From NCBI GenBank assembly GCA_017465565.1, contig JAFTWA010000055.1:59384-123383 (forward strand): DNA of 64,000 nt, written 5' to 3'. The notes under the pieces are model-generated. The model searched no databases, was not told the origin of the DNA, and saw nothing but the letters and a program-made list of their open reading frames with translations. A program made the translations under genes and the position numbers. Origin of the DNA: Tyzzerella sp. (GTDB lineage: Bacteria; Bacillota; Clostridia; Lachnospirales; Lachnospiraceae). The stretch's first letter is position 1. The number at the start of each line of letters is the position of its first letter. Positions 1 through 64,000 of this stretch are shown in pieces.

Positions 1-201
1 AAGGAACTGATTCGGCTGCAGCGTGACTGTGGCGTGAGCATTCTTTTTGTCACCCACAGCATTGATGAAGCGTTACTTCTCGGACACAAGATAGTCGTGA
101 TTGAAAATGGTCAGATTAAATCGGAATTTGTGGTTGAAGAAAATAACGAAGAACAAAGTCTTATACTAAAGAAAAATATCATTGAACAACTAGATTTATA
201 A
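1..201 (+). CDS. ABC transporter ATP-binding protein, C-terminal part (5' end outside window)
   Basis: The window opens inside this gene; 66 codons remain before TAA at 199-201. The visible part has the H-loop region (ILFVTHSIDEALLL, switch histidine in THS) typical of NitT/TauT-family (SsuB/TauB-like) importer ATPases, followed by a short acidic, poorly conserved tail. The Walker A and signature motifs lie outside the window. A substrate-binding lipoprotein gene begins 26 bp downstream, so this is the nucleotide-binding subunit of the same importer, and the permease is presumably upstream. The substrate cannot be read from this piece. Confidence 0.85.
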   Translation, partial: KELIRLQRDCGVSILFVTHSIDEALLLGHKIVVIENGQIKSEFVVEENNEEQSLILKKNIIEQLDL

Positions 202-227
202 AAAATATTTTTATTTAGGAGATTAGT

Positions 228-1178
228 ATGAAAAAGAAAATTTTTAGCTTGATAATGGCAGCGTTTATGACTGTGGCGAGTTTGACAGGATGTGGCGGTT
301 CGGGGGCAGAAGGGCTTCCAGAGAAGCTTACATTTACTTATGTAACAGCACCGCTTAATGTTCCAACGATTATTGAAAAAGAAAAAGGCATTTTTGCAAG
401 TACATTTGAAGATATGGGCATCGATGTAGAGTATGCAGAACTGACATCGGGTGCTGATCAGACACAGGCACTGGCATCTGGTGATGTGCAGGTGCTCTAT
501 GCCGTGGGTGCTTCGTCTGTAATTCTTTCAGCAGCAAATGATGCAGATATCAAAGTGTTAAATATGTACAGTCGTTCTCCGAAGGCTTTCTGTATGTATT
601 CTCAGGATTCAAGCATTGCTTCTCCAGAAGATTTGCGGGGAAAAACAATTGCCGGTCCAGCAGGCACAAATTTGCATGAACTCTTGGTTTCTTACCTCGC
701 AACAGCAGATATGACTATCGAAGATGTGAATTACGTAAACATGTCTATTCCTGAAGCAAAAGCGGCTTTGGATGGAGGTAGTCTTGATGTCGCTTTACTC
801 GCAGGTGCAACCGCATATCAGGCAAAGCAACAAGGGTACCATATGATTACTGACGGAGAAGGTCTGATTGATGCAATTATTGCGGTGGCGGTTACGGACG
901 ACTTCTATAACAAATATCCTGAAGTCATTGAGAAACTGACACAGGCACAGGAGAAAATAGCAGAATTTATTAGGGAAAATGAAGCGGAAGCACTGGAAAT
1001 CGCGGCAACTGCCCTTGACCTTGAAGCAACTGCTGTGGAAGAAATGTATGAATACTACAATTTCTCCACAGAAATCACAGAGGAAGATAAACAGGGCTTC
1101 CAGAGAACAGCCGATTTTATGTTTGAATCAGGTATGATTGAGAATGAACTGGACGTTGAGAAGTTGTTTTACAACTAG
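228..1178 (+). CDS. ABC transporter substrate-binding lipoprotein, NitT/TauT (NMT1-like) family
   Basis: A 316-residue exported lipoprotein. The N-terminus has a charged start, a hydrophobic core and the lipobox LTGC (Cys about residue 22). The rest is a type-2 periplasmic-binding fold of the NMT1/SsuA kind: an N-terminal TAPLNVPTIIEKEKGIF stretch (ligand-facing start of lobe 1), the ASGDVQVLYAVGASS segment, and the SPEDLRGKTIAGPAGTNLHELL hinge motif common to SsuA/TauA proteins. A good RBS (TTTAGGAG) precedes ATG 228. It follows the importer ATPase by 26 bp, so the two form one operon. Family members bind nitrate, sulfonates, thiamine precursors or other small organics; the ligand here is not determinable. 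Confidence 0.85.
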   Translation: MKKKIFSLIMAAFMTVASLTGCGGSGAEGLPEKLTFTYVTAPLNVPTIIEKEKGIFASTFEDMGIDVEYAELTSGADQTQALASGDVQVLYAVGASSVILSAANDADIKVLNMYSRSPKAFCMYSQDSSIASPEDLRGKTIAGPAGTNLHELLVSYLATADMTIEDVNYVNMSIPEAKAALDGGSLDVALLAGATAYQAKQQGYHMITDGEGLIDAIIAVAVTDDFYNKYPEVIEKLTQAQEKIAEFIRENEAEALEIAATALDLEATAVEEMYEYYNFSTEITEEDKQGFQRTADFMFESGMIENELDVEKLFYN

Positions 1179-1253
1179 GAATCAAAAATAAAGAATAAAT
1201 TATTGCCATCCGAGGAAGAATAAGGAATATCTTTTTGTTTGAGGTGAAGAGAT

Positions 1254-2093
1254 ATGAGAGATTCTTTCTACGGGTGGTATTTTAAATGCCAGACTGCCGC
1301 GCAGACTCTGGCGGTAATACCAGCCGTTCATCAGACAGGGCAAAGCCGTACCTGTTCTATCCAGATTATTACGGACAATGATGCATGGACAGTTACGTTT
1401 CCAGGCAATGTATTCTGCCGAGTAGGAAAAACTATTTATATAGAAGAGAATTATTTTGGTGAGGATGGCATACGATTAGACGTGCATACACCGGAGTTAA
1501 ATATAGAAGGGAAATTGGATTTTGGACCGCTTTCAGCTTTGAAATACGATATCATGGGTCCATTTGCTTTTGTGCCGTTTATGGAATGCCGCCACAGTGT
1601 GTGGAGTATGCGGCATACTGTGAATGGAGCTGTACGGATTAATGGAAAAAACTATTTTTTTCAGAATGCGTGGGGCTACTGGGAAGGAGACCGCGGGAAA
1701 TCGTTTCCAAAAGAATATGTATGGACACAGTGCTGTTTTCCAAATGGGTCACTTATGCTGTCTGTGGCAGATATTCCGATTGCAGGTACTCATTTTACTG
1801 GCATCATAGGCATTGTGCTATGGGAGGGGAGAGCGTACAGACTAGCTACCTATTTAGGAGCTAAGGTAGTCAAGAATCAGAATGGGGAACTTCGGATTGT
1901 TCAAGGGAAACTGGAATTGGAGGCTAGGTTGCTGGAATCGGCTGGACATCCACTTAAGGCTCCGACAAAGGGGGATATGGTGAGAACGGTTCATGAAAGT
2001 GCGGCATGTCGTGCTTACTATCGGTTTCGGAAAAATGGTAACACGCTCTTTGATTTTGAAACAGAGCAGGCCTCTTTCGAATATGAATATTAA
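1254..2093 (+). CDS. Tocopherol cyclase family protein
   Basis: A 279-residue, probably cytoplasmic beta-rich protein. The central segment reading GYWEGDRGKSFPKEYVW (about residues 142-158) and the preceding PFAFVPFMECRHSVWSM region match the bacterial homologues of plant tocopherol cyclase (Pfam tocopherol_cycl), where this Trp/Gly/Asp-rich block is the most conserved part. Bacterial members occur in organisms that make no tocopherol, so the family name should not be read as an enzymatic assignment. ATG 1254 is preceded by GAGGTGAAGAG. It lies 75 bp after the importer lipoprotein gene and is read in the same direction; co-transcription is possible. Family assignment is fairly sure, function unknown. 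Confidence 0.7.
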   Translation: MRDSFYGWYFKCQTAAQTLAVIPAVHQTGQSRTCSIQIITDNDAWTVTFPGNVFCRVGKTIYIEENYFGEDGIRLDVHTPELNIEGKLDFGPLSALKYDIMGPFAFVPFMECRHSVWSMRHTVNGAVRINGKNYFFQNAWGYWEGDRGKSFPKEYVWTQCCFPNGSLMLSVADIPIAGTHFTGIIGIVLWEGRAYRLATYLGAKVVKNQNGELRIVQGKLELEARLLESAGHPLKAPTKGDMVRTVHESAACRAYYRFRKNGNTLFDFETEQASFEYEY

Positions 2094-2097
2094 ATTT

Positions 2098-2146
2098 TGA
2101 TAAAAACTCTTTTTATCACTAAAAATACAGAGAAATGTGTTATAAT
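2098..2146 (+). promoter_or_regulatory. Palindrome and extended -10 promoter upstream of degV
   Basis: TGATAAAAA-CTC-TTTTTATCA (2098-2118) is a perfect 9-bp dyad just after the tocopherol-cyclase-family stop codon. It is followed by an extended -10 element, TGT-TATAAT (TG at 2138-2139, TATAAT at 2141-2146). The dyad covers the position where a -35 would lie, so it could be an operator for the degV pair or a weak terminator of the preceding gene. Confidence 0.5.
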
Positions 2147-2200
2147 GTTTAAACGGATTTTAATATATTGATATTTTACTGTGGAAAAAGAGGTAATAAT

Positions 2201-3076
2201 ATGAAAAAAGTCGGAGTGATTACAGATAGTCATGGTGGAATTTCACTGGAAGAAGCTGCTAGGTTAGGAGTTAAGGTACTTCCGATGCCGTTTTATTTTG
2301 GCGATGAATGTTACTATGAGGGAGTTTCGATAACCAGAGAAGAATTCTTTGAAAGATTAAATGCAGGAGAAACTGTGTCAACTTCACAGCCATCGCCAGA
2401 AGAGGTTATGAATATCTGGCGTGAAGGTCTCAAGGAGTTTGAAGAAATATTATATATGACAATTAGCAGCGGTCTTAGTGGCGCTTGTAATACAGCGATG
2501 ATGCTTGCCCAGGACGATGAATTTGAGGGGAAAGTGTTTGTAGTGGATAACGGACGAATCGCTACACCAATGCACCGTTCTATACTAGATGCTTTGGAGT
2601 TAATCGAAGAAGGCTACGGCGCGGAAGAGATTAAAGGAATTCTCGAAGCCGCGAAGGACAAGATGTCGATTTATATTGCGGTGGAAACATTGGAATATCT
2701 GAAAAAGGGTGGTCGTATCACACCAGCCACAGCAGCAGTTGGTACACTCCTTAATATCAAACCGATTTTATCGCTGAACGTAGGAGTCCTTGACAACTAC
2801 GAAAAGTGTCGTGGGATGAAGAAGGCAAAGAGAGAAATGCTTGCAGCAATGAAGCGGGATCTTGAAACTACTTTCCGCGAGTATTACGAAAATGGTGAAG
2901 TTTATTTGATGGCAGCTACCAGTGCTGATGAGGCAACAACAAATGCATGGGTGGAAGAGATAAAAGAACATTTCTCAGGAATGGAGGTTCTTTGTGACCC
3001 GCTGTCACTTGGAATTTCATGTCATACTGGAGAAGGGGCGCTTGGCATAGGTTGTTCGTGCAAGCCAAAAAGATAA
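2201..3076 (+). CDS. DegV family fatty-acid-binding protein
   Basis: A 291-residue member of the DegV family, cytoplasmic proteins that bind a fatty acid between two domains (in Firmicutes the homologue FakB presents fatty acids to the kinase FakA). Visible landmarks are the start VGVITDSHGGI, the STSQPSPEEV motif (about residues 73-82), SSGLSGACNTA (the lipid-carboxylate-binding Ser region) and the C-terminal HTGEGALGIGC block. ATG 2201 is preferred over an in-frame ATG at 2168 because it follows AAAGAGGTAATAAT and begins at the family's usual first strand. The next gene's ATG overlaps the stop codon (TAATG at 3074-3078), implying translational coupling with the acyltransferase-like protein. 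Confidence 0.9.
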   Translation: MKKVGVITDSHGGISLEEAARLGVKVLPMPFYFGDECYYEGVSITREEFFERLNAGETVSTSQPSPEEVMNIWREGLKEFEEILYMTISSGLSGACNTAMMLAQDDEFEGKVFVVDNGRIATPMHRSILDALELIEEGYGAEEIKGILEAAKDKMSIYIAVETLEYLKKGGRITPATAAVGTLLNIKPILSLNVGVLDNYEKCRGMKKAKREMLAAMKRDLETTFREYYENGEVYLMAATSADEATTNAWVEEIKEHFSGMEVLCDPLSLGISCHTGEGALGIGCSCKPKR

Positions 3077-4305
3077 TGAAAAGAAGATACGCATTAGATA
3101 GTTCGGCGGCCATTTATCTGGCCTCTATGAATAAAAAACATACGAATGTCTATCGGTTTTCGGTGATGTTGAAAGAAAAGGTTAATCCAGAGAAACTGCA
3201 AGAGGCATTAGATAATGTGACTCCAAGATTCCCAGTGATTGTTGCGGGGATTAAGCGGGGAATGTTCGATTACTATGTTGACCCGGTAGAAAAAGCACCG
3301 CGAATCCAAAAGGATGAAGAACGTATGGCAGTGATGTCCAAAGAGCGTGTAGAGACTTGTGCAATGCGGGTTCTTTATCGGGAAAAGCAGATTTCGGTAG
3401 AAATTTTCCATTCCATAACGGATGGTGGCGGCGCCATGGTATTCCTGGGGTCTTTGTTGGCAGAATATTTGCGGTTATGTTATTCCATTCAGATTCCATA
3501 TTCTGACAGGATTTTAAATCCGAAAGAGGCTGTGAAGGAAAGTGAAGTCAAAGATGACTATATTACTTACGCGGGTGGAAAAGGGATTCCAGCGAAACGA
3601 CATAAAGCATATCAGCTTCCGAACGAAAAGAGTGGAAATGATAAAAATGAGGCTCTTACAAGGGTGTATAAGGCAGGAGACATTTTGAAGGTGTCAAGAG
3701 AATATGGCGTCAGCATGACCGTATTTTTAGCGGCAGTTATGGCGCAGTCTCTTATAGAGATAAAACGAAAATATCCGTCTTCTCGAAACATCATTCAGGT
3801 AATGCTTCCGATTAACCTGAGAAGCAAGTTTAAAAGTGATTCCTTACAAAATTTTTCTCTGTATGCGTTTATGAAGCTTTTGCCAGATAGTCAGGATATG
3901 AGTCTGGAAGAGATGATAAGAGTTTTCGCAGGTCAAATGGAAAAGCAATCATCTGCCAAGCATTTGCAGGGAATGATGACAACGAATGTGAAAAATCAGA
4001 ACTGGTGGTTCTTTAAGATTTTACCATTGCCGTTAAAGAAGCTTCTGGTAGAAGTGGTGCATTACATTTTTGGCGAGAGCAATTCTTGCATTACCATGAC
4101 AAATATGGGAAGAACGGTATTCCCGGAGGAGTGCAAACCATATGTGGAAGATGTGGAGTGTATCATAAGCCCTAGAAGGCTGACAGGATATAATTGCAGT
4201 ATTATTTCGTATGAGGAAAATGTGCGAATTACGCTTTCAAGATATGGAAAAGGCTGCGGGCTGGAAGATGTTTTTTATGAAAAATTAGAGTCCTTGATGG
4301 AATAG
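3076..4305 (+). CDS. Condensation-domain/alcohol-acetyltransferase-like acyltransferase
   Basis: A 409-residue protein with the HxxxDGG active-site signature of the CoA-dependent acyltransferase/condensation superfamily: HSITDGGG, with His112 as likely general base and Asp116 structural. The two-lobed organisation is also recognisable, with a second-half IQVMLPINLRSKF segment corresponding to the N/D-F-R-like motif near the tunnel. It resembles the alcohol acetyltransferase/WS-DGAT-like proteins of Clostridia. Its ATG overlaps the degV stop codon, so a role in transferring an acyl group related to the DegV-bound lipid is a reasonable inference, but no substrate can be named. An in-frame ATG at 3019 inside degV has no RBS and was not used. 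Confidence 0.7.
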   Translation: MKRRYALDSSAAIYLASMNKKHTNVYRFSVMLKEKVNPEKLQEALDNVTPRFPVIVAGIKRGMFDYYVDPVEKAPRIQKDEERMAVMSKERVETCAMRVLYREKQISVEIFHSITDGGGAMVFLGSLLAEYLRLCYSIQIPYSDRILNPKEAVKESEVKDDYITYAGGKGIPAKRHKAYQLPNEKSGNDKNEALTRVYKAGDILKVSREYGVSMTVFLAAVMAQSLIEIKRKYPSSRNIIQVMLPINLRSKFKSDSLQNFSLYAFMKLLPDSQDMSLEEMIRVFAGQMEKQSSAKHLQGMMTTNVKNQNWWFFKILPLPLKKLLVEVVHYIFGESNSCITMTNMGRTVFPEECKPYVEDVECIISPRRLTGYNCSIISYEENVRITLSRYGKGCGLEDVFYEKLESLME

Positions 4306-4361
4306 TTTTTTGCATATTATTTCCGTTTTTGAAAATACTAAAGGAAAACGGAAAGGAAAAT

Positions 4362-4802
4362 ATGTATATGGCTAATTCAGATACAATTAAACTGCTTCAG
4401 GAATGTGATTCAGGAAGTAAGATGGCGGTTACGTCTATCGATGAGGTGTTGGACAAGGTTTGCGATTCAAAGCTCATGCAACTACTCAAGGAGAGCAAAG
4501 AGCATCACGAGAAATTGGGAAATGAGATTCATGAGATGCTAAAGAAGCATGGGAGCGAGGAAAAGGACCCATCTCCAATCGCAAAAGGTATGTCATGGAT
4601 GAAGACTAATATGAAAATTGGGATGGATGACAGTGATGCTACGATAGCAGAATTAATTACCGATGGTTGCGATATGGGCACGAAATCCCTTTACCAGTAC
4701 CTGAATGAATATGACGACGCAGAACATTCGGCAAAAGCAGCGTGTAAGAAGCTAATTTCTATTGAAGAGGAGTTACGCGATAAATTAAGAGATTATTTAT
4801 AA
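4362..4802 (+). CDS. DUF2383/PA2169-like four-helix bundle protein
   Basis: A 146-residue, almost entirely helical acidic/basic protein. It opens with DTIKLLQECDSGSKMA and contains SKEHHEKLGNEIHEMLKKHG and a late DMGTKSLYQYLNEY segment. These match the ferritin-like PA2169/DUF2383 family of small four-helix proteins common in Lachnospiraceae. ATG 4362 is chosen because AAAGG (4352-4356) sits about 6 bp upstream; ATG 4329 and ATG 4368 are alternatives. Metal-binding residues of true ferritins are not obvious. It is 56 bp downstream of the acyltransferase and ends in a hairpin terminator. Function unknown. Confidence 0.65.
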   Translation: MYMANSDTIKLLQECDSGSKMAVTSIDEVLDKVCDSKLMQLLKESKEHHEKLGNEIHEMLKKHGSEEKDPSPIAKGMSWMKTNMKIGMDDSDATIAELITDGCDMGTKSLYQYLNEYDDAEHSAKAACKKLISIEEELRDKLRDYL

Positions 4803-4813
4803 AAGAAAAACGC

Positions 4814-4842
4814 AAGAGTTCGGTTACGGACTCTTTGTTTTT
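4814..4842 (+). terminator. Hairpin terminator after the DUF2383-like gene
   Basis: AAGAGTTCG-GTTA-CGGACTCTT (4814-4835, one T-G wobble) followed by TGTTTTT. It lies 11 bp after the stop codon of the preceding gene and upstream of the permease gene's RBS. Confidence 0.6.
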
Positions 4843-4866
4843 GGGAAGAAAAAGAAGGTAGAAGAC

Positions 4867-6003
4867 ATGAATTTACAAAAGATATGGAGCTGGTGCAAGA
4901 AAGAAGCCGTACTCTGCATAGCCATTGTGCTTGCAATCGTTTCCTCTTTCTTTGTGCATCCAGATAAGGAATACATAGGATATATTGATTTCAGAACACT
5001 GGCCATTTTATTTTGCTTAATGGCAGTGATGGCTGGACTTCAGCAGATTGGGCTTTTCAAATATGTAGCGGAGAAGCTTCTAAAAATGGTAAGGCATATC
5101 AGGGGACTTGTTTTTATTTTGATTATGCTTTGCTTCTTTTCGAGCATGCTTATCACAAATGACGTGGCACTCATTACCTTTGTGCCATTCACGTTTATTG
5201 TTCTGAATATGATTCTGGGAGAAAAGGCAGAGAAGCTGGTTGTTCCAGTCGTAGTTATGCAGACCATTGCAGCTAATCTTGGAAGTATGCTGACACCGAT
5301 TGGAAATCCGCAGAATCTCTATTTGTATGGGAAGACTACCATGAACTTTGGAGAGTTTATTTTCTTTATGTTACCGTATACGGTGGTTTCCTTTCTGGTG
5401 CTGGCGGTGTGGTGTCTGTTCTTCAAATATAAAGGGGAAAAGAAGGTTATATTAGAGCTTCATGCATTGACTTCTCTGGGAACTTATAAAAAGCAGTTAA
5501 TTGTATATGGGCTTTTATTCGTACTGTGCCTGCTTACGGTTGCACATGTTGTACCTTATTTGGCAACGCTGCTTATAGTGCTTCTGGTTGTTGTTTTTAT
5601 GGATAAAGGTGTGCTTGGAAAAGTAGATTATGCGTTGCTCTTTACGTTTGTGGGCTTTTTTGTCTTTATTGGAAACATGGGACGCGTACCTGCATTTAAT
5701 GCATTTATTCAGGAAATTATTGTTGGAAACGAAATTCTTACAAGTGCAGTGGCCAGTCAATTCATGAGTAACGTGCCTGCGGCACTGTTGTTATCGGGTT
5801 TCACAAATCAGTATGAACTTTTGATTGTTGGAACAAACTTAGGCGGACTTGGAACGATTATCGCGTCCATGGCGAGTCTAATTTCTTTTAAATATATTGG
5901 TAAAGAATATAAGCATTTAAGAGGGAAATATTTGCTGTATTTTACCGCGGCGAATATTTTATTCTTACTGATACTTTTGTGTTATGTCTTAATTTTATCT
6001 TAA
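4867..6003 (+). CDS. ArsB/NhaD-superfamily anion permease (citrate-transporter family)
   Basis: A 378-residue polytopic inner-membrane protein with about 10-11 hydrophobic segments. The central LITNDVALITFVPF and NLGSMLTPIGNPQNLYLY blocks (about residues 95-157) carry the conserved N-D and P-I-G-N-P-Q-N hairpin that lines the substrate site in the ion-transporter superfamily (CitMHS/ArsB/NhaD, SLC13-like). A second repeat near the C-terminus contains SQFMSNVPAALL and GTNLGGLGT, matching the inverted second hairpin. It is shorter than many SLC13 members (about 430-480). The substrate could be a dicarboxylate, citrate or other oxyanion. It stands alone between a terminator and a new promoter. 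Confidence 0.8.
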   Translation: MNLQKIWSWCKKEAVLCIAIVLAIVSSFFVHPDKEYIGYIDFRTLAILFCLMAVMAGLQQIGLFKYVAEKLLKMVRHIRGLVFILIMLCFFSSMLITNDVALITFVPFTFIVLNMILGEKAEKLVVPVVVMQTIAANLGSMLTPIGNPQNLYLYGKTTMNFGEFIFFMLPYTVVSFLVLAVWCLFFKYKGEKKVILELHALTSLGTYKKQLIVYGLLFVLCLLTVAHVVPYLATLLIVLLVVVFMDKGVLGKVDYALLFTFVGFFVFIGNMGRVPAFNAFIQEIIVGNEILTSAVASQFMSNVPAALLLSGFTNQYELLIVGTNLGGLGTIIASMASLISFKYIGKEYKHLRGKYLLYFTAANILFLLILLCYVLILS

Positions 6004-6039
6004 TTCGAGTATAATTTATCGACTTACGATAAAAACAGA

Positions 6040-6069
6040 TTGACAAACAGTAAATATGTGCATTATACT
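6040..6069 (+). promoter_or_regulatory. Sigma-A-type promoter for the flavoprotein-DUF2975-XRE operon
   Basis: TTGACA at 6040-6045 and TATACT at 6064-6069 with an 18-bp spacer. It lies about 36 bp before the chosen start codon of the reductase gene. An AT-rich dyad, TTTATCG-N5-CGATAAA (6015-6033), lies just upstream and might be a binding site or the end of the previous transcript. Confidence 0.6.
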
Positions 6070-6104
6070 GCTCAATGAAAGAATTCTCAGTTGGAGGGAG
6101 TATG

Positions 6105-7208
6105 ATGAAAGAAACCAACATATATCGCAGCCATTATTCAGTGGTAATAGTAGGGGCAGGACCTGCTGGGAGCAATTTGGCAAGGCGTATTGATTCTAAA
6201 AAATATGATGTTTTGCTGATTGATGGAGCAGAGCAAAAAGGGGATAAGGCATGTGGTGGATTGCTTTCGCCGGATGCACAGGATTTGCTGGCGGAATATG
6301 ATATTAGTTTGCCACGGGAGATATTAGTCTCACCTCAATTATTTTCGGTAAGAACGATTGATTTGGAAATAGAAGATGTTCAACATTATCGTCGAAGCTA
6401 TATGAACATAGACCGTGCAAAGTTTGACCGTTTTCTGCTGGAAATGGTGCCTGATACGGTAGATGTTTTGCGCGCCGTTTGTAAAACTGTACGTCGTCAT
6501 GGTGAAGGGTTTACGCTTCAGTTAAAAACAAAGGATGGAGAGAAAACAATTCATTGTGATTATCTGATTGGTGCAGATGGGGCAAATTCGATTGTGCGAA
6601 AGTGTGTTTTTCCGTGCAATAAGATTCAAAAGTATGTGGCAATACAGCAGTGGTTTGAGGCGGAGCAGGAAAATCCTTATTATTCTTGTGTTTTTGATAA
6701 CGCAACCTCACCAAGCTGTTCATGGATATTTTTCAAAGATGGAAATATGGTCTTTGGAGGAGCGTTTTCTTCCACTCATTGTAGAGAAGCGTTTGAAATA
6801 CAAAAGACAAAATTGATAGAAAAAGGAATTGTGCCAGCATATGTATTTGAAAAACCAGTTAAGACGGAAGCATGTATGGTGGCGCGTCCACATTTCCTTT
6901 CTGGAATTTGCCAAGGGGATGGAAACGCATTTCTTATTGGAGAAGCAGCGGGCTTTATTAGTCCGAGTTCTTTGGAAGGAATCAGCTTTGCACTTTCCAG
7001 TGCAGAATCTTTGGCTCGGGCGTTTGAGAAAGGTATGGATGGAAAAAATATTATACGTTATTATAAAAATGGAACAAGAAAACTTTGTTTGAAGGTAAAA
7101 TGTAAGTGTGTGAAACGACCATTTATGTATAACAAAATTTTACGAACTTTGATTTTGAAAAGTGGTGTGGCCGCCATAAAAATGAAGCTTCAGGAGAGAA
7201 AAGTATGA
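6105..7208 (+). CDS. FAD-dependent oxidoreductase, geranylgeranyl-reductase family
   Basis: About 367 residues. The N-terminal Rossmann motif VVIVGAGPAGSNLAR binds FAD; CGGLLSPDAQDLL matches the CGG/CGE block typical of geranylgeranyl reductases and related COG0644 flavoproteins; YLIGADGANSIVRK is the second conserved GADG motif; and LIGEAAGFISPSSLEGISFAL is the third (FAD ribityl) motif. The C-terminus has a Cys-containing basic segment (KLCLKVKCKCVKRPF). Members reduce isoprenoid double bonds or act in quinone/lipid chemistry. ATG 6105 is 6 bp after GGAGGG; ATG 6102 is the alternative. Its stop overlaps the start of the DUF2975-like gene (ATGA), so they are co-translated. Confidence 0.8.
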   Translation: MKETNIYRSHYSVVIVGAGPAGSNLARRIDSKKYDVLLIDGAEQKGDKACGGLLSPDAQDLLAEYDISLPREILVSPQLFSVRTIDLEIEDVQHYRRSYMNIDRAKFDRFLLEMVPDTVDVLRAVCKTVRRHGEGFTLQLKTKDGEKTIHCDYLIGADGANSIVRKCVFPCNKIQKYVAIQQWFEAEQENPYYSCVFDNATSPSCSWIFFKDGNMVFGGAFSSTHCREAFEIQKTKLIEKGIVPAYVFEKPVKTEACMVARPHFLSGICQGDGNAFLIGEAAGFISPSSLEGISFALSSAESLARAFEKGMDGKNIIRYYKNGTRKLCLKVKCKCVKRPFMYNKILRTLILKSGVAAIKMKLQERKV

Positions 7209-7660
7209 GTCAGAAAAGTTTATCAAATTGGTTGAAAATTATGATTTTGGGTGTGGGAATATGTGGCATACTAATTTGTGTGTTAGTATTACCAGCTATG
7301 GTGGGTGATGATAAGCTGCGTCAGGTAAAATTGGTGCTTTTGTGGCTGACTGGTGTGCCTTGTTACATAGCCCTTGTGTTCTCATGGCGTATTATGTCTA
7401 ACATAGGGAGAGACCAGTCGTTTACCAGAGAAAATGCCATCCTGTTAAAAAGAATTTCTATTTTAGCGACTGTAGACGCTTTGTTCTTATTTGTGTGGAA
7501 TATAGTACTTTGGGTTGTAAAGGCAAATGATTTGACAATGCTGTTAGCATGTTTATTTGTTGATTTTCTAGGAATTGTTGTTGCCGTCATTTTTGCTGCG
7601 CTTTCTCATCTTGTGTGTAAGGCTGCGGATTTGCAGGAACAAAGTGATCTTACGATATAG
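7205..7660 (+). CDS. DUF2975-like small integral membrane protein
   Basis: A 151-residue protein with four predicted transmembrane helices (about residues 12-33, 48-66, 88-108, 115-138). The segment SNIGRDQSFTRENAILLKRIS between helices 2 and 3 is characteristic of DUF2975 proteins, which nearly always sit next to a small XRE-type regulator, as here (10 bp gap). The start ATG overlaps the upstream stop codon. The pair may be a membrane-sensor/regulator unit, but that role is inferred only from recurrent gene order. Confidence 0.7.
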   Translation: MSQKSLSNWLKIMILGVGICGILICVLVLPAMVGDDKLRQVKLVLLWLTGVPCYIALVFSWRIMSNIGRDQSFTRENAILLKRISILATVDALFLFVWNIVLWVVKANDLTMLLACLFVDFLGIVVAVIFAALSHLVCKAADLQEQSDLTI

Positions 7661-7669
7661 GAGGGTGCG

Positions 7670-7885
7670 ATGGAAGAAGAAATTATTTTTAATATCGATG
7701 TTATGCTTGCAAAACGAAAAATGAGTGTGACAGAACTTTCCGAAAAAGTGGGAATCACTATTTCGAATATATCTGTGTTGAAAAATGGAAAGGCAAAAGC
7801 AATTAAAGTTTCGACACTTGCCAAGCTTTGCGAGGCGCTGGATTGCCAGCCAGGGGATATACTTGAGTATAGAAAAAAAGAGTAA
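7670..7885 (+). CDS. XRE/Cro-family helix-turn-helix regulator (YozG-like)
   Basis: A 71-residue single-domain DNA-binding protein. The HTH reads MSVTELSEKVGITISNISVLKNGK (about residues 16-39), followed by IKVSTLAKLCEALDCQPGDILEY, the standard ending of small Cro/CI-like YozG proteins. A GGAGGG site precedes ATG 7670. It is the last gene of the operon started at 6105 and is translationally close to the DUF2975-like protein, its usual partner. Confidence 0.85.
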   Translation: MEEEIIFNIDVMLAKRKMSVTELSEKVGITISNISVLKNGKAKAIKVSTLAKLCEALDCQPGDILEYRKKE

Positions 7886-7890
7886 GTTGC

Positions 7891-7979
7891 ATTTGGGGAC
7901 ACCCCTGTGGTTAATTTGGGGACACCCCTAAAGTCAATTGGGGACGTAGTAAAATGTGAGTTTACTACGTCCCCAATTT
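7891..7979. repeat. GGGGAC repeat cluster with 18-bp perfect palindrome
   Basis: Between the convergent XRE and pyrC genes are three tandem TTGGGGAC units: two reading TTGGGGACACCCCT (from 7893 and 7915) and one TTGGGGACGTAGT. The last begins a perfect inverted repeat: arms AATTGGGGACGTAGTAAA (7936-7953) and its complement (7961-7978) with a 7-nt loop. The same units occur at 17937-17972. The hairpin can act as a bidirectional terminator. The repeated GGGGAC motif also resembles REP/BIME-type elements mobilised by RAYT (IS200-like) transposases, but no such transposase is in the window. Confidence 0.8.
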
Positions 7980-7981
7980 AA

Positions 7982-9244
7982 TTAATTTGAGTATACAATT
8001 TCTCCGTTGCAAATCGTATAAATAACTTTCCCTTGCATTTCCATACCTGTGAATGGTGTGTTGGTTGATTTTGAAAGGTATTCAGTTGGTGTCCAGACTG
8101 CATCTGGGTCGAATACTACAAAATCCGCAAGTTCCCCAACTTCAATGCTTCCGCCTGGGAGCTTATAAAGTGCAGCAGGGTTGGAAGTCATTTTTTCTAA
8201 TAACTGCATCATTGTCAAATATCCAGGCTTTACCAAAGAAGTAATTCCAAGGGAAAGCGAAGTTTCCAGTCCAATGATACCACTTGGCGCAGTCCACATT
8301 GGCTCTTTCGCCTTTTCTTCTTCGCTATGTGGTGCGTGGTCTGTGGCGATTAAATCAATCGTCCCGTCTTGTAACCCTTCGATGATTTCCATACGGTCCT
8401 TTTCTGTACGAAGTGGTGGGTTCATTTTCGCAAGACTTCCGTGAACCAGAACAGCCTCTTCTGTCAGCGTGAAATGATGAGGTGTTGCTTCTGCGTGGAT
8501 TTTGGCGCCCATCGCTTTGGCATTTCGTACTAATGCAACAGAATTTCCAGAACTGATATGTTGGATTACAACGTCAGCCCCTGAACGAAGTGCAAGCATG
8601 CAGTCTCTTGCAACCATAGATTCCTCTGCGATTGCTGGAGAACCACCGATTCCAAGACCTTCAGATGCGACCCCGTGATTAATTCCATTTTCAGAAATGA
8701 AAGCAGGATCTTCTTCGTGAAGGCTGATTGGCATATCAAGTTCTGCAGCTTTCTTCATTGCTTCAAAGCAAAGAGAAGCATCTGTGATTGGAATACCGTC
8801 GTCTGTAAAACCGCAGGCTCCAGCTTTTGCCAGCTCTTCCATTGCAGTCATTTCTACTCCTTTAAGACCTGTTGTCACTGCAACTGCCTGATAGATTCGA
8901 ATCTTTTCATTTTTTGCACGTTCTAAAATATCTGTCAAAACAGGAACTGAATCGACAGTTGGTGATGTGTTTGCCATGCAGATAACCGATGTAAATCCGC
9001 CCCTGGCTGCTGAGAGTGAGCCTGTGTGCAGATCTTCCTTATAAGTAAATCCAGGGTCGCGGAAATGGATGTGTGTGTCCACAAGTCCCGGTGCGATGAT
9101 TAACCCATTAATGTCTAAAACTTCTTCGCCCGTTTCTGGCGCAAGTGTTCCAATTTCTTTGATGATACCGTCTGTAACACGGATATCAGCGTTTTTTGTC
9201 TCGTTTGTGCGAGGATTCATAATTAATCCATTCTTTATAAGCAT
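7982..9244 (-). CDS. pyrC: Dihydroorotase
   Basis: A 420-residue type-I dihydroorotase, the third step of pyrimidine synthesis (carbamoyl-aspartate to dihydroorotate), cytoplasmic. It has the zinc-binding DTHIHFRDPG motif (His58, His60), FTDDGIPI (around the metal-bridging residue region), SLHEED and QHISSG (further metal His) and IATDHAPHS with the catalytic Asp. Length fits bacterial PyrC of the Bacillus type (about 425). The start ATG (9242-9244 on the complement) is preceded by GGAGGAGAAT. It is a stand-alone gene here, not in a pyr operon. Confidence 0.95.
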   Translation of the reverse strand: MLIKNGLIMNPRTNETKNADIRVTDGIIKEIGTLAPETGEEVLDINGLIIAPGLVDTHIHFRDPGFTYKEDLHTGSLSAARGGFTSVICMANTSPTVDSVPVLTDILERAKNEKIRIYQAVAVTTGLKGVEMTAMEELAKAGACGFTDDGIPITDASLCFEAMKKAAELDMPISLHEEDPAFISENGINHGVASEGLGIGGSPAIAEESMVARDCMLALRSGADVVIQHISSGNSVALVRNAKAMGAKIHAEATPHHFTLTEEAVLVHGSLAKMNPPLRTEKDRMEIIEGLQDGTIDLIATDHAPHSEEEKAKEPMWTAPSGIIGLETSLSLGITSLVKPGYLTMMQLLEKMTSNPAALYKLPGGSIEVGELADFVVFDPDAVWTPTEYLSKSTNTPFTGMEMQGKVIYTICNGEIVYSN

Positions 9245-9330
9245 TGATATTCTCCTCCAAAATGAATAAAATAAGGTTAAGATAAGTATAGAAGAATCGT
9301 GAGGAGACTGTCAAGGAAAAGAGGACGAGT

Positions 9331-9852
9331 ATGTATTTAGTATCGATTTATTTTGATGAAAAAACAAATAAGAGAATTCAACAATATATAAATGCGGTAG
9401 CAGAGAAAAGCGGAAATAAGTTTATGCTGGATGGAAATGTGCCGCCACATATCACGGTATCTGCATTTGAGACAAGAGACGAGCGGGCAGCGATTGCGGT
9501 GTTGGAACAGGCAGTTAGTGAACTACAACAGGGCGAACTTCAGTGGGCATCAGTTGGTCAGTTCTTTCCATATGTGATTTACATTGCCCCAGTGCTAAAT
9601 GAGTATTTGCATGGGATGTCCGAGAAGATTTATAGAAGTTTATCTGGAGTGGAAGGGATTTTGGTTAATCAATATTACAAGCCTTTTCAATGGCTTCCAC
9701 ATACGACAATTGGAAAGAAGCTTTCGAAAGACGAGATGAGTATGGCTTTTGAAATTTTACAGAATAGTTTTGGAGTATTTAATGGTGAGGTTGTGAAGGT
9801 TGGGTTGGCGAAGCCAAATCCACATCGGGATATTGTGACCTGGGAAATTTAA
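9331..9852 (+). CDS. 2'-5' RNA ligase-like (LigT/2H) phosphoesterase
   Basis: A 173-residue protein of the 2H phosphoesterase superfamily, defined by two His-x-Thr/Ser motifs: PPHITVS (His40-Thr42) and WLPHTTIGKK (His124-Thr126), at the usual spacing for a bilobal fold. Such enzymes hydrolyse or ligate 2',3'-cyclic or 2'-5' phosphodiesters in RNA. It is a single gene after a short leader with no obvious partner. Family assignment is firm; the physiological RNA substrate is unknown. Confidence 0.85.
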   Translation: MYLVSIYFDEKTNKRIQQYINAVAEKSGNKFMLDGNVPPHITVSAFETRDERAAIAVLEQAVSELQQGELQWASVGQFFPYVIYIAPVLNEYLHGMSEKIYRSLSGVEGILVNQYYKPFQWLPHTTIGKKLSKDEMSMAFEILQNSFGVFNGEVVKVGLAKPNPHRDIVTWEI

Positions 9853-9934
9853 AATAGGTGATAGAAATATATTTTTTCATCGTCTTATATATTGAAAGGC
9901 AATAAACCAATTCGCGCGAAATGAGGTACATAAG

Positions 9935-10495
9935 ATGGAAGACCGAGATATTATTGAATTGTACTTTCAAAGAAATGATAAAGCAATAGAAGTAACGAAT
10001 GAAAAATATGGTGCATACTGCACGGCAGTGGCAAATAATATTCTCTCAGACCTCCGAGATTCGGAGGAGTGTGTAAGTGACACCTGGCTTCGGGCATGGA
10101 ACGCTATGCCGCCAAAGAGGCCTGATTATTTGCGCCTATTTTTAGGGAAAATCACACGAAATCTCGCCCTCGATGTAGTAAAAAAGCAGTCGCGTAAAAA
10201 ACGAGGCTCCGGAGAATATGAATTAGTCTTGGATGAGCTTCGAAATGTGACAGATACGGCTTATCAAGTGGAGAGTGAAGTGGAGAAGAAGGATTTGCAA
10301 AGAACGATTAACGAATTTTTGTATGCTCTGCCTGAGCGTGACTGTAATGTATTCTTGCGCAGATATTTTTACTTTGAATCCACAAAGCAGATTGCAGACC
10401 ACTATAAAATTCGTGAAAGTCATGTGCTCGGAATTCTTTCAAGAACCAGACAAAAACTGCGAATGCATTTAGTGCAGGAGGGATATTGGGTATGA
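9935..10495 (+). CDS. ECF-type RNA polymerase sigma factor
   Basis: A 186-residue sigma-70-family factor. Region 2 is visible at about residues 9-85 (core-binding SEECVSDTWLRAWNAMPP and then the -10-reading LFLGKITRNLALDVVKKQSRKKR). Region 4 lies at about 121-182, with LPERDCNVFLRRYFYFESTKQIADHY and the recognition helix ESHVLGILSRTRQKL. It is followed with an ATGA overlap by a membrane protein that is probably its anti-sigma factor. Family members respond to envelope or other external stress; its regulon is unknown. Confidence 0.9.
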   Translation: MEDRDIIELYFQRNDKAIEVTNEKYGAYCTAVANNILSDLRDSEECVSDTWLRAWNAMPPKRPDYLRLFLGKITRNLALDVVKKQSRKKRGSGEYELVLDELRNVTDTAYQVESEVEKKDLQRTINEFLYALPERDCNVFLRRYFYFESTKQIADHYKIRESHVLGILSRTRQKLRMHLVQEGYWV

Positions 10496-11397
10496 GAACA
10501 GAAGATTTGTTAGAGGCAATTGGCGAAGTGGATGATGAATTATTAGAGTGCTCAGAAAAGGCGATACATAAAAGAAATCATTCATGGGAAAAATGGGTTC
10601 TACTTGCAGCCTGTGCATGTATTGTAATAGGATTAGGGGCTATTAAAGCCTTAAGCCATCTGGGGAGTACACTTGAACTTAAGACGGAGAATGCTTCAGT
10701 TGACCAAGTTTTGGAGGAATCCGAGGATTTCATAGAGAAAAATGGTTCTGACAAACAGACAATGAATGATAGTACACAAAGTGAATCTACGGTAGAAAAT
10801 GCGGAATTAAAAGAAGCCTATGACGGAACAATTTTCCCGATAACCACATCGAAGGTGAACGGTCAGTTGCTTGTTTCAAGAGCGATTGTTTATGATTTTA
10901 CAGATTCGACTATAGACGAGGTGAGATTCAAAGTCGAAGATTCTTATATTATAACTAACTCGACAGAAGAAACTATAGAACTGCAGGTGTTGTATCCGTT
11001 TGAGATAGCGGAAGGAGAACTTCAGCCAACGCTGACAGGTGTGAATCAAACCAAACTGGAAACAGCTACATGTGTGGAGAAGATAGGAGAAGCGGAGGAA
11101 AATGTTCTGGAAGCATATGTTACCATTCCAGCAGGCGGAAGTACCACGATTACGGCAGTCCAATATAAGGATTCAAATGCCTACGATGAATCGAAAGAAA
11201 TGTTTGAGTATAAATTGGTTACAAGTTTGAATGAGAATCTGTCTATGCAGAATACAACTGTTACTATCATAGATTCAGAATTTGTACAGGTTGAGATTCA
11301 AGATTTTGGATTTGATTTGACAGAAGGTAATCGAACAGGAAAATTGGAGATAGGGAAAGATTACTATTTCAAAATAAATGTGCTTCATAGCGATTAA
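10492..11397 (+). CDS. Probable membrane-bound anti-sigma factor
   Basis: A 301-residue protein with a short cytoplasmic N-terminus (MRTEDLLEAIGEVDDELLE), one transmembrane segment (about residues 35-56, WVLLAACACIVIGLGAIKAL) and a roughly 240-residue extracytoplasmic domain rich in Thr, Glu and beta-strands. This is the usual topology of an anti-sigma partner of an ECF factor. No zinc HxxxCxxC motif is visible. ATG 10492 lies 9 bp after AGGAGG (10477-10482) and overlaps the sigma factor stop; a TTG at 10486 is less well placed. Assignment rests on topology and gene order rather than on a recognised domain. Confidence 0.7.
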   Translation: MRTEDLLEAIGEVDDELLECSEKAIHKRNHSWEKWVLLAACACIVIGLGAIKALSHLGSTLELKTENASVDQVLEESEDFIEKNGSDKQTMNDSTQSESTVENAELKEAYDGTIFPITTSKVNGQLLVSRAIVYDFTDSTIDEVRFKVEDSYIITNSTEETIELQVLYPFEIAEGELQPTLTGVNQTKLETATCVEKIGEAEENVLEAYVTIPAGGSTTITAVQYKDSNAYDESKEMFEYKLVTSLNENLSMQNTTVTIIDSEFVQVEIQDFGFDLTEGNRTGKLEIGKDYYFKINVLHSD

Positions 11398-11458
11398 GTA
11401 TAAGATTATGTAATTACACAAATACTATGAGTAATTATTAGATAGGAGTTGTGTAATT

Positions 11459-11677
11459 ATGGAAACAGAAAATAAGTGGAATATTGGCGAAGGTGGGGAG
11501 ATGCCAATCGGCTTTGGTTTGTCCTTGGCTGCAAATAGTAAGTCTATGGAAGCGTTTGCGAAAATGAGTGACGCGGAAAAAGAAGCGGTTGTAGAAAAAA
11601 GCAGGCAAATGCATACTAGAACGGATATGGAAAAGTATGTGGCAAGTTTGGGTGAAGAGAGCGCGCGAATGTTCTAA
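11459..11677 (+). CDS. Small hypothetical protein (72 aa)
   Basis: A small hydrophilic protein: a Gly-rich start (NIGEGGEMPIGFGLSLAAN), then a helical charged half (AFAKMSDAEKEAVVEKSRQ). An AGGAG at 11443 lies 11 bp before ATG 11459, and a strong terminator hairpin follows the stop codon, so it looks like a genuine gene. The pattern resembles small uncharacterised proteins seen widely in Lachnospiraceae. No function is assigned. Confidence 0.6.
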   Translation: METENKWNIGEGGEMPIGFGLSLAANSKSMEAFAKMSDAEKEAVVEKSRQMHTRTDMEKYVASLGEESARMF

Positions 11678-11704
11678 CTTTAGGAGATAAGTCAATAGGA
11701 TGTC

Positions 11705-11734
11705 AAAAAGACAGGTGCTGGCACCTGTCTTTTG
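11705..11734. terminator. Bidirectional hairpin terminator
   Basis: AAAGACAGGTGC-TG-GCACCTGTCTTT with A-run on the left and T-run on the right, between the small protein gene and the convergent AraC-type gene. Confidence 0.85.
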
Positions 11735-11757
11735 CATATCTGCGTACATTTATTAAT

Positions 11758-12654
11758 TTAATAAAAAATAAGTTTGTCAAGCGAATTTTCAGATATCCAT
11801 TTTTCTATCAGTTGTTTGGAAAAGGTCATATCTCCGAAGATTTCCCTATCCGGCATCAGAGTAACCTCCATTCCAGATTCATGATTAGACATTTCGCAGG
11901 TTACTTCATGCTGAGCGATTCCACGCACAAAATCTTGTTTATAAACATTTCCATTTCTATAAACTACAACAGATAATTTCTCGCAAAGGGAATTTGCAAC
12001 CTGCAAGCCACGGCTTGGCAGCGGCTCCATTCTCTCATACTCTAATTTGGTAATTGGATGTCCCGCCAGAATTTTTGCAACTATTTCCTGATTTCTTTTC
12101 GAGTTATCAGAAAGAGGAATCCCTCTGCCATTATCACTTACTTTTACCTGATTGTCTGGTAGAAATTCTATATTAATTTCTGTGCAGTGCCCTTCTTTGG
12201 CTTCTTCAATAGATTCTTGTAAAAATGCAAATAAAATACGATGCATATCCTCGACTAAATTTTGTGTTGCTTTCATATTAATGTTTTCCTTTCTTAATAA
12301 ATTTTCAGGAACAACATATTTAGGTACCGTGTATGTTGTTAAATATTTTCTTACAGTTTTTGGTGTTGAACCAAATAGTTTCGTGAAGGAGCGTGTGAAT
12401 CCTTCGTGTGATTCAAAGGCATATTTCAACGATATATCAACTATTTTGTCTCCTGCCAAGAGTGAGACAAGGGCATGCTGAAGCTTGCGAATCCGAATAT
12501 ATGCGGTTACAGATATTCCCATAACTTGAGAAAATAATGCGCTGAAATAAAAAGGGCTATATCCTACAATATCAGCTAATTCGGTTAAGCTAATCTTTTC
12601 ATAAATATGTTCATCAATATACATTAAAATCTTGTCGACAATTTCTCTACTCAT
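11758..12654 (-). CDS. AraC-type regulator fused to a GyrB-like GHKL ATPase domain
   Basis: A 298-residue two-domain protein. Residues about 5-105 are an AraC/XylS double HTH (ISLTELADIVGYSPFYFSALF, then IVDISLKYAFESHEGFTRSFTKLFG), placed at the N-terminus rather than the usual C-terminus. Residues about 132-295 align with the GyrB/ParE ATPase domain: the first helix MHRILFAFLQESIEEAKEG, then VKVSDNGRGIPL (ADP-binding DxGxG), GLQVANSLCEKLSVVVYRNG, and MEVTLMPDREIF plus a LDKLIF end. The GyrB catalytic Glu and Mg-binding Asn correspond to Ala and Glu here, and the Gly-rich lid is eroded, so ATP hydrolysis is doubtful although nucleotide binding may persist. GAGGAAAG precedes the start. Confidence 0.75.
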   Translation of the reverse strand: MSREIVDKILMYIDEHIYEKISLTELADIVGYSPFYFSALFSQVMGISVTAYIRIRKLQHALVSLLAGDKIVDISLKYAFESHEGFTRSFTKLFGSTPKTVRKYLTTYTVPKYVVPENLLRKENINMKATQNLVEDMHRILFAFLQESIEEAKEGHCTEINIEFLPDNQVKVSDNGRGIPLSDNSKRNQEIVAKILAGHPITKLEYERMEPLPSRGLQVANSLCEKLSVVVYRNGNVYKQDFVRGIAQHEVTCEMSNHESGMEVTLMPDREIFGDMTFSKQLIEKWISENSLDKLIFY

Positions 12655-12807
12655 TTCTGCTTTCCTCCTGATATCAGTATATATCTTTGAAAGAAAAAAT
12701 TCTTGATTTTATATATGAAATTAATATTTCGTAAACAGTTATTCAACATTTCAAAAACATAACAACGATATTATCAATTGAATATAAAGATTAAAAATGT
12801 AATTTGA

Positions 12808-12844
12808 GTGCCACAAACCTTGTAAAAACTAGGATTTGTGGCAC
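12808..12844 (-). terminator. Hairpin downstream of the KilA-N pseudogene
   Basis: GTGCCACAAA...TTTGTGGCAC stem (12808-12817 with 12835-12844) lies 26 bp after the minus-strand KilA-N gene. There is no clear U-run, so factor-independent termination is only likely. The rest of 12655-12869 is AT-rich with no gene. Confidence 0.45.
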
Positions 12845-12869
12845 TTGTTGCTGAATTTCAACTTATATC

Positions 12870-13657
12870 TTATGTGTTGCTATCTGATTTACTTTCGATT
12901 AAATTATTTTTAATTCGTTCTATGCTTTTATTACGAGTGAGAGACTGCATTTGATAATAAGCAACACTGCGTAATTTCTTAAGGCGTTCACTCATAGGGA
13001 TACCATCGCGAATCATATCGGCATTCATACTTTCAATATTTACTAATATGATAAGCTGTTCTACACTTGCGTAATCTCGCATATTTTCTTTTTTATTGCC
13101 GGTTTCATCACGCCATTGCTTTGCGGTCTTTCCAAAGAGAGCCATATTTAGCATATCTGCTTCACTGGCATATCTATAATAATTTCTTGTGAAGTAAGTT
13201 CTGGGGAAATTAAAAATTCCTTAATAGCATCGGTGTGAATACGATAGTTGATTTTTGAAAGTTCACGTTTGCTATCCCATCCAGATGTGAGTTTCTCTGC
13301 TTCCTGCTGTTTAAGACGTTGATAGTCTTTTATGATGTAAAGCTTAAATTCCGGAGAAATCCATGAAGCAAACTCAAAGGCATTCATTCGTTCAATCCAT
13401 TGTTTGGCTGTCAGTACTAAGCGCCCGGGTTCATTTCTAACCGTATGGAATTCCATACGGTTAAAATTCGGATTATATAAAGTTTCCCATGCGGCAAGGA
13501 AATCAATTGTAGAGTATGAACTTAACCAATTTGATATAACAATTCTTGGGTCATCAGGATTCTTATATTTAGCGATATCGGTTAATGAGATGTAGTCATT
13601 TTGTTGTTCAGATGAAAGTAAAACGGAAATTTCTGCGCCATTTGCTTTAATAATCAT
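12870..13657 (-). pseudogene. KilA-N domain protein, broken by a frameshift
   Basis: Two adjacent minus-strand reading frames form one KilA-N protein. The 5' frame (ATG 13657, 8 bp after GGAGG) contains the KilA-N DNA-binding domain (DYISLTDIAKYKNPDDPRIVISNWL and later FEFASWISPEFKLYIIKDYQ) and ends prematurely as IIIDMPVKQIC. The second frame, from about 13172, continues with YASEADMLNMALFGKTAKQWRDE and the normal family C-terminus to 12870. A one-base loss near 13172-13175 accounts for the break. KilA-N proteins derive from phages and mobile elements (antirepressor-like). A sequencing error is the alternative explanation. Confidence 0.8.
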
Positions 13658-13985
13658 AGCCATGTCCTCCTTGTAAGTTGATATATTTATATTATAGCAT
13701 AAAGCAAACATATGTTCTATAATTTTTTAAACTTTTTAACATGTTTGTTGTATCTAGGTTTGCTATTCAGCGTTTCGTTTTACAATTCACGACAAATGTT
13801 TGAGGCGTAATATAATAGATTACGGATAGCAACTCTGGAAGTCGAATCTCAAACTTTCCGTGTTTACTTAGAAAAAATCCCCCAAATTAATAAAACTTTA
13901 ACAAAAGTCAAACATTTCGGAAATGATAGGGTAGTATTCTTTACCCATCAAATGAAATAAAACAAATTTAAAGGAGAAAATGATT

Positions 13986-14216
13986 ATGTCAAAATTAGTA
14001 GAAGTAAATGAAAAAATTGCAGAGAAGGTAGTTGAAGGTTATAAGAAAATCGAAGAGGGCGTAGTTGGAGGCTACAAGAAAATCGAAGAAGGCGCTGTTG
14101 AAGGATTCAACAAGGTTACAGATAAGTTTGTGGATGTTCTTTTTACAAAAGAAGGCGAAACTGTAGAAGAAGCGAAAGAAAGAATGAAAAAAGCAGTTGA
14201 AGGAGAAGAAAAATAA
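13986..14216 (+). CDS. Small amphipathic helical repeat protein
   Basis: A 76-residue highly charged helical protein made of 11-residue-type repeats: EGYKKIEEGVVG, GYKKIEEGAVE, GFNKVTDKFVD. It ends in a Lys/Glu-rich tail. Such repeats form amphipathic helices that lie on membranes or other helices. ATG 13986 is about 9 bp after AAAGGAG; an upstream in-frame ATG at 13980 is too close to the RBS. Its TAA overlaps the ATG of the following membrane protein (TAATG), implying coupling. No catalytic function is visible. Confidence 0.75.
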   Translation: MSKLVEVNEKIAEKVVEGYKKIEEGVVGGYKKIEEGAVEGFNKVTDKFVDVLFTKEGETVEEAKERMKKAVEGEEK

Positions 14217-14584
14217 TGAAGAAGAGTACATTTGTAGCAATGTTATTGGGAACTGTTGGTGGATTATTATTTTCATTAGGTATGTGCATGGCTTTGATTC
14301 CAGAGTGGAACTCATTTAAGCCAGGCGTGATTATGGGCGGAATCGGAATCCTTGTATTACTTATTATGGTTCTCGTTTGGAGAAAAATGGAGAACAAGGC
14401 CCCAATTAGGGTATCAGGAAAAACAATGGCAGCCACATTAATTGGTATTGTCGGAGCTGCTGTATTTGGTCTTGGACTTACAATGGTATTGGCTTGGAGC
14501 AAGATGGTTATCGGAATTGTAGTTGGTATCGTGGGAATCGTAATCCTTCTTTGCCTCATTCCATTTATCAAAGGTTTAGAATAA
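14216..14584 (+). CDS. Small membrane protein with four transmembrane helices
   Basis: A 122-residue protein with four hydrophobic segments (about residues 5-24, 33-52, 66-86, 92-113) arranged as two similar pairs: KKSTFVAMLLGTVGGLLFSLGM and GKTMAATLIGIVGAAVFGLGL. This indicates an internal duplication. It is translationally coupled to the amphipathic helical protein, which may associate with it at the membrane (inference). A hairpin terminator follows. Function unknown. Confidence 0.75.
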   Translation: MKKSTFVAMLLGTVGGLLFSLGMCMALIPEWNSFKPGVIMGGIGILVLLIMVLVWRKMENKAPIRVSGKTMAATLIGIVGAAVFGLGLTMVLAWSKMVIGIVVGIVGIVILLCLIPFIKGLE

Positions 14585-14592
14585 ATGATATT

Positions 14593-14624
14593 ATAGCAGG
14601 CATGGGAAGGTGTCTGCTATTTTT
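14593..14624 (+). terminator. Intrinsic terminator
   Basis: ATAGCAG...CTGCTAT stem (14593-14599 with 14614-14620) with a GC-containing loop, followed directly by TTTTT. It is 8 bp downstream of the small membrane protein stop. Confidence 0.8.
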
Positions 14625-14720
14625 GCCTTGCGCTTGTTTACAATTTGGACATAAAATATAAACAAAACAAAAACATTTCTGAAGTATTCTATGAAAAGTA
14701 TCATGGAAGGAGTAGGTAGG

Positions 14721-15638
14721 ATGCATGAAGAACAAAAGAAAAAACTAAAAATTAGAATGCCTATTCTGAGTTTAAAGAGACGTTTGTTTTTATATCTGGC
14801 AACAATTATATTTGCGGCGTTTGCATTGTATTTTGTGGCTGCCGGGGAGGATTCGTTACTTATTCAAATACCTTGTTATGTGTGTGCCGCAGTTACACTT
14901 GCATTCTCATGTTATTATCTGGTATTTGATATTCGTTACATCGCAAGCAAAGAAAAGAGAACAATTGAAGTAAAGAATCCTTTTTTAAATCGAATGTTAA
15001 CAGATTTGAGATTTAAAATATTTACAACTTCCGTATTTTCAATGATTTTAAATGTGGCCTTTGCCATTTTCAATGGTGCCATCGGAATTATAAGTAAGTC
15101 TGCATGGTTTGGAACCCTGTCAGCATACTATTTGCTGTTGGCTGGTGTGCGTCTCACAATTATTTATCATGAAACTCATGCAAAAAAGAAAACACCACAA
15201 AAGCAGCTTCTGGGCGAAATTGAGGTATATAGAAGATGTGGAATTTCGTTGGTATGGATGACTGTTCCACTTGGTGCAACGGTGTATCTATTGACTAGTT
15301 TCGAAGGTGAAAAGTATTATCCAGGGCTTACAATTTATATTGTGGCTGCTTACACCTTTTACAAGGTTATTATGGCAGTGATAAATATGCTGAAGGCAGA
15401 AAGAGGTAAAGAGCCGCTTATTATGGCTGCCCGGCAGATAGGATATGCGGATGCGTGGGTTTCGCTTTTGTCGATGCAGGCTGCAATGATTCTTTCCTTT
15501 GGAGAAGGGCAGAGAGAATTTTCAAAAATGATGAATGGAATTACAGGTGAAGTCGTGAGTGTTATTATTCTGATCACGGGACTTCGAATGATACATTTGG
15601 CGGGAAAAATGAAAAGGGAGGCTATGTTAAATGGTTAA
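14721..15638 (+). CDS. Polytopic membrane protein of a two-component locus
   Basis: A 305-residue protein with 7-8 predicted transmembrane helices (for example LFLYLATIIFAAFALYFVA near residue 20, IFTTSVFSMILNVAFAIF near 105, GLTIYIVAAYTFYKVIMAV near 210). ATG 14721 is chosen over ATG 14691 because GGAAGGAG is about 9 bp upstream. Its end overlaps the response-regulator start by 8 bp, so it forms an operon with the regulator and kinase and could be the sensed or controlled membrane component. No known family is recognised. Confidence 0.75.
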   Translation: MHEEQKKKLKIRMPILSLKRRLFLYLATIIFAAFALYFVAAGEDSLLIQIPCYVCAAVTLAFSCYYLVFDIRYIASKEKRTIEVKNPFLNRMLTDLRFKIFTTSVFSMILNVAFAIFNGAIGIISKSAWFGTLSAYYLLLAGVRLTIIYHETHAKKKTPQKQLLGEIEVYRRCGISLVWMTVPLGATVYLLTSFEGEKYYPGLTIYIVAAYTFYKVIMAVINMLKAERGKEPLIMAARQIGYADAWVSLLSMQAAMILSFGEGQREFSKMMNGITGEVVSVIILITGLRMIHLAGKMKREAMLNG

Positions 15639-16302
15639 TATACTTGTAGTTGAAGATGATGTGAAATTGAATCAGATTGTTTGTACATATTTGAATGATA
15701 GTGGATTTCATGCAAAGGGCTGTCTTTCAGCAGATGAAGCTTATGATGAAATGTACAACAATCTTTATGAACTGATTATTTCAGATATTATGATGCCTGG
15801 AACAGATGGGTTTGAATTCGCTCGTACTGTGAGACAGGTAAATAAAACGATTCCAATTTTATTTATGTCGGCTAAAGACGATTTGAATTCAAAACAAAGA
15901 GGATTTCAGCTCGGAATCGATGATTACATGGTGAAGCCAGTTGATTTGGGAGAATTGATACTCCGCGTTCGGGCACTTCTCCGAAGAGCGAATATTAAAG
16001 TAGATAGAAAGATTGAAGTGGGAAATCTTATGCTGGATGCAGATGAGAGGGTTGCGGAAATCAATGGTGAAGAAATCAACCTGACAGCGAGGGAGTTCAA
16101 CATTATTTATAAATTGTTATCGTACCCAAAGAAAACATTTTCAAGAGCCCAGCTCATGGATGAATTCTGGGGCGTGGACAGTGAAACCAGCCTACGAGCG
16201 GTAGACGTGTATGTGACAAAGCTCAGAGATAAATTGGCAGACTGCGATGGTTTTAAAATCGTAACAGTAAGAGGATTAGGATATAAGGTGGTGTTACAGT
16301 GA
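15631..16302 (+). CDS. OmpR/PhoB-family response regulator
   Basis: A 223-residue regulator. The N-terminal receiver has the acidic pair at VVEDD, the phosphorylation site Asp52 (IISDIMMPG), Ser/Thr in LFMSAKDD and Lys in YMVKPVD. The C-terminal winged helix (about 125-223) has the typical LTAREFNIIYKLLSYPKKTFSRAQLMDEFWG recognition segment and the VRGLGYKV wing. It is followed by its kinase with a GTGA overlap. Targets probably include its own operon; phosphotransfer from the neighbouring kinase is expected. Confidence 0.95.
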   Translation: MVNILVVEDDVKLNQIVCTYLNDSGFHAKGCLSADEAYDEMYNNLYELIISDIMMPGTDGFEFARTVRQVNKTIPILFMSAKDDLNSKQRGFQLGIDDYMVKPVDLGELILRVRALLRRANIKVDRKIEVGNLMLDADERVAEINGEEINLTAREFNIIYKLLSYPKKTFSRAQLMDEFWGVDSETSLRAVDVYVTKLRDKLADCDGFKIVTVRGLGYKVVLQ

Positions 16303-17396
16303 GAGACAACACAGAGCTAAAAGATGTAAAGAGAAGTCGTTTTCCAACATCACTTTTTGTGACTTATCTGGTGGTGCTTCTTTTGATGTCAGGCATTCAT
16401 GTGGGCATCATTGTATTTGTAAATAAAATCAAAATGCCTGAGATTCCGCAGGTTATTATTGCGCTTGTTTACTGGATAGCGGTATCAGCTGGAATTACCT
16501 GGTTTACAAGGGGGAAGGTAAAGACGACTTATGAAGAGCCATTGCATAAACTGACAGAAGCATCTGAAAAGGTGGCAAATGGAGATTTTTCTGTGTATGT
16601 ACCGACGATTCACACGGCAGATAAGTGGGACTATCTGGATGTAATGATTACAAACTTTAATAAAATGGTAGAAGAGCTGGGAAGCATTGAAACATTGAAG
16701 ACAGATTTTGTTTCAAATGTATCTCACGAGATGAAAACACCGATTGCGGTTATTAAGAATTATGCAGAGATGCTCCAGATGCCGAATCTCACAGAAGAAC
16801 AGCGGAAAGAATATGCTGAAAATATCGAACAGGCATCAGTAAGACTTTCTGGCTTGATTGGAAATATCTTAAAGCTTAACAGACTGGAAAACCAGAGAAT
16901 TACTCCAAGCGTAGAAATCTATGACGTGTGCAGACAGGTCTGCGATTGTGTGATTCAGTTCGAGGAAATCTGGGAAGAAAAAAATATTGAAATAGAAGTA
17001 GATATGGAAGATGAAGCTTTCGTAAAAGCAGATGAAAGTTTATTAGAATTAGTTTGGAATAATTTGATTTCCAACGCAATGAAATTCACAGAGCCAGGTG
17101 GAATTGTAACCGTTACTCAGGTAACAGAAGGAGATTTGGTGAAAATATCAGTGTCTGATACGGGTTGTGGTATGAGCAAAGAAAGTGTAAAACGTATTTT
17201 TGATAAATTTTATCAGGGGGATACTTCACATGCAACAGAGGGGAACGGTCTTGGCCTTGCACTTGTAAAACGTGTGTTAGAACTTTTAAATGGAGAAATT
17301 AATGTTACAAGTGAAGAGGGAAAAGGAAGTGCTTTTACAGTATTACTTCCAGCTGCCAATGTGAAGGATACAAAGGAGAAAGACAATGGAAAATAA
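16299..17396 (+). CDS. Sensor histidine kinase
   Basis: A 365-residue kinase with a GTG start overlapping the regulator stop. It has two transmembrane helices (about 19-42 and 50-71) with an almost absent extracellular loop, so it likely senses within the membrane or through the upstream membrane protein. A HAMP-like linker is followed by the H-box FVSNVSHEMKTPIAVIKN (phosphoacceptor His143), the N-box WNNLISNAMKF, and the G boxes VSDTGCGMS and GNGLGLALV. All catalytic boxes look intact. It forms a standard intramembrane-sensing pair with the adjacent response regulator. Confidence 0.93.
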   Translation: MRDNTELKDVKRSRFPTSLFVTYLVVLLLMSGIHVGIIVFVNKIKMPEIPQVIIALVYWIAVSAGITWFTRGKVKTTYEEPLHKLTEASEKVANGDFSVYVPTIHTADKWDYLDVMITNFNKMVEELGSIETLKTDFVSNVSHEMKTPIAVIKNYAEMLQMPNLTEEQRKEYAENIEQASVRLSGLIGNILKLNRLENQRITPSVEIYDVCRQVCDCVIQFEEIWEEKNIEIEVDMEDEAFVKADESLLELVWNNLISNAMKFTEPGGIVTVTQVTEGDLVKISVSDTGCGMSKESVKRIFDKFYQGDTSHATEGNGLGLALVKRVLELLNGEINVTSEEGKGSAFTVLLPAANVKDTKEKDNGK

Positions 17397-17916
17397 TTTT
17401 ATAGCATATGAATATAAGGAAATCGTTACAGATAGCGATAAAGCCTCGTTTTTACTGGATGGATATGAAAATTTTGGCTGGGAATTAGACCAGAATGTAA
17501 ATCATGAGAATGTGCTTGCAACGGGACACGGAAAGGTAGTAATTCGTCTGAAGCGCAATCGTAAGATTGTAAATAAAATGGAGCTTACTAGGTTACAGAG
17601 GAATTTTGAAGCACATTTGAAAGAAATAGAGGAGTTGGAAAGAAGTAAGACATCGGGAGCAGTGGTGACGGCACTCACGATTGGAATGATAGGAACTGTA
17701 TTTATGGCAGGGTCCGTATTTGCAATAGTTGCTCCACAACCGATTATATGGTTGTCCACTCTGCTTGCAATTCCAGCATTCATTGGTTGGATACTTCCAT
17801 ATTTTGTTTACAGAAAAAAAGTGGCGAAGCAGACGGAAAAGATGAATCTTTTAATTGAACAAAAATATGATGAAATATATGAAATCTTTGAAAAAGGAAA
17901 TAAACTATTGTATTAA
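17386..17916 (+). CDS. Hypothetical membrane protein of the two-component operon
   Basis: A 176-residue protein whose start overlaps the kinase end by 11 bp. A soluble N-terminal half (residues 1-85, charged, with AYEYKEIVTDSDKASFLLDGYENFGW) precedes two transmembrane helices (about 92-112 and 118-138) and a helical cytoplasmic tail. It may be an accessory factor for the kinase or a target. No recognised domain. It is the last gene before the large foldback. Confidence 0.7.
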   Translation: MENNFIAYEYKEIVTDSDKASFLLDGYENFGWELDQNVNHENVLATGHGKVVIRLKRNRKIVNKMELTRLQRNFEAHLKEIEELERSKTSGAVVTALTIGMIGTVFMAGSVFAIVAPQPIIWLSTLLAIPAFIGWILPYFVYRKKVAKQTEKMNLLIEQKYDEIYEIFEKGNKLLY

Positions 17917-17936
17917 GGAAACCTCCAAAAATTCAA

Positions 17937-18800
17937 TTTGGGGACACCACTAAACGCAATTGGGGACGTAGTCAAATTGAATTTCAATGTCATTAAGTTG
18001 TGGAAACGTTCTGGCTACAATGACTAAAAAACAATCAAATTAAAATTAGAGATATTAATCCAATGCACCGTTTTTGATATGGTGGATTTTTACTTGGATA
18101 AAAAAATTGAGATTTTCCATATACAATATTTTTGTGGCCCCATGGAAAAAAATCTCCTACTTTTCATGAAATTCCCTTGATTTTTTGCTCCTTTTTTCCT
18201 TATGCGAGAAAAGTGTTCCTGGATGCCAACAGATTTGCCCAAAGTATATACATAGAGCGACATTTTTACTCTATATGGAAAATGCAGAAGGAAATCTGTA
18301 AGGGATTAGCCTATATTTCTTTTCCATAGTAGTAAGGCTTCATCTTTCGTATTTTCTAACAGCCCACGAGCCAAGATGTTATTACAGTTTGCTTTGCACA
18401 ATTGCATTTATGTCTCGTGTGCTATAAGAAAATCTGTGAAAGATTGCAGATGTACTGCTACGCAAAAGAAATATAGGCTTATCCCTTACAGATTTCCTTC
18501 TGCATTTTCCATATAGAGTAAAAATGTCGCTCTATGCATATACTTTGGGCGAATCTGTTGGCATCCAGGAACACTTTTCTCGCATAAGGAAAAAAGGAGC
18601 AAAAAATCAAAGGAATTTCATGAAAAGTAGGAGATTTTTCTCCATGGAGCTACAAAAAAGTTGTATATGGAAAATCTCAATTTTTTTATCCAAGTAAAAA
18701 TCCACCACATCAAAAACGATGCAGTGGATTATATCTCTAATTATAATTTGATTGTTTTTTAGTCATTGTAGCCAGAACGTTTCCACAACTCCCCAATTTG
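17937..18800. repeat. Large intergenic foldback: two ~328-bp inverted arms around a 140-nt loop
   Basis: The 884-bp space between the convergent 17386 and 18801 genes holds no credible gene. It is filled by an inverted repeat: left arm 17996-18323 and right arm 18464-18790, which match over their whole length with about 13 substitutions and one 1-nt gap (around 96%). The loop has its own weaker complementarity (CCCACGAG near 18363 with CTCGTGTG near 18414, embedded in ATTTTCT/AGAAAAT). Outside the left arm lie TTGGGGAC units as at 7.9 kb, and outside the right arm lies their complement, CCCCAAATTG-like. A transcript from either side would fold into a roughly 330-bp near-continuous hairpin. 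Confidence 0.9.
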
Positions 18801-20186
18801 TTATTTTTTGAAATGTTCTTTTGTTAATTTAGCCACCGTTCCAGATAACAAGAACAGTGCAATCAAGTTTGGAATTGCCATAAGTCCGTTGCATGTATCA
18901 GAAATATTCCAAATCAACCCCAAATCTGCAGTTGCTCCTACGATAGCAATCAATGAGTACGCTAACATAAATGGTTTGAGAATCTTTGAGCCAAAGATAA
19001 ATTCCACACATCTTGCACCGTAAAGTCCCCATCCTAAAATAGTTGAAAATGCGAAACAGCAAAGTGCAACAGCTGTAAAAATAGACACCCAGCTTCCATA
19101 TGTAGCAGTGAAACCACTGATTGTAAGTTCCGCACCGGCATCCACACCGAATGCAATATCAATTCCACTACAAAGAATTGTCAAAGCTGTTAAAGTACAG
19201 ATAATGATTGTATCTGCAAACACTTCGAAAATACCGAAAAGCCCTTGTTTCACAGGAGAATCTGTATCTGCGCATGCGTGTGCGATGGAACCTGTACCGA
19301 GACCGGCTTCATTTGAAAAAATACCTCTGGATACACCCTTCTTCATGCTTAGGAAGAAACTACCAATTACACCACCTGTTATAGCGCTTGGATTAAAAGC
19401 ACCATAGAAGATAGAGTGGAATACCTCTGGAACAGCATCAATGTTAAGGATAATAACACCAACACCTAAAATGATATAGAGTACAGCCATAAATGGAACT
19501 AAGCGTTCTGTTACGGTACCGATACGTTTGATGCCGCCAAGAAGAACTGCAGCAACGACCAAGGCAATAATGATACCGATGATAAGATTTACAGTTTTTG
19601 TAGATGTAGCATCAATAAGGTTGAAATTTAACAATGCAGAATCAATAGCAGTTGTAATTGTGTTTACCTGTGTTGCATTTCCCGTTCCAAATACAGTTAT
19701 GGCACCGAGAATTGCATAAAGGTATGCTAAGAATCTCCAGTTTTTGCTAAGTCCATTTTTGATATAGTACATTGGGCCGCCTACATAATCACCGTTAGGG
19801 TTCTTCTCACGGAAATGTACAGCGAGTGTTACTTCTGCAAACTTTGTACACATACCAAGTAAAGCTGACATCCACATCCAGAATACAGCACCAGGGCCAC
19901 CGATCGCGATAGCACCGGCAACACCGGCAATATTACCAGTTCCTACTGTGGCTGCGAGGGCAGTACACACTGCCTGGAAAGGTGTAATAGCACCCTCAGA
20001 AGCCTTATCTTGTTTTTCAAAGATACGCCCGATTGTTGATTTGAGCGCATGCCCGAATTTTCGAATTTGAATAAATTTCGTACGAATACTAAGAACCAGA
20101 CCAACGCCAATGATACAGATCATAGCAGGAACGCCCCATACGAAAGCGTTTACTTCGGAGTTAATCTGTGAAATTATTTCTAACAT
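18801..20186 (-). CDS. Sodium:alanine/glycine symporter (AGCS family)
   Basis: A 461-residue inner-membrane amino-acid:cation symporter with about 11 helices. Family landmarks visible are FQAVCTALAATVGTGNIAGVAGAI near residues 65-88, the GPGAVFWMWMSALLGMCTKFAEVTLA block, YVGGPMYYIKNGL, and GIFSNEAGLGTGSIAHA, the AGCS signature around the substrate site. It imports alanine or glycine with Na+. The start is preceded by GAGAGGATATATT. It is a single gene, convergent to the two-component operon. Confidence 0.93.
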   Translation of the reverse strand: MLEIISQINSEVNAFVWGVPAMICIIGVGLVLSIRTKFIQIRKFGHALKSTIGRIFEKQDKASEGAITPFQAVCTALAATVGTGNIAGVAGAIAIGGPGAVFWMWMSALLGMCTKFAEVTLAVHFREKNPNGDYVGGPMYYIKNGLSKNWRFLAYLYAILGAITVFGTGNATQVNTITTAIDSALLNFNLIDATSTKTVNLIIGIIIALVVAAVLLGGIKRIGTVTERLVPFMAVLYIILGVGVIILNIDAVPEVFHSIFYGAFNPSAITGGVIGSFFLSMKKGVSRGIFSNEAGLGTGSIAHACADTDSPVKQGLFGIFEVFADTIIICTLTALTILCSGIDIAFGVDAGAELTISGFTATYGSWVSIFTAVALCCFAFSTILGWGLYGARCVEFIFGSKILKPFMLAYSLIAIVGATADLGLIWNISDTCNGLMAIPNLIALFLLSGTVAKLTKEHFKK

Positions 20187-20392
20187 AATATATCCTCTCT
20201 CTTCTGAAATCTTAAAATACTTTTAGCATAATACCATAAAGTGGGAACAAGTACAATTGCTAATTTTATCTGCTATAAAAACTCAAGAATAAGAAATTGT
20301 ATTTTGTAAAAAATATTTTATTTTATGAAGAAATAGAGTAAAATTATAAATGGAATTAAGAATTGAGAATTTGCAAATTGAGGAGACTAACT

Positions 20393-21295
20393 ATGGTTTA
20401 TGTATCAATACAAACTATGACGGAATATTTAAGGCAAATTGTAGAAATAGAATCTTCTGTGTATAGTCAAGAGGAAGTTATAAAGAAGGCACATCAAGAA
20501 TTTAAACTTAAAGAATCCCGTAGATGGGAAAATTCTGGAAAACTTTCTAAACCTGACATGCCGAGGTACGAGACGGAATACAATGGTGTATCGTGTATAA
20601 TAGGAGGTATTGTTCTGCTGGGGGTTAGTTTTGTTTTTGGACTTAACTTGCTATTTTTGGAAAATTTGTTTCTTCTTCTTTTGGTTATTTTTACAGGTGT
20701 GTTCGGTGCTTATATGATTGATGTGGGATGGAAAACAAAAGCAGTAAAGGAAAGTAATCGAAAAAAAAGGGAAGAATATGAAGAGGCTATGAAAAAGTAT
20801 GAAGGGGCTTATATGAAAGAAAAGGAAAGAGACTCTGAACAATACGAAATAACAAAGAAGAATTATAAGGAGATGGTATTAGAATTAGAAAAAGTCCGAG
20901 ATGCGACGAAAAAAGTATTGCAGAAACTATATAGTGTAGGCTGGATATATCCTAAATATCGTAATATGATTGCAATGTGTACAATATATGAGTATTTTTC
21001 ATCTGGACGTGTCACAGCACTGGCAGGACCAGATGGGGCTTATAATTTGTATGAGTCTGAATTGAGGCAGAATATGATTGTTAATAGGCTGGACCAGATT
21101 ATTTCACAATTAGAGGAGATTAAAAATAATCAATACACGTTATATTTAGAACTCCGTAAAACAAATAGAATATTAGAGGGAGTTGCAAAAGATATACAAC
21201 AAATGAGGCAAATGGCTAATCTTATTGCTTTTCGTACAGGTAACATAGAAGTGAACGTTAGAGCATTAAGGTATTTTAAATCCATTATTGGTTAA
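20393..21295 (+). CDS. Membrane-anchored coiled-coil hypothetical protein
   Basis: A 300-residue protein. After a soluble N-terminus come two adjacent transmembrane helices (about 66-88 and 90-110). Then there is a long charged coiled coil (KESNRKKREEYEEAMKKYE, about 118-190), a short globular part (PKYRNMIAMCTIYEYFSSGRV) and a second helical region (LDQIISQLEEIKNNQYTLY) to the end. The YEYFxxGR segment is seen in uncharacterised Firmicute proteins. GAGGAG lies 7 bp before ATG 20393; an upstream in-frame start lacks an RBS. It stands alone upstream of the thiamine locus. Confidence 0.65.
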   Translation: MVYVSIQTMTEYLRQIVEIESSVYSQEEVIKKAHQEFKLKESRRWENSGKLSKPDMPRYETEYNGVSCIIGGIVLLGVSFVFGLNLLFLENLFLLLLVIFTGVFGAYMIDVGWKTKAVKESNRKKREEYEEAMKKYEGAYMKEKERDSEQYEITKKNYKEMVLELEKVRDATKKVLQKLYSVGWIYPKYRNMIAMCTIYEYFSSGRVTALAGPDGAYNLYESELRQNMIVNRLDQIISQLEEIKNNQYTLYLELRKTNRILEGVAKDIQQMRQMANLIAFRTGNIEVNVRALRYFKSIIG

Positions 21296-21315
21296 AAGAA
21301 AATGGACAAGTGTAA

Positions 21316-21344
21316 TTGACAATTTTATACATAAGTAGTAGACT
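21316..21344 (+). promoter_or_regulatory. Promoter of the thiamine-precursor transport operon
   Basis: TTGACA (21316-21321), 17-bp spacer, TAGACT (21339-21344), immediately upstream of the TPP riboswitch. Confidence 0.7.
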
Positions 21345-21358
21345 AATTAAGACAACTA

Positions 21359-21449
21359 AAAGGGGAGCTGGTAATTCAGCCGGCTGAGATGAAATGTAGT
21401 CATTTCGAACCCGAGAACCTGATCTGGATAATGCCAGCGTAGGAAGAGT
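21359..21449 (+). ncRNA. TPP (thiamine pyrophosphate) riboswitch
   Basis: A canonical THI-element: GGGGAGCTGG start, the CCGGCTGAGA conserved P2-side motif (near 21380), a variable P3 hairpin (GAAATGTAGTCATTTC), then CCCGAGAACCTGATCTGGAT and AATGCCAGCGTAGG. These match the TPP-binding J3/2, P4 and P5 consensus. It precedes a terminator hairpin and an operon for uptake of thiamine precursors, so TPP binding should switch off transcription. Confidence 0.97.
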
Positions 21450-21461
21450 ACATTTTGATTA

Positions 21462-21510
21462 TAGAATTGAAATTCTAGCACCTGGATATTAAATTTCCAG
21501 GTGTTTTTTT
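21462..21510 (+). terminator. Expression-platform terminator of the TPP riboswitch
   Basis: A small hairpin TAGAATT-GA-AATTCTA (21462-21477) is followed by the strong stem CACCTGGA...TCCAGGTG (21479-21503) and seven Ts. Its position about 30 bp after the aptamer fits TPP-dependent premature termination. Confidence 0.85.
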
Positions 21511-21605
21511 CTTTGCATTTCGCCGGCGCGCAGCGGTTTGTGAGAAAATGCACTCCCAACACATTCAGGTTTGTAATTTCATTCAAAGAAAAGGAGAAGA
21601 GAATT

Positions 21606-21902
21606 ATGAACGCAAGTATAGCAATTCAAGTGTTACCAAAGGTAAATGGTGACGAAGAAACAATCCGCATCGTGGATGCCGTCATTGATTACATCAAATC
21701 TACTGGGCTAAACTATTTTGTAGGGCCATGTGAAACTTCTATTGAAGGGGACTATGATGAGCTTATGGAAATCATCAAAGAATGTCAGAAGGTGGCAGTA
21801 AAGGCAGGGGCGAAAGCGGTATCTGCTTATGTAAAAATCAATTATCGTCCAGAAGGAGAAGTGTTAACCATTGAAAAGAAAGTCACAAAACATCACCAAT
21901 AG
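21606..21902 (+). CDS. Thiamine-binding MTH1187/COG0011-family protein
   Basis: A 98-residue ferredoxin-fold protein of the MTH1187/YqgV type: IAIQVLPKVNG start, VDAVIDYIKSTGLNYFVGPCETSIEGDYDELMEII core and a VKINYRPEGEV end. Members bind thiamine or hydroxymethylpyrimidine and often sit in thiamine-salvage operons, as here behind a TPP riboswitch. ATG 21606 follows AAAGGAGAAGAG; a start at 21501 would run through the terminator and is rejected. It overlaps the permease gene by 32 bp. Confidence 0.85.
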   Translation: MNASIAIQVLPKVNGDEETIRIVDAVIDYIKSTGLNYFVGPCETSIEGDYDELMEIIKECQKVAVKAGAKAVSAYVKINYRPEGEVLTIEKKVTKHHQ

Positions 21903-22632
21903 AATATGGTCATGCTCAGCAATTGCAGTGATTTTGATACTGTGGCAGGCAGTCAGTTCACTGGGAATCGTGGATAGCTTTATGTTGCCGTCTCCAGTGA
22001 AGGTAGTGCAGGCATTCGTGGCGGAATTTCCACAGCTTATGGAGCATTCTGTGATTACTTTGGCAGAAGCGTTTTTAGGACTGGGACTTGGAGTTTTGCT
22101 GGGGTTTGTCATGGCGGTTTTTATGGACCAGTTTGACAAATTATATCAAGCCTGCTATCCCCTTATTGTACTTACACAGACCATACCAACGGTAGCGATT
22201 GCGCCGTTATTAGTACTGTGGTTTGGATATGAAATGACACCAAAGGTAATCTTGATTGTAATCACTACATTTTTCCCGATTACAGTAGGATTATTAAATG
22301 GTTTTAAATCTGTGGATACAGATTCTGTCAATTTACTTCGGGCAATGGGTGCTGGCAGATGGCAGATTTTCTGGCACATCAAATTCCCGGGGGCAATGTC
22401 ACAGTTTTTTGCGGGACTTCGCATTTCTGCGTCCTATGCAGTTGTTGGAGCAGTGATTTCCGAATGGCTTGGAGGCTTCGGAGGTCTTGGTGTTTATATG
22501 ACTCGTGTAAAAAAAGCATTTTCTTTTGATAAAATGTTCGCAGTCATTTTCTTGATTTCCATCATCAGTTTACTCCTGATGAAGGGCGTGGACCTTTTGC
22601 AAAAGAAGTGTATGCCATGGGAAAAGGAGTAG
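21871..22632 (+). CDS. thiX: ABC transporter permease for thiamine precursor (ThiX-like)
   Basis: A 253-residue NitT/TauT-type permease with six transmembrane helices. The EAA-like cytoplasmic loop reads LLRAMGAGRWQIFWHIKFPGAM (about 148-169), the ATPase-docking site. It begins with TTG 21871 inside the previous gene (GGAG 12 bp upstream). No ATG is available before a conserved stretch, so start choice is moderately certain. Together with the binding protein and ATPase downstream it forms a ThiXYZ-type importer for a pyrimidine thiamine precursor, controlled by the TPP riboswitch. Confidence 0.85.
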   Translation: MKRKSQNITNRIWSCSAIAVILILWQAVSSLGIVDSFMLPSPVKVVQAFVAEFPQLMEHSVITLAEAFLGLGLGVLLGFVMAVFMDQFDKLYQACYPLIVLTQTIPTVAIAPLLVLWFGYEMTPKVILIVITTFFPITVGLLNGFKSVDTDSVNLLRAMGAGRWQIFWHIKFPGAMSQFFAGLRISASYAVVGAVISEWLGGFGGLGVYMTRVKKAFSFDKMFAVIFLISIISLLLMKGVDLLQKKCMPWEKE

Positions 22633-22636
22633 AAAT

Positions 22637-23641
22637 ATGAAAAAGAAATTATATACATTATTATTAGCAGTTGTAATGCTGTTTGCTATGACAGCATGCG
22701 GAAATAGCGATACAGAAAATAATTCAGATAAAGAATTAGAAAAAGTTACATTTGTTCTTGACTGGACACCAAACACAAACCACACAGGTTTGTATGTTGC
22801 GCAGGCAAAAGGATATTTTGAAGAAGCTGGATTAGAGGTTGAGATTCAGCAGCCACCAGAAGACGGTGCAGCAGTTCTTGTGGCATCTGGAAAAGCGGAT
22901 TTTGGAGTGTCTTTCCAGGATTCTATGGCAGCAGCGCTTGTAGGAGAGGATGCACTCCCAATCACAGCAGTTGCAGCAGTCATCCAGCATAATACTTCGG
23001 GAATCATCTCTCGCGCAGGGGAAGGCATGGATACTCCAAAAGGAATGGAAGGTCATTCTTACGCGACATGGAATGGGGCAATTGAGCTTGCAACTTTAGA
23101 AGAGGTTGTGAAGGCAGACGGCGGAGATTTCTCAAAAGTAGAATTGATTCCAAGTACAGTAACTGACGAAGTAACTGCTCTTAGAACAAATTCTGTAGAT
23201 TCTATTTGGATTTTCTACGCATGGGCAGGCGTGAAGACTGAATTAGAAGGATTAGAAACAGACTATTTTGAATTTGCAGACATTGACCCAGTATTCGACT
23301 ATTACACACCGGTAATTATTGCGGGAAATAAATTCTTAGAAGAAAATCCAGACACGGCAAAAGCGTTTATGGAAGCGGTCAGCAAAGGCTATGAATTTGC
23401 AATTGAAAATCCAGAAGAAGCGGCTGACATTCTTTGCGGAGCAGCACCAGAGTTAGATAAAGAATTGGTATTAGCTAGCCAGAAATATTTGGCAGAAGAG
23501 TATAAAGCGGACGCAGAGTATTGGGGTCAGATTGACGCAGACAGATGGAACAATTTCTACAAATGGGTAAATGACAACAAATTGGTGGAAGAAGAGGTTC
23601 CGCTTAATACAGGCTTCACGAATGATTATTTGCCACAATAG
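22637..23641 (+). CDS. thiY: ABC substrate-binding lipoprotein, NMT1/THI5-like (ThiY-like)
   Basis: A 334-residue lipoprotein (lipobox MTAC, Cys about 21). It has the THI5/ThiY signature LDWTPNTNHTGLYVAQAKGYFEEAGL (about 41-66) and downstream GKADFGVSFQDSMAAA, which bind the pyrimidine ring. ThiY proteins capture N-formyl-4-amino-5-aminomethyl-2-methylpyrimidine or HMP from thiamine breakdown. It begins 4 bp after the permease stop with GGAG spacing. Riboswitch control and family agree well with the assignment. Confidence 0.9.
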   Translation: MKKKLYTLLLAVVMLFAMTACGNSDTENNSDKELEKVTFVLDWTPNTNHTGLYVAQAKGYFEEAGLEVEIQQPPEDGAAVLVASGKADFGVSFQDSMAAALVGEDALPITAVAAVIQHNTSGIISRAGEGMDTPKGMEGHSYATWNGAIELATLEEVVKADGGDFSKVELIPSTVTDEVTALRTNSVDSIWIFYAWAGVKTELEGLETDYFEFADIDPVFDYYTPVIIAGNKFLEENPDTAKAFMEAVSKGYEFAIENPEEAADILCGAAPELDKELVLASQKYLAEEYKADAEYWGQIDADRWNNFYKWVNDNKLVEEEVPLNTGFTNDYLPQ

Positions 23642-23650
23642 GAGGAATTT

Positions 23651-24388
23651 ATGGCAGTTTTGAGCGTAAAGGATGTATCCAAATCCTTTGATGACGAAAA
23701 GATTATTAACAAAATATCGATAGAGCTTCATCAGGGTGAGATTGTCTCTCTTCTTGGTGTCAGCGGTGGCGGTAAGACAACGCTTTTCAATGTGATTGCT
23801 GGACTCAGCATACCTGATGAGGGAAGTGTTTGGCTTGACGGCGAGGATGTGACTGGGAAACCAGGAAATGTAAGCTATATGCTTCAGAAAGATTTGCTTC
23901 TTCCATACCGTACCGTTGTTGATAACGTTGCGCTCCCGCTTATTATCCGAGGCATGAAGAAAAAAGAAGCACGCGAAAAGGCTGCCAGTTATTTTGAGGA
24001 ATTTGGGCTCGAAGGAACTGAGAAGAAATATCCAGCACAGCTTTCGGGCGGAATGAAGCAGAGAGCAGCTCTCCTTCGTACCTATTTATTTTCAGAAAAA
24101 GTAGCACTCCTCGATGAGCCATTTTCAGCACTCGATATGCTGACGAAAAAGGCGGTGCATGAATGGTATTTGGATGTGATGGAAAAGATACAGTTATCGA
24201 CGCTGTTTATTACACATGATATTGATGAGGCCATTTTATTGTCAGACAGAATTTATCTGCTCACGGGAAAGCCTGGAGAGATTACAAAAGAGATTGTGAT
24301 TAAAGAACCAAAGCCAAGAAGAAAAGATTTCAATTTGACGGAAGAATTTTTAGAGTATAAAAGAGAAATATTGGCTCATTTGAGTTAA
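23651..24388 (+). CDS. thiZ: ABC transporter ATP-binding protein (ThiZ-like)
   Basis: A 245-residue ATPase with Walker A GVSGGGKTT (36-44), the signature QLSGGMKQRAALLRTYL, Walker B VALLDEPFSALD and the switch ITHDIDEA. All are intact. It completes the thiamine-precursor importer; RBS GGAGG is 6 bp upstream. A terminator hairpin follows. Confidence 0.93.
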   Translation: MAVLSVKDVSKSFDDEKIINKISIELHQGEIVSLLGVSGGGKTTLFNVIAGLSIPDEGSVWLDGEDVTGKPGNVSYMLQKDLLLPYRTVVDNVALPLIIRGMKKKEAREKAASYFEEFGLEGTEKKYPAQLSGGMKQRAALLRTYLFSEKVALLDEPFSALDMLTKKAVHEWYLDVMEKIQLSTLFITHDIDEAILLSDRIYLLTGKPGEITKEIVIKEPKPRRKDFNLTEEFLEYKREILAHLS

Positions 24389-24396
24389 TCAAGGAA

Positions 24397-24432
24397 GTAG
24401 CATCTTATCTTGTTAGATAGGGTGCTATTTTT
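24397..24432 (+). terminator. Terminator of the thiamine transport operon
   Basis: TAGCATCTTATCT-TGTT-AGATAGGGTGCTA stem with two mismatches, then TTTTTG, 9 bp after the ATPase stop. Confidence 0.8.
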
Positions 24433-24510
24433 GTATATTAGAAGTGGTTGACGAAATAATAATTTTATAAGAAAATATAAGAAGGTTAAATATAAATCGG
24501 AGGAAACAAA

Positions 24511-25956
24511 ATGAAAGTATTAGAAGGTTTACAGCCAGCATCGGTATTTAAATTTTTTGAAGAAATTTGTGATATTCCACATATTTCTTATCATGAAAAA
24601 GAGATAAGTGATTACTGTGTGGCATTTGCAAAAGAAAGAGGACTCTACTGTGAGCAGGATGACCATTACAATGTAATCATCATTAAAGAGGCGGCTCCTG
24701 GTTATGAAGATGTGGAACCAATTATTATTCAGGGACATCTTGATATGGTTGGGGACAAATTGCCAACTTGCCCTATTGACATGGAAAAAGAGCCAATTAA
24801 AATCATGGTTGACGGAGACTATATCACAGCAGACGGAACCACACTTGGCGGTGATGATGGCATCGCAGTTGCTTATGGGCTTGCATTATTAGATTCAAAA
24901 GATATTCCACATCCACGTTTGGAAGTTGTTCTTACAGTCTGTGAAGAAGTTGGTTTGGAAGGTGCTACAGCAATTAATTTAGATACATGTAAAGCAAAAC
25001 GTTTACTGAATATTGATTCTGAGGCGGAAGGTGTGTTTACAGCAGGCTGTGCAGGCGGTATGAGAGTGGACTGTCATATCCCAGTGGAAACAGAAGTTAA
25101 AAGTGGTGTACTTTGCGAAGTGAAGACACAGGGCTTACTCGGAGGACATTCTGGAATCGAGATTCACAAAGGTCGTGTAAATGGAAATGTTTACATGGGA
25201 AGATTTTTGTTGACTCTTAAGAGCAAGATGGCTTTCGGGATTGTATCGATGGCAGGTGGAGTAAAAGATAATGTAATTCCGAAGAATGCGAATGCAACAT
25301 TCTTAGTGGAAGAGGCAGAAGTTGAAAATGTGAAAGCTGCTGTGGAAGAGATGAATAGACAATTAAAAGCAGAGTATGGCGTGGCTGATCCAGATGCAGA
25401 ATTAGTATTAGAAGTTTCTGGAGTAAGAGAGTGTAAAGTACTCTCTGAATGCTCAAAAGAAAAAGTACTTACTGCACTTAATGTAATGCCAAATGGAGTT
25501 CAGGCAATGAGTCAAGATTTACCAGGTCTTGTAGAAACGTCTCTTAACATGGGTGTAATGAAGATTGATGAAATTGAAATGCAGGTTTCATTTGCACTTA
25601 GAAGCTCTGTTGTTACTGCAAAAGAATACTTAGCAGCGAAAGTAAAACAAATGACAGAAATGCTTGGCGGTGTGGCAACCTACCACGGTGACTATCCAGC
25701 ATGGCCATATGCAAGAGAATCAAAGCTTCGCGATTTGTGCTTGAAGATTTACGAAGAACAATATGGAGAAAAAGCAGAAGTGGAGATTATTCATGCAGGC
25801 TTAGAATGTGGAATTCTTTCTGGAAAGATTCCAGAATTAGACTGCATTTCCATGGGACCAAATATGTTTGATGTGCATACACCAGATGAGAAGATTAGTA
25901 TTAGTTCCATTGCGAGAGTGTGGGAATTTATAAAGTCTGTGTTAGCTGAAAAATAG
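24511..25956 (+). CDS. pepD: Aminoacyl-histidine dipeptidase (M20 family, PepD)
   Basis: A 481-residue M20 metallopeptidase that splits Xaa-His and other dipeptides in the cytoplasm. It shows IIQGHLDMVGDK (metal His and Asp near 77-79), TTLGGDDGIAVAYGLA (bridging Asp), VCEEVGLEGA (general-base Glu) and a late EIIHAGLECGIL, all in the PepD order. Length matches the family (about 485). GGAGG precedes ATG 24511. It is monocistronic and ends at a hairpin that also borders the Rpn element. Confidence 0.93.
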   Translation: MKVLEGLQPASVFKFFEEICDIPHISYHEKEISDYCVAFAKERGLYCEQDDHYNVIIIKEAAPGYEDVEPIIIQGHLDMVGDKLPTCPIDMEKEPIKIMVDGDYITADGTTLGGDDGIAVAYGLALLDSKDIPHPRLEVVLTVCEEVGLEGATAINLDTCKAKRLLNIDSEAEGVFTAGCAGGMRVDCHIPVETEVKSGVLCEVKTQGLLGGHSGIEIHKGRVNGNVYMGRFLLTLKSKMAFGIVSMAGGVKDNVIPKNANATFLVEEAEVENVKAAVEEMNRQLKAEYGVADPDAELVLEVSGVRECKVLSECSKEKVLTALNVMPNGVQAMSQDLPGLVETSLNMGVMKIDEIEMQVSFALRSSVVTAKEYLAAKVKQMTEMLGGVATYHGDYPAWPYARESKLRDLCLKIYEEQYGEKAEVEIIHAGLECGILSGKIPELDCISMGPNMFDVHTPDEKISISSIARVWEFIKSVLAEK

Positions 25957-25970
25957 ACTATTGTAAATAA

Positions 25971-25999
25971 GGGGATAAATCCGAATTGGATTTATCCCC
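25971..25999 (+). terminator. 12-bp stem hairpin on the left side of the Rpn element
   Basis: GGGGATAAATCC-GAATT-GGATTTATCCCC, followed by TGTTATTAT. The same stem and flanks recur at 27062-27090 with a different loop. It can terminate the dipeptidase transcript. Confidence 0.7.
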
Positions 26000-26175
26000 T
26001 GTTATTATACTTGCATTTCTCATAATACAATGTTATTCTGACTATACGCAAATTTTAACACAATGTTCTATTCGTGTGATTTGCAATTCTACTTGGTCTA
26101 TTTATTCTCGGCAGTTCGCCATGATTCCAAGTACTTTTAACTTATTAATCAATTTTACAAAGGAGGAGTTTGCCT

Positions 26176-27048
26176 ATGCAAAATCAACAAGTTATTTCCT
26201 TTATGGAAGCCACTGGGGTCATACAGTATAACATGACCAATGATTACATGTTCCGCTATATTTTACAGAAGAACAAAAAAGTATTGAAAGGTCTTATTTG
26301 CGCGTTGTTACATTTACGCCCTGAACAAATCAAGAAAGTTGAGATTCGGAATCCCATAAATCTAAACGAGGATATCAAGGATAAAGAGTTTGTACTCGAC
26401 ATTGAAGTTCTGCTAAACGATGATACGCAGATTAATCTGGAAATGCAGGTCGAAAATAAACACAACTGGACTGACCGTTCTTTATCTTATCTGTGCCGTT
26501 CATTTGACCAGCTCTATCGAGGACAGGAGTATGACGAAGCACTTCCTGTCATCCACATCGGATTTTTGGATTACACACTTTTCCCAGACGCTCCCGAATT
26601 TTATGCAACTAATATGTTGATGAATGTAAAAAATCACAGGATTTATAATGACAAATTTAAGCTTTCTGTGGTAGACTTATCTAAGATAGAACTGGCAACG
26701 GAGGAAGATAAAGCGTTTCAAATCGATTATTGGGCTCGTCTTTTCAAAGCCAAGACGTGGGAGGAATTAAAGATGCTAGCAGAAAAGAATGAATATTTGC
26801 AAGAAGCGGCTCAGTCTGTATATGTGGCCAATGCAGATGAACTCGTCCGTCAAAAGTGCCGTGCCAGAGAAGAGGCAGAGCGACATGAACGCACTCTTAA
26901 AAGAAATATGGAAAAATTGCGAGAAGAGAATTCTACATTGCAGGAAAAGAATTCTACGCTACAGGAAGAAAATTCTACATTGCAAAAAGAAAATTCTACA
27001 CTACAGGCGTATGTTGCTGAGCTAGAGGCTAAGCTTGCAAAGAGATAA
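26176..27048 (+). CDS. Rpn family recombination-promoting nuclease / PD-(D/E)XK transposase-like protein
   Basis: A 290-residue protein of the PD-(D/E)XK 'putative transposase' family. NMTNDYMFRYILQKN is the usual N-terminal helix. The nuclease core is visible as EFVLDIEVLLNDDTQINLEMQVEN (Asp in VLDIEV, then ExQ as the (D/E)xK-equivalent), followed by RSLSYLCRSFDQLYRGQEY. The C-terminus is a coiled coil with four tandem ENSTLQE/K repeats. ATG 26176 has AGGAGGAG 6 bp upstream. Rpn proteins raise RecA-independent recombination; the ExQ in place of ExK is common in this branch. A second copy lies at the window end. Confidence 0.9.
   Translation: MQNQQVISFMEATGVIQYNMTNDYMFRYILQKNKKVLKGLICALLHLRPEQIKKVEIRNPINLNEDIKDKEFVLDIEVLLNDDTQINLEMQVENKHNWTDRSLSYLCRSFDQLYRGQEYDEALPVIHIGFLDYTLFPDAPEFYATNMLMNVKNHRIYNDKFKLSVVDLSKIELATEEDKAFQIDYWARLFKAKTWEELKMLAEKNEYLQEAAQSVYVANADELVRQKCRAREEAERHERTLKRNMEKLREENSTLQEKNSTLQEENSTLQKENSTLQAYVAELEAKLAKR
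26929..27006 (+). repeat. Tandem 21-bp coding repeat
   Basis: Four imperfect units of the AATTCTACATTGCAGGAAAA type encode NSTLQEK/NSTLQEE/NSTLQKE/NSTLQ, a heptad-repeat coiled coil at the Rpn C-terminus. The unit length (7 codons) preserves the reading frame on expansion or contraction. Confidence 0.9.
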
Positions 27049-27061
27049 ATGATACTAATAA

Positions 27062-27090
27062 GGGGATAAATCCAGCTCGGATTTATCCCC
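27062..27090. terminator. Hairpin between Rpn gene and the island regulator
   Basis: GGGGATAAATCC-AGCTC-GGATTTATCCCC, with the same AATA left and TGTTATTAT right flanks as the hairpin at 25971. It lies between convergent genes and probably ends transcripts from both. Confidence 0.75.
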
Positions 27091-27095
27091 TGTTA

Positions 27096-28187
27096 TTATG
27101 CTATATGTGTTTTTATATATTTACTAAGCAAGTCTACAAACTCCGTTTTTGAACTCACATTACATATATTAAACATATTCTTTAACTTATATTTTACTCC
27201 ATTTGTGGACATGAATAATTCTTCTGCAATGGAAGAATAGGTGGCATTATCCAAAATTCGTTTTAAAATCAACAGGTCCTCTGAATCACAAGAATTTAGT
27301 AACTTCTCAATTCTTATCATCTCGTCAATTTCTAAATCAGAGTAGAATTTATCTACATCTTTATGTATTTTTTCAATTTCCTGCATTGCTTCCTTGAAAA
27401 ACGGAAGATTGTCTGTAGTTTCACCTAAGACAAAATCACTTGCAAGATAAATATTTACTGAATTTGCGTTGCTGTTTTTTTGAAGAATGCGGCACAAATC
27501 AAGACCAGCTTTCGCAAAGGATTGATAGTCAATTCTAGTGTGTGTGATGCTTGGCGAAAAAAACTTTGAAATCAATGTTCCAGCCCCACAGCTGGTAATA
27601 AAAAGCTGTTTATAATCCTTTAAATGGCGGACAAGTGATATGGCGGCGTAGTCATTTACACAGATAACCGCATCATAGTTGTCCATCTTCTGGGCAAAGT
27701 CGTCATAGCATTGGGAGAGGGAAATTAGATTATAAAACATATCCTTTTCACTTCCGCCGCAGGCTAAGAAACTTCTTTTTCGAAATGCATCTGAGGTTGA
27801 TTCAGGATTAATGCCATACATTGCAATTCTCTCTTTTTTATGCACTTGTAGATAACTATATAAAATCTGCACGCTGCGAGTAATATCAGCTGTAACAATG
27901 CTGTATTTTCCCTTATGTAAACGGTTTTCGTGGTTTGCAAGAACAATCACTCTATTATCAAAAATAGATTCACACACATCAATAATCTTTTCCAACCATT
28001 CTGAATTAGTTCCAATGACAAAAATAATATCCTCATCGCTAATTGTGACTTGGTTCAACTCATCAATGCTGTCGAGCAGTGTCAAAGCAAAGCGCTTCTG
28101 CCGCTTTTCATTCATCAACCCATTCAGGATATCCTTATACCAATTACTGGTCTTATATTCAGGTTCCCCTATCGCATAAAACGACAT
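27096..28187 (-). CDS. Regulator: LacI-like sugar-sensing domain plus C-terminal LuxR-type HTH
   Basis: A 363-residue protein without an N-terminal DNA-binding domain. Residues about 1-270 resemble the two-lobed LacI/GalR ligand-binding fold: MSFYAIGEPEYKTSNWYKDILNGL start, AMYGINPESTSDAFRKRSF, YDAVICVNDYAAISLVRHL (matching the AIxxxND-xxA motif) and YQSFAKAGLDLCRIL. The last 60 residues form a LuxR/GerE-type HTH: LLILKRILDNATYSSIAEELFMSTNGVKYKLKNMF. The domain order is the reverse of LacI proteins. It is divergent from the 20-gene sugar operon, so it is the probable regulator, with the sugar or sugar acid as effector. RBS AGGAGGT precedes the start. Confidence 0.8.
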   Translation of the reverse strand: MSFYAIGEPEYKTSNWYKDILNGLMNEKRQKRFALTLLDSIDELNQVTISDEDIIFVIGTNSEWLEKIIDVCESIFDNRVIVLANHENRLHKGKYSIVTADITRSVQILYSYLQVHKKERIAMYGINPESTSDAFRKRSFLACGGSEKDMFYNLISLSQCYDDFAQKMDNYDAVICVNDYAAISLVRHLKDYKQLFITSCGAGTLISKFFSPSITHTRIDYQSFAKAGLDLCRILQKNSNANSVNIYLASDFVLGETTDNLPFFKEAMQEIEKIHKDVDKFYSDLEIDEMIRIEKLLNSCDSEDLLILKRILDNATYSSIAEELFMSTNGVKYKLKNMFNICNVSSKTEFVDLLSKYIKTHIA

Positions 28188-28296
28188 CTTTATACCTCCT
28201 AAAAACTACAACATCTCGCGTCTATATCATTGTATTACAAGTCGGAAACACACCGCAAGTACCAAAAATGTGTAGAGAAATACCGCGTTTTCTTGC

Positions 28297-28315
28297 TTTC
28301 ACTTTTAAGGTGAAA
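28297..28315. promoter_or_regulatory. Candidate operator in the divergent regulator/operon region
   Basis: TTTCAC-N7-GTGAAA is a perfect dyad lying 53 bp before the first gene of the operon, inside a longer imperfect palindrome (GCTTTCAC...GTGAAAAAGC). AT-rich -10-like sequence (TATATT) follows near 28330. The rest of 28188-28368 holds no gene. It is a reasonable binding site for the divergent LuxR-type regulator; this is inferred from position and symmetry only. Confidence 0.4.
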
Positions 28316-28368
28316 AAGCCATAATAAATATATATTAGTGATGCTTGGATTATAAGGGGAAATAGCAC

Positions 28369-29313
28369 GTGGAAAAGCAGAAAATTGTAGACATAAAGTG
28401 CCTGGATTATTCGGCAAAAATAAACTTAAGCAGGGGTGGAAACTGCATCAGTTTGAGAAACTCCCAATATGGTGCAAAGCTTCTTCGTGAACCGGACTAT
28501 TCGAAGGAACTCGACAATCCATATTTGTACGGCATGCCGATAGTATTTCCAGCAAATCGCATTTTAGGAGGGAAATTTACATTCGAGGATAGAGAATACA
28601 TATTTCCTATAAATGAACCAGCTACAGGCTGTCATTTGCATGGTGAATTACATAAAACGGAATTTCAACTGGTTGAAAAGAGTGAGAATAGAATTGTGTG
28701 CCTGTATAGGGCAGATAGGGACAATCCATATCTAATGTTCCCTCACGAATTTGAAATCAAAATAGAATATGAACTCAATGAGAACGGATTGATACAAAAG
28801 ACAGAGGTAAAAAACCTATCAGATAAAAACATGCCTGTATTCTTGGGATTTCATACCACCTTCAATGCACTGTTTTCAGAGGGAAGCAAGCCTGAAGACA
28901 TGAAAGTGCTTGTGGAAATCGCAGAAGAGTATGAGCGGAATATGGCAAACTACCTGCCGACTGGCAACAAGCAGATTTTTGATGATGTCACAACAAAGCT
29001 TGACACTGGAGAATTTTCTCCGTTTGAAGAGCCGATGAGCAGGCACTATAGGTGCGGCAGAGATGGAAAAATGATGATATACGATGCGGGTAAGAAACTC
29101 AGCATGGTATATGAAAATGACGAGAAATTTAAGTTCCGTCTTATAAATAACGGGAATGCAGACGAATATATCCTTTTAGAACCTCAGACCTGTCTGGCAA
29201 ACTGTCAGAATTCGCCATTTACGAGGGAGGAAGCTGGATTCGATTATATTGAACCAGGCAAGTCAAAAAAATACATTTCTAAAATTTACATTGTGGAAGG
29301 AGAACAAAGATGA
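28369..29313 (+). CDS. Aldose 1-epimerase family protein
   Basis: A 314-residue galactose-mutarotase-like protein and the first gene of the operon. It has the family pattern NRILGGKFTFEDREY followed by CHLHGELHKTEF (the first catalytic His in HLHG), a second His in FLGFHTTFNALF and the C-terminal PQTCLANCQNSPF, where the catalytic Glu of classical mutarotases would precede. It interconverts anomers so that a sugar dehydrogenase or kinase receives the right form. The start is GTG 28369, preceded by AAGGGG. It overlaps the dehydratase gene start by 4 bp (ATGA). Confidence 0.85.
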   Translation: MEKQKIVDIKCLDYSAKINLSRGGNCISLRNSQYGAKLLREPDYSKELDNPYLYGMPIVFPANRILGGKFTFEDREYIFPINEPATGCHLHGELHKTEFQLVEKSENRIVCLYRADRDNPYLMFPHEFEIKIEYELNENGLIQKTEVKNLSDKNMPVFLGFHTTFNALFSEGSKPEDMKVLVEIAEEYERNMANYLPTGNKQIFDDVTTKLDTGEFSPFEEPMSRHYRCGRDGKMMIYDAGKKLSMVYENDEKFKFRLINNGNADEYILLEPQTCLANCQNSPFTREEAGFDYIEPGKSKKYISKIYIVEGEQR

Positions 29314-30461
29314 AAATCACAAAACTTGAAGTAATCAAAGTAAAACCAAGATGGATGTTTTTGAAGATGTACACGGACACAGACATTGTTGGACTTGGGG
29401 AACCAGTTTTAGAAGGTCACTGTACATCAGTAGAAGCAGTAATTAAGGAATTTGAAGAATACTTAATTGGCAAGGATCCATTAATGATTGAACACCATGT
29501 GCAGGCATTATATAGAGGAGGATTCTACAGAGGCGGCCCGCTTATGCTTTCCGCAATCAGTGGTATCGAGCAGGCAATGTGGGATATCAAAGGAAAATAT
29601 TATAATGCACCTGTTTATGAAATGCTTGGCGGTAAATGCCGTGACAAGATTCGCATGTACACACATGTGAAGCGTACAGGTGTACCGGGAGAATTTCCAA
29701 TCGAAGAGATGCTTGATATCACGCAAGAAAGATTGGATGAAGGCTATACAGCACTGAAGTATTCTATTATTCCTCCGATTAAAGTTGTGGATAATCTGGC
29801 AAATGTAAAGAAGCACGTAGAACGCTTTGCGGCAGTTAGAGAAAAAATTGGCGATAGCGTAGACCTTGCAATCGACTTCCATGGAAGAGTGAGTCCTGCA
29901 ATGGCACTGCGACTTTGCGAGGAATTAAAACCATATCACCCATTCTTTATTGAAGAGCCATGTCTTCCAGAAAACGTGGACTGTATGGTAAATATTGCCC
30001 GTTCGACAACGATTCCGATTGCAGCAGGTGAAAGATTATTCGGAAAATGGCAGTACCGTGAACTTTTGGAAAAACAGGCAGTTGCCATTGTTCAGCCGGA
30101 TATCTGTCACTGCGGTGGTATCTTTGAAGGAAGAAAAATTGCGCTTATGTCAGAGCTTTACTTCGGTTCTATTGCTCCACATAATCCACTTGGACCAATT
30201 TCTCTCGCATCATGCTTACAGTTAGATGCTTGTACACCAAACTTCTTAGCACAAGAACATCCAGGAAACCCAGACAAATCAGACCTCGGTGTTGGCTACA
30301 TTAAGGAACCATTCGTGATTAAAGATGGTTATATCGACGTACCTACAAAGCCAGGCCTTGGGGTAGAACTAGACGAAGAAGCACTGAAAGATAAGATTTA
30401 TGATGGAAAATGGACAACGCCACGCTTGTATCACGAAGATGGAAGTGTTGCAGACTGGTAA
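29310..30461 (+). CDS. dgoD: D-galactonate dehydratase-like enolase-superfamily enzyme
   Basis: A 383-residue mandelate-racemase-subgroup enzyme closely resembling E. coli DgoD from start (KITKLEVIKVKPRWMFLKM) to end (GLGVELDE and HEDGSVADW). Mg ligands are Asp189 (AIDFHGR), Glu215 (FIEEP) and Glu241 (AAGERLF). His191 and His291 (APHNPLGP) are the acid/base residues at DgoD-equivalent positions. It would convert D-galactonate to 2-keto-3-deoxy-D-galactonate in the cytoplasm. The related kinase and aldolase are in the same operon. A closely related aldonate cannot be excluded as the true substrate. Confidence 0.85.
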   Translation: MKITKLEVIKVKPRWMFLKMYTDTDIVGLGEPVLEGHCTSVEAVIKEFEEYLIGKDPLMIEHHVQALYRGGFYRGGPLMLSAISGIEQAMWDIKGKYYNAPVYEMLGGKCRDKIRMYTHVKRTGVPGEFPIEEMLDITQERLDEGYTALKYSIIPPIKVVDNLANVKKHVERFAAVREKIGDSVDLAIDFHGRVSPAMALRLCEELKPYHPFFIEEPCLPENVDCMVNIARSTTIPIAAGERLFGKWQYRELLEKQAVAIVQPDICHCGGIFEGRKIALMSELYFGSIAPHNPLGPISLASCLQLDACTPNFLAQEHPGNPDKSDLGVGYIKEPFVIKDGYIDVPTKPGLGVELDEEALKDKIYDGKWTTPRLYHEDGSVADW

Positions 30462-30476
30462 GAGGAGGACTTGAGA

Positions 30477-31250
30477 GTGAATAAATCAGTATTTGTTACG
30501 GGTGCAACAAACGGCACAGGCCTTGCGATTGCAGAAAGATTTGCAAAGGAAGGCTACACCGTTTTCATCGGCAGCAGAAGAGGAGAAGATTCGAAAGCCG
30601 CTGCTGAAAAAATAATGGAAAAATATGGAGTATTCGCAAAAGGATACCAGACAGATATATTTAATGAAGAGAATGTGAAGGCGATTTTTGAAGATATTCG
30701 TTCGCAGGGATATTTACTCGAGACACTTGTATTAAACGCGGCAAACCTTGGAATTGGACAAGTGAGTCTCGAAGTGGATATGAATGACTTTATGAATGTA
30801 TATAATACCAACATTGGCTGGAACTTTATGATGGCTCGTGAGGCGGCAAAGCAGATGAAGGAGAAGCATAAGGGCTCGATTGTGTTTATTACATCGAATT
30901 CCGCTCAGCGTGTAACAGAAAACCGCTGTGCATACTGCTCTTCCAAGAGCGCCATTTTAGCCATGTCAAAGTCAATGGCAGTGGATTGGGGTAAATATGG
31001 CATTCGTTCGAACTGTGTACTCCCAGGCATGATTAAGACTATCCGATGGGAAGAGAATGTGAATAATACAAAATACTGTTTGGCAAACTACACACCGATT
31101 GAAGATATCGCAGAGTTCGAGGATATTGCGAATGCAGCATGGTACTTTGGAAGCGATGAATCAAGAAATACAACAGGTGCAGAGCTTGTAGTAGACGGCG
31201 GTATGCTGGCGCAGCTCACTCCGAATATTGAGCGAGAGCTTTGGAAGTAG
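30477..31250 (+). CDS. SDR-family oxidoreductase, probable sugar 1-dehydrogenase
   Basis: A 257-residue short-chain dehydrogenase with a nucleotide-binding TGATNGTG motif (8-15), NAA (88-90), catalytic Ser140 (ITSNSAQ) and YCSSK (Tyr153, Lys157), then the PG motif (CVLPGMIKT). GTG 30477 is chosen because GAGGAG lies 9 bp upstream; TTG 30471 is too close. Placed between the galactonate dehydratase and the aldolase genes, it is the best candidate to oxidise the free sugar to its lactone. A role in interconverting a keto-sugar acid (gluconate 5-dehydrogenase-like) is an alternative. Confidence 0.75.
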   Translation: MNKSVFVTGATNGTGLAIAERFAKEGYTVFIGSRRGEDSKAAAEKIMEKYGVFAKGYQTDIFNEENVKAIFEDIRSQGYLLETLVLNAANLGIGQVSLEVDMNDFMNVYNTNIGWNFMMAREAAKQMKEKHKGSIVFITSNSAQRVTENRCAYCSSKSAILAMSKSMAVDWGKYGIRSNCVLPGMIKTIRWEENVNNTKYCLANYTPIEDIAEFEDIANAAWYFGSDESRNTTGAELVVDGGMLAQLTPNIERELWK

Positions 31251-31258
31251 GTGCGATG

Positions 31259-31912
31259 ATGAGAGAACAGGTAATTAAAGCAATAGAAAAAGAAAAGCTG
31301 GTTGTCATCGTAAGAGGCATTGAAAGAGAGAAATTAATTCCTTTAGCGGAAGCCATGTACGCTGGCGGAATCAGACTTCTTGAAGTTACATACAGTGCAA
31401 ACGGTGCGGTAAGCGATGAAGACACAGCAGAAAATATTAGAATGCTAGCGGAACATTTTGGAGACAGAATGTATATCGGAGCAGGAACAGTCATTAAACC
31501 AGAACAGGTAGAGCTTACAAAAGCAGCAGGCGGAAAATTTATCATTTCCCCAGATGCCTATGAAGCAGTGATTAGAAAGACTCGAGAACTGGATATGGTT
31601 TCTATGCCAGGAGCTCTTACAGCCACAGAAATTCAGGCAGCACACAGGGCAGGGGCAGATTTTGTAAAAATGTTCCCAATTACAGACATGGGTTCAGCCT
31701 ATGTAAAGGCGGTTCGAGCACCTCTTTCCCACATTAAACTCCTTGCAGTTGGTGGCGTGGATTTAAGCAACATCGCGGAATACAAAAAAGCAGGTGTGTG
31801 TGGATTCGGTGTAGGCTCTAACATTATTAATAAGAAGATGCTGGCTGACGGAGACTATGCAGGAATTACAAAGCTTGCAGAAGAATACGTGGCAGCAGTA
31901 AATCAGAAATAG
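31259..31912 (+). CDS. 2-keto-3-deoxy-6-phospho-sugar-acid aldolase (KDPG/KDPGal type)
   Basis: A 217-residue class I aldolase. It shows the Schiff-base lysine Lys137 in DFVKMFPI, the general acid/base Glu42 in LLEVTY, and IGAGTV and the phosphate-binding AVGGVDLSNI near the end. It splits 2-keto-3-deoxy-6-phosphogalactonate (or -gluconate) into pyruvate and glyceraldehyde 3-phosphate. ATG 31259 (MREQ) is preferred; ATG 31256 and TTG 31241 are alternatives. It lies between the dehydrogenase and the kinase of the same pathway. Confidence 0.9.
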   Translation: MREQVIKAIEKEKLVVIVRGIEREKLIPLAEAMYAGGIRLLEVTYSANGAVSDEDTAENIRMLAEHFGDRMYIGAGTVIKPEQVELTKAAGGKFIISPDAYEAVIRKTRELDMVSMPGALTATEIQAAHRAGADFVKMFPITDMGSAYVKAVRAPLSHIKLLAVGGVDLSNIAEYKKAGVCGFGVGSNIINKKMLADGDYAGITKLAEEYVAAVNQK

Positions 31913-31935
31913 ATTCTTAGGGGAGGTATTAGGAA

Positions 31936-32958
31936 ATGAAAAAGATTGTTACATTTGGTGAGATTATGATGCGTCTCAATCCAGAGGGCTACCGCAGATT
32001 CGTTCAGGCAGAACGTTTCGAGGCAAGTTATGCGGGCGGCGAGGCAAACGTAGCAGTTTCCCTTGCGAACTATGGCATGGATGCAGCGTTCGTAACAAAA
32101 GTGCCAGCACATGAAATCGGACAATGTGCAGTAAATGCGCTTCGTAAATATGGCGTAGATACAAGTAACATGGTTCGTGGCGGCGACAGACTTGGTACAT
32201 ATTTTGTAGAAAAAGGTGCATCACAGCGTGCTTCGAAAGTCATCTACGACAGGGCACATTCAGCAATTGCAGAAGCGAGCGCTTCTGATTTCGATTGGGA
32301 TGCGATTTTCGAAGGAGCCGACTGGTTCCATTGGACAGGAATTACTCCAGCACTTGGCGGCGCACTTCCAGAGATTTGCCTGGAAGCATGTAAAGCGGCA
32401 AAGGCAAAAGGCGTAAAGATTTCCTGCGACCTAAACTATCGTAAAAAATTATGGTCCACAGAAAAAGCAAATGAAGTAATGAGTGAATTAATCAAATATG
32501 TAGATGTCTGTATCGCAAACGAAGAAGATGCGAAAGACGTATTTGGCATTGAAGCAGAAGGAACAGACATCAATGCAGGAAAATTAAATCACGAAGGTTA
32601 TATCTCAGTCGCAAAACAGATTTGTGAAAAATTCGGATGCGAAAAAGTTGCGATTACACTTAGAAGTTCTATTTCTGCAAACGACAACGACTGGGCAGCG
32701 ATGTTATATACAGATGGGAAGGCTTATTTCTCACCATCTTACCGCATTCATATCGTAGACCGCGTGGGCGGTGGAGACAGCTTTGGCGGCGGTTTGATTT
32801 ATTCGTTGTTAATGGAAAAAGAACCACAGGATGTTATTAACTTTGCAGTTGCAGCGTCATGTTTAAAACACTCAATTGAACAGGATTTCAATCTTGTGAG
32901 TGTAAGTGAAGTGGAAGCGCTGGCGGCAGGTAATGCATCGGGAAGAGTACAACGGTAA
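31936..32958 (+). CDS. 2-keto-3-deoxy-sugar-acid kinase (PfkB family)
   Basis: A 340-residue ribokinase-type kinase. The substrate-side motif YAGGEANVAVSLANYG (about 32-47) and the ATP-side GGGDSFGGGLIYS with catalytic Asp281 are intact. CDLNYRKKLW is typical of KDG kinases. It phosphorylates 2-keto-3-deoxygalactonate or -gluconate at O6 before aldol cleavage. GGGGAGG-type RBS precedes ATG 31936. The neighbouring dehydratase and aldolase make the pathway position clear. Confidence 0.9.
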   Translation: MKKIVTFGEIMMRLNPEGYRRFVQAERFEASYAGGEANVAVSLANYGMDAAFVTKVPAHEIGQCAVNALRKYGVDTSNMVRGGDRLGTYFVEKGASQRASKVIYDRAHSAIAEASASDFDWDAIFEGADWFHWTGITPALGGALPEICLEACKAAKAKGVKISCDLNYRKKLWSTEKANEVMSELIKYVDVCIANEEDAKDVFGIEAEGTDINAGKLNHEGYISVAKQICEKFGCEKVAITLRSSISANDNDWAAMLYTDGKAYFSPSYRIHIVDRVGGGDSFGGGLIYSLLMEKEPQDVINFAVAASCLKHSIEQDFNLVSVSEVEALAAGNASGRVQR

Positions 32959-32971
32959 GAGGATGACAGAT

Positions 32972-34243
32972 ATGACAATGGATAATTCCTCTGCTTTGAA
33001 GCGAAGCAGAATCATGTATATGTGCGAGGCCACGCTGGAATATCTTATCTCCATTCTTGTGGCAGGGTCGTATTTGGCAACGTTGACAAGGGAACTTGGG
33101 ATATCGGACAGTTTGACTGGAATCCTATCGTCTGTGATTTCACTAGGATGCCTATTTCAATTATTGTCCATGTTTTACCGTAAGCAAAAGGTAAAAAGAT
33201 TTGTGATTCTCATGAGCATTGTAAATCAACTCATGTTTATGCTGCTCTATGTGATACCACTAGGAAAAGCGGCATCAGAACTAAAGATTGCAGTGTTTGT
33301 AATCATGATTATTGCGGCATATGTAATATATAATTTTGCGCATCCGAAGAAGATTGACTGGATGATGTCATTGGTGGATGATAGTTATAGAGGACGTTTT
33401 ACAGCAAATAAAGAAATTATCTCTCTGATTTGTGGAATGATTTTCTCTTTTGTGATGGGAAGTGTTGTAGATTATTTTTCGGAAAAGAATGAAATCAGAA
33501 CAGCGTTTATTTTATCAGCAGTTGTTATTTTTATCTTAATGGTTTCACACACACTTTCTATGGTTTTAACAATTGAAAAACCAGAGGTTGAGGAACAAAA
33601 AGAGAAAAGTTTAAAGAAAAGCATTTCGGAGCTGTTAAGCAATAAGGATGTCATTCGAGTTTCCGCAATGTTTGTGTTGTTTAACATTTCAAGATATGCA
33701 GCAATTCCATTTTTTGGTACCTACGAGATTAAAGAGCTGGGATTTAATCTAAAGATGGTATCTGTATTTACCATGACTAGCAGTATCGTGCGAATCTTTG
33801 TATCTAGGTTCTGGGGAACTTATGCTGACAAGAACTCCTTTGCAAAGATGATAGAAAAATGTCTTTTAATTTGGGGAATCGGATTTGTGTGTGTTGCATT
33901 TGCAACTCCATCCTGGAGCAGATATTTAATAATTGGCTATCATATTTGTCAGGGGATTTCTCTTGGTGGTATCAATAGTGCTCTTATTAATATGATATTT
34001 GACTATGTAACGCCAGATAAACGAGCGGATTCACTTGCTATCTGTCAGGCGGGTGCCGGACTGGTGGGATTTCTTTCCACTATCGTTATGAGCCCGATAG
34101 TTGCTATGATACAAGAAAACGGAAATACATTATTTGGCATTTCAATATATGCGCAACAAGTTGTTTCGATCATAGGACTGATATTTGCACTCATCACAGT
34201 TCTATTTGTAAGACGGAACTTCATGAAAATAAAAACAAATTAA
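32972..34243 (+). CDS. Major facilitator superfamily transporter
   Basis: About 423 residues with 12 hydrophobic segments. MFS features include the short loop YADKNSFAKMIEKC between later helices and DDSYRGRFTANKEIISLI in the first half, a pattern shared by uncharacterised clostridial MFS permeases. ATG 32972 lies about 9 bp after AAGAGG; ATG 32963 and 32978 are alternatives. Its place after the catabolic genes suggests import of a free sugar or sugar acid feeding the same pathway, or export of a product. Confidence 0.8.
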   Translation: MTMDNSSALKRSRIMYMCEATLEYLISILVAGSYLATLTRELGISDSLTGILSSVISLGCLFQLLSMFYRKQKVKRFVILMSIVNQLMFMLLYVIPLGKAASELKIAVFVIMIIAAYVIYNFAHPKKIDWMMSLVDDSYRGRFTANKEIISLICGMIFSFVMGSVVDYFSEKNEIRTAFILSAVVIFILMVSHTLSMVLTIEKPEVEEQKEKSLKKSISELLSNKDVIRVSAMFVLFNISRYAAIPFFGTYEIKELGFNLKMVSVFTMTSSIVRIFVSRFWGTYADKNSFAKMIEKCLLIWGIGFVCVAFATPSWSRYLIIGYHICQGISLGGINSALINMIFDYVTPDKRADSLAICQAGAGLVGFLSTIVMSPIVAMIQENGNTLFGISIYAQQVVSIIGLIFALITVLFVRRNFMKIKTN

Positions 34244-34264
34244 ACCAGAAAGGGAGGAAAAGAA

Positions 34265-37200
34265 ATGAAGAAAAGAAAAAGAGTGTTAGCCGGATTTCTT
34301 GCGTTACTACTTGTTCTTACAAGCTTTACGTGGGACTTCGGCAACAACGTAATGGTTGCAAATGCGGATGACGCAACCACCACAGAGTCGGTGCAGCCTG
34401 AGAAAATCAACTTTGATAACATTGATGTGACGACCTTGGATGCAAAGGGATTTACGTCTACGAAGTTCACGAGCAGTACAAAGGTGGAAGGACAAGAAAA
34501 CAAGAAAGCATCGGAACATTGGTTCTCAGGTGATGGAACAGATACACCATATGGCAGTAGTGCACCAAGTGGAAAAAACATTGGTATTAAACCAAAAACA
34601 AATAGCGATAATGATAGATATTTTCTGTACACTCCATATACCTATGATAACTTCAGTATATCTACTGAGATATATTATGGGGCATATGCTGGAGTGGTGA
34701 TTGGAGAAAAAAATGTTTATCCAAAGAGTGATGGGACCTCATCTTCAATTGCTATCTTTTTTAATAACGGAAGACTCCATATTATGGGATCCGTAAGTTA
34801 TAGTACGGCTCAAATATATGGAACAAGTGTAGCAAAAAGTCCAAACGGAAGCGCTACGGGATATGCGATTTTTAACAATGGTCAGGGTAATACTATTGCA
34901 GCAAATAAAGGAAAAGCATATACGCTCAATGTAAAAAAAGAGGGAAATAAGCTCACAGTCTGGATATCAGGACATGACGGATATATGACAATTAACATCA
35001 CGGATTCCTATAAAACTGGAACCATTGCACTTCAAGGTAGAAGTTACGGAGGAGATAGTGGTGGATTTAAGTCTCTGGAAGTAAGAAATTTAGATGCGAC
35101 AGGCTATGTGGATTTTGATCATACTGATGTTTCAAAATTAACAGATTTCACGGCAACGCAGTTAGAACGAGGCACAAATACAATTGTTGGTAATGCAGAC
35201 CAAGCGGTATCATCACTTTGGTATTCTGGTATAAAAACGACAGTAGGTGAAAAGACATTAACTAGTTCGACAAGTGGATTGAAACCGAAAACAGCAGCTT
35301 CAGATAAAACATATGACCACTTATTGAATTATAAGAATACTTATGAGAATTTTAAATTCTCAACAGAGATGTATATTGGTGATGATATGGGTATCAGATT
35401 AGGAGCAAAGAACACATACCCGACGAACTCTTCCTCTCCATCTATATATTTGTGGATTGTGGCTAATGGCTGCATCGGCTTTAAAGGTGCATTTGATGGT
35501 GCGAGCGGAGTGGCTACAGGAACCGACTCAAAATGGGTTTCTCAGTCAAACGATTCATATTATCTTTATAGATATGTAAAAAGTGGAAGTCAACCAGCAG
35601 CAGGAACAAAATGTACTTTGAATGTAGAAATGCAAGACGGAGTTTTGACAGTTTGGTTTTCTGAATATAACACAAAACTCACAGTTAATGTTTCAAAACA
35701 TTATCCACAGAAAAGTAATATTGCACTTTGGTCGGGAAATTATGCTTCGAATCCTCGTGGATTTAAATCTTTCGCTTTCAGAGATTTGGATGCAACAACA
35801 TATGATTTCAATCATGCGGATGTTTCTACTTTGACAGATTTTACAGCAACACAGTTAGAAAAAGGCAAAAGTACAATTGTTGGAACAGCGGATCAGCCAG
35901 TATCTTCATTGTGGTATAGTGGCGCTAAGGTGACTGTCGGAGAAAAATCATTAACGAGTACATCGAGTGGACTAAAACCAAAAACAGCGGCTGCAGATAA
36001 AACCCATGATCATTTGTTGAACTATAAAAATGCCTATGAGAATTTCAAATTTTCAACAGAGATAAATATAGGAGATGATATGGGTATTAGATTGGGCGCA
36101 AAGAACAGCTATCCAGCTGATTCTTCATCACCATCTATATATTTATGGATTGTGGCTAATGGTTGCATTGGTTTCCAAGGTGCCTTTGATGGTGCAAGTG
36201 GAGTGGCTACAGGAACCGACTCAAAATGGGTTTCTCAGTCAAATGGTGCATATTATCTTTATAGATATGTAAAAAATGGAAGTCAACCAGCAGCAGGAAC
36301 AAAATGTACTTTAAATGTGGAAATGCAGGATGGTACCTTAACAGTATGGTTCTCAGAATACAATACAAAACTAACCGTTAATGTATCCAAGGACTATCCA
36401 CAGACAAGTAACATTGCATTATGGTCAGGAAATTATGCCACCAATTCTCGTGGATTCAAATCCTTTGTAATCCAGGAATTGCCAACTGCATTGAATCAGG
36501 AAACTACAACTAAGGCCAACGTAGGTGACTCATTTGCAGTGGACTTCAAAGCTGATGGTTTTAAAACCACAGATTTGAACACGGATTTTAATGCGTACTA
36601 CATTAACACAACAGATTTGGCAAACACTGTACGCAAGCAATGGAAACCATCAGTACACTGGACAAACAAGCTTAGTTCAAGTGGTGTATTACTGCCTACG
36701 TATAAGAATGCAAACGACAAGGAAACCACATTACTTACTTATAATCAGTTCGAATTTGAGAATGTAGAGATTACTACAAAACATCGCTCTAACTATTTAC
36801 AGTATGGTGTGATGATTGCACCAAAGGCTGAACTTGTTACAGCAGATAATGGTGGTGTCAAAGTATGGGTAGAAAGTACTGGAATTATTAAGGCAACAGG
36901 TGCCATTGATGCAGGTAGTGCCTCTGCTACTGGCGGATATGTAAAAATCAACGGAAGTGGGAATTCTATTGCTGGTTATGAGATAGCAGCTTATAAAAAC
37001 GCAGGGGTTAACAAAGAATCCACTTTGCATGTACAAATTTCAGGAAAAGTAATGACTATTTGGCTGGACGAGTTTGCAGGGTATAAGATTTCTGTGAATC
37101 TGACAGATGAGTATGTTGGTGGAGTAGTATCGTTATATGCTACGGGAAATCAAACTGGTGGACTCAGTTCCTTTGCAGCAGAAGAAATTGCTGGTGCGGT

Positions 37201-40200
37201 AGCTGTAGAAGGTGTTTACAGCCAAAGTTTTAGTACAATGGAATCATTGGATGAACTCACCGAAGATTTCAATGTATATACTTTAGATTCTGCAAAGAAT
37301 AAGCCAGAAAAAGTGGACAAAGATAAAGTTGGAGAAGTTCTGGAACTTAATGCAGGAAAATTAAAGAGTAATCGTGCCAATGATGGTGATTGGAACGATA
37401 GAACAAATATGACGATTTTGACGTTAAAGGATAAGGAATACAAGAACTTTGAATTAACGCTAAAATACGAGCAAGGTGCAAAGCGATATGGCGTAATGTT
37501 TGGTACTGAGGATGGGGAATTTGCCTATACACAAAAGGGTGACCGATTAGAGGCCAATGGCGGAGCATATGTTTATACAGAGTCGGAAGGATATCGAAAT
37601 GTTCGTGGTTCTCTCTATGCTTCTTCATATACAAATGCAAAAGAAGTGCTTCATAGAGACAAAGGGGACACAAATTTGGCATCCTTCTGGTGGAAAGACA
37701 ATAATAAAGACAGCACAGTAAGTCAAAGAAATCTACATACAATGACTATTCGTGTGGTTGGTGATTATATGACAATGGTTATTGACCATGATGAGGCAAG
37801 CAGAGTGACGGTTCGTCTTGCGGATTATGAAGGTGGTTTTATTTCATTTGTTACTAGCGCAAAAGCGGGTGCAACTGGTGCATTTGCACACCTGACAATC
37901 AGAGAATTAGATGAAGATGCAGAACTTGGTGCAGAACAGACGCAGACTCCAGAAGGCTTCGGATATGAAACCTTAACGGATGTGGATAAGGATTTCGATG
38001 CTTATTACCTTGCAGATGCAACCGTTACAAGCAAGATGGAAAAGGTTGATATAAAAGACCGCTGGTATCTGAATAATGGCGGTATCCTTACAAGAACAAC
38101 TACTTATGATACAGATATTACGTGGAGATATGCAGAGACTAAGGATGTAGATGTTCTTACTTATACAAAACAACAGTATACAGATTTTGAATTAACTTAT
38201 ACTTATCAACAGACAGCACGCAGACTGGGTGTTGTTATTGGCGGAGACATGGGAGTATATCCATTGTCATGGCAGAATGACAAGCTGGTTGCTGAGAAGG
38301 GTGCGATTATTTATCTTGAAAACGAAGGGTATTCGGATGTAAAAGGTCATTTAAACAATATGACGGATAAGGATGGTTTACTTTACCGCAATACATCAAC
38401 AGCCCCAGAGGGATTCAGAGATGCAGACGGAAAAACTCTTCCATATGAAGGCACACTTCACACGGTAAAAGTAGTTGTAAAGGATAAGCAGCTTTACATC
38501 TTTATTGACGGAGGAGAAGAACCAACACTCTTTGTAAATTTAGGAGACAATTACACAGGCGGATATGTGTCTTTATTTGCTCACGCAAATAGCTGGCATG
38601 GCTTTAAGAATTTCACAATTACCGATAAAGTAACAACAGAGCTTCCAAAGGGAGGCGGAACCTCAACTTCTGGAAATACATTTATTGCAGATTTTAATGC
38701 GGCAAAATTTGATGACAGTGCATTTACAACATATTACTTGGCAAAGACTAAGGGAAATGCAGATGGAAGCATGGAGAAGCAAAATTTTGAAGACCAATGG
38801 ACGATTCACAATGGTGCTTTGAAACGTAACAATACATTGTCATCACCAAGCAGTAAGAACCTGGAAGAATTTGAGTATGACGATTCTACAAAGGTATCAG
38901 TACTTACATATAACAAGAAGATGACAGACTTTATTGCAACTTATAGTTATCAGAAGTCATATCAGAGATTGATGTTTATGTTTGGAACAGAGATGGGCAA
39001 ATTTGCGTTGGCTGCTCCTGAAACAACACAAAGAGCACAGGGTGTTCTCCTTTATCCGGAAAATGACCTGGGAGCGGGCGGTGGTCTAGTTTCGCTTGGT
39101 AATATAGCTACTTATAATTCAAGCATGCGCCCATTGTGGAGAGAATTGGTTAAAGTAGACGGATATCATGAGAAAGGTAACTGGTCATCGAATGTGGGAA
39201 CATGGCACACTATGACCGTAGCAGTTATTAATAATCACTGCTACATTTATCTGGATGATTATGGTATGATTGCAGATTACGAGTTGGCGAATTACAATGG
39301 CGGATATATTTCGCTTGCCGCAACAGGAAGCGCGCATGGATTTGACAATCTTAAGATAACGGATTTATCAAATATAGCAGATGATGCGATTGTATCGGTA
39401 GAAGCGCCAGATGACGTGACAGCAGTGGTAGGAACAGAGGTATCAGCACTTCAGCTTCCGGCTACTGTAAAGGCAACTTTGAAAAATGGAACAAAGGTAA
39501 ATGTTCCTGTAAAATGGTCTCCATTACAATACAATGCAGACGAAACAGGTATTTATCAATTTACTGCAGTATTGGAAGGAAATAATCCTGCTCAGGTTGG
39601 CGCAAGATTATATGTCAAGGTAGTAGAAAAGATTGTTTCTCCTACAAAGGGTGTTAAGGAATGGAAGTTTGAGACACCAAATGATCTTAAAGACTTTAAG
39701 GCAACATACTTAAAGAATGCAGAGACAGGTTACATTACAGAAGGAACACCAAACTGGTATGTAAACTCATCAGGTAAGCTTACCCGTGATGCATTCCGTG
39801 CAGTAAATGGTGACCAATATAAAGAAATTGCGATTCTGACTTATACAGGAGAAAAGTATACGAACTTTGAATTAGAAGTAGAGTATACACAGCAATGGCA
39901 GAGAATGATGGTAATGTTCGGTTCTGAGAAAGCAGGATATTACATCGACCTCAACGATCTCTATGCAGAGTCGAACCCAGTTGCCGGTTTCGTTGAAATG
40001 GAAGGTGTAAGAAACTTCATTGGTAACTTAATCAATGCAAACTTCGATTCAAATAATGTAGAGAAGATTAACAATGCTCGTGAGAGCGGTGTTCGTTTAG
40101 ACGATTATTATGATAAAGTGCTCTCTGGTGGAAACCAAGGTAAGAAGCACACCATGAAGATTCGTGTGGTAGGTGACCAGGCCTCTATGTGGGTAGATGA

Positions 40201-40585
40201 CTGCAAAGAACCATATGTATGTACACTTACAAACTACGATGGTGGATATATTTCACTGGTAACGACTAGCAAGAATGGTTCCTTTGATAATTTGAAGATT
40301 ACCCGCTTGAATGCACAGGGTGAACCTGAGGCAACAGACCCGGCTGTAGCAGCAAATGGCAGTGTAAACGTGAGTGTTGATGCAAATGCTTCTACAGAAC
40401 TGGTAGTTCCTGAAGCACAGAAACCAGAGGAGTATAAAGAGATTATCATGGATAAGATTGAGAAGAGTGGCATTCCAATGGGGGCATATGTATTGGGTGG
40501 CTCAACCATTCTATTGTCAATGGTAATTGGAGCAATCCTTATTCTGGTAGCAGCAAAGAAGAAGAAATCGGAAGAGGAGAAATAG
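34265..40585 (+). CDS. Giant surface repeat protein (2106 aa) with DUF1080/LamG-like domains, Ig-like domain and C-terminal membrane anchor
   Basis: An exported protein with a signal peptide at 1-35. It holds about eight related beta-sandwich units of roughly 210-240 residues, starting near residues 45, 280, 513, 745, 985, 1232, 1470 and 1796. Each ends with a pattern such as GGYISLxxTxxxHGFDNLKITDL (often GFKSF). Units 2 and 3 are nearly identical to each other. The fold resembles concanavalin-like LamG or DUF1080 (3-keto-disaccharide hydrolase) domains. An Ig-like domain (about 1712-1790, VEAPDDVTAVVGTEVSAL start) precedes the last unit. The C-terminus is one transmembrane helix (about 2075-2097) and a KKKKSEEEK tail, with no LPxTG. 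It likely binds polysaccharide at the cell surface for the neighbouring enzymes and importers. Confidence 0.8.
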   Translation: MKKRKRVLAGFLALLLVLTSFTWDFGNNVMVANADDATTTESVQPEKINFDNIDVTTLDAKGFTSTKFTSSTKVEGQENKKASEHWFSGDGTDTPYGSSAPSGKNIGIKPKTNSDNDRYFLYTPYTYDNFSISTEIYYGAYAGVVIGEKNVYPKSDGTSSSIAIFFNNGRLHIMGSVSYSTAQIYGTSVAKSPNGSATGYAIFNNGQGNTIAANKGKAYTLNVKKEGNKLTVWISGHDGYMTINITDSYKTGTIALQGRSYGGDSGGFKSLEVRNLDATGYVDFDHTDVSKLTDFTATQLERGTNTIVGNADQAVSSLWYSGIKTTVGEKTLTSSTSGLKPKTAASDKTYDHLLNYKNTYENFKFSTEMYIGDDMGIRLGAKNTYPTNSSSPSIYLWIVANGCIGFKGAFDGASGVATGTDSKWVSQSNDSYYLYRYVKSGSQPAAGTKCTLNVEMQDGVLTVWFSEYNTKLTVNVSKHYPQKSNIALWSGNYASNPRGFKSFAFRDLDATTYDFNHADVSTLTDFTATQLEKGKSTIVGTADQPVSSLWYSGAKVTVGEKSLTSTSSGLKPKTAAADKTHDHLLNYKNAYENFKFSTEINIGDDMGIRLGAKNSYPADSSSPSIYLWIVANGCIGFQGAFDGASGVATGTDSKWVSQSNGAYYLYRYVKNGSQPAAGTKCTLNVEMQDGTLTVWFSEYNTKLTVNVSKDYPQTSNIALWSGNYATNSRGFKSFVIQELPTALNQETTTKANVGDSFAVDFKADGFKTTDLNTDFNAYYINTTDLANTVRKQWKPSVHWTNKLSSSGVLLPTYKNANDKETTLLTYNQFEFENVEITTKHRSNYLQYGVMIAPKAELVTADNGGVKVWVESTGIIKATGAIDAGSASATGGYVKINGSGNSIAGYEIAAYKNAGVNKESTLHVQISGKVMTIWLDEFAGYKISVNLTDEYVGGVVSLYATGNQTGGLSSFAAEEIAGAVAVEGVYSQSFSTMESLDELTEDFNVYTLDSAKNKPEKVDKDKVGEVLELNAGKLKSNRANDGDWNDRTNMTILTLKDKEYKNFELTLKYEQGAKRYGVMFGTEDGEFAYTQKGDRLEANGGAYVYTESEGYRNVRGSLYASSYTNAKEVLHRDKGDTNLASFWWKDNNKDSTVSQRNLHTMTIRVVGDYMTMVIDHDEASRVTVRLADYEGGFISFVTSAKAGATGAFAHLTIRELDEDAELGAEQTQTPEGFGYETLTDVDKDFDAYYLADATVTSKMEKVDIKDRWYLNNGGILTRTTTYDTDITWRYAETKDVDVLTYTKQQYTDFELTYTYQQTARRLGVVIGGDMGVYPLSWQNDKLVAEKGAIIYLENEGYSDVKGHLNNMTDKDGLLYRNTSTAPEGFRDADGKTLPYEGTLHTVKVVVKDKQLYIFIDGGEEPTLFVNLGDNYTGGYVSLFAHANSWHGFKNFTITDKVTTELPKGGGTSTSGNTFIADFNAAKFDDSAFTTYYLAKTKGNADGSMEKQNFEDQWTIHNGALKRNNTLSSPSSKNLEEFEYDDSTKVSVLTYNKKMTDFIATYSYQKSYQRLMFMFGTEMGKFALAAPETTQRAQGVLLYPENDLGAGGGLVSLGNIATYNSSMRPLWRELVKVDGYHEKGNWSSNVGTWHTMTVAVINNHCYIYLDDYGMIADYELANYNGGYISLAATGSAHGFDNLKITDLSNIADDAIVSVEAPDDVTAVVGTEVSALQLPATVKATLKNGTKVNVPVKWSPLQYNADETGIYQFTAVLEGNNPAQVGARLYVKVVEKIVSPTKGVKEWKFETPNDLKDFKATYLKNAETGYITEGTPNWYVNSSGKLTRDAFRAVNGDQYKEIAILTYTGEKYTNFELEVEYTQQWQRMMVMFGSEKAGYYIDLNDLYAESNPVAGFVEMEGVRNFIGNLINANFDSNNVEKINNARESGVRLDDYYDKVLSGGNQGKKHTMKIRVVGDQASMWVDDCKEPYVCTLTNYDGGYISLVTTSKNGSFDNLKITRLNAQGEPEATDPAVAANGSVNVSVDANASTELVVPEAQKPEEYKEIIMDKIEKSGIPMGAYVLGGSTILLSMVIGAILILVAAKKKKSEEEK
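35105..36480 (+). repeat. Near-identical tandem domain duplication inside the giant gene
   Basis: Two consecutive units of about 690 bp (roughly 35105-35795 and 35798-36480) encode nearly the same sequence, for example both contain KPKTAA, KFSTE, GIRLGAKN and GVATGTDSKWVSQSN. Long stretches are identical at the DNA level, indicating a recent duplication or gene conversion. Confidence 0.85.
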
Positions 40586-40589
40586 GCAC

Positions 40590-42884
40590 ATGGGAATACT
40601 TGTACATGAAATGCCATACAGACCAAATGTGGCATTTGAAAACCCATCCGCAGTCTTGGGGATGGATAAAGGTAAAAAAAGATTTCGATTTACCTTTCGT
40701 ACTAGAAAGACAGTGACAATGTATATTTCATTTCCAGAGGACGGTGGAGTGAGAATCCGCAATGGCAAGGAGGGTGCGTTTGCACCGTCCGGCCTCTGCG
40801 ATATCGTATATGAGGATATCGATGAAGCTTCATTCCGAATGACAGGAAATGGAACCTCGGTTGTTTTTCTTTCAACTTCTAGTAAATGGGATATTGAAGT
40901 CTATGACCGAAATGGTGAATTAAAGACAGCGATTCGAAGTGGCTGCGGCACATGGGACCCTTCGGAGTTTAGAATTGGCGTAAATATAGAAGAAGAACCG
41001 GCTCTTTACCGTATCTTCTTCCCGATAGAAGAAGGGGAAGAGTTCTACGGCTTTGGTGAACGTTTCAATTCACTGAGACAGCATCGGAATCAACTCTTGA
41101 TGTGGAATGTGGATGCACTCACCTCAGCAAATGGCTATTCGGAACTCAGTGACGATTATTGTGAAAAAACACAGGCTTATAAGAACATACCGATTGTTCA
41201 TTCTACAAGAAATTATAGTATGTTCTTTAATACTTATCTGCCAATCAATTTTGATTTGGGTTACAGTAACCCGCACAAGATAAGAACAGAAATATATGGA
41301 ACACAGTTAGATATGTATGTTTGGACAGATACTCCAGCAGAGAATCTCGTGCAGTATCATAAGCTTACGGGTACACCATTTGTGCCACCAAAGTGGGCAT
41401 TTGACTACTGGCTTGGTGGTGGACGTCCAATATGGAACAGACCAGATTCCAGTCATGCATTCGAGAATCTGACAAAGGTAATTGATACCTATGGACAATA
41501 CGGGGTGAGAATTAATCAGGCGTATTTGGAGACAGACCCAACAGAGGAAATTCTTGGTGGACTTCGTGACAGGGGAATCCGAACCTTTATGTGGACAAAC
41601 TCCGTATTGGCTCCGTTTGGGAAATCTGAACTTTCTTATTATGATTATCGAGTAAAGAAAGCAAGCAATCCGACAGAGGTTATGAATCATTTTTATATTG
41701 ATTTTACAGACCCTGCTTCAAAAGATATTATTAACGATAAGTTTTCAAAACTTTGGGATTTAGGTGTGTGTGGTGAGATGGTGGATTTTGCAGATTCGCT
41801 ACCACAGGATTCTATTTTATCGAATGGCAAAACAGGATTGGCCATGCACAATGAGTATGATTATTGGTATGGACGCAGAATGAATGAAGCATTTTATGAA
41901 CGTCTGGGAGACGATTTTGTATTATTCCAGCGTTCGGGATGTGCAGGAAGTCAGCATTATACAGCGGCTTTTGGTGGCGACAGTTATTCTAGCTTCCTTG
42001 GATTAAAGCGTTCCGTATGGGAAATGGTTTCAGCGGCTGCATCGGGTATCTCTATTTGGGGAAGTGATATTGGCGGATTCATGCTGAGAAGCTGGATGGT
42101 TCAAGAAGGACCAGATTTCGAAGAACTCTATATTCGCTGGGTACAGTTTGGGGCATTCTCACCTTTAATGCGTGACCATTCATGGCACGGCAAGCATCAT
42201 CCTTGGGCAAACGGTGAAAGAGGTCTCCAAAACTTTAAAAATTATTATAATTTGCGATTACAGTTGCTCGACAAGGTATACAGTGCGGCTCTAGAAGGTA
42301 AGAAAAATGGCGGTACAGTTGTAGATTCTATGGCAATCGCGTACGGAATGTCACCAAGTATAGATTTGCAATATATGTTCTGTGATGATTTCTTGGTGAG
42401 ACCAGTGGTAGAACTGGGAGAACGAAAGGTAAATGTAGTATTCCCAGAGGATGGATTTTATGATTTCTATAATGGAAAACGTTACAATGTCGGTGAAACG
42501 GAAGTAGAAGCACCACTGGAGAGAATACCGTTATTCGTGAAACCGGGTTCTGTAATTCCATATAATTATTATTCTGAAGGCATTGTTCCGACATGGGATA
42601 AAAACAATTATGAAGAAGCAGTGCTTCTGACGGCTCCAACACATGAGCGAGACACAACTGTTTATGCGGACGATATGTCTATAACTTTTACAAGCATTCC
42701 AAAGGAAGAAGGATTTCAGGTAGTTTCGAATCAGACATGTAGTCGAAGAATGGTAATTGTAATGGGAACTACGAATGCAAAAGTTTCTGGGGATGCAGCG
42801 ATTGAGAAGGTTTCTTATAACAAAGAACACAATCGTACAATAGTAGTACTGTCAAGCGACTGGACAGCACTTGAAGTGAAGTAA
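40590..42884 (+). CDS. GH31 glycoside hydrolase (intracellular)
   Basis: A 764-residue family-31 enzyme without a signal peptide. An N-terminal galactose-mutarotase-like beta domain (to about 255) contains EFYGFGERFNSLRQ. The catalytic barrel has the nucleophile Asp399 in GEMVDFAD and the acid/base Asp464 in FGGDSYSS. GSDIGGFM, ARWVQFGAFSPLMRDH-like (here RWVQFGAFSPLMRDH) and PVVELGERKVNVVFPEDG in the C-terminal domain are typical. GH31 enzymes cleave alpha-linked glucose, xylose, galactose or sulfoquinovose; the residue set does not settle which. It begins 4 bp after the giant gene and is followed by a second, exported GH31. Confidence 0.88.
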   Translation: MGILVHEMPYRPNVAFENPSAVLGMDKGKKRFRFTFRTRKTVTMYISFPEDGGVRIRNGKEGAFAPSGLCDIVYEDIDEASFRMTGNGTSVVFLSTSSKWDIEVYDRNGELKTAIRSGCGTWDPSEFRIGVNIEEEPALYRIFFPIEEGEEFYGFGERFNSLRQHRNQLLMWNVDALTSANGYSELSDDYCEKTQAYKNIPIVHSTRNYSMFFNTYLPINFDLGYSNPHKIRTEIYGTQLDMYVWTDTPAENLVQYHKLTGTPFVPPKWAFDYWLGGGRPIWNRPDSSHAFENLTKVIDTYGQYGVRINQAYLETDPTEEILGGLRDRGIRTFMWTNSVLAPFGKSELSYYDYRVKKASNPTEVMNHFYIDFTDPASKDIINDKFSKLWDLGVCGEMVDFADSLPQDSILSNGKTGLAMHNEYDYWYGRRMNEAFYERLGDDFVLFQRSGCAGSQHYTAAFGGDSYSSFLGLKRSVWEMVSAAASGISIWGSDIGGFMLRSWMVQEGPDFEELYIRWVQFGAFSPLMRDHSWHGKHHPWANGERGLQNFKNYYNLRLQLLDKVYSAALEGKKNGGTVVDSMAIAYGMSPSIDLQYMFCDDFLVRPVVELGERKVNVVFPEDGFYDFYNGKRYNVGETEVEAPLERIPLFVKPGSVIPYNYYSEGIVPTWDKNNYEEAVLLTAPTHERDTTVYADDMSITFTSIPKEEGFQVVSNQTCSRRMVIVMGTTNAKVSGDAAIEKVSYNKEHNRTIVVLSSDWTALEVK

Positions 42885-42898
42885 AAGAGGTGATATTG

Positions 42899-45800
42899 AT
42901 GAAAAAAATAGCAAAACGCTTCGTGGGACTAATTTGTGCAGTGGCACTTGCAGTCACATCTTTTGGTACGGAATCATTGGCGCTGACCATTAATGACAGT
43001 AGTTGGGTTACTACAGTTGATGTTGAGTGGCAAAATCCAACGGAAATTGTGAATGCTGAGACACAGGAAAAGCAATTTATTTTAACTACGAAGACAGCGC
43101 AGGGAAGAGTAAATAATTTATATTTTAGCTTCCCAACAGAAGGCGGAGTTCGATTCCATGCAGATGATACTGGCTTCTGGAATCCAGAGGAGACAAGTGT
43201 TATCAACTATACATCAGAAGGCGCAGCCATTGTAATGCAGGCAAATGATACAAAGGTAAGAGTGTATACAACTGCATCTCCTTGGAGATTTGAAGTGTAT
43301 AATGCCGAAGATGAAATGGTAATCTGGTATCAGGCAGATAAGATGTATTTCGGTTATGACGAAAAGGGTAACCTGAGTAAAGTAAAAATTGCATCTGCAG
43401 TGGATGAATACGAAACACTTTTCGGTTTGGGAGAACGTTTTAGCGGACTTTCTCAGAATGGAAAGACAGTGGAAATGTGGAACTATGATTCATTTTCGCA
43501 GCTTCGTCGTTCTTATGGTGACCAAAATGTAGGATATAAGAATGTTCCAATATTGCATAGTAATAATGGATACACCGTATTCCATAACAATACTTACTAT
43601 GGAATCGTAGATGTGGCAGATACGAAAAAGGACGAATGTTCTTTTGAATTTAATAGTCCAATTCTTGATATGTATGTGTGGTCTGGATCTACCTTAGAAA
43701 ACATTGATAGCTACTGTGAACTGACAGGAAGCTCTGTGACAGTTCCAAAGGATATGCTTTCTTACTGGGCAGGACAGGCGCAGGCTCAATGGTATAAGAA
43801 TGGAAAAACAGCAGATGAAGTATTAAATACGGTAAAAACAACCATCGAGAAATACGAAGCGTTGGGAACTCCAATTAAGATGGTTCACTTAGAAGGTATT
43901 GGAACGAATACAACCTATGAATCCGTTCGAAATTATTTAGACAGTAAAAATATTAAATTCTTAGGATGGATGAACTCCGATTTTAGAACCTTTGATGATG
44001 GGGAAGGACGGTCGGCAACAGAACTTAGAGATAAAATCGGTTTGACTAATGCGACTGCACCACTTGTTACATGGAATTATGCGAAATTATCTCATTACTA
44101 TGATGGTGGTGGATACAAATATTTGGATTGGGGTAATCCAGATTCTAAACGTTGGTTAGAGGAAAGATTAAATACATATATGGAGGATGGTCTCATCGGT
44201 ATGATGGTAGACTTTAATGATACGATTCAAGAAGATGCCTATTATCCTTCACTGGATAAAACAGGTCTTGAGATGCATAACTTGTCTCAGTACTATTATG
44301 CGAAGGCGGTTTATGAAACTTTTGAAGAATATTACGGTGAAGGCAACTTTGTAAATATTGTTCGTGCGGGTGTGGCAGGTTCGCAAAGCTATGGTGCAGT
44401 ATTTGCAGGAGACCAGACAAGTACATTCCTCGGACTACAGCAGGTTGTTTCATCATTACTTTCTAGTGCTACAGCAGGATACAATGTGTGGGGAAGCGAT
44501 ATTGGTGCACTTGGACATGTAGATGATGCAAAGAAGAACGACCCAGAGCTTTATGCACGTTGGGTACAGCTTGCAACATTTACGCCACTTATGCGTGCAC
44601 ACGGTCAGACAAGCTGGCGCGACCCATGGGCTTACAGTGATTCTTCTGTGGATTTATTCCAAGAGTATTATTGGACAAGAGAAAGTATTGTAGACCTTAT
44701 CAATTCAGGGCAATTAAAAGCAAGTGTAGAAAATCATCCAATGACACAATCAATGGTGGTTGCCTATCCGGAACAGAAAAAATTAGCAACAAATGAGACA
44801 CAGTATCTCTTCTGTGACAGCCTTCTTGTATGTCCTGTAACAGAAAGTGGAGTGTCGTCTCTGGAGGTACAGTTCCCAGAAGGCAGATGGGTAAATATCT
44901 GGGACGGAACAGTATACGCTGGCGATACAAAGCTGGTTGTGGATGCAAGCTTAGATACGATTCCAGTTTATCTGGAAGCAGGCTCTGCAATCCCTGTAAC
45001 TTTAGGTGCAGAACTTTCTATTAACGGCATTAATACAGAAGGTAAGAATACCAATGCCTTGATGATTGCCCCAGCTGTGGAAAAGAAAGAAAATGTAATT
45101 TATCTTGATAAAGCCACAACTCAAACTTATACAAGTGATGTGATAGGCGAAAACACTTACAGCGTTTCTTCTGCGAATGCTTGCGATAAGAATATTGTGG
45201 TAGCTATGGGAATTACAGCAACAAACGTGAAGGTTGGCAATACAGAACTTAAGGAATTATCAAAACGTCCAACCTCTGCTTCTACAGAGGCAGGTTTCTA
45301 TCGTGACATCGAAAATAACTCGACTATCATTGTTACAGGTGGAAACTGGACCAGCTTAGAATACTCAGGTTCTAGCGAACGTTTCGTAAACGTTGCACTT
45401 GGTGCTAATGTCACAACAACAGGTTTAAGCGAAAAGAATGAGGCAGATGCGCAGAATATTACAGATGGTGATTATGCAACAGACCTTACAGTTACAGAAG
45501 GCAAAAAGACAAGTGTAGTAATCGACTTAAAGGAAAACTATAAGTTAAACAAAATCCTCGTAAAATGGGGTGGGGCATACGCAAGAAGCTACAAACTTGA
45601 GGTGTCAGACTCTAATGCAGAGGATGCAAAATGGACAGTTGTTTTTGAAAAAGATAAAGGTGGCGGTGGAACCGACACAGTATTACTGGATTCTGATAAA
45701 GAATACCGCTATATCCGTATGACGGATATTGACACACTTTCTAAGACGGGCGCGAAGCTTGTGGAAGTGGAAGCTTACGGCGACGCCACGCAGAAAGTGG

Positions 45801-45973
45801 AAGATATAAAAACCAGCGTGGTTGTACTTGAGGAAGAGGTAACTCCAACGGAAGAAATTCCAGCAGTCCTCTGGTATGTTGTTGGCGGTGTTTCTGCGGC
45901 GATTCTTCTCGGATGTGCAGCTGCAGCATTCCTAATTGGAAAAAAGAAAAAGAAAGTAGTGGAGGGTAATTAA
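42899..45973 (+). CDS. GH31 glycoside hydrolase, exported and membrane-anchored, with F5/8C (CBM32-like) domain
   Basis: About 1024 residues. Signal peptide (1-30), beta domain, and GH31 barrel with nucleophile Asp438 (GMMVDFND) and acid/base Asp505 (FAGDQTS). RAGVAGSQ and GSDIGALG lie nearby, and LATFTPLMRAHGQ follows. After the beta-sandwich C-terminus comes an F5/8 type C domain (about 828-965, FVNVALGANVTTT to VEVEAYGD), usually sugar-binding. It ends with a helix (VLWYVVGGVSAAILLGCAAAAFL) and GKKKKKVVEGN tail. ATG 42899 is preferred over GTG 42890. Its anchor resembles that of the giant protein. It likely trims alpha-linked residues at the surface before import. Confidence 0.88.
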   Translation: MKKIAKRFVGLICAVALAVTSFGTESLALTINDSSWVTTVDVEWQNPTEIVNAETQEKQFILTTKTAQGRVNNLYFSFPTEGGVRFHADDTGFWNPEETSVINYTSEGAAIVMQANDTKVRVYTTASPWRFEVYNAEDEMVIWYQADKMYFGYDEKGNLSKVKIASAVDEYETLFGLGERFSGLSQNGKTVEMWNYDSFSQLRRSYGDQNVGYKNVPILHSNNGYTVFHNNTYYGIVDVADTKKDECSFEFNSPILDMYVWSGSTLENIDSYCELTGSSVTVPKDMLSYWAGQAQAQWYKNGKTADEVLNTVKTTIEKYEALGTPIKMVHLEGIGTNTTYESVRNYLDSKNIKFLGWMNSDFRTFDDGEGRSATELRDKIGLTNATAPLVTWNYAKLSHYYDGGGYKYLDWGNPDSKRWLEERLNTYMEDGLIGMMVDFNDTIQEDAYYPSLDKTGLEMHNLSQYYYAKAVYETFEEYYGEGNFVNIVRAGVAGSQSYGAVFAGDQTSTFLGLQQVVSSLLSSATAGYNVWGSDIGALGHVDDAKKNDPELYARWVQLATFTPLMRAHGQTSWRDPWAYSDSSVDLFQEYYWTRESIVDLINSGQLKASVENHPMTQSMVVAYPEQKKLATNETQYLFCDSLLVCPVTESGVSSLEVQFPEGRWVNIWDGTVYAGDTKLVVDASLDTIPVYLEAGSAIPVTLGAELSINGINTEGKNTNALMIAPAVEKKENVIYLDKATTQTYTSDVIGENTYSVSSANACDKNIVVAMGITATNVKVGNTELKELSKRPTSASTEAGFYRDIENNSTIIVTGGNWTSLEYSGSSERFVNVALGANVTTTGLSEKNEADAQNITDGDYATDLTVTEGKKTSVVIDLKENYKLNKILVKWGGAYARSYKLEVSDSNAEDAKWTVVFEKDKGGGGTDTVLLDSDKEYRYIRMTDIDTLSKTGAKLVEVEAYGDATQKVEDIKTSVVVLEEEVTPTEEIPAVLWYVVGGVSAAILLGCAAAAFLIGKKKKKVVEGN

Positions 45974-45974
45974 T

Positions 45975-47438
45975 ATGAAACGATTTTTAGCTTTAATACT
46001 TGCGTTAACTATGGTACTTGCTACACTTACTGGATGTGGCGGAAACGACACAGAAAAGGATAAGGACAAAGAGCAAGGTGGAACGGATAGTAATGTAGAA
46101 GTGAATACAGAAATCAAAGGAGAGATTACAGTTGGTATTAACTCCTATAGAAACTCTGACTTTGAAGCAATCTGCGAAGCTTTCAAAGCACAGTATCCAA
46201 ACGTAGAAGTAAAACCAATCCTGTTTGAGACCACAAAGGACGATGCGGTGGAATATTTGACATCCCAAAGCATGGCAGAAAAGGATTTGCCAGACGTTAT
46301 GTTTGACGATGCCGGTTCCCTTCCAACCTATATCCAGAATGGCTGGATGTATCCACTGACTTCTTTTGTAGAAAATGATGCAGATTGGGAAAAGGTTCCA
46401 CAGAATATTAGGGACAACTTTACATATAACGGAAACATCTATGCACTTCCACAGACTATTCACAGCAACGTTTTGGTGGTAAATGAAGATTTAGTGGAAG
46501 AAATGAATGTAGATTTGCCAGAGTATGACTGGACATGGGATGATTTCACAGAATTCATTAAAGCATGTACAAACGCAACATATTCTGGAGTAGATGATAT
46601 GAGTAAGATGTACAACTGGATTCCAGGAGCTATGACGGATGGACATACAGTTGGAGGCTACAATTATGATACAAAATCATTTAATTTAGAAGCTGTGCGT
46701 ACTTATGTAAACTATTTCCTTGAACTTCAGAAATTGAATGGCGTAGAAGTATATTCTCTTTATGGTGCATCGAATGGTGGAGAGAGTGCTTATGTGAAGA
46801 AGTTTGGCAACATTTCAGGAACAAATGCGCCTTTCCTGGCTGGAAAAGTAGCATCTACCTTTGTGGGAACATGGGATTATGCAACATACAACAAGAAAGA
46901 TTTAGATTTTAACTGGGAGTTCTATCCAATTCCACAAACTACAGCAGGACGTGTTCCAATTCACGTGGATTACTGCTGGATGACAACAAGTATTGCAGAA
47001 GAAAATGTGGAAGCAGCATGGGCATTTCTTCGCTATGTAACATATAGCAAAGAAGGAAATATAGCACGACTTACTACTTATGACGAAGATCATATTACAG
47101 ACGATATGAACTATGTATATTATATTCCTGTAACAACAGATGAGGAGGTATTGGCGAAGTTTGAATCACTGCCATATGTGACAGACCAGATCCTCTACAT
47201 TTTTGACAATCTTGAAAATGGATACATCAATGACCCTGAAAAGACTGTACCAGGTATTGAAACCTTAGTTTGGGGAGATATTGGCGTTCTTGCTTTCGAG
47301 TCTATGACAGGAAGAGATGATTTTTCATCAAAAATGAAAGATGCAGAAACAAAAGCAAATGCAGAAATGGCAGCTTACTGGAAGACATTTGAAGATGCAC
47401 TTGCAAAGTTTGAAACCGAGTTTGAGCAGTCTCACTAA
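45975..47438 (+). CDS. Sugar ABC transporter substrate-binding lipoprotein
   Basis: A 487-residue type-1 solute-binding protein of the CUT1 family. The lipobox LTGC (Cys about 22) is followed by an acidic linker, then GEITVGINSYRNSDFEAICEAFKAQYPNVEV (lobe 1 start), LPDVMFDDAGSLPTYIQNGWMYPL and WDDFTEFIKACTNATYSG. Such proteins bind oligosaccharides and deliver them to the two-permease importer. It begins one base after the GH31 stop. Which of the two permease pairs downstream it serves is not decidable from the order alone. Confidence 0.88.
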   Translation: MKRFLALILALTMVLATLTGCGGNDTEKDKDKEQGGTDSNVEVNTEIKGEITVGINSYRNSDFEAICEAFKAQYPNVEVKPILFETTKDDAVEYLTSQSMAEKDLPDVMFDDAGSLPTYIQNGWMYPLTSFVENDADWEKVPQNIRDNFTYNGNIYALPQTIHSNVLVVNEDLVEEMNVDLPEYDWTWDDFTEFIKACTNATYSGVDDMSKMYNWIPGAMTDGHTVGGYNYDTKSFNLEAVRTYVNYFLELQKLNGVEVYSLYGASNGGESAYVKKFGNISGTNAPFLAGKVASTFVGTWDYATYNKKDLDFNWEFYPIPQTTAGRVPIHVDYCWMTTSIAEENVEAAWAFLRYVTYSKEGNIARLTTYDEDHITDDMNYVYYIPVTTDEEVLAKFESLPYVTDQILYIFDNLENGYINDPEKTVPGIETLVWGDIGVLAFESMTGRDDFSSKMKDAETKANAEMAAYWKTFEDALAKFETEFEQSH

Positions 47439-47466
47439 AACACTGCCGTAACACGGAGGAGAGTTT

Positions 47467-50379
47467 ATGAAAAAATTTGCAAATCGCAAAGTAGTAATTG
47501 CCGCAAGTATTGCGGCAATTCTGCTACTTGGCATAATAACAATAGCCGCTCCTTCCGCAAATAAAGAAAGAGTGGAAACAGATTATATCACAGAGCTGTC
47601 CGCAGAAGCCTGGACAGACTCTAAAGTTTATAGCGATGGGTATTTGGTACAGCAGATAGAATTAAATGATAAACCTATAACTGGTGCCTTCGAGTTCAGT
47701 GTTGGAGATAAGCTTGCAGTTAGTGTTCCGCAGGAGCTTACTGGAGGCTATCGCATAGGATTTCGCTATCATGTGGATGAAGCCGAGCCTTCGGATGTGC
47801 TTTTTAACCTTGGATATGGAGAAGCAGGCTATACAGCATATCTTCCGCTGATATGGAAGGACGGAGTAAGCGAAGAGCAGCGCTATCCTACAGACCGCTA
47901 TGGAAATGAGAGAGCAAACACACAGGTAGTTCACACAGAGAGTGTTTTCACAGCGTTGCAGGACAATGCAGATATCAATATGGAAGAGATTGAACTGGAG
48001 CTCGCTGGAGGAACTATCGTTATTACAAATACATCCCAGAAAATTATTCTGGAAGAAATCTGGCTGTATCAAGAAAAAGAAATACCAACCTATGCAGAGT
48101 ATTGCAAAAGTACGCAGCCAGCAGATGAAGCAAGTGGAATCATTACGGTGCAGGGAGAAGATTTTTCGATTAAGTCAGACCCACACATCCGAAGCAATAA
48201 TACCAATAAGATTTCACTAGTGCCTTACAATACATATTACCGCATGATTAATGTGCTGGACGGTACTTCTTTTGGAAGTGCAGGTCAGAAGGTAATGTGG
48301 GAGTTTGAAGTGGAGCAGGATGGATGGTATGAGTTTGGACTAAAGTTCTGTCAGAACTCCGCAGTTAACAAGAAGGCATATCGTGAAATTGAAATCGATG
48401 GAGCAGTTCCATTTGAGGAATTTTCGCTGGTATCCTTTGAACAGACTCGAAATATTACTTATGAAACCATGTTTCTTGCAGACAGTAAGGGCGAGAATTA
48501 CAAAGTGTATCTGACAGCAGGAAAACATACCATTGCTATGACAGCTATGTTAGGTGATGTCCGTGAAGTATATGATGAACTGAAAGTGCTGGTGGAAGAA
48601 ATGAATACACTTGGCATGGACATTACAAAGATTACGGCAGGTGTCAGCGACAAGAACCGTACATGGGACCTGGATGCATATCTTCCTAATGCAGTGGAGG
48701 ATATGGAAGGGTACATAGAAACGATTGAAAAATTGTATGAAAGATTAGAGGAAATTGAAGGAGAAAAGCCAACCTACGCGGACAGTCTTCTGTATGCGAT
48801 GCAGGTGTTAGAGCAGCTTTTAGAAAAACCAAGAACAATTCCGAATAATCTGGATTTATTTAATACTGGTGATAATTCTGCAGTAAAGCATATTAATACA
48901 GTAATTAATAACTTGATTAAAACCAATTTAGGTGTGGACGAACTTTATATCAAGGCTGCGGAGGATGCTTTTGTGGAAGAAAAGACTTCCCCATTTGTAA
49001 ATGTAGCAAATTCAGTGAGAAAGTTCTTGTACTCTCTGGACCCAGAAGCTGTGCAGAGTACAAACGGCACTGCGGGTGATGATGACACGCTTCAGGTTTG
49101 GATGTCACGTTCCTCTGTATATGTGCAGGTACTCCAAAGTATGGCGGATTCGGCAGAGGAATTAGAGGGGATTCAGGTTGATATCTCTATCATGCCAAGT
49201 GAACAAAAGCTAGTGCTTGCTTCTGCAGCTGGTACGAACCCAGACGTGGTAATCGGTGCAGGCAGTACGACGCCTTACAAATTTGCCATTCGTGGAGCTG
49301 CGAAGGATTTGACAGAATACGAGGATTTCTTATCCTTCTATGATTCGGAATACAATTTAGAATCGTTGGTGCCATGTGCTTATGATGGCGGTGTTTACGG
49401 AGCCACAGAGACGCAGGATTATCGTGTGTTGTTCTATCGAAAGGATATTTTAGACACACTTGGAATTCAGGTTCCTGATACGTGGGATGATGTACAGGAG
49501 ATTATGCCGACTTTACTTCGGTATAACAAGAATATTAGTCTTCCGATTGCAAACGTAATCGGATTTAAGGGACTGTCAACTACTTCACCGTTTATCTATC
49601 AGAATGACGGAAAGCTTTATACAGAAGATGGTGCTGGAATTGGGCTTATGGACGGCAATACCATCGAAGGAATGAATATGCTGACTGACCTATTTAAGGT
49701 ATATGCAGTGGAAGAATATGTGGCAAGCTTTTACAATTCCTTCCGCTATGGGGAAACACCACTCGGAATTGGTGGAGTATCAAGTTATGTACAGCTTACA
49801 GAGGCTGCACCAGAGCTGGCCGGTCTTTGGGACATTGCACCAGTACCTGGAACCCTTCAGGAGGATGGAACTGTCCTTAGAAGTGGAAATGCAGCCATGA
49901 CAACCTGTATGATTTTCAAAAATACAAATATGTCGGAAGAAGCATGGACCTTCATGAAATGGTGGCTCTCTGCTGAGACGCAGACTGCTTTTGCAGAAAC
50001 TATGGAGCTTTCTTATGGAACAGAATATCGCTGGAACACGGCAAATATGAAGGCTTTTGAAGAGACCTCTTATCCAGATGAGCATAAAGATGTTATCCGC
50101 GTGGCGTGGGAAAATCAGAAGGAAAACTTACAGCACCCTGCAAGCTACATTGTAGAGCGTGAAATCAGTAATGCCTTCACAAATGCAACGGTAAATGGGG
50201 ATACAGTCATTGAGGCGCTGGATGCTTCAAAACTGGTAGCAGACCGTGAAATTATGAGAAAACTAAAAGAATTCGGATATGTAGATAGCGACGGTAATCT
50301 GGAAAGAAATTATCCAATCGAAGTTATGAAAGATATCGAAGCAAAATTAAAAGAACAGACGAAGGGAGGAGAGAAGTAA
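47467..50379 (+). CDS. Large extracellular solute-binding protein (970 aa) with N-terminal carbohydrate-binding-like region
   Basis: An exported protein with an uncleaved or signal-type hydrophobic N-terminus (VVIAASIAAILLLGIITIAA, about 9-28) and no lipobox Cys. Residues about 30-400 contain two beta-rich modules (GEDFSIKSDPHIRSNNTNK and WEFEVEQDGWYEFGLKFCQN, resembling CBM6/35-like binding folds), followed by a helical spacer. The solute-binding domain spans about 535-960 (DTLQVWMSRSSVYVQVLQSM, PDVVIGAGSTTPY, VPDTWDDVQEI). This is about twice the usual length, and the extra modules may present ligand. It ends one base into the start of the first permease pair (overlap at 50379). Confidence 0.8.
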   Translation: MKKFANRKVVIAASIAAILLLGIITIAAPSANKERVETDYITELSAEAWTDSKVYSDGYLVQQIELNDKPITGAFEFSVGDKLAVSVPQELTGGYRIGFRYHVDEAEPSDVLFNLGYGEAGYTAYLPLIWKDGVSEEQRYPTDRYGNERANTQVVHTESVFTALQDNADINMEEIELELAGGTIVITNTSQKIILEEIWLYQEKEIPTYAEYCKSTQPADEASGIITVQGEDFSIKSDPHIRSNNTNKISLVPYNTYYRMINVLDGTSFGSAGQKVMWEFEVEQDGWYEFGLKFCQNSAVNKKAYREIEIDGAVPFEEFSLVSFEQTRNITYETMFLADSKGENYKVYLTAGKHTIAMTAMLGDVREVYDELKVLVEEMNTLGMDITKITAGVSDKNRTWDLDAYLPNAVEDMEGYIETIEKLYERLEEIEGEKPTYADSLLYAMQVLEQLLEKPRTIPNNLDLFNTGDNSAVKHINTVINNLIKTNLGVDELYIKAAEDAFVEEKTSPFVNVANSVRKFLYSLDPEAVQSTNGTAGDDDTLQVWMSRSSVYVQVLQSMADSAEELEGIQVDISIMPSEQKLVLASAAGTNPDVVIGAGSTTPYKFAIRGAAKDLTEYEDFLSFYDSEYNLESLVPCAYDGGVYGATETQDYRVLFYRKDILDTLGIQVPDTWDDVQEIMPTLLRYNKNISLPIANVIGFKGLSTTSPFIYQNDGKLYTEDGAGIGLMDGNTIEGMNMLTDLFKVYAVEEYVASFYNSFRYGETPLGIGGVSSYVQLTEAAPELAGLWDIAPVPGTLQEDGTVLRSGNAAMTTCMIFKNTNMSEEAWTFMKWWLSAETQTAFAETMELSYGTEYRWNTANMKAFEETSYPDEHKDVIRVAWENQKENLQHPASYIVEREISNAFTNATVNGDTVIEALDASKLVADREIMRKLKEFGYVDSDGNLERNYPIEVMKDIEAKLKEQTKGGEK

Positions 50380-51272
50380 TGAAAGAAAAGAAGAAATTCA
50401 ATCTCCCTCCTTGGGCACTTTTAACACCATACGGTATTATTTTCTCGGTATTTATTATTATACCGGTGGTGGCTGCAGTACTGCTTTCGTTTACCTATTT
50501 CAATACGATTCGGCCACCTGAGTTTGTGGGACTACAGAATTATATTGATTTGTTTACGACAGATTCTACATTTTTAAAATATGTTGTACCAAATACCATC
50601 GCCTATGCGCTCTTTGTCGGTGTGGGAGGATATATTTTATCCTTCTTCCTCGCGTGGTCGCTGTCACAGCTCACACATGGAGTCCGTACGGTAATGGCGG
50701 TTATCATTTACTCGCCATCCCTGACAGGTGGAATTTTGATAGCGAATATCTGGAAGGTTATTTTCGATGGAAGTGAGACAGGTTACTTAAACTATTGGCT
50801 GATGGAGCTTGGAGTGATTGCAGAGCCGATTAAATGGCTCCAGTCATCCGACTATCTTATGGTAGTTATGATTATTGTAGCACTGTGGAGCAGTATGGGT
50901 GTAGGTTTCCTTTCTATCCTTTCTGGTATTACCAATGTGGATAAGGAAATTTATGAGGCGGCATACATGGATGGTGTAAAAAATAGATTTCAGGAAATCT
51001 TTTACGTGACCATTCCATCTATCAAACCACAGATGTTATTCGGTGCGGTTATGGCCATTGTAAACACATTCCAGACCAGCGGTGTGGGTGTTGCCCTTTC
51101 GGGTTCCAACCCGACACCAAACTACGCAGGACAGCTTATTGGAACCCATATTGAGGATTTTGGTTTTATCCGAAACGAAATGGGTTATGCAGCGGCTGTT
51201 TCTGTAGTACTTTTACTATTTATTAAATTAATGTCAACTGGTGCAAATAAATTGTTTGCAGAGAAGGATTAG
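50379..51272 (+). CDS. ABC sugar transporter permease, first subunit, pair 1
   Basis: A 297-residue MalF-type permease with six helices. The EAA loop reads EIYEAAYMDGVKNRFQEIFYVTIPSIKP (about residues 189-216), where the ATPase docks. The start overlaps the large binding protein's stop. Its partner permease follows after 16 bp. No ATPase gene is in the operon, so a shared MsmX/MsmK-type ATPase encoded elsewhere is expected. Confidence 0.9.
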   Translation: MKEKKKFNLPPWALLTPYGIIFSVFIIIPVVAAVLLSFTYFNTIRPPEFVGLQNYIDLFTTDSTFLKYVVPNTIAYALFVGVGGYILSFFLAWSLSQLTHGVRTVMAVIIYSPSLTGGILIANIWKVIFDGSETGYLNYWLMELGVIAEPIKWLQSSDYLMVVMIIVALWSSMGVGFLSILSGITNVDKEIYEAAYMDGVKNRFQEIFYVTIPSIKPQMLFGAVMAIVNTFQTSGVGVALSGSNPTPNYAGQLIGTHIEDFGFIRNEMGYAAAVSVVLLLFIKLMSTGANKLFAEKD

Positions 51273-51288
51273 GAAAGGAGGAACCCAG

Positions 51289-52188
51289 ATGTTAAAGAAG
51301 AAAAAGAAAATTAAAAACAGACTTCGTGCAAAAGGCGTGACTCCAAAACATTTTGATCGGAGTCAGATTAAGATTCTGGCTTACATGGTGCCAGTGTGCA
51401 TTGTAATGGCGCTGCCGATTGTATTTATTTTCATGAATGCATTTAAACCGGTAGACGAGCTTTTTGCATATCCACCAAGACTTTATGTGAAGAATCCAAC
51501 GTTCCAGAACTTTGTGGATTTGTTTTCACTGACCAGTCAGACCAATATTCCAATGAGCCGATATTTATTTAACAGTATTTTATATACGGTTATTACGGTA
51601 GTATCGACCATTTATATTGCAGCCTGTGCAGGCTATGTTTTATCAAAGAAAAAATTTAAAGGAAGAGATACGCTGTTTAAAATTAATCAGACGGCGCTCA
51701 TGTTTGTCCCAGTAGCGGTACAGATACCACGTTACTTTGTTATTGTGTACACTGGACTGATTGATAATTTCTGGGCAAATATTTTACCGCTTTTGGCGGT
51801 GCCTACCAGTGTATTCTTGGTAAAACAGTTTATTGACCAGCTGCCGGACTCTCTGATTGAGGCTGCAGTCATTGACGGCGCAGGAGATATTATGATTATG
51901 CGCAAGATTATCATGCCTCTGATAAAATCTCCCCTTGCGACAGTGGCAATCCTGTCATTCTCGTCTGCGTGGGGTGCAACAGAAGCAGCGACCTATTTTA
52001 TTGACAATGATTCTCTGAAAAACTTTGCCTTTTATGTTTCAACCTTAAGCAACGCAACTGGAAACGTTGTGGCCGGAGCAGGTGTATCGGCAGCAGCATC
52101 GCTTATTATGTTCCTGCCAAGCTTTATCCTGTTCATTATTATGCAGTCTAGGGTTATGAATTCTATGGCACATTCAGGAATCAAGTAA
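51289..52188 (+). CDS. ABC sugar transporter permease, second subunit, pair 1
   Basis: A 299-residue MalG-type permease. The EAA loop is DSLIEAAVIDGAGDIMIMRKIIMPLIKSP. It has six helices after a basic N-terminus (LKKKKKIKNRLRAKG). ATG 51289 follows AAAGGAGG at good spacing; an in-frame start at 51241 lies within the previous gene. It works with the preceding permease. Confidence 0.9.
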   Translation: MLKKKKKIKNRLRAKGVTPKHFDRSQIKILAYMVPVCIVMALPIVFIFMNAFKPVDELFAYPPRLYVKNPTFQNFVDLFSLTSQTNIPMSRYLFNSILYTVITVVSTIYIAACAGYVLSKKKFKGRDTLFKINQTALMFVPVAVQIPRYFVIVYTGLIDNFWANILPLLAVPTSVFLVKQFIDQLPDSLIEAAVIDGAGDIMIMRKIIMPLIKSPLATVAILSFSSAWGATEAATYFIDNDSLKNFAFYVSTLSNATGNVVAGAGVSAAASLIMFLPSFILFIIMQSRVMNSMAHSGIK

Positions 52189-52199
52189 GGAGGCGTACT

Positions 52200-54281
52200 G
52201 TGAAAAAGTTAATTCGAATTTTAACCGTGATGCTGGCAGTAGTACTTATTCTGCCAATGCGTGTAAACGCCTCTGAAAGTTCTTCGTATACCTACACCTT
52301 GTCGGTGGATAAGGAATGGATCCGGACCCAGGATGCCTATATGCCAGGAAGTATCATGCTGAATGATGGGACGCTTTCTGCACCAGAGGATTTGTTCATT
52401 TATGGAAACAAAGTATTCATCGCAGATACGGTGGAGGTAGAAGAAAATACAGAAGATGAGACAAATGCCAGCGGAAGTGGACGAATTGTAGTTTATGATA
52501 TGGACTCACGACAGACTAGTATACTCGGTGAGGGAACACTGGTAAATCCAATGGGCGTATTTGTGAACGAAGAGGCAATTTTTGTAGCAGATAAAGGTGC
52601 CCAGGCAGTTTATAAACTGTCCCATACGGGTGAGGTATTAATGGAGCTTGGAAGACCAGACAGTTATCTCTTTTCAGAACAAAGCCAATACCTGCCAACA
52701 GGAGTTGCTGTATCAAGTCAGGGCATCATCTTTGTGTGTGGAGAAGGTGCTTACGAGGGACTGATGCAGTTTGACAGAAGCGGTGTGTTCCAAGGCTATT
52801 TTGCGGCGAATGCGACAAAAATGACCTTCTCCGACAGAATAAAGGAACTAGTATTTAACGAACAGCAGATGGAACAATTATTAAACCGTATTCCAAATGC
52901 AATTTATAACATCGATATCTCAGATAGAGATTTAATCTATAGTGTTACGCAGCTGGAAGCAAACTCGGTTTGGACCACAGCTGTTCAGGATGAGAATGCG
53001 GTGAAATACCACAATATGGCGGGAACAGATATTCTGTCTACTGATTTAATAGAAGGAGAACACAATTTTGTTGACATTGCCGCCTATAGAGATGGGCTTA
53101 GTTTTGCAGTAACCAATACGGGAATCATCTATGAATATGATGAGACTGGAAATGTAATCTTTTCCTTTGGAGGTCTGGCAACAACGGAGAGAAGCGGACA
53201 TTTTACCAATGCTACGGCAGTGGATGTTGATGAAGCAGGCAATCTTTACGTGTTAGACAGAGAAGGAAAATATCTGCAAATGTTCTTCCCTACAGAATTT
53301 GCAAATGCGACTCATGAGGCACTTTATAAATTGCGCCAGGGGTCTTATGCTGAGAGTGAGGAGACCTGGCTTAAGCTTTTGAGTCTGAATGGTATGTCTT
53401 ATGTTGCGCATCAAGGATATGGAAAGGTGTTATATCAGCAGATGCGTTTTGAAGAGGCAGCGGAGGAATTTAAGATTATTGGAGATAAGGCTTCCTACTC
53501 AGAATGTATGTGGGAAATCCGTAACAACTGGTTTCAGAGCAGCCTGCCATATTTCCTGATCTTAATGATTGTATTGTTTATGCTTGGTTTCGTCAGAAAA
53601 ATTCTTTTGAAAAAGGGAATTCTTAAGAAACGGGAGCCTTCTCAAAATAAGATTGTTTTACATATGAAACGTCATTGGTCTTATATGAAAATGATGTTAA
53701 AGAATCCATTTGATGAGCTCTATGATTTGAAGAAAAAGAATCACGGCTCCGTACAGTCAGCAACATTCTTATTTGTATTTGTATTCGTTGTTTATCTGGT
53801 TGATATGTTTGGCAGAAGCTTTGCTTTCCGAATCGTTGACACCAAGAGTACAGCTTTGCTGTCGGTAGCAGTTATGTTTATTGTACCTGCAGTATTGTGG
53901 GTAATTGGAAACTATATGGTAAGTGCTATCAGTGAAGGGGAGGGAACGCTTCGAAGTGTTTACATTGCAACGGCCTATTCCCTTGTGCCATATGCGGTAA
54001 TCGGACCAATTGTAATTGCATCGACCTATGTTCTCACATTGAATGAAGCAGTTATCGTACATTACCTGTGGGCAATCGCTCTGATATGGTCAGTTGCACT
54101 GATTTGCATCTCTGTACGTGAAATTCATAACTACACGATAAAGGAGACCGTAAAAATTATTTTGCTGACCTTATTCTTTATGATTATGGCAGTTATCGTA
54201 TGTGTGATTCTGTTCTTAATAGGACAACAGGTGGTAATTTTTATTCAGGATATTATAAACGAGGTGAGCTATCATGTGTAA
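52200..54281 (+). CDS. NHL/beta-propeller protein with TPR-like region and Yip1-like membrane domain
   Basis: A 693-residue protein starting with GTG 52200 (AAGGAGG upstream). Signal peptide at 1-25. Residues about 50-375 form NHL-type propeller blades, for example NPMGVFVNEEAIFVADKGAQAVYKLSHTGEV and DVDEAGNLYVLDREGKYLQMF. A TPR-like helical pair (GSYAESEETWLKLLSLNG, MRFEEAAEEFKIIGD) follows, then one transmembrane helix (about 448-470), a cytoplasmic loop, and about five more helices resembling a Yip1 domain (residues 520-690). The outward-facing propeller may bind substrate or partner proteins. It is embedded between transporter genes and overlaps the next gene by 8 bp, so it is probably an importer accessory. 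Confidence 0.75.
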   Translation: MKKLIRILTVMLAVVLILPMRVNASESSSYTYTLSVDKEWIRTQDAYMPGSIMLNDGTLSAPEDLFIYGNKVFIADTVEVEENTEDETNASGSGRIVVYDMDSRQTSILGEGTLVNPMGVFVNEEAIFVADKGAQAVYKLSHTGEVLMELGRPDSYLFSEQSQYLPTGVAVSSQGIIFVCGEGAYEGLMQFDRSGVFQGYFAANATKMTFSDRIKELVFNEQQMEQLLNRIPNAIYNIDISDRDLIYSVTQLEANSVWTTAVQDENAVKYHNMAGTDILSTDLIEGEHNFVDIAAYRDGLSFAVTNTGIIYEYDETGNVIFSFGGLATTERSGHFTNATAVDVDEAGNLYVLDREGKYLQMFFPTEFANATHEALYKLRQGSYAESEETWLKLLSLNGMSYVAHQGYGKVLYQQMRFEEAAEEFKIIGDKASYSECMWEIRNNWFQSSLPYFLILMIVLFMLGFVRKILLKKGILKKREPSQNKIVLHMKRHWSYMKMMLKNPFDELYDLKKKNHGSVQSATFLFVFVFVVYLVDMFGRSFAFRIVDTKSTALLSVAVMFIVPAVLWVIGNYMVSAISEGEGTLRSVYIATAYSLVPYAVIGPIVIASTYVLTLNEAVIVHYLWAIALIWSVALICISVREIHNYTIKETVKIILLTLFFMIMAVIVCVILFLIGQQVVIFIQDIINEVSYHV

Positions 54282-56562
54282 TTATAAGAAAATGAAAAAA
54301 CTCGGAATCCTTACAGCACTTATGCTTGTCCTGGGAATTACTTTTATCGCGGGTGCTGCCTCTGAAAAAGATACAGATACCATTTCCTATGGAACGGAGG
54401 ATACAAGCAAATATGAGGTGCTTACCAATCGTCATACGCAGTATGTCGAGGCACAGGAAGCAAAAAGCGTTCTTGCTACCACCGGATTCGAAGAAAAATT
54501 AAATAATGGCACACTTTCCGTATGGTATAACACAGATATGGAAGCGCTTCGTATTGTGGACCTTAGAAGTGGGTATATCTGGGGCTGTATTGACGATAAA
54601 GAAGAGTACAACCTCAACAAAAAGTGGACGTCCAGAGCATCCTCTATGCTTTATATTACGTATTTTAATTTGGAGGGGAAGGAAGAAAGCTGCGCGTTAT
54701 CTGATAACACCTTCAAGGCAGAGTATGACTGGGAGAAGGATGGATTTACCTGCGACGTATCTGCAAGAAAGCTTGGAATCTCTTTCAGCTTTGCCGTTGA
54801 GATTCAAGATGAAAAGCTGACCTTCTCTATGAAAGATGAAAGCGTGAAGGAAACTGGAAAGAGTAAGCTTGCAAAGGTAAGCTTTATGAGCTTCTTTGGA
54901 AGTGTGTATGAGGATACGGTGCCAGGTTATGTTATGGTACCAGATGGCTCGGGAGCTTTGATTCGTTTCCAGAAGACGAAGGTTTATCTATCAGGCTATA
55001 GCCGTAAGGTGTATGGTAATGACCTGAGCATAGACAAGAATTCTACAGCAGGAAATCTAAATGGGAATCGTACAGATGATTATGCAACGGAAGAAAATCA
55101 ATTATCATTTCCGCTCTGGGGCATGGTACACGGAGAAGGACAGAATGGATTTTTAGCGACAATTGATTCCGGAGAACTCTATACGGTTATTAATGCGATT
55201 CCAGCAGGGGCGGAGAACCAGACGGTTAAGTTTACTAGAGCATACGCGGATTTCATCTACAGATGTGAGTACAACAAGCGTGTGTCTAACAGTAAAGTAG
55301 TAACGCAGCCACAGGAAGAGATGAATCAGGTAAATCCTATGTTAACCTATACATTTTTGACAGGAGAAGATGCGGATTATTCTGGTATGGCAAATATCTA
55401 TAGAGAGCAGCTTCTGAAGAAAGAATTGCTCCCTCAAAATGAGATAGATAAAGATGGAGACATTTCTTTACTGCTTCATGTGGCAGGCTCTGAGGTGGAA
55501 GAAGGCTTTCTTTCTAACGGACTTGCGACTCTTACAACGGTGGAGCAGGCAGAGGCTATGCTAGATAAACTAGAAGAGTCAGGAATCCAGAATATTTCCA
55601 TGGTACTCTCAGGCTGGAATAAAGGCGGCTATCATGGTGCTTCCTATGGAACCACAAAATTTGAGAAAAAGGTAGGCAGCAGAAGCGAAGTAGAGGATTT
55701 ACAGAAGAAATTAGAAGAGCAGGGTGGAAGCCTTTCGCTCGTTCTGAATTTGATAAAAGCAAATAAGGATCAGATTAATGTAAATCAGGACCCAGCACTG
55801 AATGCTACATTAGATACCATGATGGAAACCATTCCAAACAAAAGCCTCATGTATCCAGATACTTATTATGTGAGACAGGCGAAGATTGCAGAGGCAATGA
55901 AGAAGACCTTTGAGGATTTGGAAGGGTTCGATATTCTGTTAGAGGATATGGCAAAATATCTCTATGCAGACTACACAATTAACAATGAAAAGACAAGAGA
56001 CGATGTGCGGACAGAATTAATAGAGACTGTGGAGAAGGCAAAGGGCAATCTTCTTTTTGATGCAGAGAATCTTTATATGCTGAAATATGCATCAGAGCTT
56101 GCTGATGTTCCAGTCTCTAGCAGTCAGTATGTCTATGAGACAGACAGTATTCCATTTTTGCAGATGGTACTTCGAGGCTCTGTAGATTATTATGCACCAT
56201 ACTCGAATTTGGGATTTTATTCGGATGCAAGTATTCTAAAAATGGTGGAATACGGTGCATATCCATCTTTCATGGTTATGAATGCAGACAATTTCTCGTT
56301 AAGTGATACACCACTTGAAAATTATTTCTCTCTTAACTTTGGAGACTGGGAAGATGAGATTTATGATGTGTATGGAAAAGTGAATGAAGCGCTTCAAGGT
56401 GTAAAGGGAGCGGCAATCATCGACCATCGTGTGCTTGAAGAAGGTGTATACAGCACAACCTATGATAATGGTGTGCACGTTTATGTGAACTATAACAATG
56501 AAGACTATGTGACAGAAGGCGGCACAATCGTACCTGCTGGTGGTTACGAAGTGGAGGGATAG
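54274..56562 (+). CDS. DUF5696-type exported protein, possible TIM-barrel glycosidase-like
   Basis: A 762-residue protein with a signal peptide (MKKLGILTALMLVLGITFIAG core). A beta-rich N-terminal half contains YVMVPDGSGALIRFQKTK and QLSFPLWGMVHGEGQNGFLATI, typical of DUF5696. The second half looks like a TIM barrel (MVLSGWNKGGYHGASYG, LSLVLNLIKANKDQI, GFDILLEDMAKYLYADY), reminiscent of GH27/36-type or pseudo-glycosidase folds. The family repeatedly occurs beside sugar ABC permeases. Enzyme activity is not proven by any visible motif, though the Asp/Glu of LLEDMAKYLYADY could be catalytic. ATG 54274 overlaps the previous gene; ATG 54292 is an alternative. Confidence 0.7.
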   Translation: MCNYKKMKKLGILTALMLVLGITFIAGAASEKDTDTISYGTEDTSKYEVLTNRHTQYVEAQEAKSVLATTGFEEKLNNGTLSVWYNTDMEALRIVDLRSGYIWGCIDDKEEYNLNKKWTSRASSMLYITYFNLEGKEESCALSDNTFKAEYDWEKDGFTCDVSARKLGISFSFAVEIQDEKLTFSMKDESVKETGKSKLAKVSFMSFFGSVYEDTVPGYVMVPDGSGALIRFQKTKVYLSGYSRKVYGNDLSIDKNSTAGNLNGNRTDDYATEENQLSFPLWGMVHGEGQNGFLATIDSGELYTVINAIPAGAENQTVKFTRAYADFIYRCEYNKRVSNSKVVTQPQEEMNQVNPMLTYTFLTGEDADYSGMANIYREQLLKKELLPQNEIDKDGDISLLLHVAGSEVEEGFLSNGLATLTTVEQAEAMLDKLEESGIQNISMVLSGWNKGGYHGASYGTTKFEKKVGSRSEVEDLQKKLEEQGGSLSLVLNLIKANKDQINVNQDPALNATLDTMMETIPNKSLMYPDTYYVRQAKIAEAMKKTFEDLEGFDILLEDMAKYLYADYTINNEKTRDDVRTELIETVEKAKGNLLFDAENLYMLKYASELADVPVSSSQYVYETDSIPFLQMVLRGSVDYYAPYSNLGFYSDASILKMVEYGAYPSFMVMNADNFSLSDTPLENYFSLNFGDWEDEIYDVYGKVNEALQGVKGAAIIDHRVLEEGVYSTTYDNGVHVYVNYNNEDYVTEGGTIVPAGGYEVEG

Positions 56563-56564
56563 CA

Positions 56565-57428
56565 ATGAAAATTAAAATGACGAAAAAGAGAAGAACCGCT
56601 CTTATTGGCTATTCTTTCTTAAGCCTATGGATTATTGGTTTTCTTCTATTTACTTTATATCCAGTCATTTTGTCTGGAGTAATCAGTTTATCGAAACTGG
56701 AAATGGGACTTGGGGGAATCAAGTACAAGTTTACTGGACTGGAATTTTTTACCTATGCTTTTCAGACAGACTCTCAGTTCACGCCAAAACTTCTTGAGTC
56801 CCTGGCATTTATCGGGTATGCAACACCGATTATTGTTATCATAGCGTTGCTTTTGGCACTGATGCTGAAAGGTGAGTATAAAGGAAGAACTATATTTAGA
56901 ACTATTTTCTTTATGCCGGTAGTTATCATGAGCGGACCAGTTATCTCAGGATTATTGGGGAAATATAGTGTGGATTTTTCAGAAGCGTCTCCGGCATTGT
57001 TCACATTTATAGAGGCATTGCCAGAGGTATTTCGTTCCCCATGTATGTTTGTTATGGAGAATCTGGTAACTGTACTTTGGTATTCAGGTGTACAGATTTT
57101 GATTCTTTTAGTGGCAATTCAAAGAATTAGTCCAGAGTTATATGAAGCAGCTTCTATTGACGGAGCTTCAGGCTGGGAAATGTTCTGGAAGATTACACTT
57201 CCTTATACAATGCCGACTCTTTTAGTGTGTGCGTTATATACGGTAATTGAACTTGCAAATGACTCGACGAATGCGGTAAATACCTATATCGCAAGTAGAA
57301 TGTTTGACCATAAACTCGGATATTACAGTTATTCGACTGCTATGGCATGGATTTATACAGCAGTGATTGTTGTAATCCTATTGCTGATATTTGGTGTATT
57401 AAAATTCTTCCAGAGAAAGGAGCGATAA
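56565..57428 (+). CDS. ABC sugar transporter permease, first subunit, pair 2
   Basis: A 287-residue MalF-type permease with six helices and the EAA loop ELYEAASIDGASGWEMFWKITLPYTMPT (about 190-217). It starts 2 bp after the DUF5696 gene and pairs with the next gene. The sequence is distinct from pair 1, so there are two separate importers. Confidence 0.9.
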   Translation: MKIKMTKKRRTALIGYSFLSLWIIGFLLFTLYPVILSGVISLSKLEMGLGGIKYKFTGLEFFTYAFQTDSQFTPKLLESLAFIGYATPIIVIIALLLALMLKGEYKGRTIFRTIFFMPVVIMSGPVISGLLGKYSVDFSEASPALFTFIEALPEVFRSPCMFVMENLVTVLWYSGVQILILLVAIQRISPELYEAASIDGASGWEMFWKITLPYTMPTLLVCALYTVIELANDSTNAVNTYIASRMFDHKLGYYSYSTAMAWIYTAVIVVILLLIFGVLKFFQRKER

Positions 57429-57431
57429 CAG

Positions 57432-58361
57432 ATGAAATTAAAGAAAAAGAAAGTCAAAGCCATTTCTCTCGGAAAGCAAAAAAGACAGGAAATCCTAAAG
57501 AAGACAATGCTCTATGCACTATTAGTATGTATAGGCTTCGTGTTCCTGTATCCTTTCCTGTATATGTTTATTAATAGTTTTATGTCGCCGGAGGATTTGA
57601 TGAATCCAGCCATATCATGGATACCATCTAAGATTTATTTCGAGAACTATAAAAAAGCTTTTGCAACTTTGGATTTTGGTAAAAGCTTTTGGAATTCCCT
57701 TTATATATCGCTGATTGCTGCTGTTCTTCAGACGGCAGTAGCAGCAGTGACTGGATATGGTCTTGCCAGATTTAATGTAAAGCTGAAAGGAATTATTATG
57801 ATTCTTATACTGGCAACATTCGTACTTCCAGTGGAGACACTCTTGATTCCAAGATATGTAATGTTTAATTCTTATAAGTTAATTGACAGTCCGCTTCCAA
57901 CATGGCTCAGTGCTTTTACAGGACAGGGGTTAAAGTCAGCTGTATTTATTCTGGTATTTCAGCAGATTTTTAATAGTTATCCAATATCTCTGGATGAAGC
58001 AGCGGAACTGGACGGAGCAGGAAAATACAAGGTATTTTATAAGATTGCACTCCCAATTGCAAAACCAGCGATTGTACTCAGTATGTTGTTCTCTTTTGTG
58101 TGGTACTGGAATGAAACAAGACAATCAGGCTTGTATTTTGGAGAAGTAATTAAAACGCTCCCTATGAAGCTTGGAAGCTTTGCGGCATCCTATGCAAGTC
58201 TCTATGAAGCAACAGGGGGAGCAGATGCTGCGACAAGCATCAATGAGGCAGTCACACTGGCAGGAACCATGTTATCTTGTCTGCCAATATTAATTATGTT
58301 TATTGTTCTGCAGAAACAATTTGTGGAAAGTATCGAAAAATCTGGTATTACAGGCGAATAG
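57432..58361 (+). CDS. ABC sugar transporter permease, second subunit, pair 2
   Basis: A 309-residue MalG-type permease. The EAA loop reads SLDEAAELDGAGKYKVFYKIALPIAKPA. It has a basic N-terminus and six helices, and lies 3 bp after its partner. Again there is no ATPase gene nearby. Confidence 0.9.
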   Translation: MKLKKKKVKAISLGKQKRQEILKKTMLYALLVCIGFVFLYPFLYMFINSFMSPEDLMNPAISWIPSKIYFENYKKAFATLDFGKSFWNSLYISLIAAVLQTAVAAVTGYGLARFNVKLKGIIMILILATFVLPVETLLIPRYVMFNSYKLIDSPLPTWLSAFTGQGLKSAVFILVFQQIFNSYPISLDEAAELDGAGKYKVFYKIALPIAKPAIVLSMLFSFVWYWNETRQSGLYFGEVIKTLPMKLGSFAASYASLYEATGGADAATSINEAVTLAGTMLSCLPILIMFIVLQKQFVESIEKSGITGE

Positions 58362-58378
58362 AATGTAGGTGAATTGAC

Positions 58379-60529
58379 ATGAATAGTAAAGTTGACAATC
58401 AAATAAATGAGTTATTACAGAAAATGAGTATCAGGGAAAAAATCGGTCAGTTAAATATGACTGTTACCCCAAAGACAGAGGCGGAATTTGAACGCACGAG
58501 AGAAAAATTGCGCAATGGTGATGTTGGCTCTATGATTCTTGCCAGCTCTTCTACAGCAGGGCTTGACCCACAAGAAAGGGTAAATACAGCAATGTGCAAT
58601 CGCGTGCAGAAGGTTGCTATGGAAGAAGGACCTCACGGAATTCCATTGATTTATGGCAGAGATGTCATTCATGGACATAGAACGGTGTATCCAGTACCAC
58701 TTGCAATTGCAGCAGCATTCAATGATGAGCTTGTGAAAAAAGCTTATCGTTACACTGCAATTGAAGCAACCTCTGTAGGTATCCATTGGACATTTGCACC
58801 TATGATCGATTTATGCCGTGACCCGCGTTACGGAAGAATTATTGAGGGACCAGGTGAGGACCCTATGGTAGGCAGACACATGGCGAGAGCGATTGTGGAA
58901 GGATTCCAGAATGGTGATGTGGCGCAGGAAGATTCTATGGTTACCTGCCCGAAGCATTTTATTGGTTATGGAGCTTCTGAAGGCGGCAGAGACTACTATC
59001 GCACAGAAATATCAGACTATAGCTTGTATAATTATTACCTTCCTGCTTTCCGCGAGGCAATCGAGGCTGGTTCAGATACGGTAATGTCTTCATTCAATGA
59101 TATTAATGGGGACCCTGTTTCTGGAAGCCGTTATTATATGACAGAGATTCTTCGTGATTATCTAGGATTTAAAGGTTTTGTTGTATCTGACTGGGGTGCA
59201 ATTGCATTTTTGAAAAGATTAGGTGTAACAGAATCTGAAAGCGAATGTGCAGAGTTAGGAATTCATGCGGGTATTGAAATTGATATGTGTGACGATATCT
59301 ATGTAAGATACTTAGAAAAACTCATCGAAGAAGGAAAGGTTTCTATGGAAACCTTAGACAATGCGGTACGCCGCGTATTGGAAGTAAAATTCAAAAAGAA
59401 TCTATTTGAAAATCCATATTGCAAAATGCCAGAAATCGACAGAACAGAGCATTTGAAGTGTGCAAGAGAACTGGCGTCTGAGTGTATGGTTTTGTTAAAA
59501 AATGAAGATAATGTTTTGCCGCTTAGCAAAGACAAAAAGATTGCATTACTTGGACCATTGGTACATGAAAAGAGAGCGCTTCTTGGAAGCTGGTGTTTAG
59601 AAGGAAAAGCAGAGGAAACACCATCTTTCTATGAAGCAATGGTAGAAGCAGTAGGAAAGAATCATTTAATTACAGCGACAGACCCAACCGGCTTGTATGA
59701 TGATTCCGTGCGTGCAATGTATCAGGCAGACGTGGTTGTGCTTGCCTTAGGCGAAAGTGAAAAAGTGACAGGTGAGAAACGATCACTTGCAGATATTTCT
59801 CTTCCAAACTATCAGATTGAGCTTATCAGAAAGGCAAAATATTCAGGCAAAAAAGTGATAGGTGTCTTCTTTTGTGGTCGTCCAATCGCCATGGAAGGTG
59901 TAGCTGACTTGTTGGATGCAGTGCTCTATGCATGGCATTCGGGAAGTGAAGCAGCAGGAGCAGCCTGTGATATATTATTCGGCGAGACGGTTCCTAGTGG
60001 AAAGACAGCAATTACTTTCCCTAGAAATTCAGGACACATACCGATGTATTATAATGCAACGTCAAACCGTTATAACGGATATTTTGGAAATAATTCTGAA
60101 ACGAGTTACGAAGACAGTATCGCAGCACCATATTATCCATTTGGTTACGGATTATCTTACACAGAATTTGCTTATTCTAATATGCAGTCAGATTGTGCGG
60201 AAATTTCTGTTGATGATTTGAAAAATGGAAAGAAAGTCAAATGTTCTATCGATGTAAGTAATGTGGGTGAATATGAAGGAAAAGAGACTATCCAGCTTTA
60301 TATTCACGACGTTGCAGGAACGTACATGCGTCCATTTAGAGAATTGAAGGATTATAAGAAATTATTGTTTAAAGTGGGCGAGACGAAAAACATTACATTT
60401 GAGCTTGGTTATGATGAATTGGGCTACTACATGCCAGATGGAGCATATGTAGTGGAAGAAGGCAATATTGAAGTTTTCATCGGACCAAATTGTTTCGCAA
60501 AAGACAAGATTGTTTTGAAGGTCGTGTAA
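58379..60529 (+). CDS. GH3 beta-glycosidase
   Basis: A 716-residue family-3 enzyme without signal peptide, so intracellular. Its (alpha/beta)8 domain has CRDPRYGRIIEGPGEDP, the KHF-GYG motif (PKHFIGYGASEGGRDY) and the nucleophile Asp271 in VVSDWGAI. The second domain has GSWCLEGK and a candidate acid/base Glu in the LALGESEKVTGEKRS loop. A fibronectin-like C-terminal domain ends near residue 715. GH3 members act mostly as beta-glucosidases or beta-xylosidases. It follows the second permease by 17 bp and fits intracellular cleavage of imported oligosaccharide. Confidence 0.92.
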   Translation: MNSKVDNQINELLQKMSIREKIGQLNMTVTPKTEAEFERTREKLRNGDVGSMILASSSTAGLDPQERVNTAMCNRVQKVAMEEGPHGIPLIYGRDVIHGHRTVYPVPLAIAAAFNDELVKKAYRYTAIEATSVGIHWTFAPMIDLCRDPRYGRIIEGPGEDPMVGRHMARAIVEGFQNGDVAQEDSMVTCPKHFIGYGASEGGRDYYRTEISDYSLYNYYLPAFREAIEAGSDTVMSSFNDINGDPVSGSRYYMTEILRDYLGFKGFVVSDWGAIAFLKRLGVTESESECAELGIHAGIEIDMCDDIYVRYLEKLIEEGKVSMETLDNAVRRVLEVKFKKNLFENPYCKMPEIDRTEHLKCARELASECMVLLKNEDNVLPLSKDKKIALLGPLVHEKRALLGSWCLEGKAEETPSFYEAMVEAVGKNHLITATDPTGLYDDSVRAMYQADVVVLALGESEKVTGEKRSLADISLPNYQIELIRKAKYSGKKVIGVFFCGRPIAMEGVADLLDAVLYAWHSGSEAAGAACDILFGETVPSGKTAITFPRNSGHIPMYYNATSNRYNGYFGNNSETSYEDSIAAPYYPFGYGLSYTEFAYSNMQSDCAEISVDDLKNGKKVKCSIDVSNVGEYEGKETIQLYIHDVAGTYMRPFRELKDYKKLLFKVGETKNITFELGYDELGYYMPDGAYVVEEGNIEVFIGPNCFAKDKIVLKVV

Positions 60530-60550
60530 ATGTGGAAGGAGATGAGTGGA

Positions 60551-61648
60551 ATGGAAGGACAGTGGACAAAAGAACGCGTCTGGGAATGGTACAATGCGAG
60601 ACCTTGGATTCGTGGCTGCAACTTTATGGGCAGTGATGTGATTAACTGGTTGGATATGTGGCAGGAGTATGGATTCGAAGAGAAGCTTAAGACTGCAGAC
60701 AGAGAGATTGAGCTCTTGGTGAAAACTGGATACAATGCAATTCGAACCCTGCTTTTTTATCCAATCTGGAAAGAAGACCATGATGGCTGTATGCAGAGAT
60801 TAGAAAGATATCTTAGTATGTTAGATAAACATGGTGTTAAGGCGGTATTGGTTTTAGGAAATGATTGTCAAGTAACGAAGGATAATCCTTACTGCTTTTT
60901 GAAGTCGGGTCCTCAGAACTGTGATTGGGGATATCACGGAGGACGTAAGCGGTCTCAGCATAGTACACTGAGTACGGAACCTGGATATTGGCTCATTGAT
61001 GATGAGCCGGAAGAGGTTTATGCATGGGTGCGTGAGATTTTAGAAACATACAAGAATGATGAGAGAATTTTGATTTGGGATTTATATAACGAGCCAGGTA
61101 ATTGTAGAAGAGAAAAACTTACAATACCACACATCAAGCGTTTCTTCGAAATAGCGAGAGAAGTAAATCCAATACAGCCAATTACCTCGGGTTCTTGGCG
61201 AATTAACGATAAGGATGAAGAACTCTGCGAAGTAGAGCAGTATGTTCTCGATAATTCGGACATTATTTCTTATCACAGTTATTCTACCTACATTGAAAAT
61301 GTGCAGATTATCCGAAAATTGAAACAATATGGTCGCCCGATTATTAATACAGAATGGCTGGGTCGAGTGCTGCATAACACGGTACAGGAGATTTTTCCGT
61401 TATTCTATGTGGAAAAAATCGGCTGCTTCAACTGGGGCTTTGTTGCGGGAAAATATCAGACCTATGAACCATGGGAAGCAAGCTGGGAGCAGTATTACAG
61501 AGGCGAGCAGCCAGATTTAGACTTTACAAAGTGGTTCCACGACTTGTATCGTCCGAATTTTAGACCATACGACCCAAAAGAGATTGAAATCATACAGACG
61601 TTGACAAGAGCCGCTGATAAAGAATTTGAAGAAGGAAGGAATGTATAA
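60551..61648 (+). CDS. Clan GH-A glycoside hydrolase (GH5-like)
   Basis: About 365 residues, no signal peptide. TIM-barrel enzyme with acid/base Glu181 in LIWDLYNEPGN and nucleophile Glu268 in PIINTEWLGR, plus GYNAIRTLLFYP at strand 2 and SYHSYST (His of strand 6/7). The WYNARPWIRGCNFMGSD start is typical of a group of clostridial cellulase-like or '1,4-beta-xylanase'-labelled proteins. ATG 60551 is about 10 bp after AAGGAG; ATG 60530 and 60542 are alternatives. It is coupled to the GH39-like gene by a TAATG overlap. Confidence 0.8.
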   Translation: MEGQWTKERVWEWYNARPWIRGCNFMGSDVINWLDMWQEYGFEEKLKTADREIELLVKTGYNAIRTLLFYPIWKEDHDGCMQRLERYLSMLDKHGVKAVLVLGNDCQVTKDNPYCFLKSGPQNCDWGYHGGRKRSQHSTLSTEPGYWLIDDEPEEVYAWVREILETYKNDERILIWDLYNEPGNCRREKLTIPHIKRFFEIAREVNPIQPITSGSWRINDKDEELCEVEQYVLDNSDIISYHSYSTYIENVQIIRKLKQYGRPIINTEWLGRVLHNTVQEIFPLFYVEKIGCFNWGFVAGKYQTYEPWEASWEQYYRGEQPDLDFTKWFHDLYRPNFRPYDPKEIEIIQTLTRAADKEFEEGRNV

Positions 61649-62958
61649 TGGAGACATTACAATTTGATTTATCAAAAGAATACGGCAAATTCAAACCATT
61701 AAATGCGACGAACGGTGGTCCTTGGCACAAGCGTTTTACCAAGAAAATGTTCCGCAGCAATTTTGAAGAATACAAGGCGGCGAGAATCCCATATTCCCGC
61801 AATCATGACCTGGCTGTTCATACGGTATATGGTGGACCTTACTGTCATGATATTTCCTGCATTTTTCCAAATTTCGATGCCAATCCTTATGACCCAAAAT
61901 CCTACGATTTTGGCTGCACAGATGAGGAGATTTTGACCACCTTAGAGGCTGGGACAAAGACTTTTTTCAGACTTGGACAAACAATCGAGAATCAGATTAC
62001 GAAGCACAATACATTTCCACCAAAGGATTTTAAGAAATGGGCGGTTATCTGCGAGCATATTATCAGACATTACAATTACGGCTGGGCTGATGGTCTGCAT
62101 CTAGACATGGATTATTGGGAAATCTGGAATGAGCCTGATTTGGATGAAGAATTTGCTCCAAAGAAACGTACCTGGGGCGGTTCCAATGCAGAGTTTTTTG
62201 ACTTTTTTGAAACGGTTGCAAAACACCTTAAGAGTTGTTTCCCGGAAATTAAAATCGGGGGTCCGGCATTAGCTTTCCGAGATGAATGGGCTGAAAGTTT
62301 TTTAAAGGCTATGAGCGAAAGAAACGTTCCGTTGGATTTCTTTTCATGGCATATTTATCTAAAAGAACCAAAGGCAATGGAAATCAGAGCACAGAAGATG
62401 AAAGACTTACTGGTGAAATACGGCTATGATAAGACCGAGAATATTTCCAATGAATGGAATTATGTGAAAGGCTGGACGGATGAATTTCCATATACAATCG
62501 AGCAGATTCATGGAATAAAAGGAGCAGTTGTCACTATGTCGACAATGTGTGTAGCGCAGAGAACATCTCTCGATATGCTGATGTACTATGATACTCGCCC
62601 TTCCACTTTCAATGGTGTTTTTGATTTCTACACAGCCAAACCTCTGAAAGGTTATTATGCATTCTACTGGTATGGAATGTTCTATGATATGAAGGCTGAA
62701 GTCAGAGCAGTCAATGAGATTGAAAATATCTATTCCCTCTGTGGTGTGGATGAAAACGGCAAGATTTTGGCAATCGTTACTCATTATTCTGACAATGATG
62801 ATACAGAAAATAAAACAATTTCCGTAGATTTTGGGAAATCAGGTGAATATGAAATTTATCTCCTTGATGAGGAACACAATGGAGAATTGGTTCAAACAAC
62901 GGATAAATTGGAATTTGACATGAAGGTACATAGTGCACTTTTAATTAAGGAGAAATAA
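61648..62958 (+). CDS. GH39-like glycosidase (beta-xylosidase/iduronidase family)
   Basis: A 436-residue clan GH-A enzyme without signal peptide. Acid/base Glu162 lies in YWEIWNEPDLDEE, and the nucleophile is probably Glu269 in NISNEWNYV. DFFSWHIYLKEP precedes it, and a short beta-sandwich end follows (about 365-436). GH39 includes beta-xylosidases and alpha-L-iduronidases. Last complete gene of the operon. It would work with the GH3 and GH5-like enzymes on imported oligosaccharide. Confidence 0.82.
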   Translation: METLQFDLSKEYGKFKPLNATNGGPWHKRFTKKMFRSNFEEYKAARIPYSRNHDLAVHTVYGGPYCHDISCIFPNFDANPYDPKSYDFGCTDEEILTTLEAGTKTFFRLGQTIENQITKHNTFPPKDFKKWAVICEHIIRHYNYGWADGLHLDMDYWEIWNEPDLDEEFAPKKRTWGGSNAEFFDFFETVAKHLKSCFPEIKIGGPALAFRDEWAESFLKAMSERNVPLDFFSWHIYLKEPKAMEIRAQKMKDLLVKYGYDKTENISNEWNYVKGWTDEFPYTIEQIHGIKGAVVTMSTMCVAQRTSLDMLMYYDTRPSTFNGVFDFYTAKPLKGYYAFYWYGMFYDMKAEVRAVNEIENIYSLCGVDENGKILAIVTHYSDNDDTENKTISVDFGKSGEYEIYLLDEEHNGELVQTTDKLEFDMKVHSALLIKEK

Positions 62959-63006
62959 ATGTATACGTTTGAACAAGAAAAGATTTATAGACATGACAGG
63001 AAATAA
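62959..63006 (+). pseudogene. Possible truncated next gene of the operon (15 codons)
   Basis: A good RBS (AAGGAG, 62948-62953) inside the end of the GH39-like gene leads to ATG 62959, which follows the stop codon directly, but the frame closes after MYTFEQEKIYRHDRK. The start resembles the first residues of small YjdJ-type GNAT acetyltransferases (inference from memory, short match). The remaining 63007-63080 shows no gene. This may be the stump of a gene cut by the nearby Rpn-element event, or a leader-like artefact. Confidence 0.35.
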
Positions 63007-63080
63007 TCTGAATCATCCAAATGATTTTCTGATAAGATGTCATGCGCAGTTACTTTCAGCAATGTTGATTCAATAAATAG

Positions 63081-63109
63081 TAAAAACGGGTTTGGCAAAC
63101 CCGTTTTTA
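63081..63109 (+). terminator. Terminator of the carbohydrate operon
   Basis: TAAAAACGGGTTT-GGC-AAACCCGTTTTTA: a 13-bp perfect stem with A and T runs, 123 bp after the last glycosidase gene. Confidence 0.88.
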
Positions 63110-63143
63110 CTATTTTATTATGGAAAAAGATAGAAAAAATCTT

Positions 63144-64000
63144 CTTGCATTTCTTATAATGCAATGTTATTCTGACTATACGCAAATTTATAACACAATA
63201 TTCTATTCGTGTGATTTGCAATTCTACTTGGTCTATTTATTCTCGGCAGTTCGCCATGATTCCAAGTACTTTTAACTTATTAATCAATTTTACAAAGGAG
63301 GAGTTTGCCTATGCAAAACAATCAAGCTATTTCCTTTATGGAAGCCACTGGGGTCATACAGTATAACATGACCAATGATTATATGTTCCGCTATATTTTA
63401 CAGAAGAACGAAAAAGTATTGAAAGGTCTTATTTGCGCGTTGTTACATTTACGCCCTGAACAAATCAAGAAAGTTGAGATTCAGAATCCCATAAATCTAA
63501 ACGAGGATATCAAGGATAAAGAGTTTGTACTCGACATTGAAGTTCTGCTAAACGATGATACGCAGATTAATCTGGAAATGCAGGTCGAGAATAAACATAA
63601 CTGGCCTGACCGTTCTTTGTCTTATCTCTGCCGTTCGTTTGACCAGCTCTATCGAGGCCAGGAGTATGATGAAGCACTTCCTGTCATTCACATCGGATTT
63701 TTGGACTATACACTTTTCCCGGATGTTCCCGAATTTTACGCAACTAATATGTTAATGAATGTGAGAAATCACAGGATTTATAATGGCAAATTTAAACTTT
63801 CTGTGGTAGACTTATCTAAGATAGAACTGGCAACGGAGGAAGACAAGGCGTTTCAAATTGATTATTGGGCGCGTCTTTTTAAAGCCAAGACGTGGGAGGA
63901 AATAAAGATGTTAGCAGAAAAGAATGAATATTTGCAAGAAGCGGCGCAGTCTGTATATGTGGCCAATGCAGATGAACTCGTCCGTCAAAAGTGTCGTGCC
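63144..64000 (+). mobile_element. Rpn-type element, copy 2 (runs off the window)
   Basis: Leader and gene match copy 1 (from 26010) with scattered substitutions, in the same orientation. Homology starts at CTTGCATTTCT shortly after the operon terminator. TTGCATT...AATGCAA near the boundary is a small inverted repeat that is imperfect in copy 1. Confidence 0.7.
63311..64000 (+). CDS. Rpn family nuclease/transposase-like protein, copy 2 (3' end outside window)
   Basis: 230 open codons from ATG 63311 (AAAGGAGGAG upstream) to the window edge. The protein is nearly identical to copy 1 over its whole visible length, with changes such as NNQAIS for NQQVIS and KNEKV for KNKKV. The same EFVLDIEV...NLEMQVEN nuclease core is present. 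The C-terminal coiled-coil repeat lies beyond the window. Confidence 0.9.
   Translation, partial: MQNNQAISFMEATGVIQYNMTNDYMFRYILQKNEKVLKGLICALLHLRPEQIKKVEIQNPINLNEDIKDKEFVLDIEVLLNDDTQINLEMQVENKHNWPDRSLSYLCRSFDQLYRGQEYDEALPVIHIGFLDYTLFPDVPEFYATNMLMNVRNHRIYNGKFKLSVVDLSKIELATEEDKAFQIDYWARLFKAKTWEEIKMLAEKNEYLQEAAQSVYVANADELVRQKCRA

Follow-up and report, generated by a model that had tools for sequence, protein, structure and literature searches.

The MITEs of IS4-family ISs carry an 18-bp TIR, are flanked by a ~10-bp target duplication and have no internal transposase. The foldbacks most closely related to one in a 64,000-nucleotide stretch of Tyzzerella sp. DNA (the window) share these properties, the duplication being readable in three sister copies, but they differ from such MITEs in their arms of hundreds of bp, their conserved hub, their two inverted cores and their inward terminators. 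Eukaryotic elements of the Foldback/Galileo type, so far as the accessible parts of the sources describe them, likewise have inverted arms that are very long relative to the middle. Unlike these, the window family is bacterial and has IS4-type ends, and no internal tandem arms are seen in it.

A third comparison concerns a repeated unit within the foldbacks. REPIN/RAYT systems, as outlined in a published account (PMC8049555), pair a gene of their own with inverted repeats that are scattered over the genome; one genome can have several repeat classes, each near its own gene copy. Here, too, a repeat class adjoins its own gene copy, with box clusters at 14 of 39 genes and a box score of zero at six, but the units are ~165–170 bp long and contain three motif-bounded boxes, and the place of RAYT, a Y1 HUH transposase, is taken by a predicted PD-(D/E)XK-like nuclease. 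Its nuclease domain is matched by the C-terminal ~125 residues of PDC-S68, a PADLOC candidate defence protein (E values up to 7e-28; all three repeat-linked proteins tested match), although the PDC-S68 models are ~1200 aa long and the repeat-linked protein ~260 aa. The titles and abstract openings of open-licence PMC papers that were searched gave no published description of this system.

A palindrome between convergent genes

The genome that contains the window (G000) is 3.22 Mb long, in 62 contigs, with a completeness of 88.6%. Self-alignment of the window returns a single inverted repeat at 17996–18790 (~90% over the whole span). When 330 nt are taken from each end, the left and right arms align over 329 pairs with 14 mismatches and one gap, and the near-perfect long inverted repeat that an earlier, sequence-only reading had described with ~13 substitutions and one gap is real. 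The genes on its two sides are convergent: a 176-aa ORF that ends at 17916, whose product has its nearest named relatives in Lachnospiraceae, and a minus-strand 461-aa ORF with its stop at 18801. Folded as RNA, the palindrome reaches −574.6 kcal/mol, compared to a mean of −182 (s.d. 8) for 20 shuffled sequences (z = −49). No second inverted self-match of at least 60 nt (E 1e-8, span below 3 kb) is found within the 64-kb window, and the same search picks out 4 of 67 loci of other named genomes, the largest match being 215 bp. Synteny revealed no empty site among 69 loci, none of which shows the neighbouring symporter gene next to the 176-aa gene.

We read this feature as, probably, a MITE-like foldback that is non-autonomous and decayed, with an IS4-subgroup left end. 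The general layout of such foldbacks is terminal repeat, inward terminator, 170-bp core, hub, inverted core, terminator, terminal repeat; the parts of the window copy are listed here together with the repeat that adjoins them:

17930..17984, plus strand: ~55-bp repeat that contains two GGGGAC motifs, distinct from the element and adjoining it
17985..18002, plus strand: left terminal repeat, identical to the IS4-type TIR CAATGTCATTAAGTTAAG at 16 of 18 positions
17996..18325, plus strand: left arm, from self-alignment and arm comparison
18057..18091, plus strand: left inward-facing terminator-like hairpin
18113..18282, minus strand: 170-bp core unit, left copy (110.2 bits; this copy went into building the model)
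18283..18504, no strand: shortened hub (loop and inner arm)
18335..18365, plus strand: conserved hub motif, also found at five loci of genome G006
18461..18790, minus strand: right arm, without the outer 11 bp that would mirror 17985–17995
18505..18674, plus strand: 170-bp core unit, right inverted copy (110.0 bits; this copy also went into the model)
18696..18730, minus strand: right inward-facing terminator-like hairpin

On the left, the element extends to 17985, beyond the arm as drawn in the sequence-only reading, and what had been taken for a loop there is a shortened version of a hub whose sequence other copies conserve. A kinship with the GGGGAC repeats, also suggested, is not supported: those motifs belong to the separate ~55-bp repeat at the left edge. 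At least 16 other copies of this repeat occur in the genome. Noted together with it, CCCCAATTTG directly abuts the right edge of the foldback.

Relatives of the element and their ends

A DNA search of G000 with the window element gave 69 matches, and queries with two of its relatives added more. The retrieved loci contain 18 related foldbacks of 365–1060 bp, the window copy included, which were chosen by similarity and do not represent a genome-wide count. The window copy spans 795 bp, and the others are L009 (860 bp), L010 (439), L011 (464), L016 (1060), L019 (1019), L020 (685), L021 (365), L022 (578), L023 (381), L024 (367), L025 (656, the same element as L054), L026 (734), L048 (927), L049 (1058), L053 (431), L103 (1053) and L104 (403). 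Several contig ends fall inside such foldbacks, so further copies are probably missing. When nine further genomes from the genus are compared with the window element at the DNA level, G006 alone matches, at five sites and by a hub motif of 27 bp. Hub-bearing foldbacks are present in a second species of the genus. Phage and plasmid collections gave no DNA match to the window element, and the idea that it is phage or plasmid cargo was rejected on this ground.

Long-form foldbacks consist of an end, an inverted core, the hub, a core and an end, and short ones, for example L010 and L011, of a single core between inverted ends. The ends hold an inward-facing terminator-like hairpin. Cores are also present without a long palindrome (L017 and L044) and outside long foldbacks (L045, L046, L018 and two sites in L047). 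The 403-bp foldback L104, which has a GGGGCC-class unit, occupies positions 544–946 of its locus and starts immediately where the tmRNA gene has its 3′ end.

The sequence CAATGTCATTAAGTTAAG is exact at both ends of L009, L010 and L011, and the flanks of these copies read as target duplications with 9/10, 9/10 and 7/10 agreement, respectively. A scan of viral contigs for the CAATGTCATTAAGTTAAG end pattern identified three contigs; a scan with a second pattern identified none. The viral contig L074 carries a 1605-bp IS (2734–4338) that has CAATGTCATTAAGTTAAG as an 18-bp repeat at both ends, a 9/10 target duplication and a DDE_Tnp_1 transposase (PF01609) encoded by two ORFs, the longer of which matches with E 2e-26. 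Another viral contig, L075, carries two copies of a 215-bp MITE with a 10/10 target duplication. A description of the IS4 subgroup gives an end consensus and target repeats of 10–13 bp (PMC2266710), and the CAATGTCATTAAGTTAAG end agrees with the seven fixed positions of that consensus. The terminal repeats and target duplications of the sister copies support the earlier suggestion of a hairpin-forming element that is apparently mobile.

Such elements could have been mobilised in trans in the past by an IS4-type transposase, and their built-in terminators would make insertion near 3′ ends tolerable. A search of G000 for a transposase with PF13751, the one model used, found none. In the window copy the IS4-subgroup TIR is present at the left end only (16/18) and no target duplication is readable, so its assignment to the family relies on the left end and on its similarity to the sister copies. 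With 11 bp of its right end gone, it can probably no longer move. Other families of core-containing foldbacks end in GGGGCTGTTGC-type repeats, which we take to be IS1182-like; for these, too, the PF13751 search gave no transposase.

Arms, hub and rival explanations

Long palindromes are regarded as unstable, and a genome with many of them, up to 1.06 kb in length, is therefore unexpected. With these foldbacks, the survival of long palindromes and the correction of their arms can be studied in a natural setting. Concerted change of the two arms is strong in the E family (L048, L049 and L103) and weak or mixed in the others. In the E family, 64 columns are symmetric within every element yet differ between elements, and 61 of these fall in the first ~345 columns; 29 asymmetries are common to all three elements, all of them in the hub, and 47 further columns are mixed. 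Concordant versus one-arm columns number 21 versus 22, 51 versus 30 and 70 versus 22 in the E-family pairs, 4 versus 28 in L020/L026, 0 versus 4 in L010/L011, 3 versus 6 in the window copy and L010, and 5 versus 5 in the window copy and L009. Core units are closer arm to arm than to the best other element in five of seven elements. Gene conversion between the arms or a recent inverted duplication, as proposed in the sequence-only reading, is in line with the E family, but the other families give it a weak or mixed signal.

If one RNA strand were under selection, G-U mismatches should outnumber A-C mismatches. Over 12 elements the arm mismatches comprise 54 G-U, 55 A-C and 69 other pairs, and in the eight elements that can be oriented by their hub the ratio of G-U to A-C is 43 to 46, so that correction at the DNA level is favoured. 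DNA-level homogenisation fits the likeness of the arms better than selection on an arm RNA does; replication template switching or gene conversion, and not RNA function, would then keep the arms alike. The rival view, that the palindrome encodes a large structured or double-stranded RNA selected for pairing, draws on the very stable fold and on the hub apex, where 16 of 39 pairs show double changes and 91% of cells are paired in eight elements that represent six families and two species. None of 500 shuffles scored as high, and slid controls had at most five doubly changed pairs. Few hub changes are one-sided (12 cells versus 39 with double changes), which together with the absence of a G-U excess in the arms counts against this view. 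The core alone has no conserved fold beyond its terminal helix, and was rejected as a folded RNA for this reason. Furthermore, the palindrome has no excess of predicted promoters (one site versus 4.2 expected), its terminators face inward, and Rfam 15 at the gathering score returned nothing for the window region and 27 other loci, except the genuine tmRNA gene in L104. Taken over the whole element, selection for RNA pairing is unlikely, and the long double-stranded RNA suggested earlier finds no support in the arms.

The apex nonetheless suggests that the hub may have a role as an RNA or DNA hairpin; in the window copy this part is mostly lost. A 130-nt apex hairpin with compensatory double changes (L049:1225–1353 and relatives) is conserved in foldbacks of two species; it has no Rfam match. 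We infer that this hairpin matters, be it as DNA or as RNA.

Terminator-like sites are more frequent in the palindrome than expected (three versus 0.8), and two of them point inward, one at each end. These predicted hairpins are the part that stands of the two-sided transcription barrier proposed earlier, and they would suit an element domesticated, where convergent genes end, as a boundary or as a terminator acting on both sides. So would the CCACCAC-GTGGTGG-T-run ends of other families and the several sister copies inserted within existing terminator-like stems. However, a 1-kb palindrome is needless for termination and the copies have mobile-element ends and target duplications, which makes domestication as a boundary a still less probable account than a selected RNA. 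An assembly or amplification artefact might be suspected, as palindromes break this assembly and several contig ends lie inside elements. It is highly improbable in view of the 14 arm differences, the asymmetric loop, the sister elements at other loci and the hub foldbacks of a second species. The decayed MITE-like foldback probably accounts best for the locus.

Core units and nuclease genes

The repeated module of the foldbacks, delimited by all-vs-all comparison and profile iteration, is a core of 169–171 nt. Thirty cores align over 171 columns with 65% mean identity and hardly any gaps. A coding core was rejected, since conservation lacks a 3-base periodicity and stops occur in nearly all frames; six of the 30 cores contain a mechanical ORF of at least 100 aa across the midpoint, in varying frames. 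Curved DNA was also dismissed as weak, with a mean z of 1.36 over the 30 cores under a wedge model. The core model, built from sequence only, has 82 matches in G000, 23 in G004, 7 in G002 and a single one in G006; six further genomes of the genus have no match, and the 69 named or syntenic loci have just two weak ones. A family-wide search, insensitive with seven candidates scored per genome, found the core in 5 of 397 genomes, including G000; two of the four matches in other genomes (L122 and L125) look unlike units.

The units of G004 and G002 have the three-box layout of the G000 core with a different motif. All 17 G004 units examined hold at least three GGGTAT/ATACCC motifs, compared to two or more in 6 of 1000 stretches of the window. 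These dispersed units carry the motif of the single nuclease gene copy of G004, which has units 102 and 217 bp away, one on each side. In G002, two units flank the gene for a 283-aa protein, whose relatives in the genus are ~260 aa long and have VRSKSE, PDFT and WEH motifs in common. No Pfam or NCBIfam model matches them convincingly, there is no PDB match, and viral contigs contain no homologue; the similarity to PDC-S68 suggests a PD-(D/E)XK-like nuclease. At E 1e-20, 125 of the 397 genomes of the family contain the gene.

G000 has further unit classes, GGGGCC and GGGTAT. A unit of the window's class lies 95 bp upstream of its intact nuclease gene C51, a GGGGCC-class unit lies 8 bp downstream of the broken copy C50, and a GGGTAT box adjoins the remnant C54. 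Altogether, the recorded unit–gene distances are 95, 8, 102 and 217, and 185 and 776 bp, and the chance that one of 33 units falls within 250 bp of a given gene is ~0.7%. The gene C23 has inverted TTGGACC repeats of its own on its flanks, a class with just two other partial matches in the genome. Relatives of the core unit beside nuclease genes keep the layout with another 5–8-bp motif, and the box motifs vary by gene copy.

A 7-mer flank test of 10 genus copies gave probabilities below 0.01 for four, 0.07 for G006_C58, 0.38 for C21, C19, G003_C3 and G002_C29, and 0.98 for G002_C15; the score of G004_C13 is due to another short tandem repeat, not to the motif. Across the 21 loci whose flanks are complete, the most frequent 7-mer, counted with its complement, occurs on average 6.7 times within 450 bp of the gene and 3.7 times farther away (Wilcoxon p = 8e-5). 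With clusters defined by an X-N(19–24)-X′ geometry and at least six X within ~530 bp, the 14 positive genes among 39 compare with 5 of 1000 controls (0.5%) and 1 of 21 distal flanks. Looser cut-offs give 18 of 39 at five (controls 3.3%) and 24 of 39 at four (controls 11.4%). The six genes with a score of zero are L118, L219, L220, L224, L225 and L245. One of them, L220, is C51, the copy paired with the window's class; its boxes are degenerate, and this link rests on profile homology and the 95-bp distance. In two further genera, a dispersed unit resembles the nuclease flank of the same genome (L124 and L241, 74% over 90 nt, E 9e-10; L123 and L237, 67% over 188 nt, E 8e-6).

The core unit may thus belong to a wider class of repeats that adjoin PD-(D/E)XK-like nuclease genes and have a class-specific motif in common with them. 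Our tentative proposal, for which the case is close to balanced but falls short of even, is an undescribed Lachnospiraceae gene-and-repeat system: the ~260-aa nuclease would recognise a class-specific X in X-N(about 21)-X′ boxes, the three-box 165–170-bp units would persist genome-wide like REPINs with an enzyme unrelated to RAYT, and in G000 one class would have spread further in the arms of foldback MITEs. Binding, cutting or spreading of units by the nuclease is putative. We think that the partnership would resemble REPIN/RAYT, yet it lacks the defining Y1 transposase, as Pfam Y1_Tnp matches none of 10 proteins. If the link is true, the REPIN/RAYT partnership would have a counterpart that evolved independently, the second system of its kind, and the function of such repeat populations would become testable with a different enzyme.

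In G006, the foldback of locus L055 (from 2497 on) lies ~64 bp from sequence shared with G000 C51 after 19883; with these homologous flanks, a foldback in one genome and the C51 nuclease gene with its unit in the other use one intergenic place. At L222, L254, L255 and L259, boxes near the nuclease gene form tandem arrays with regular spacers.
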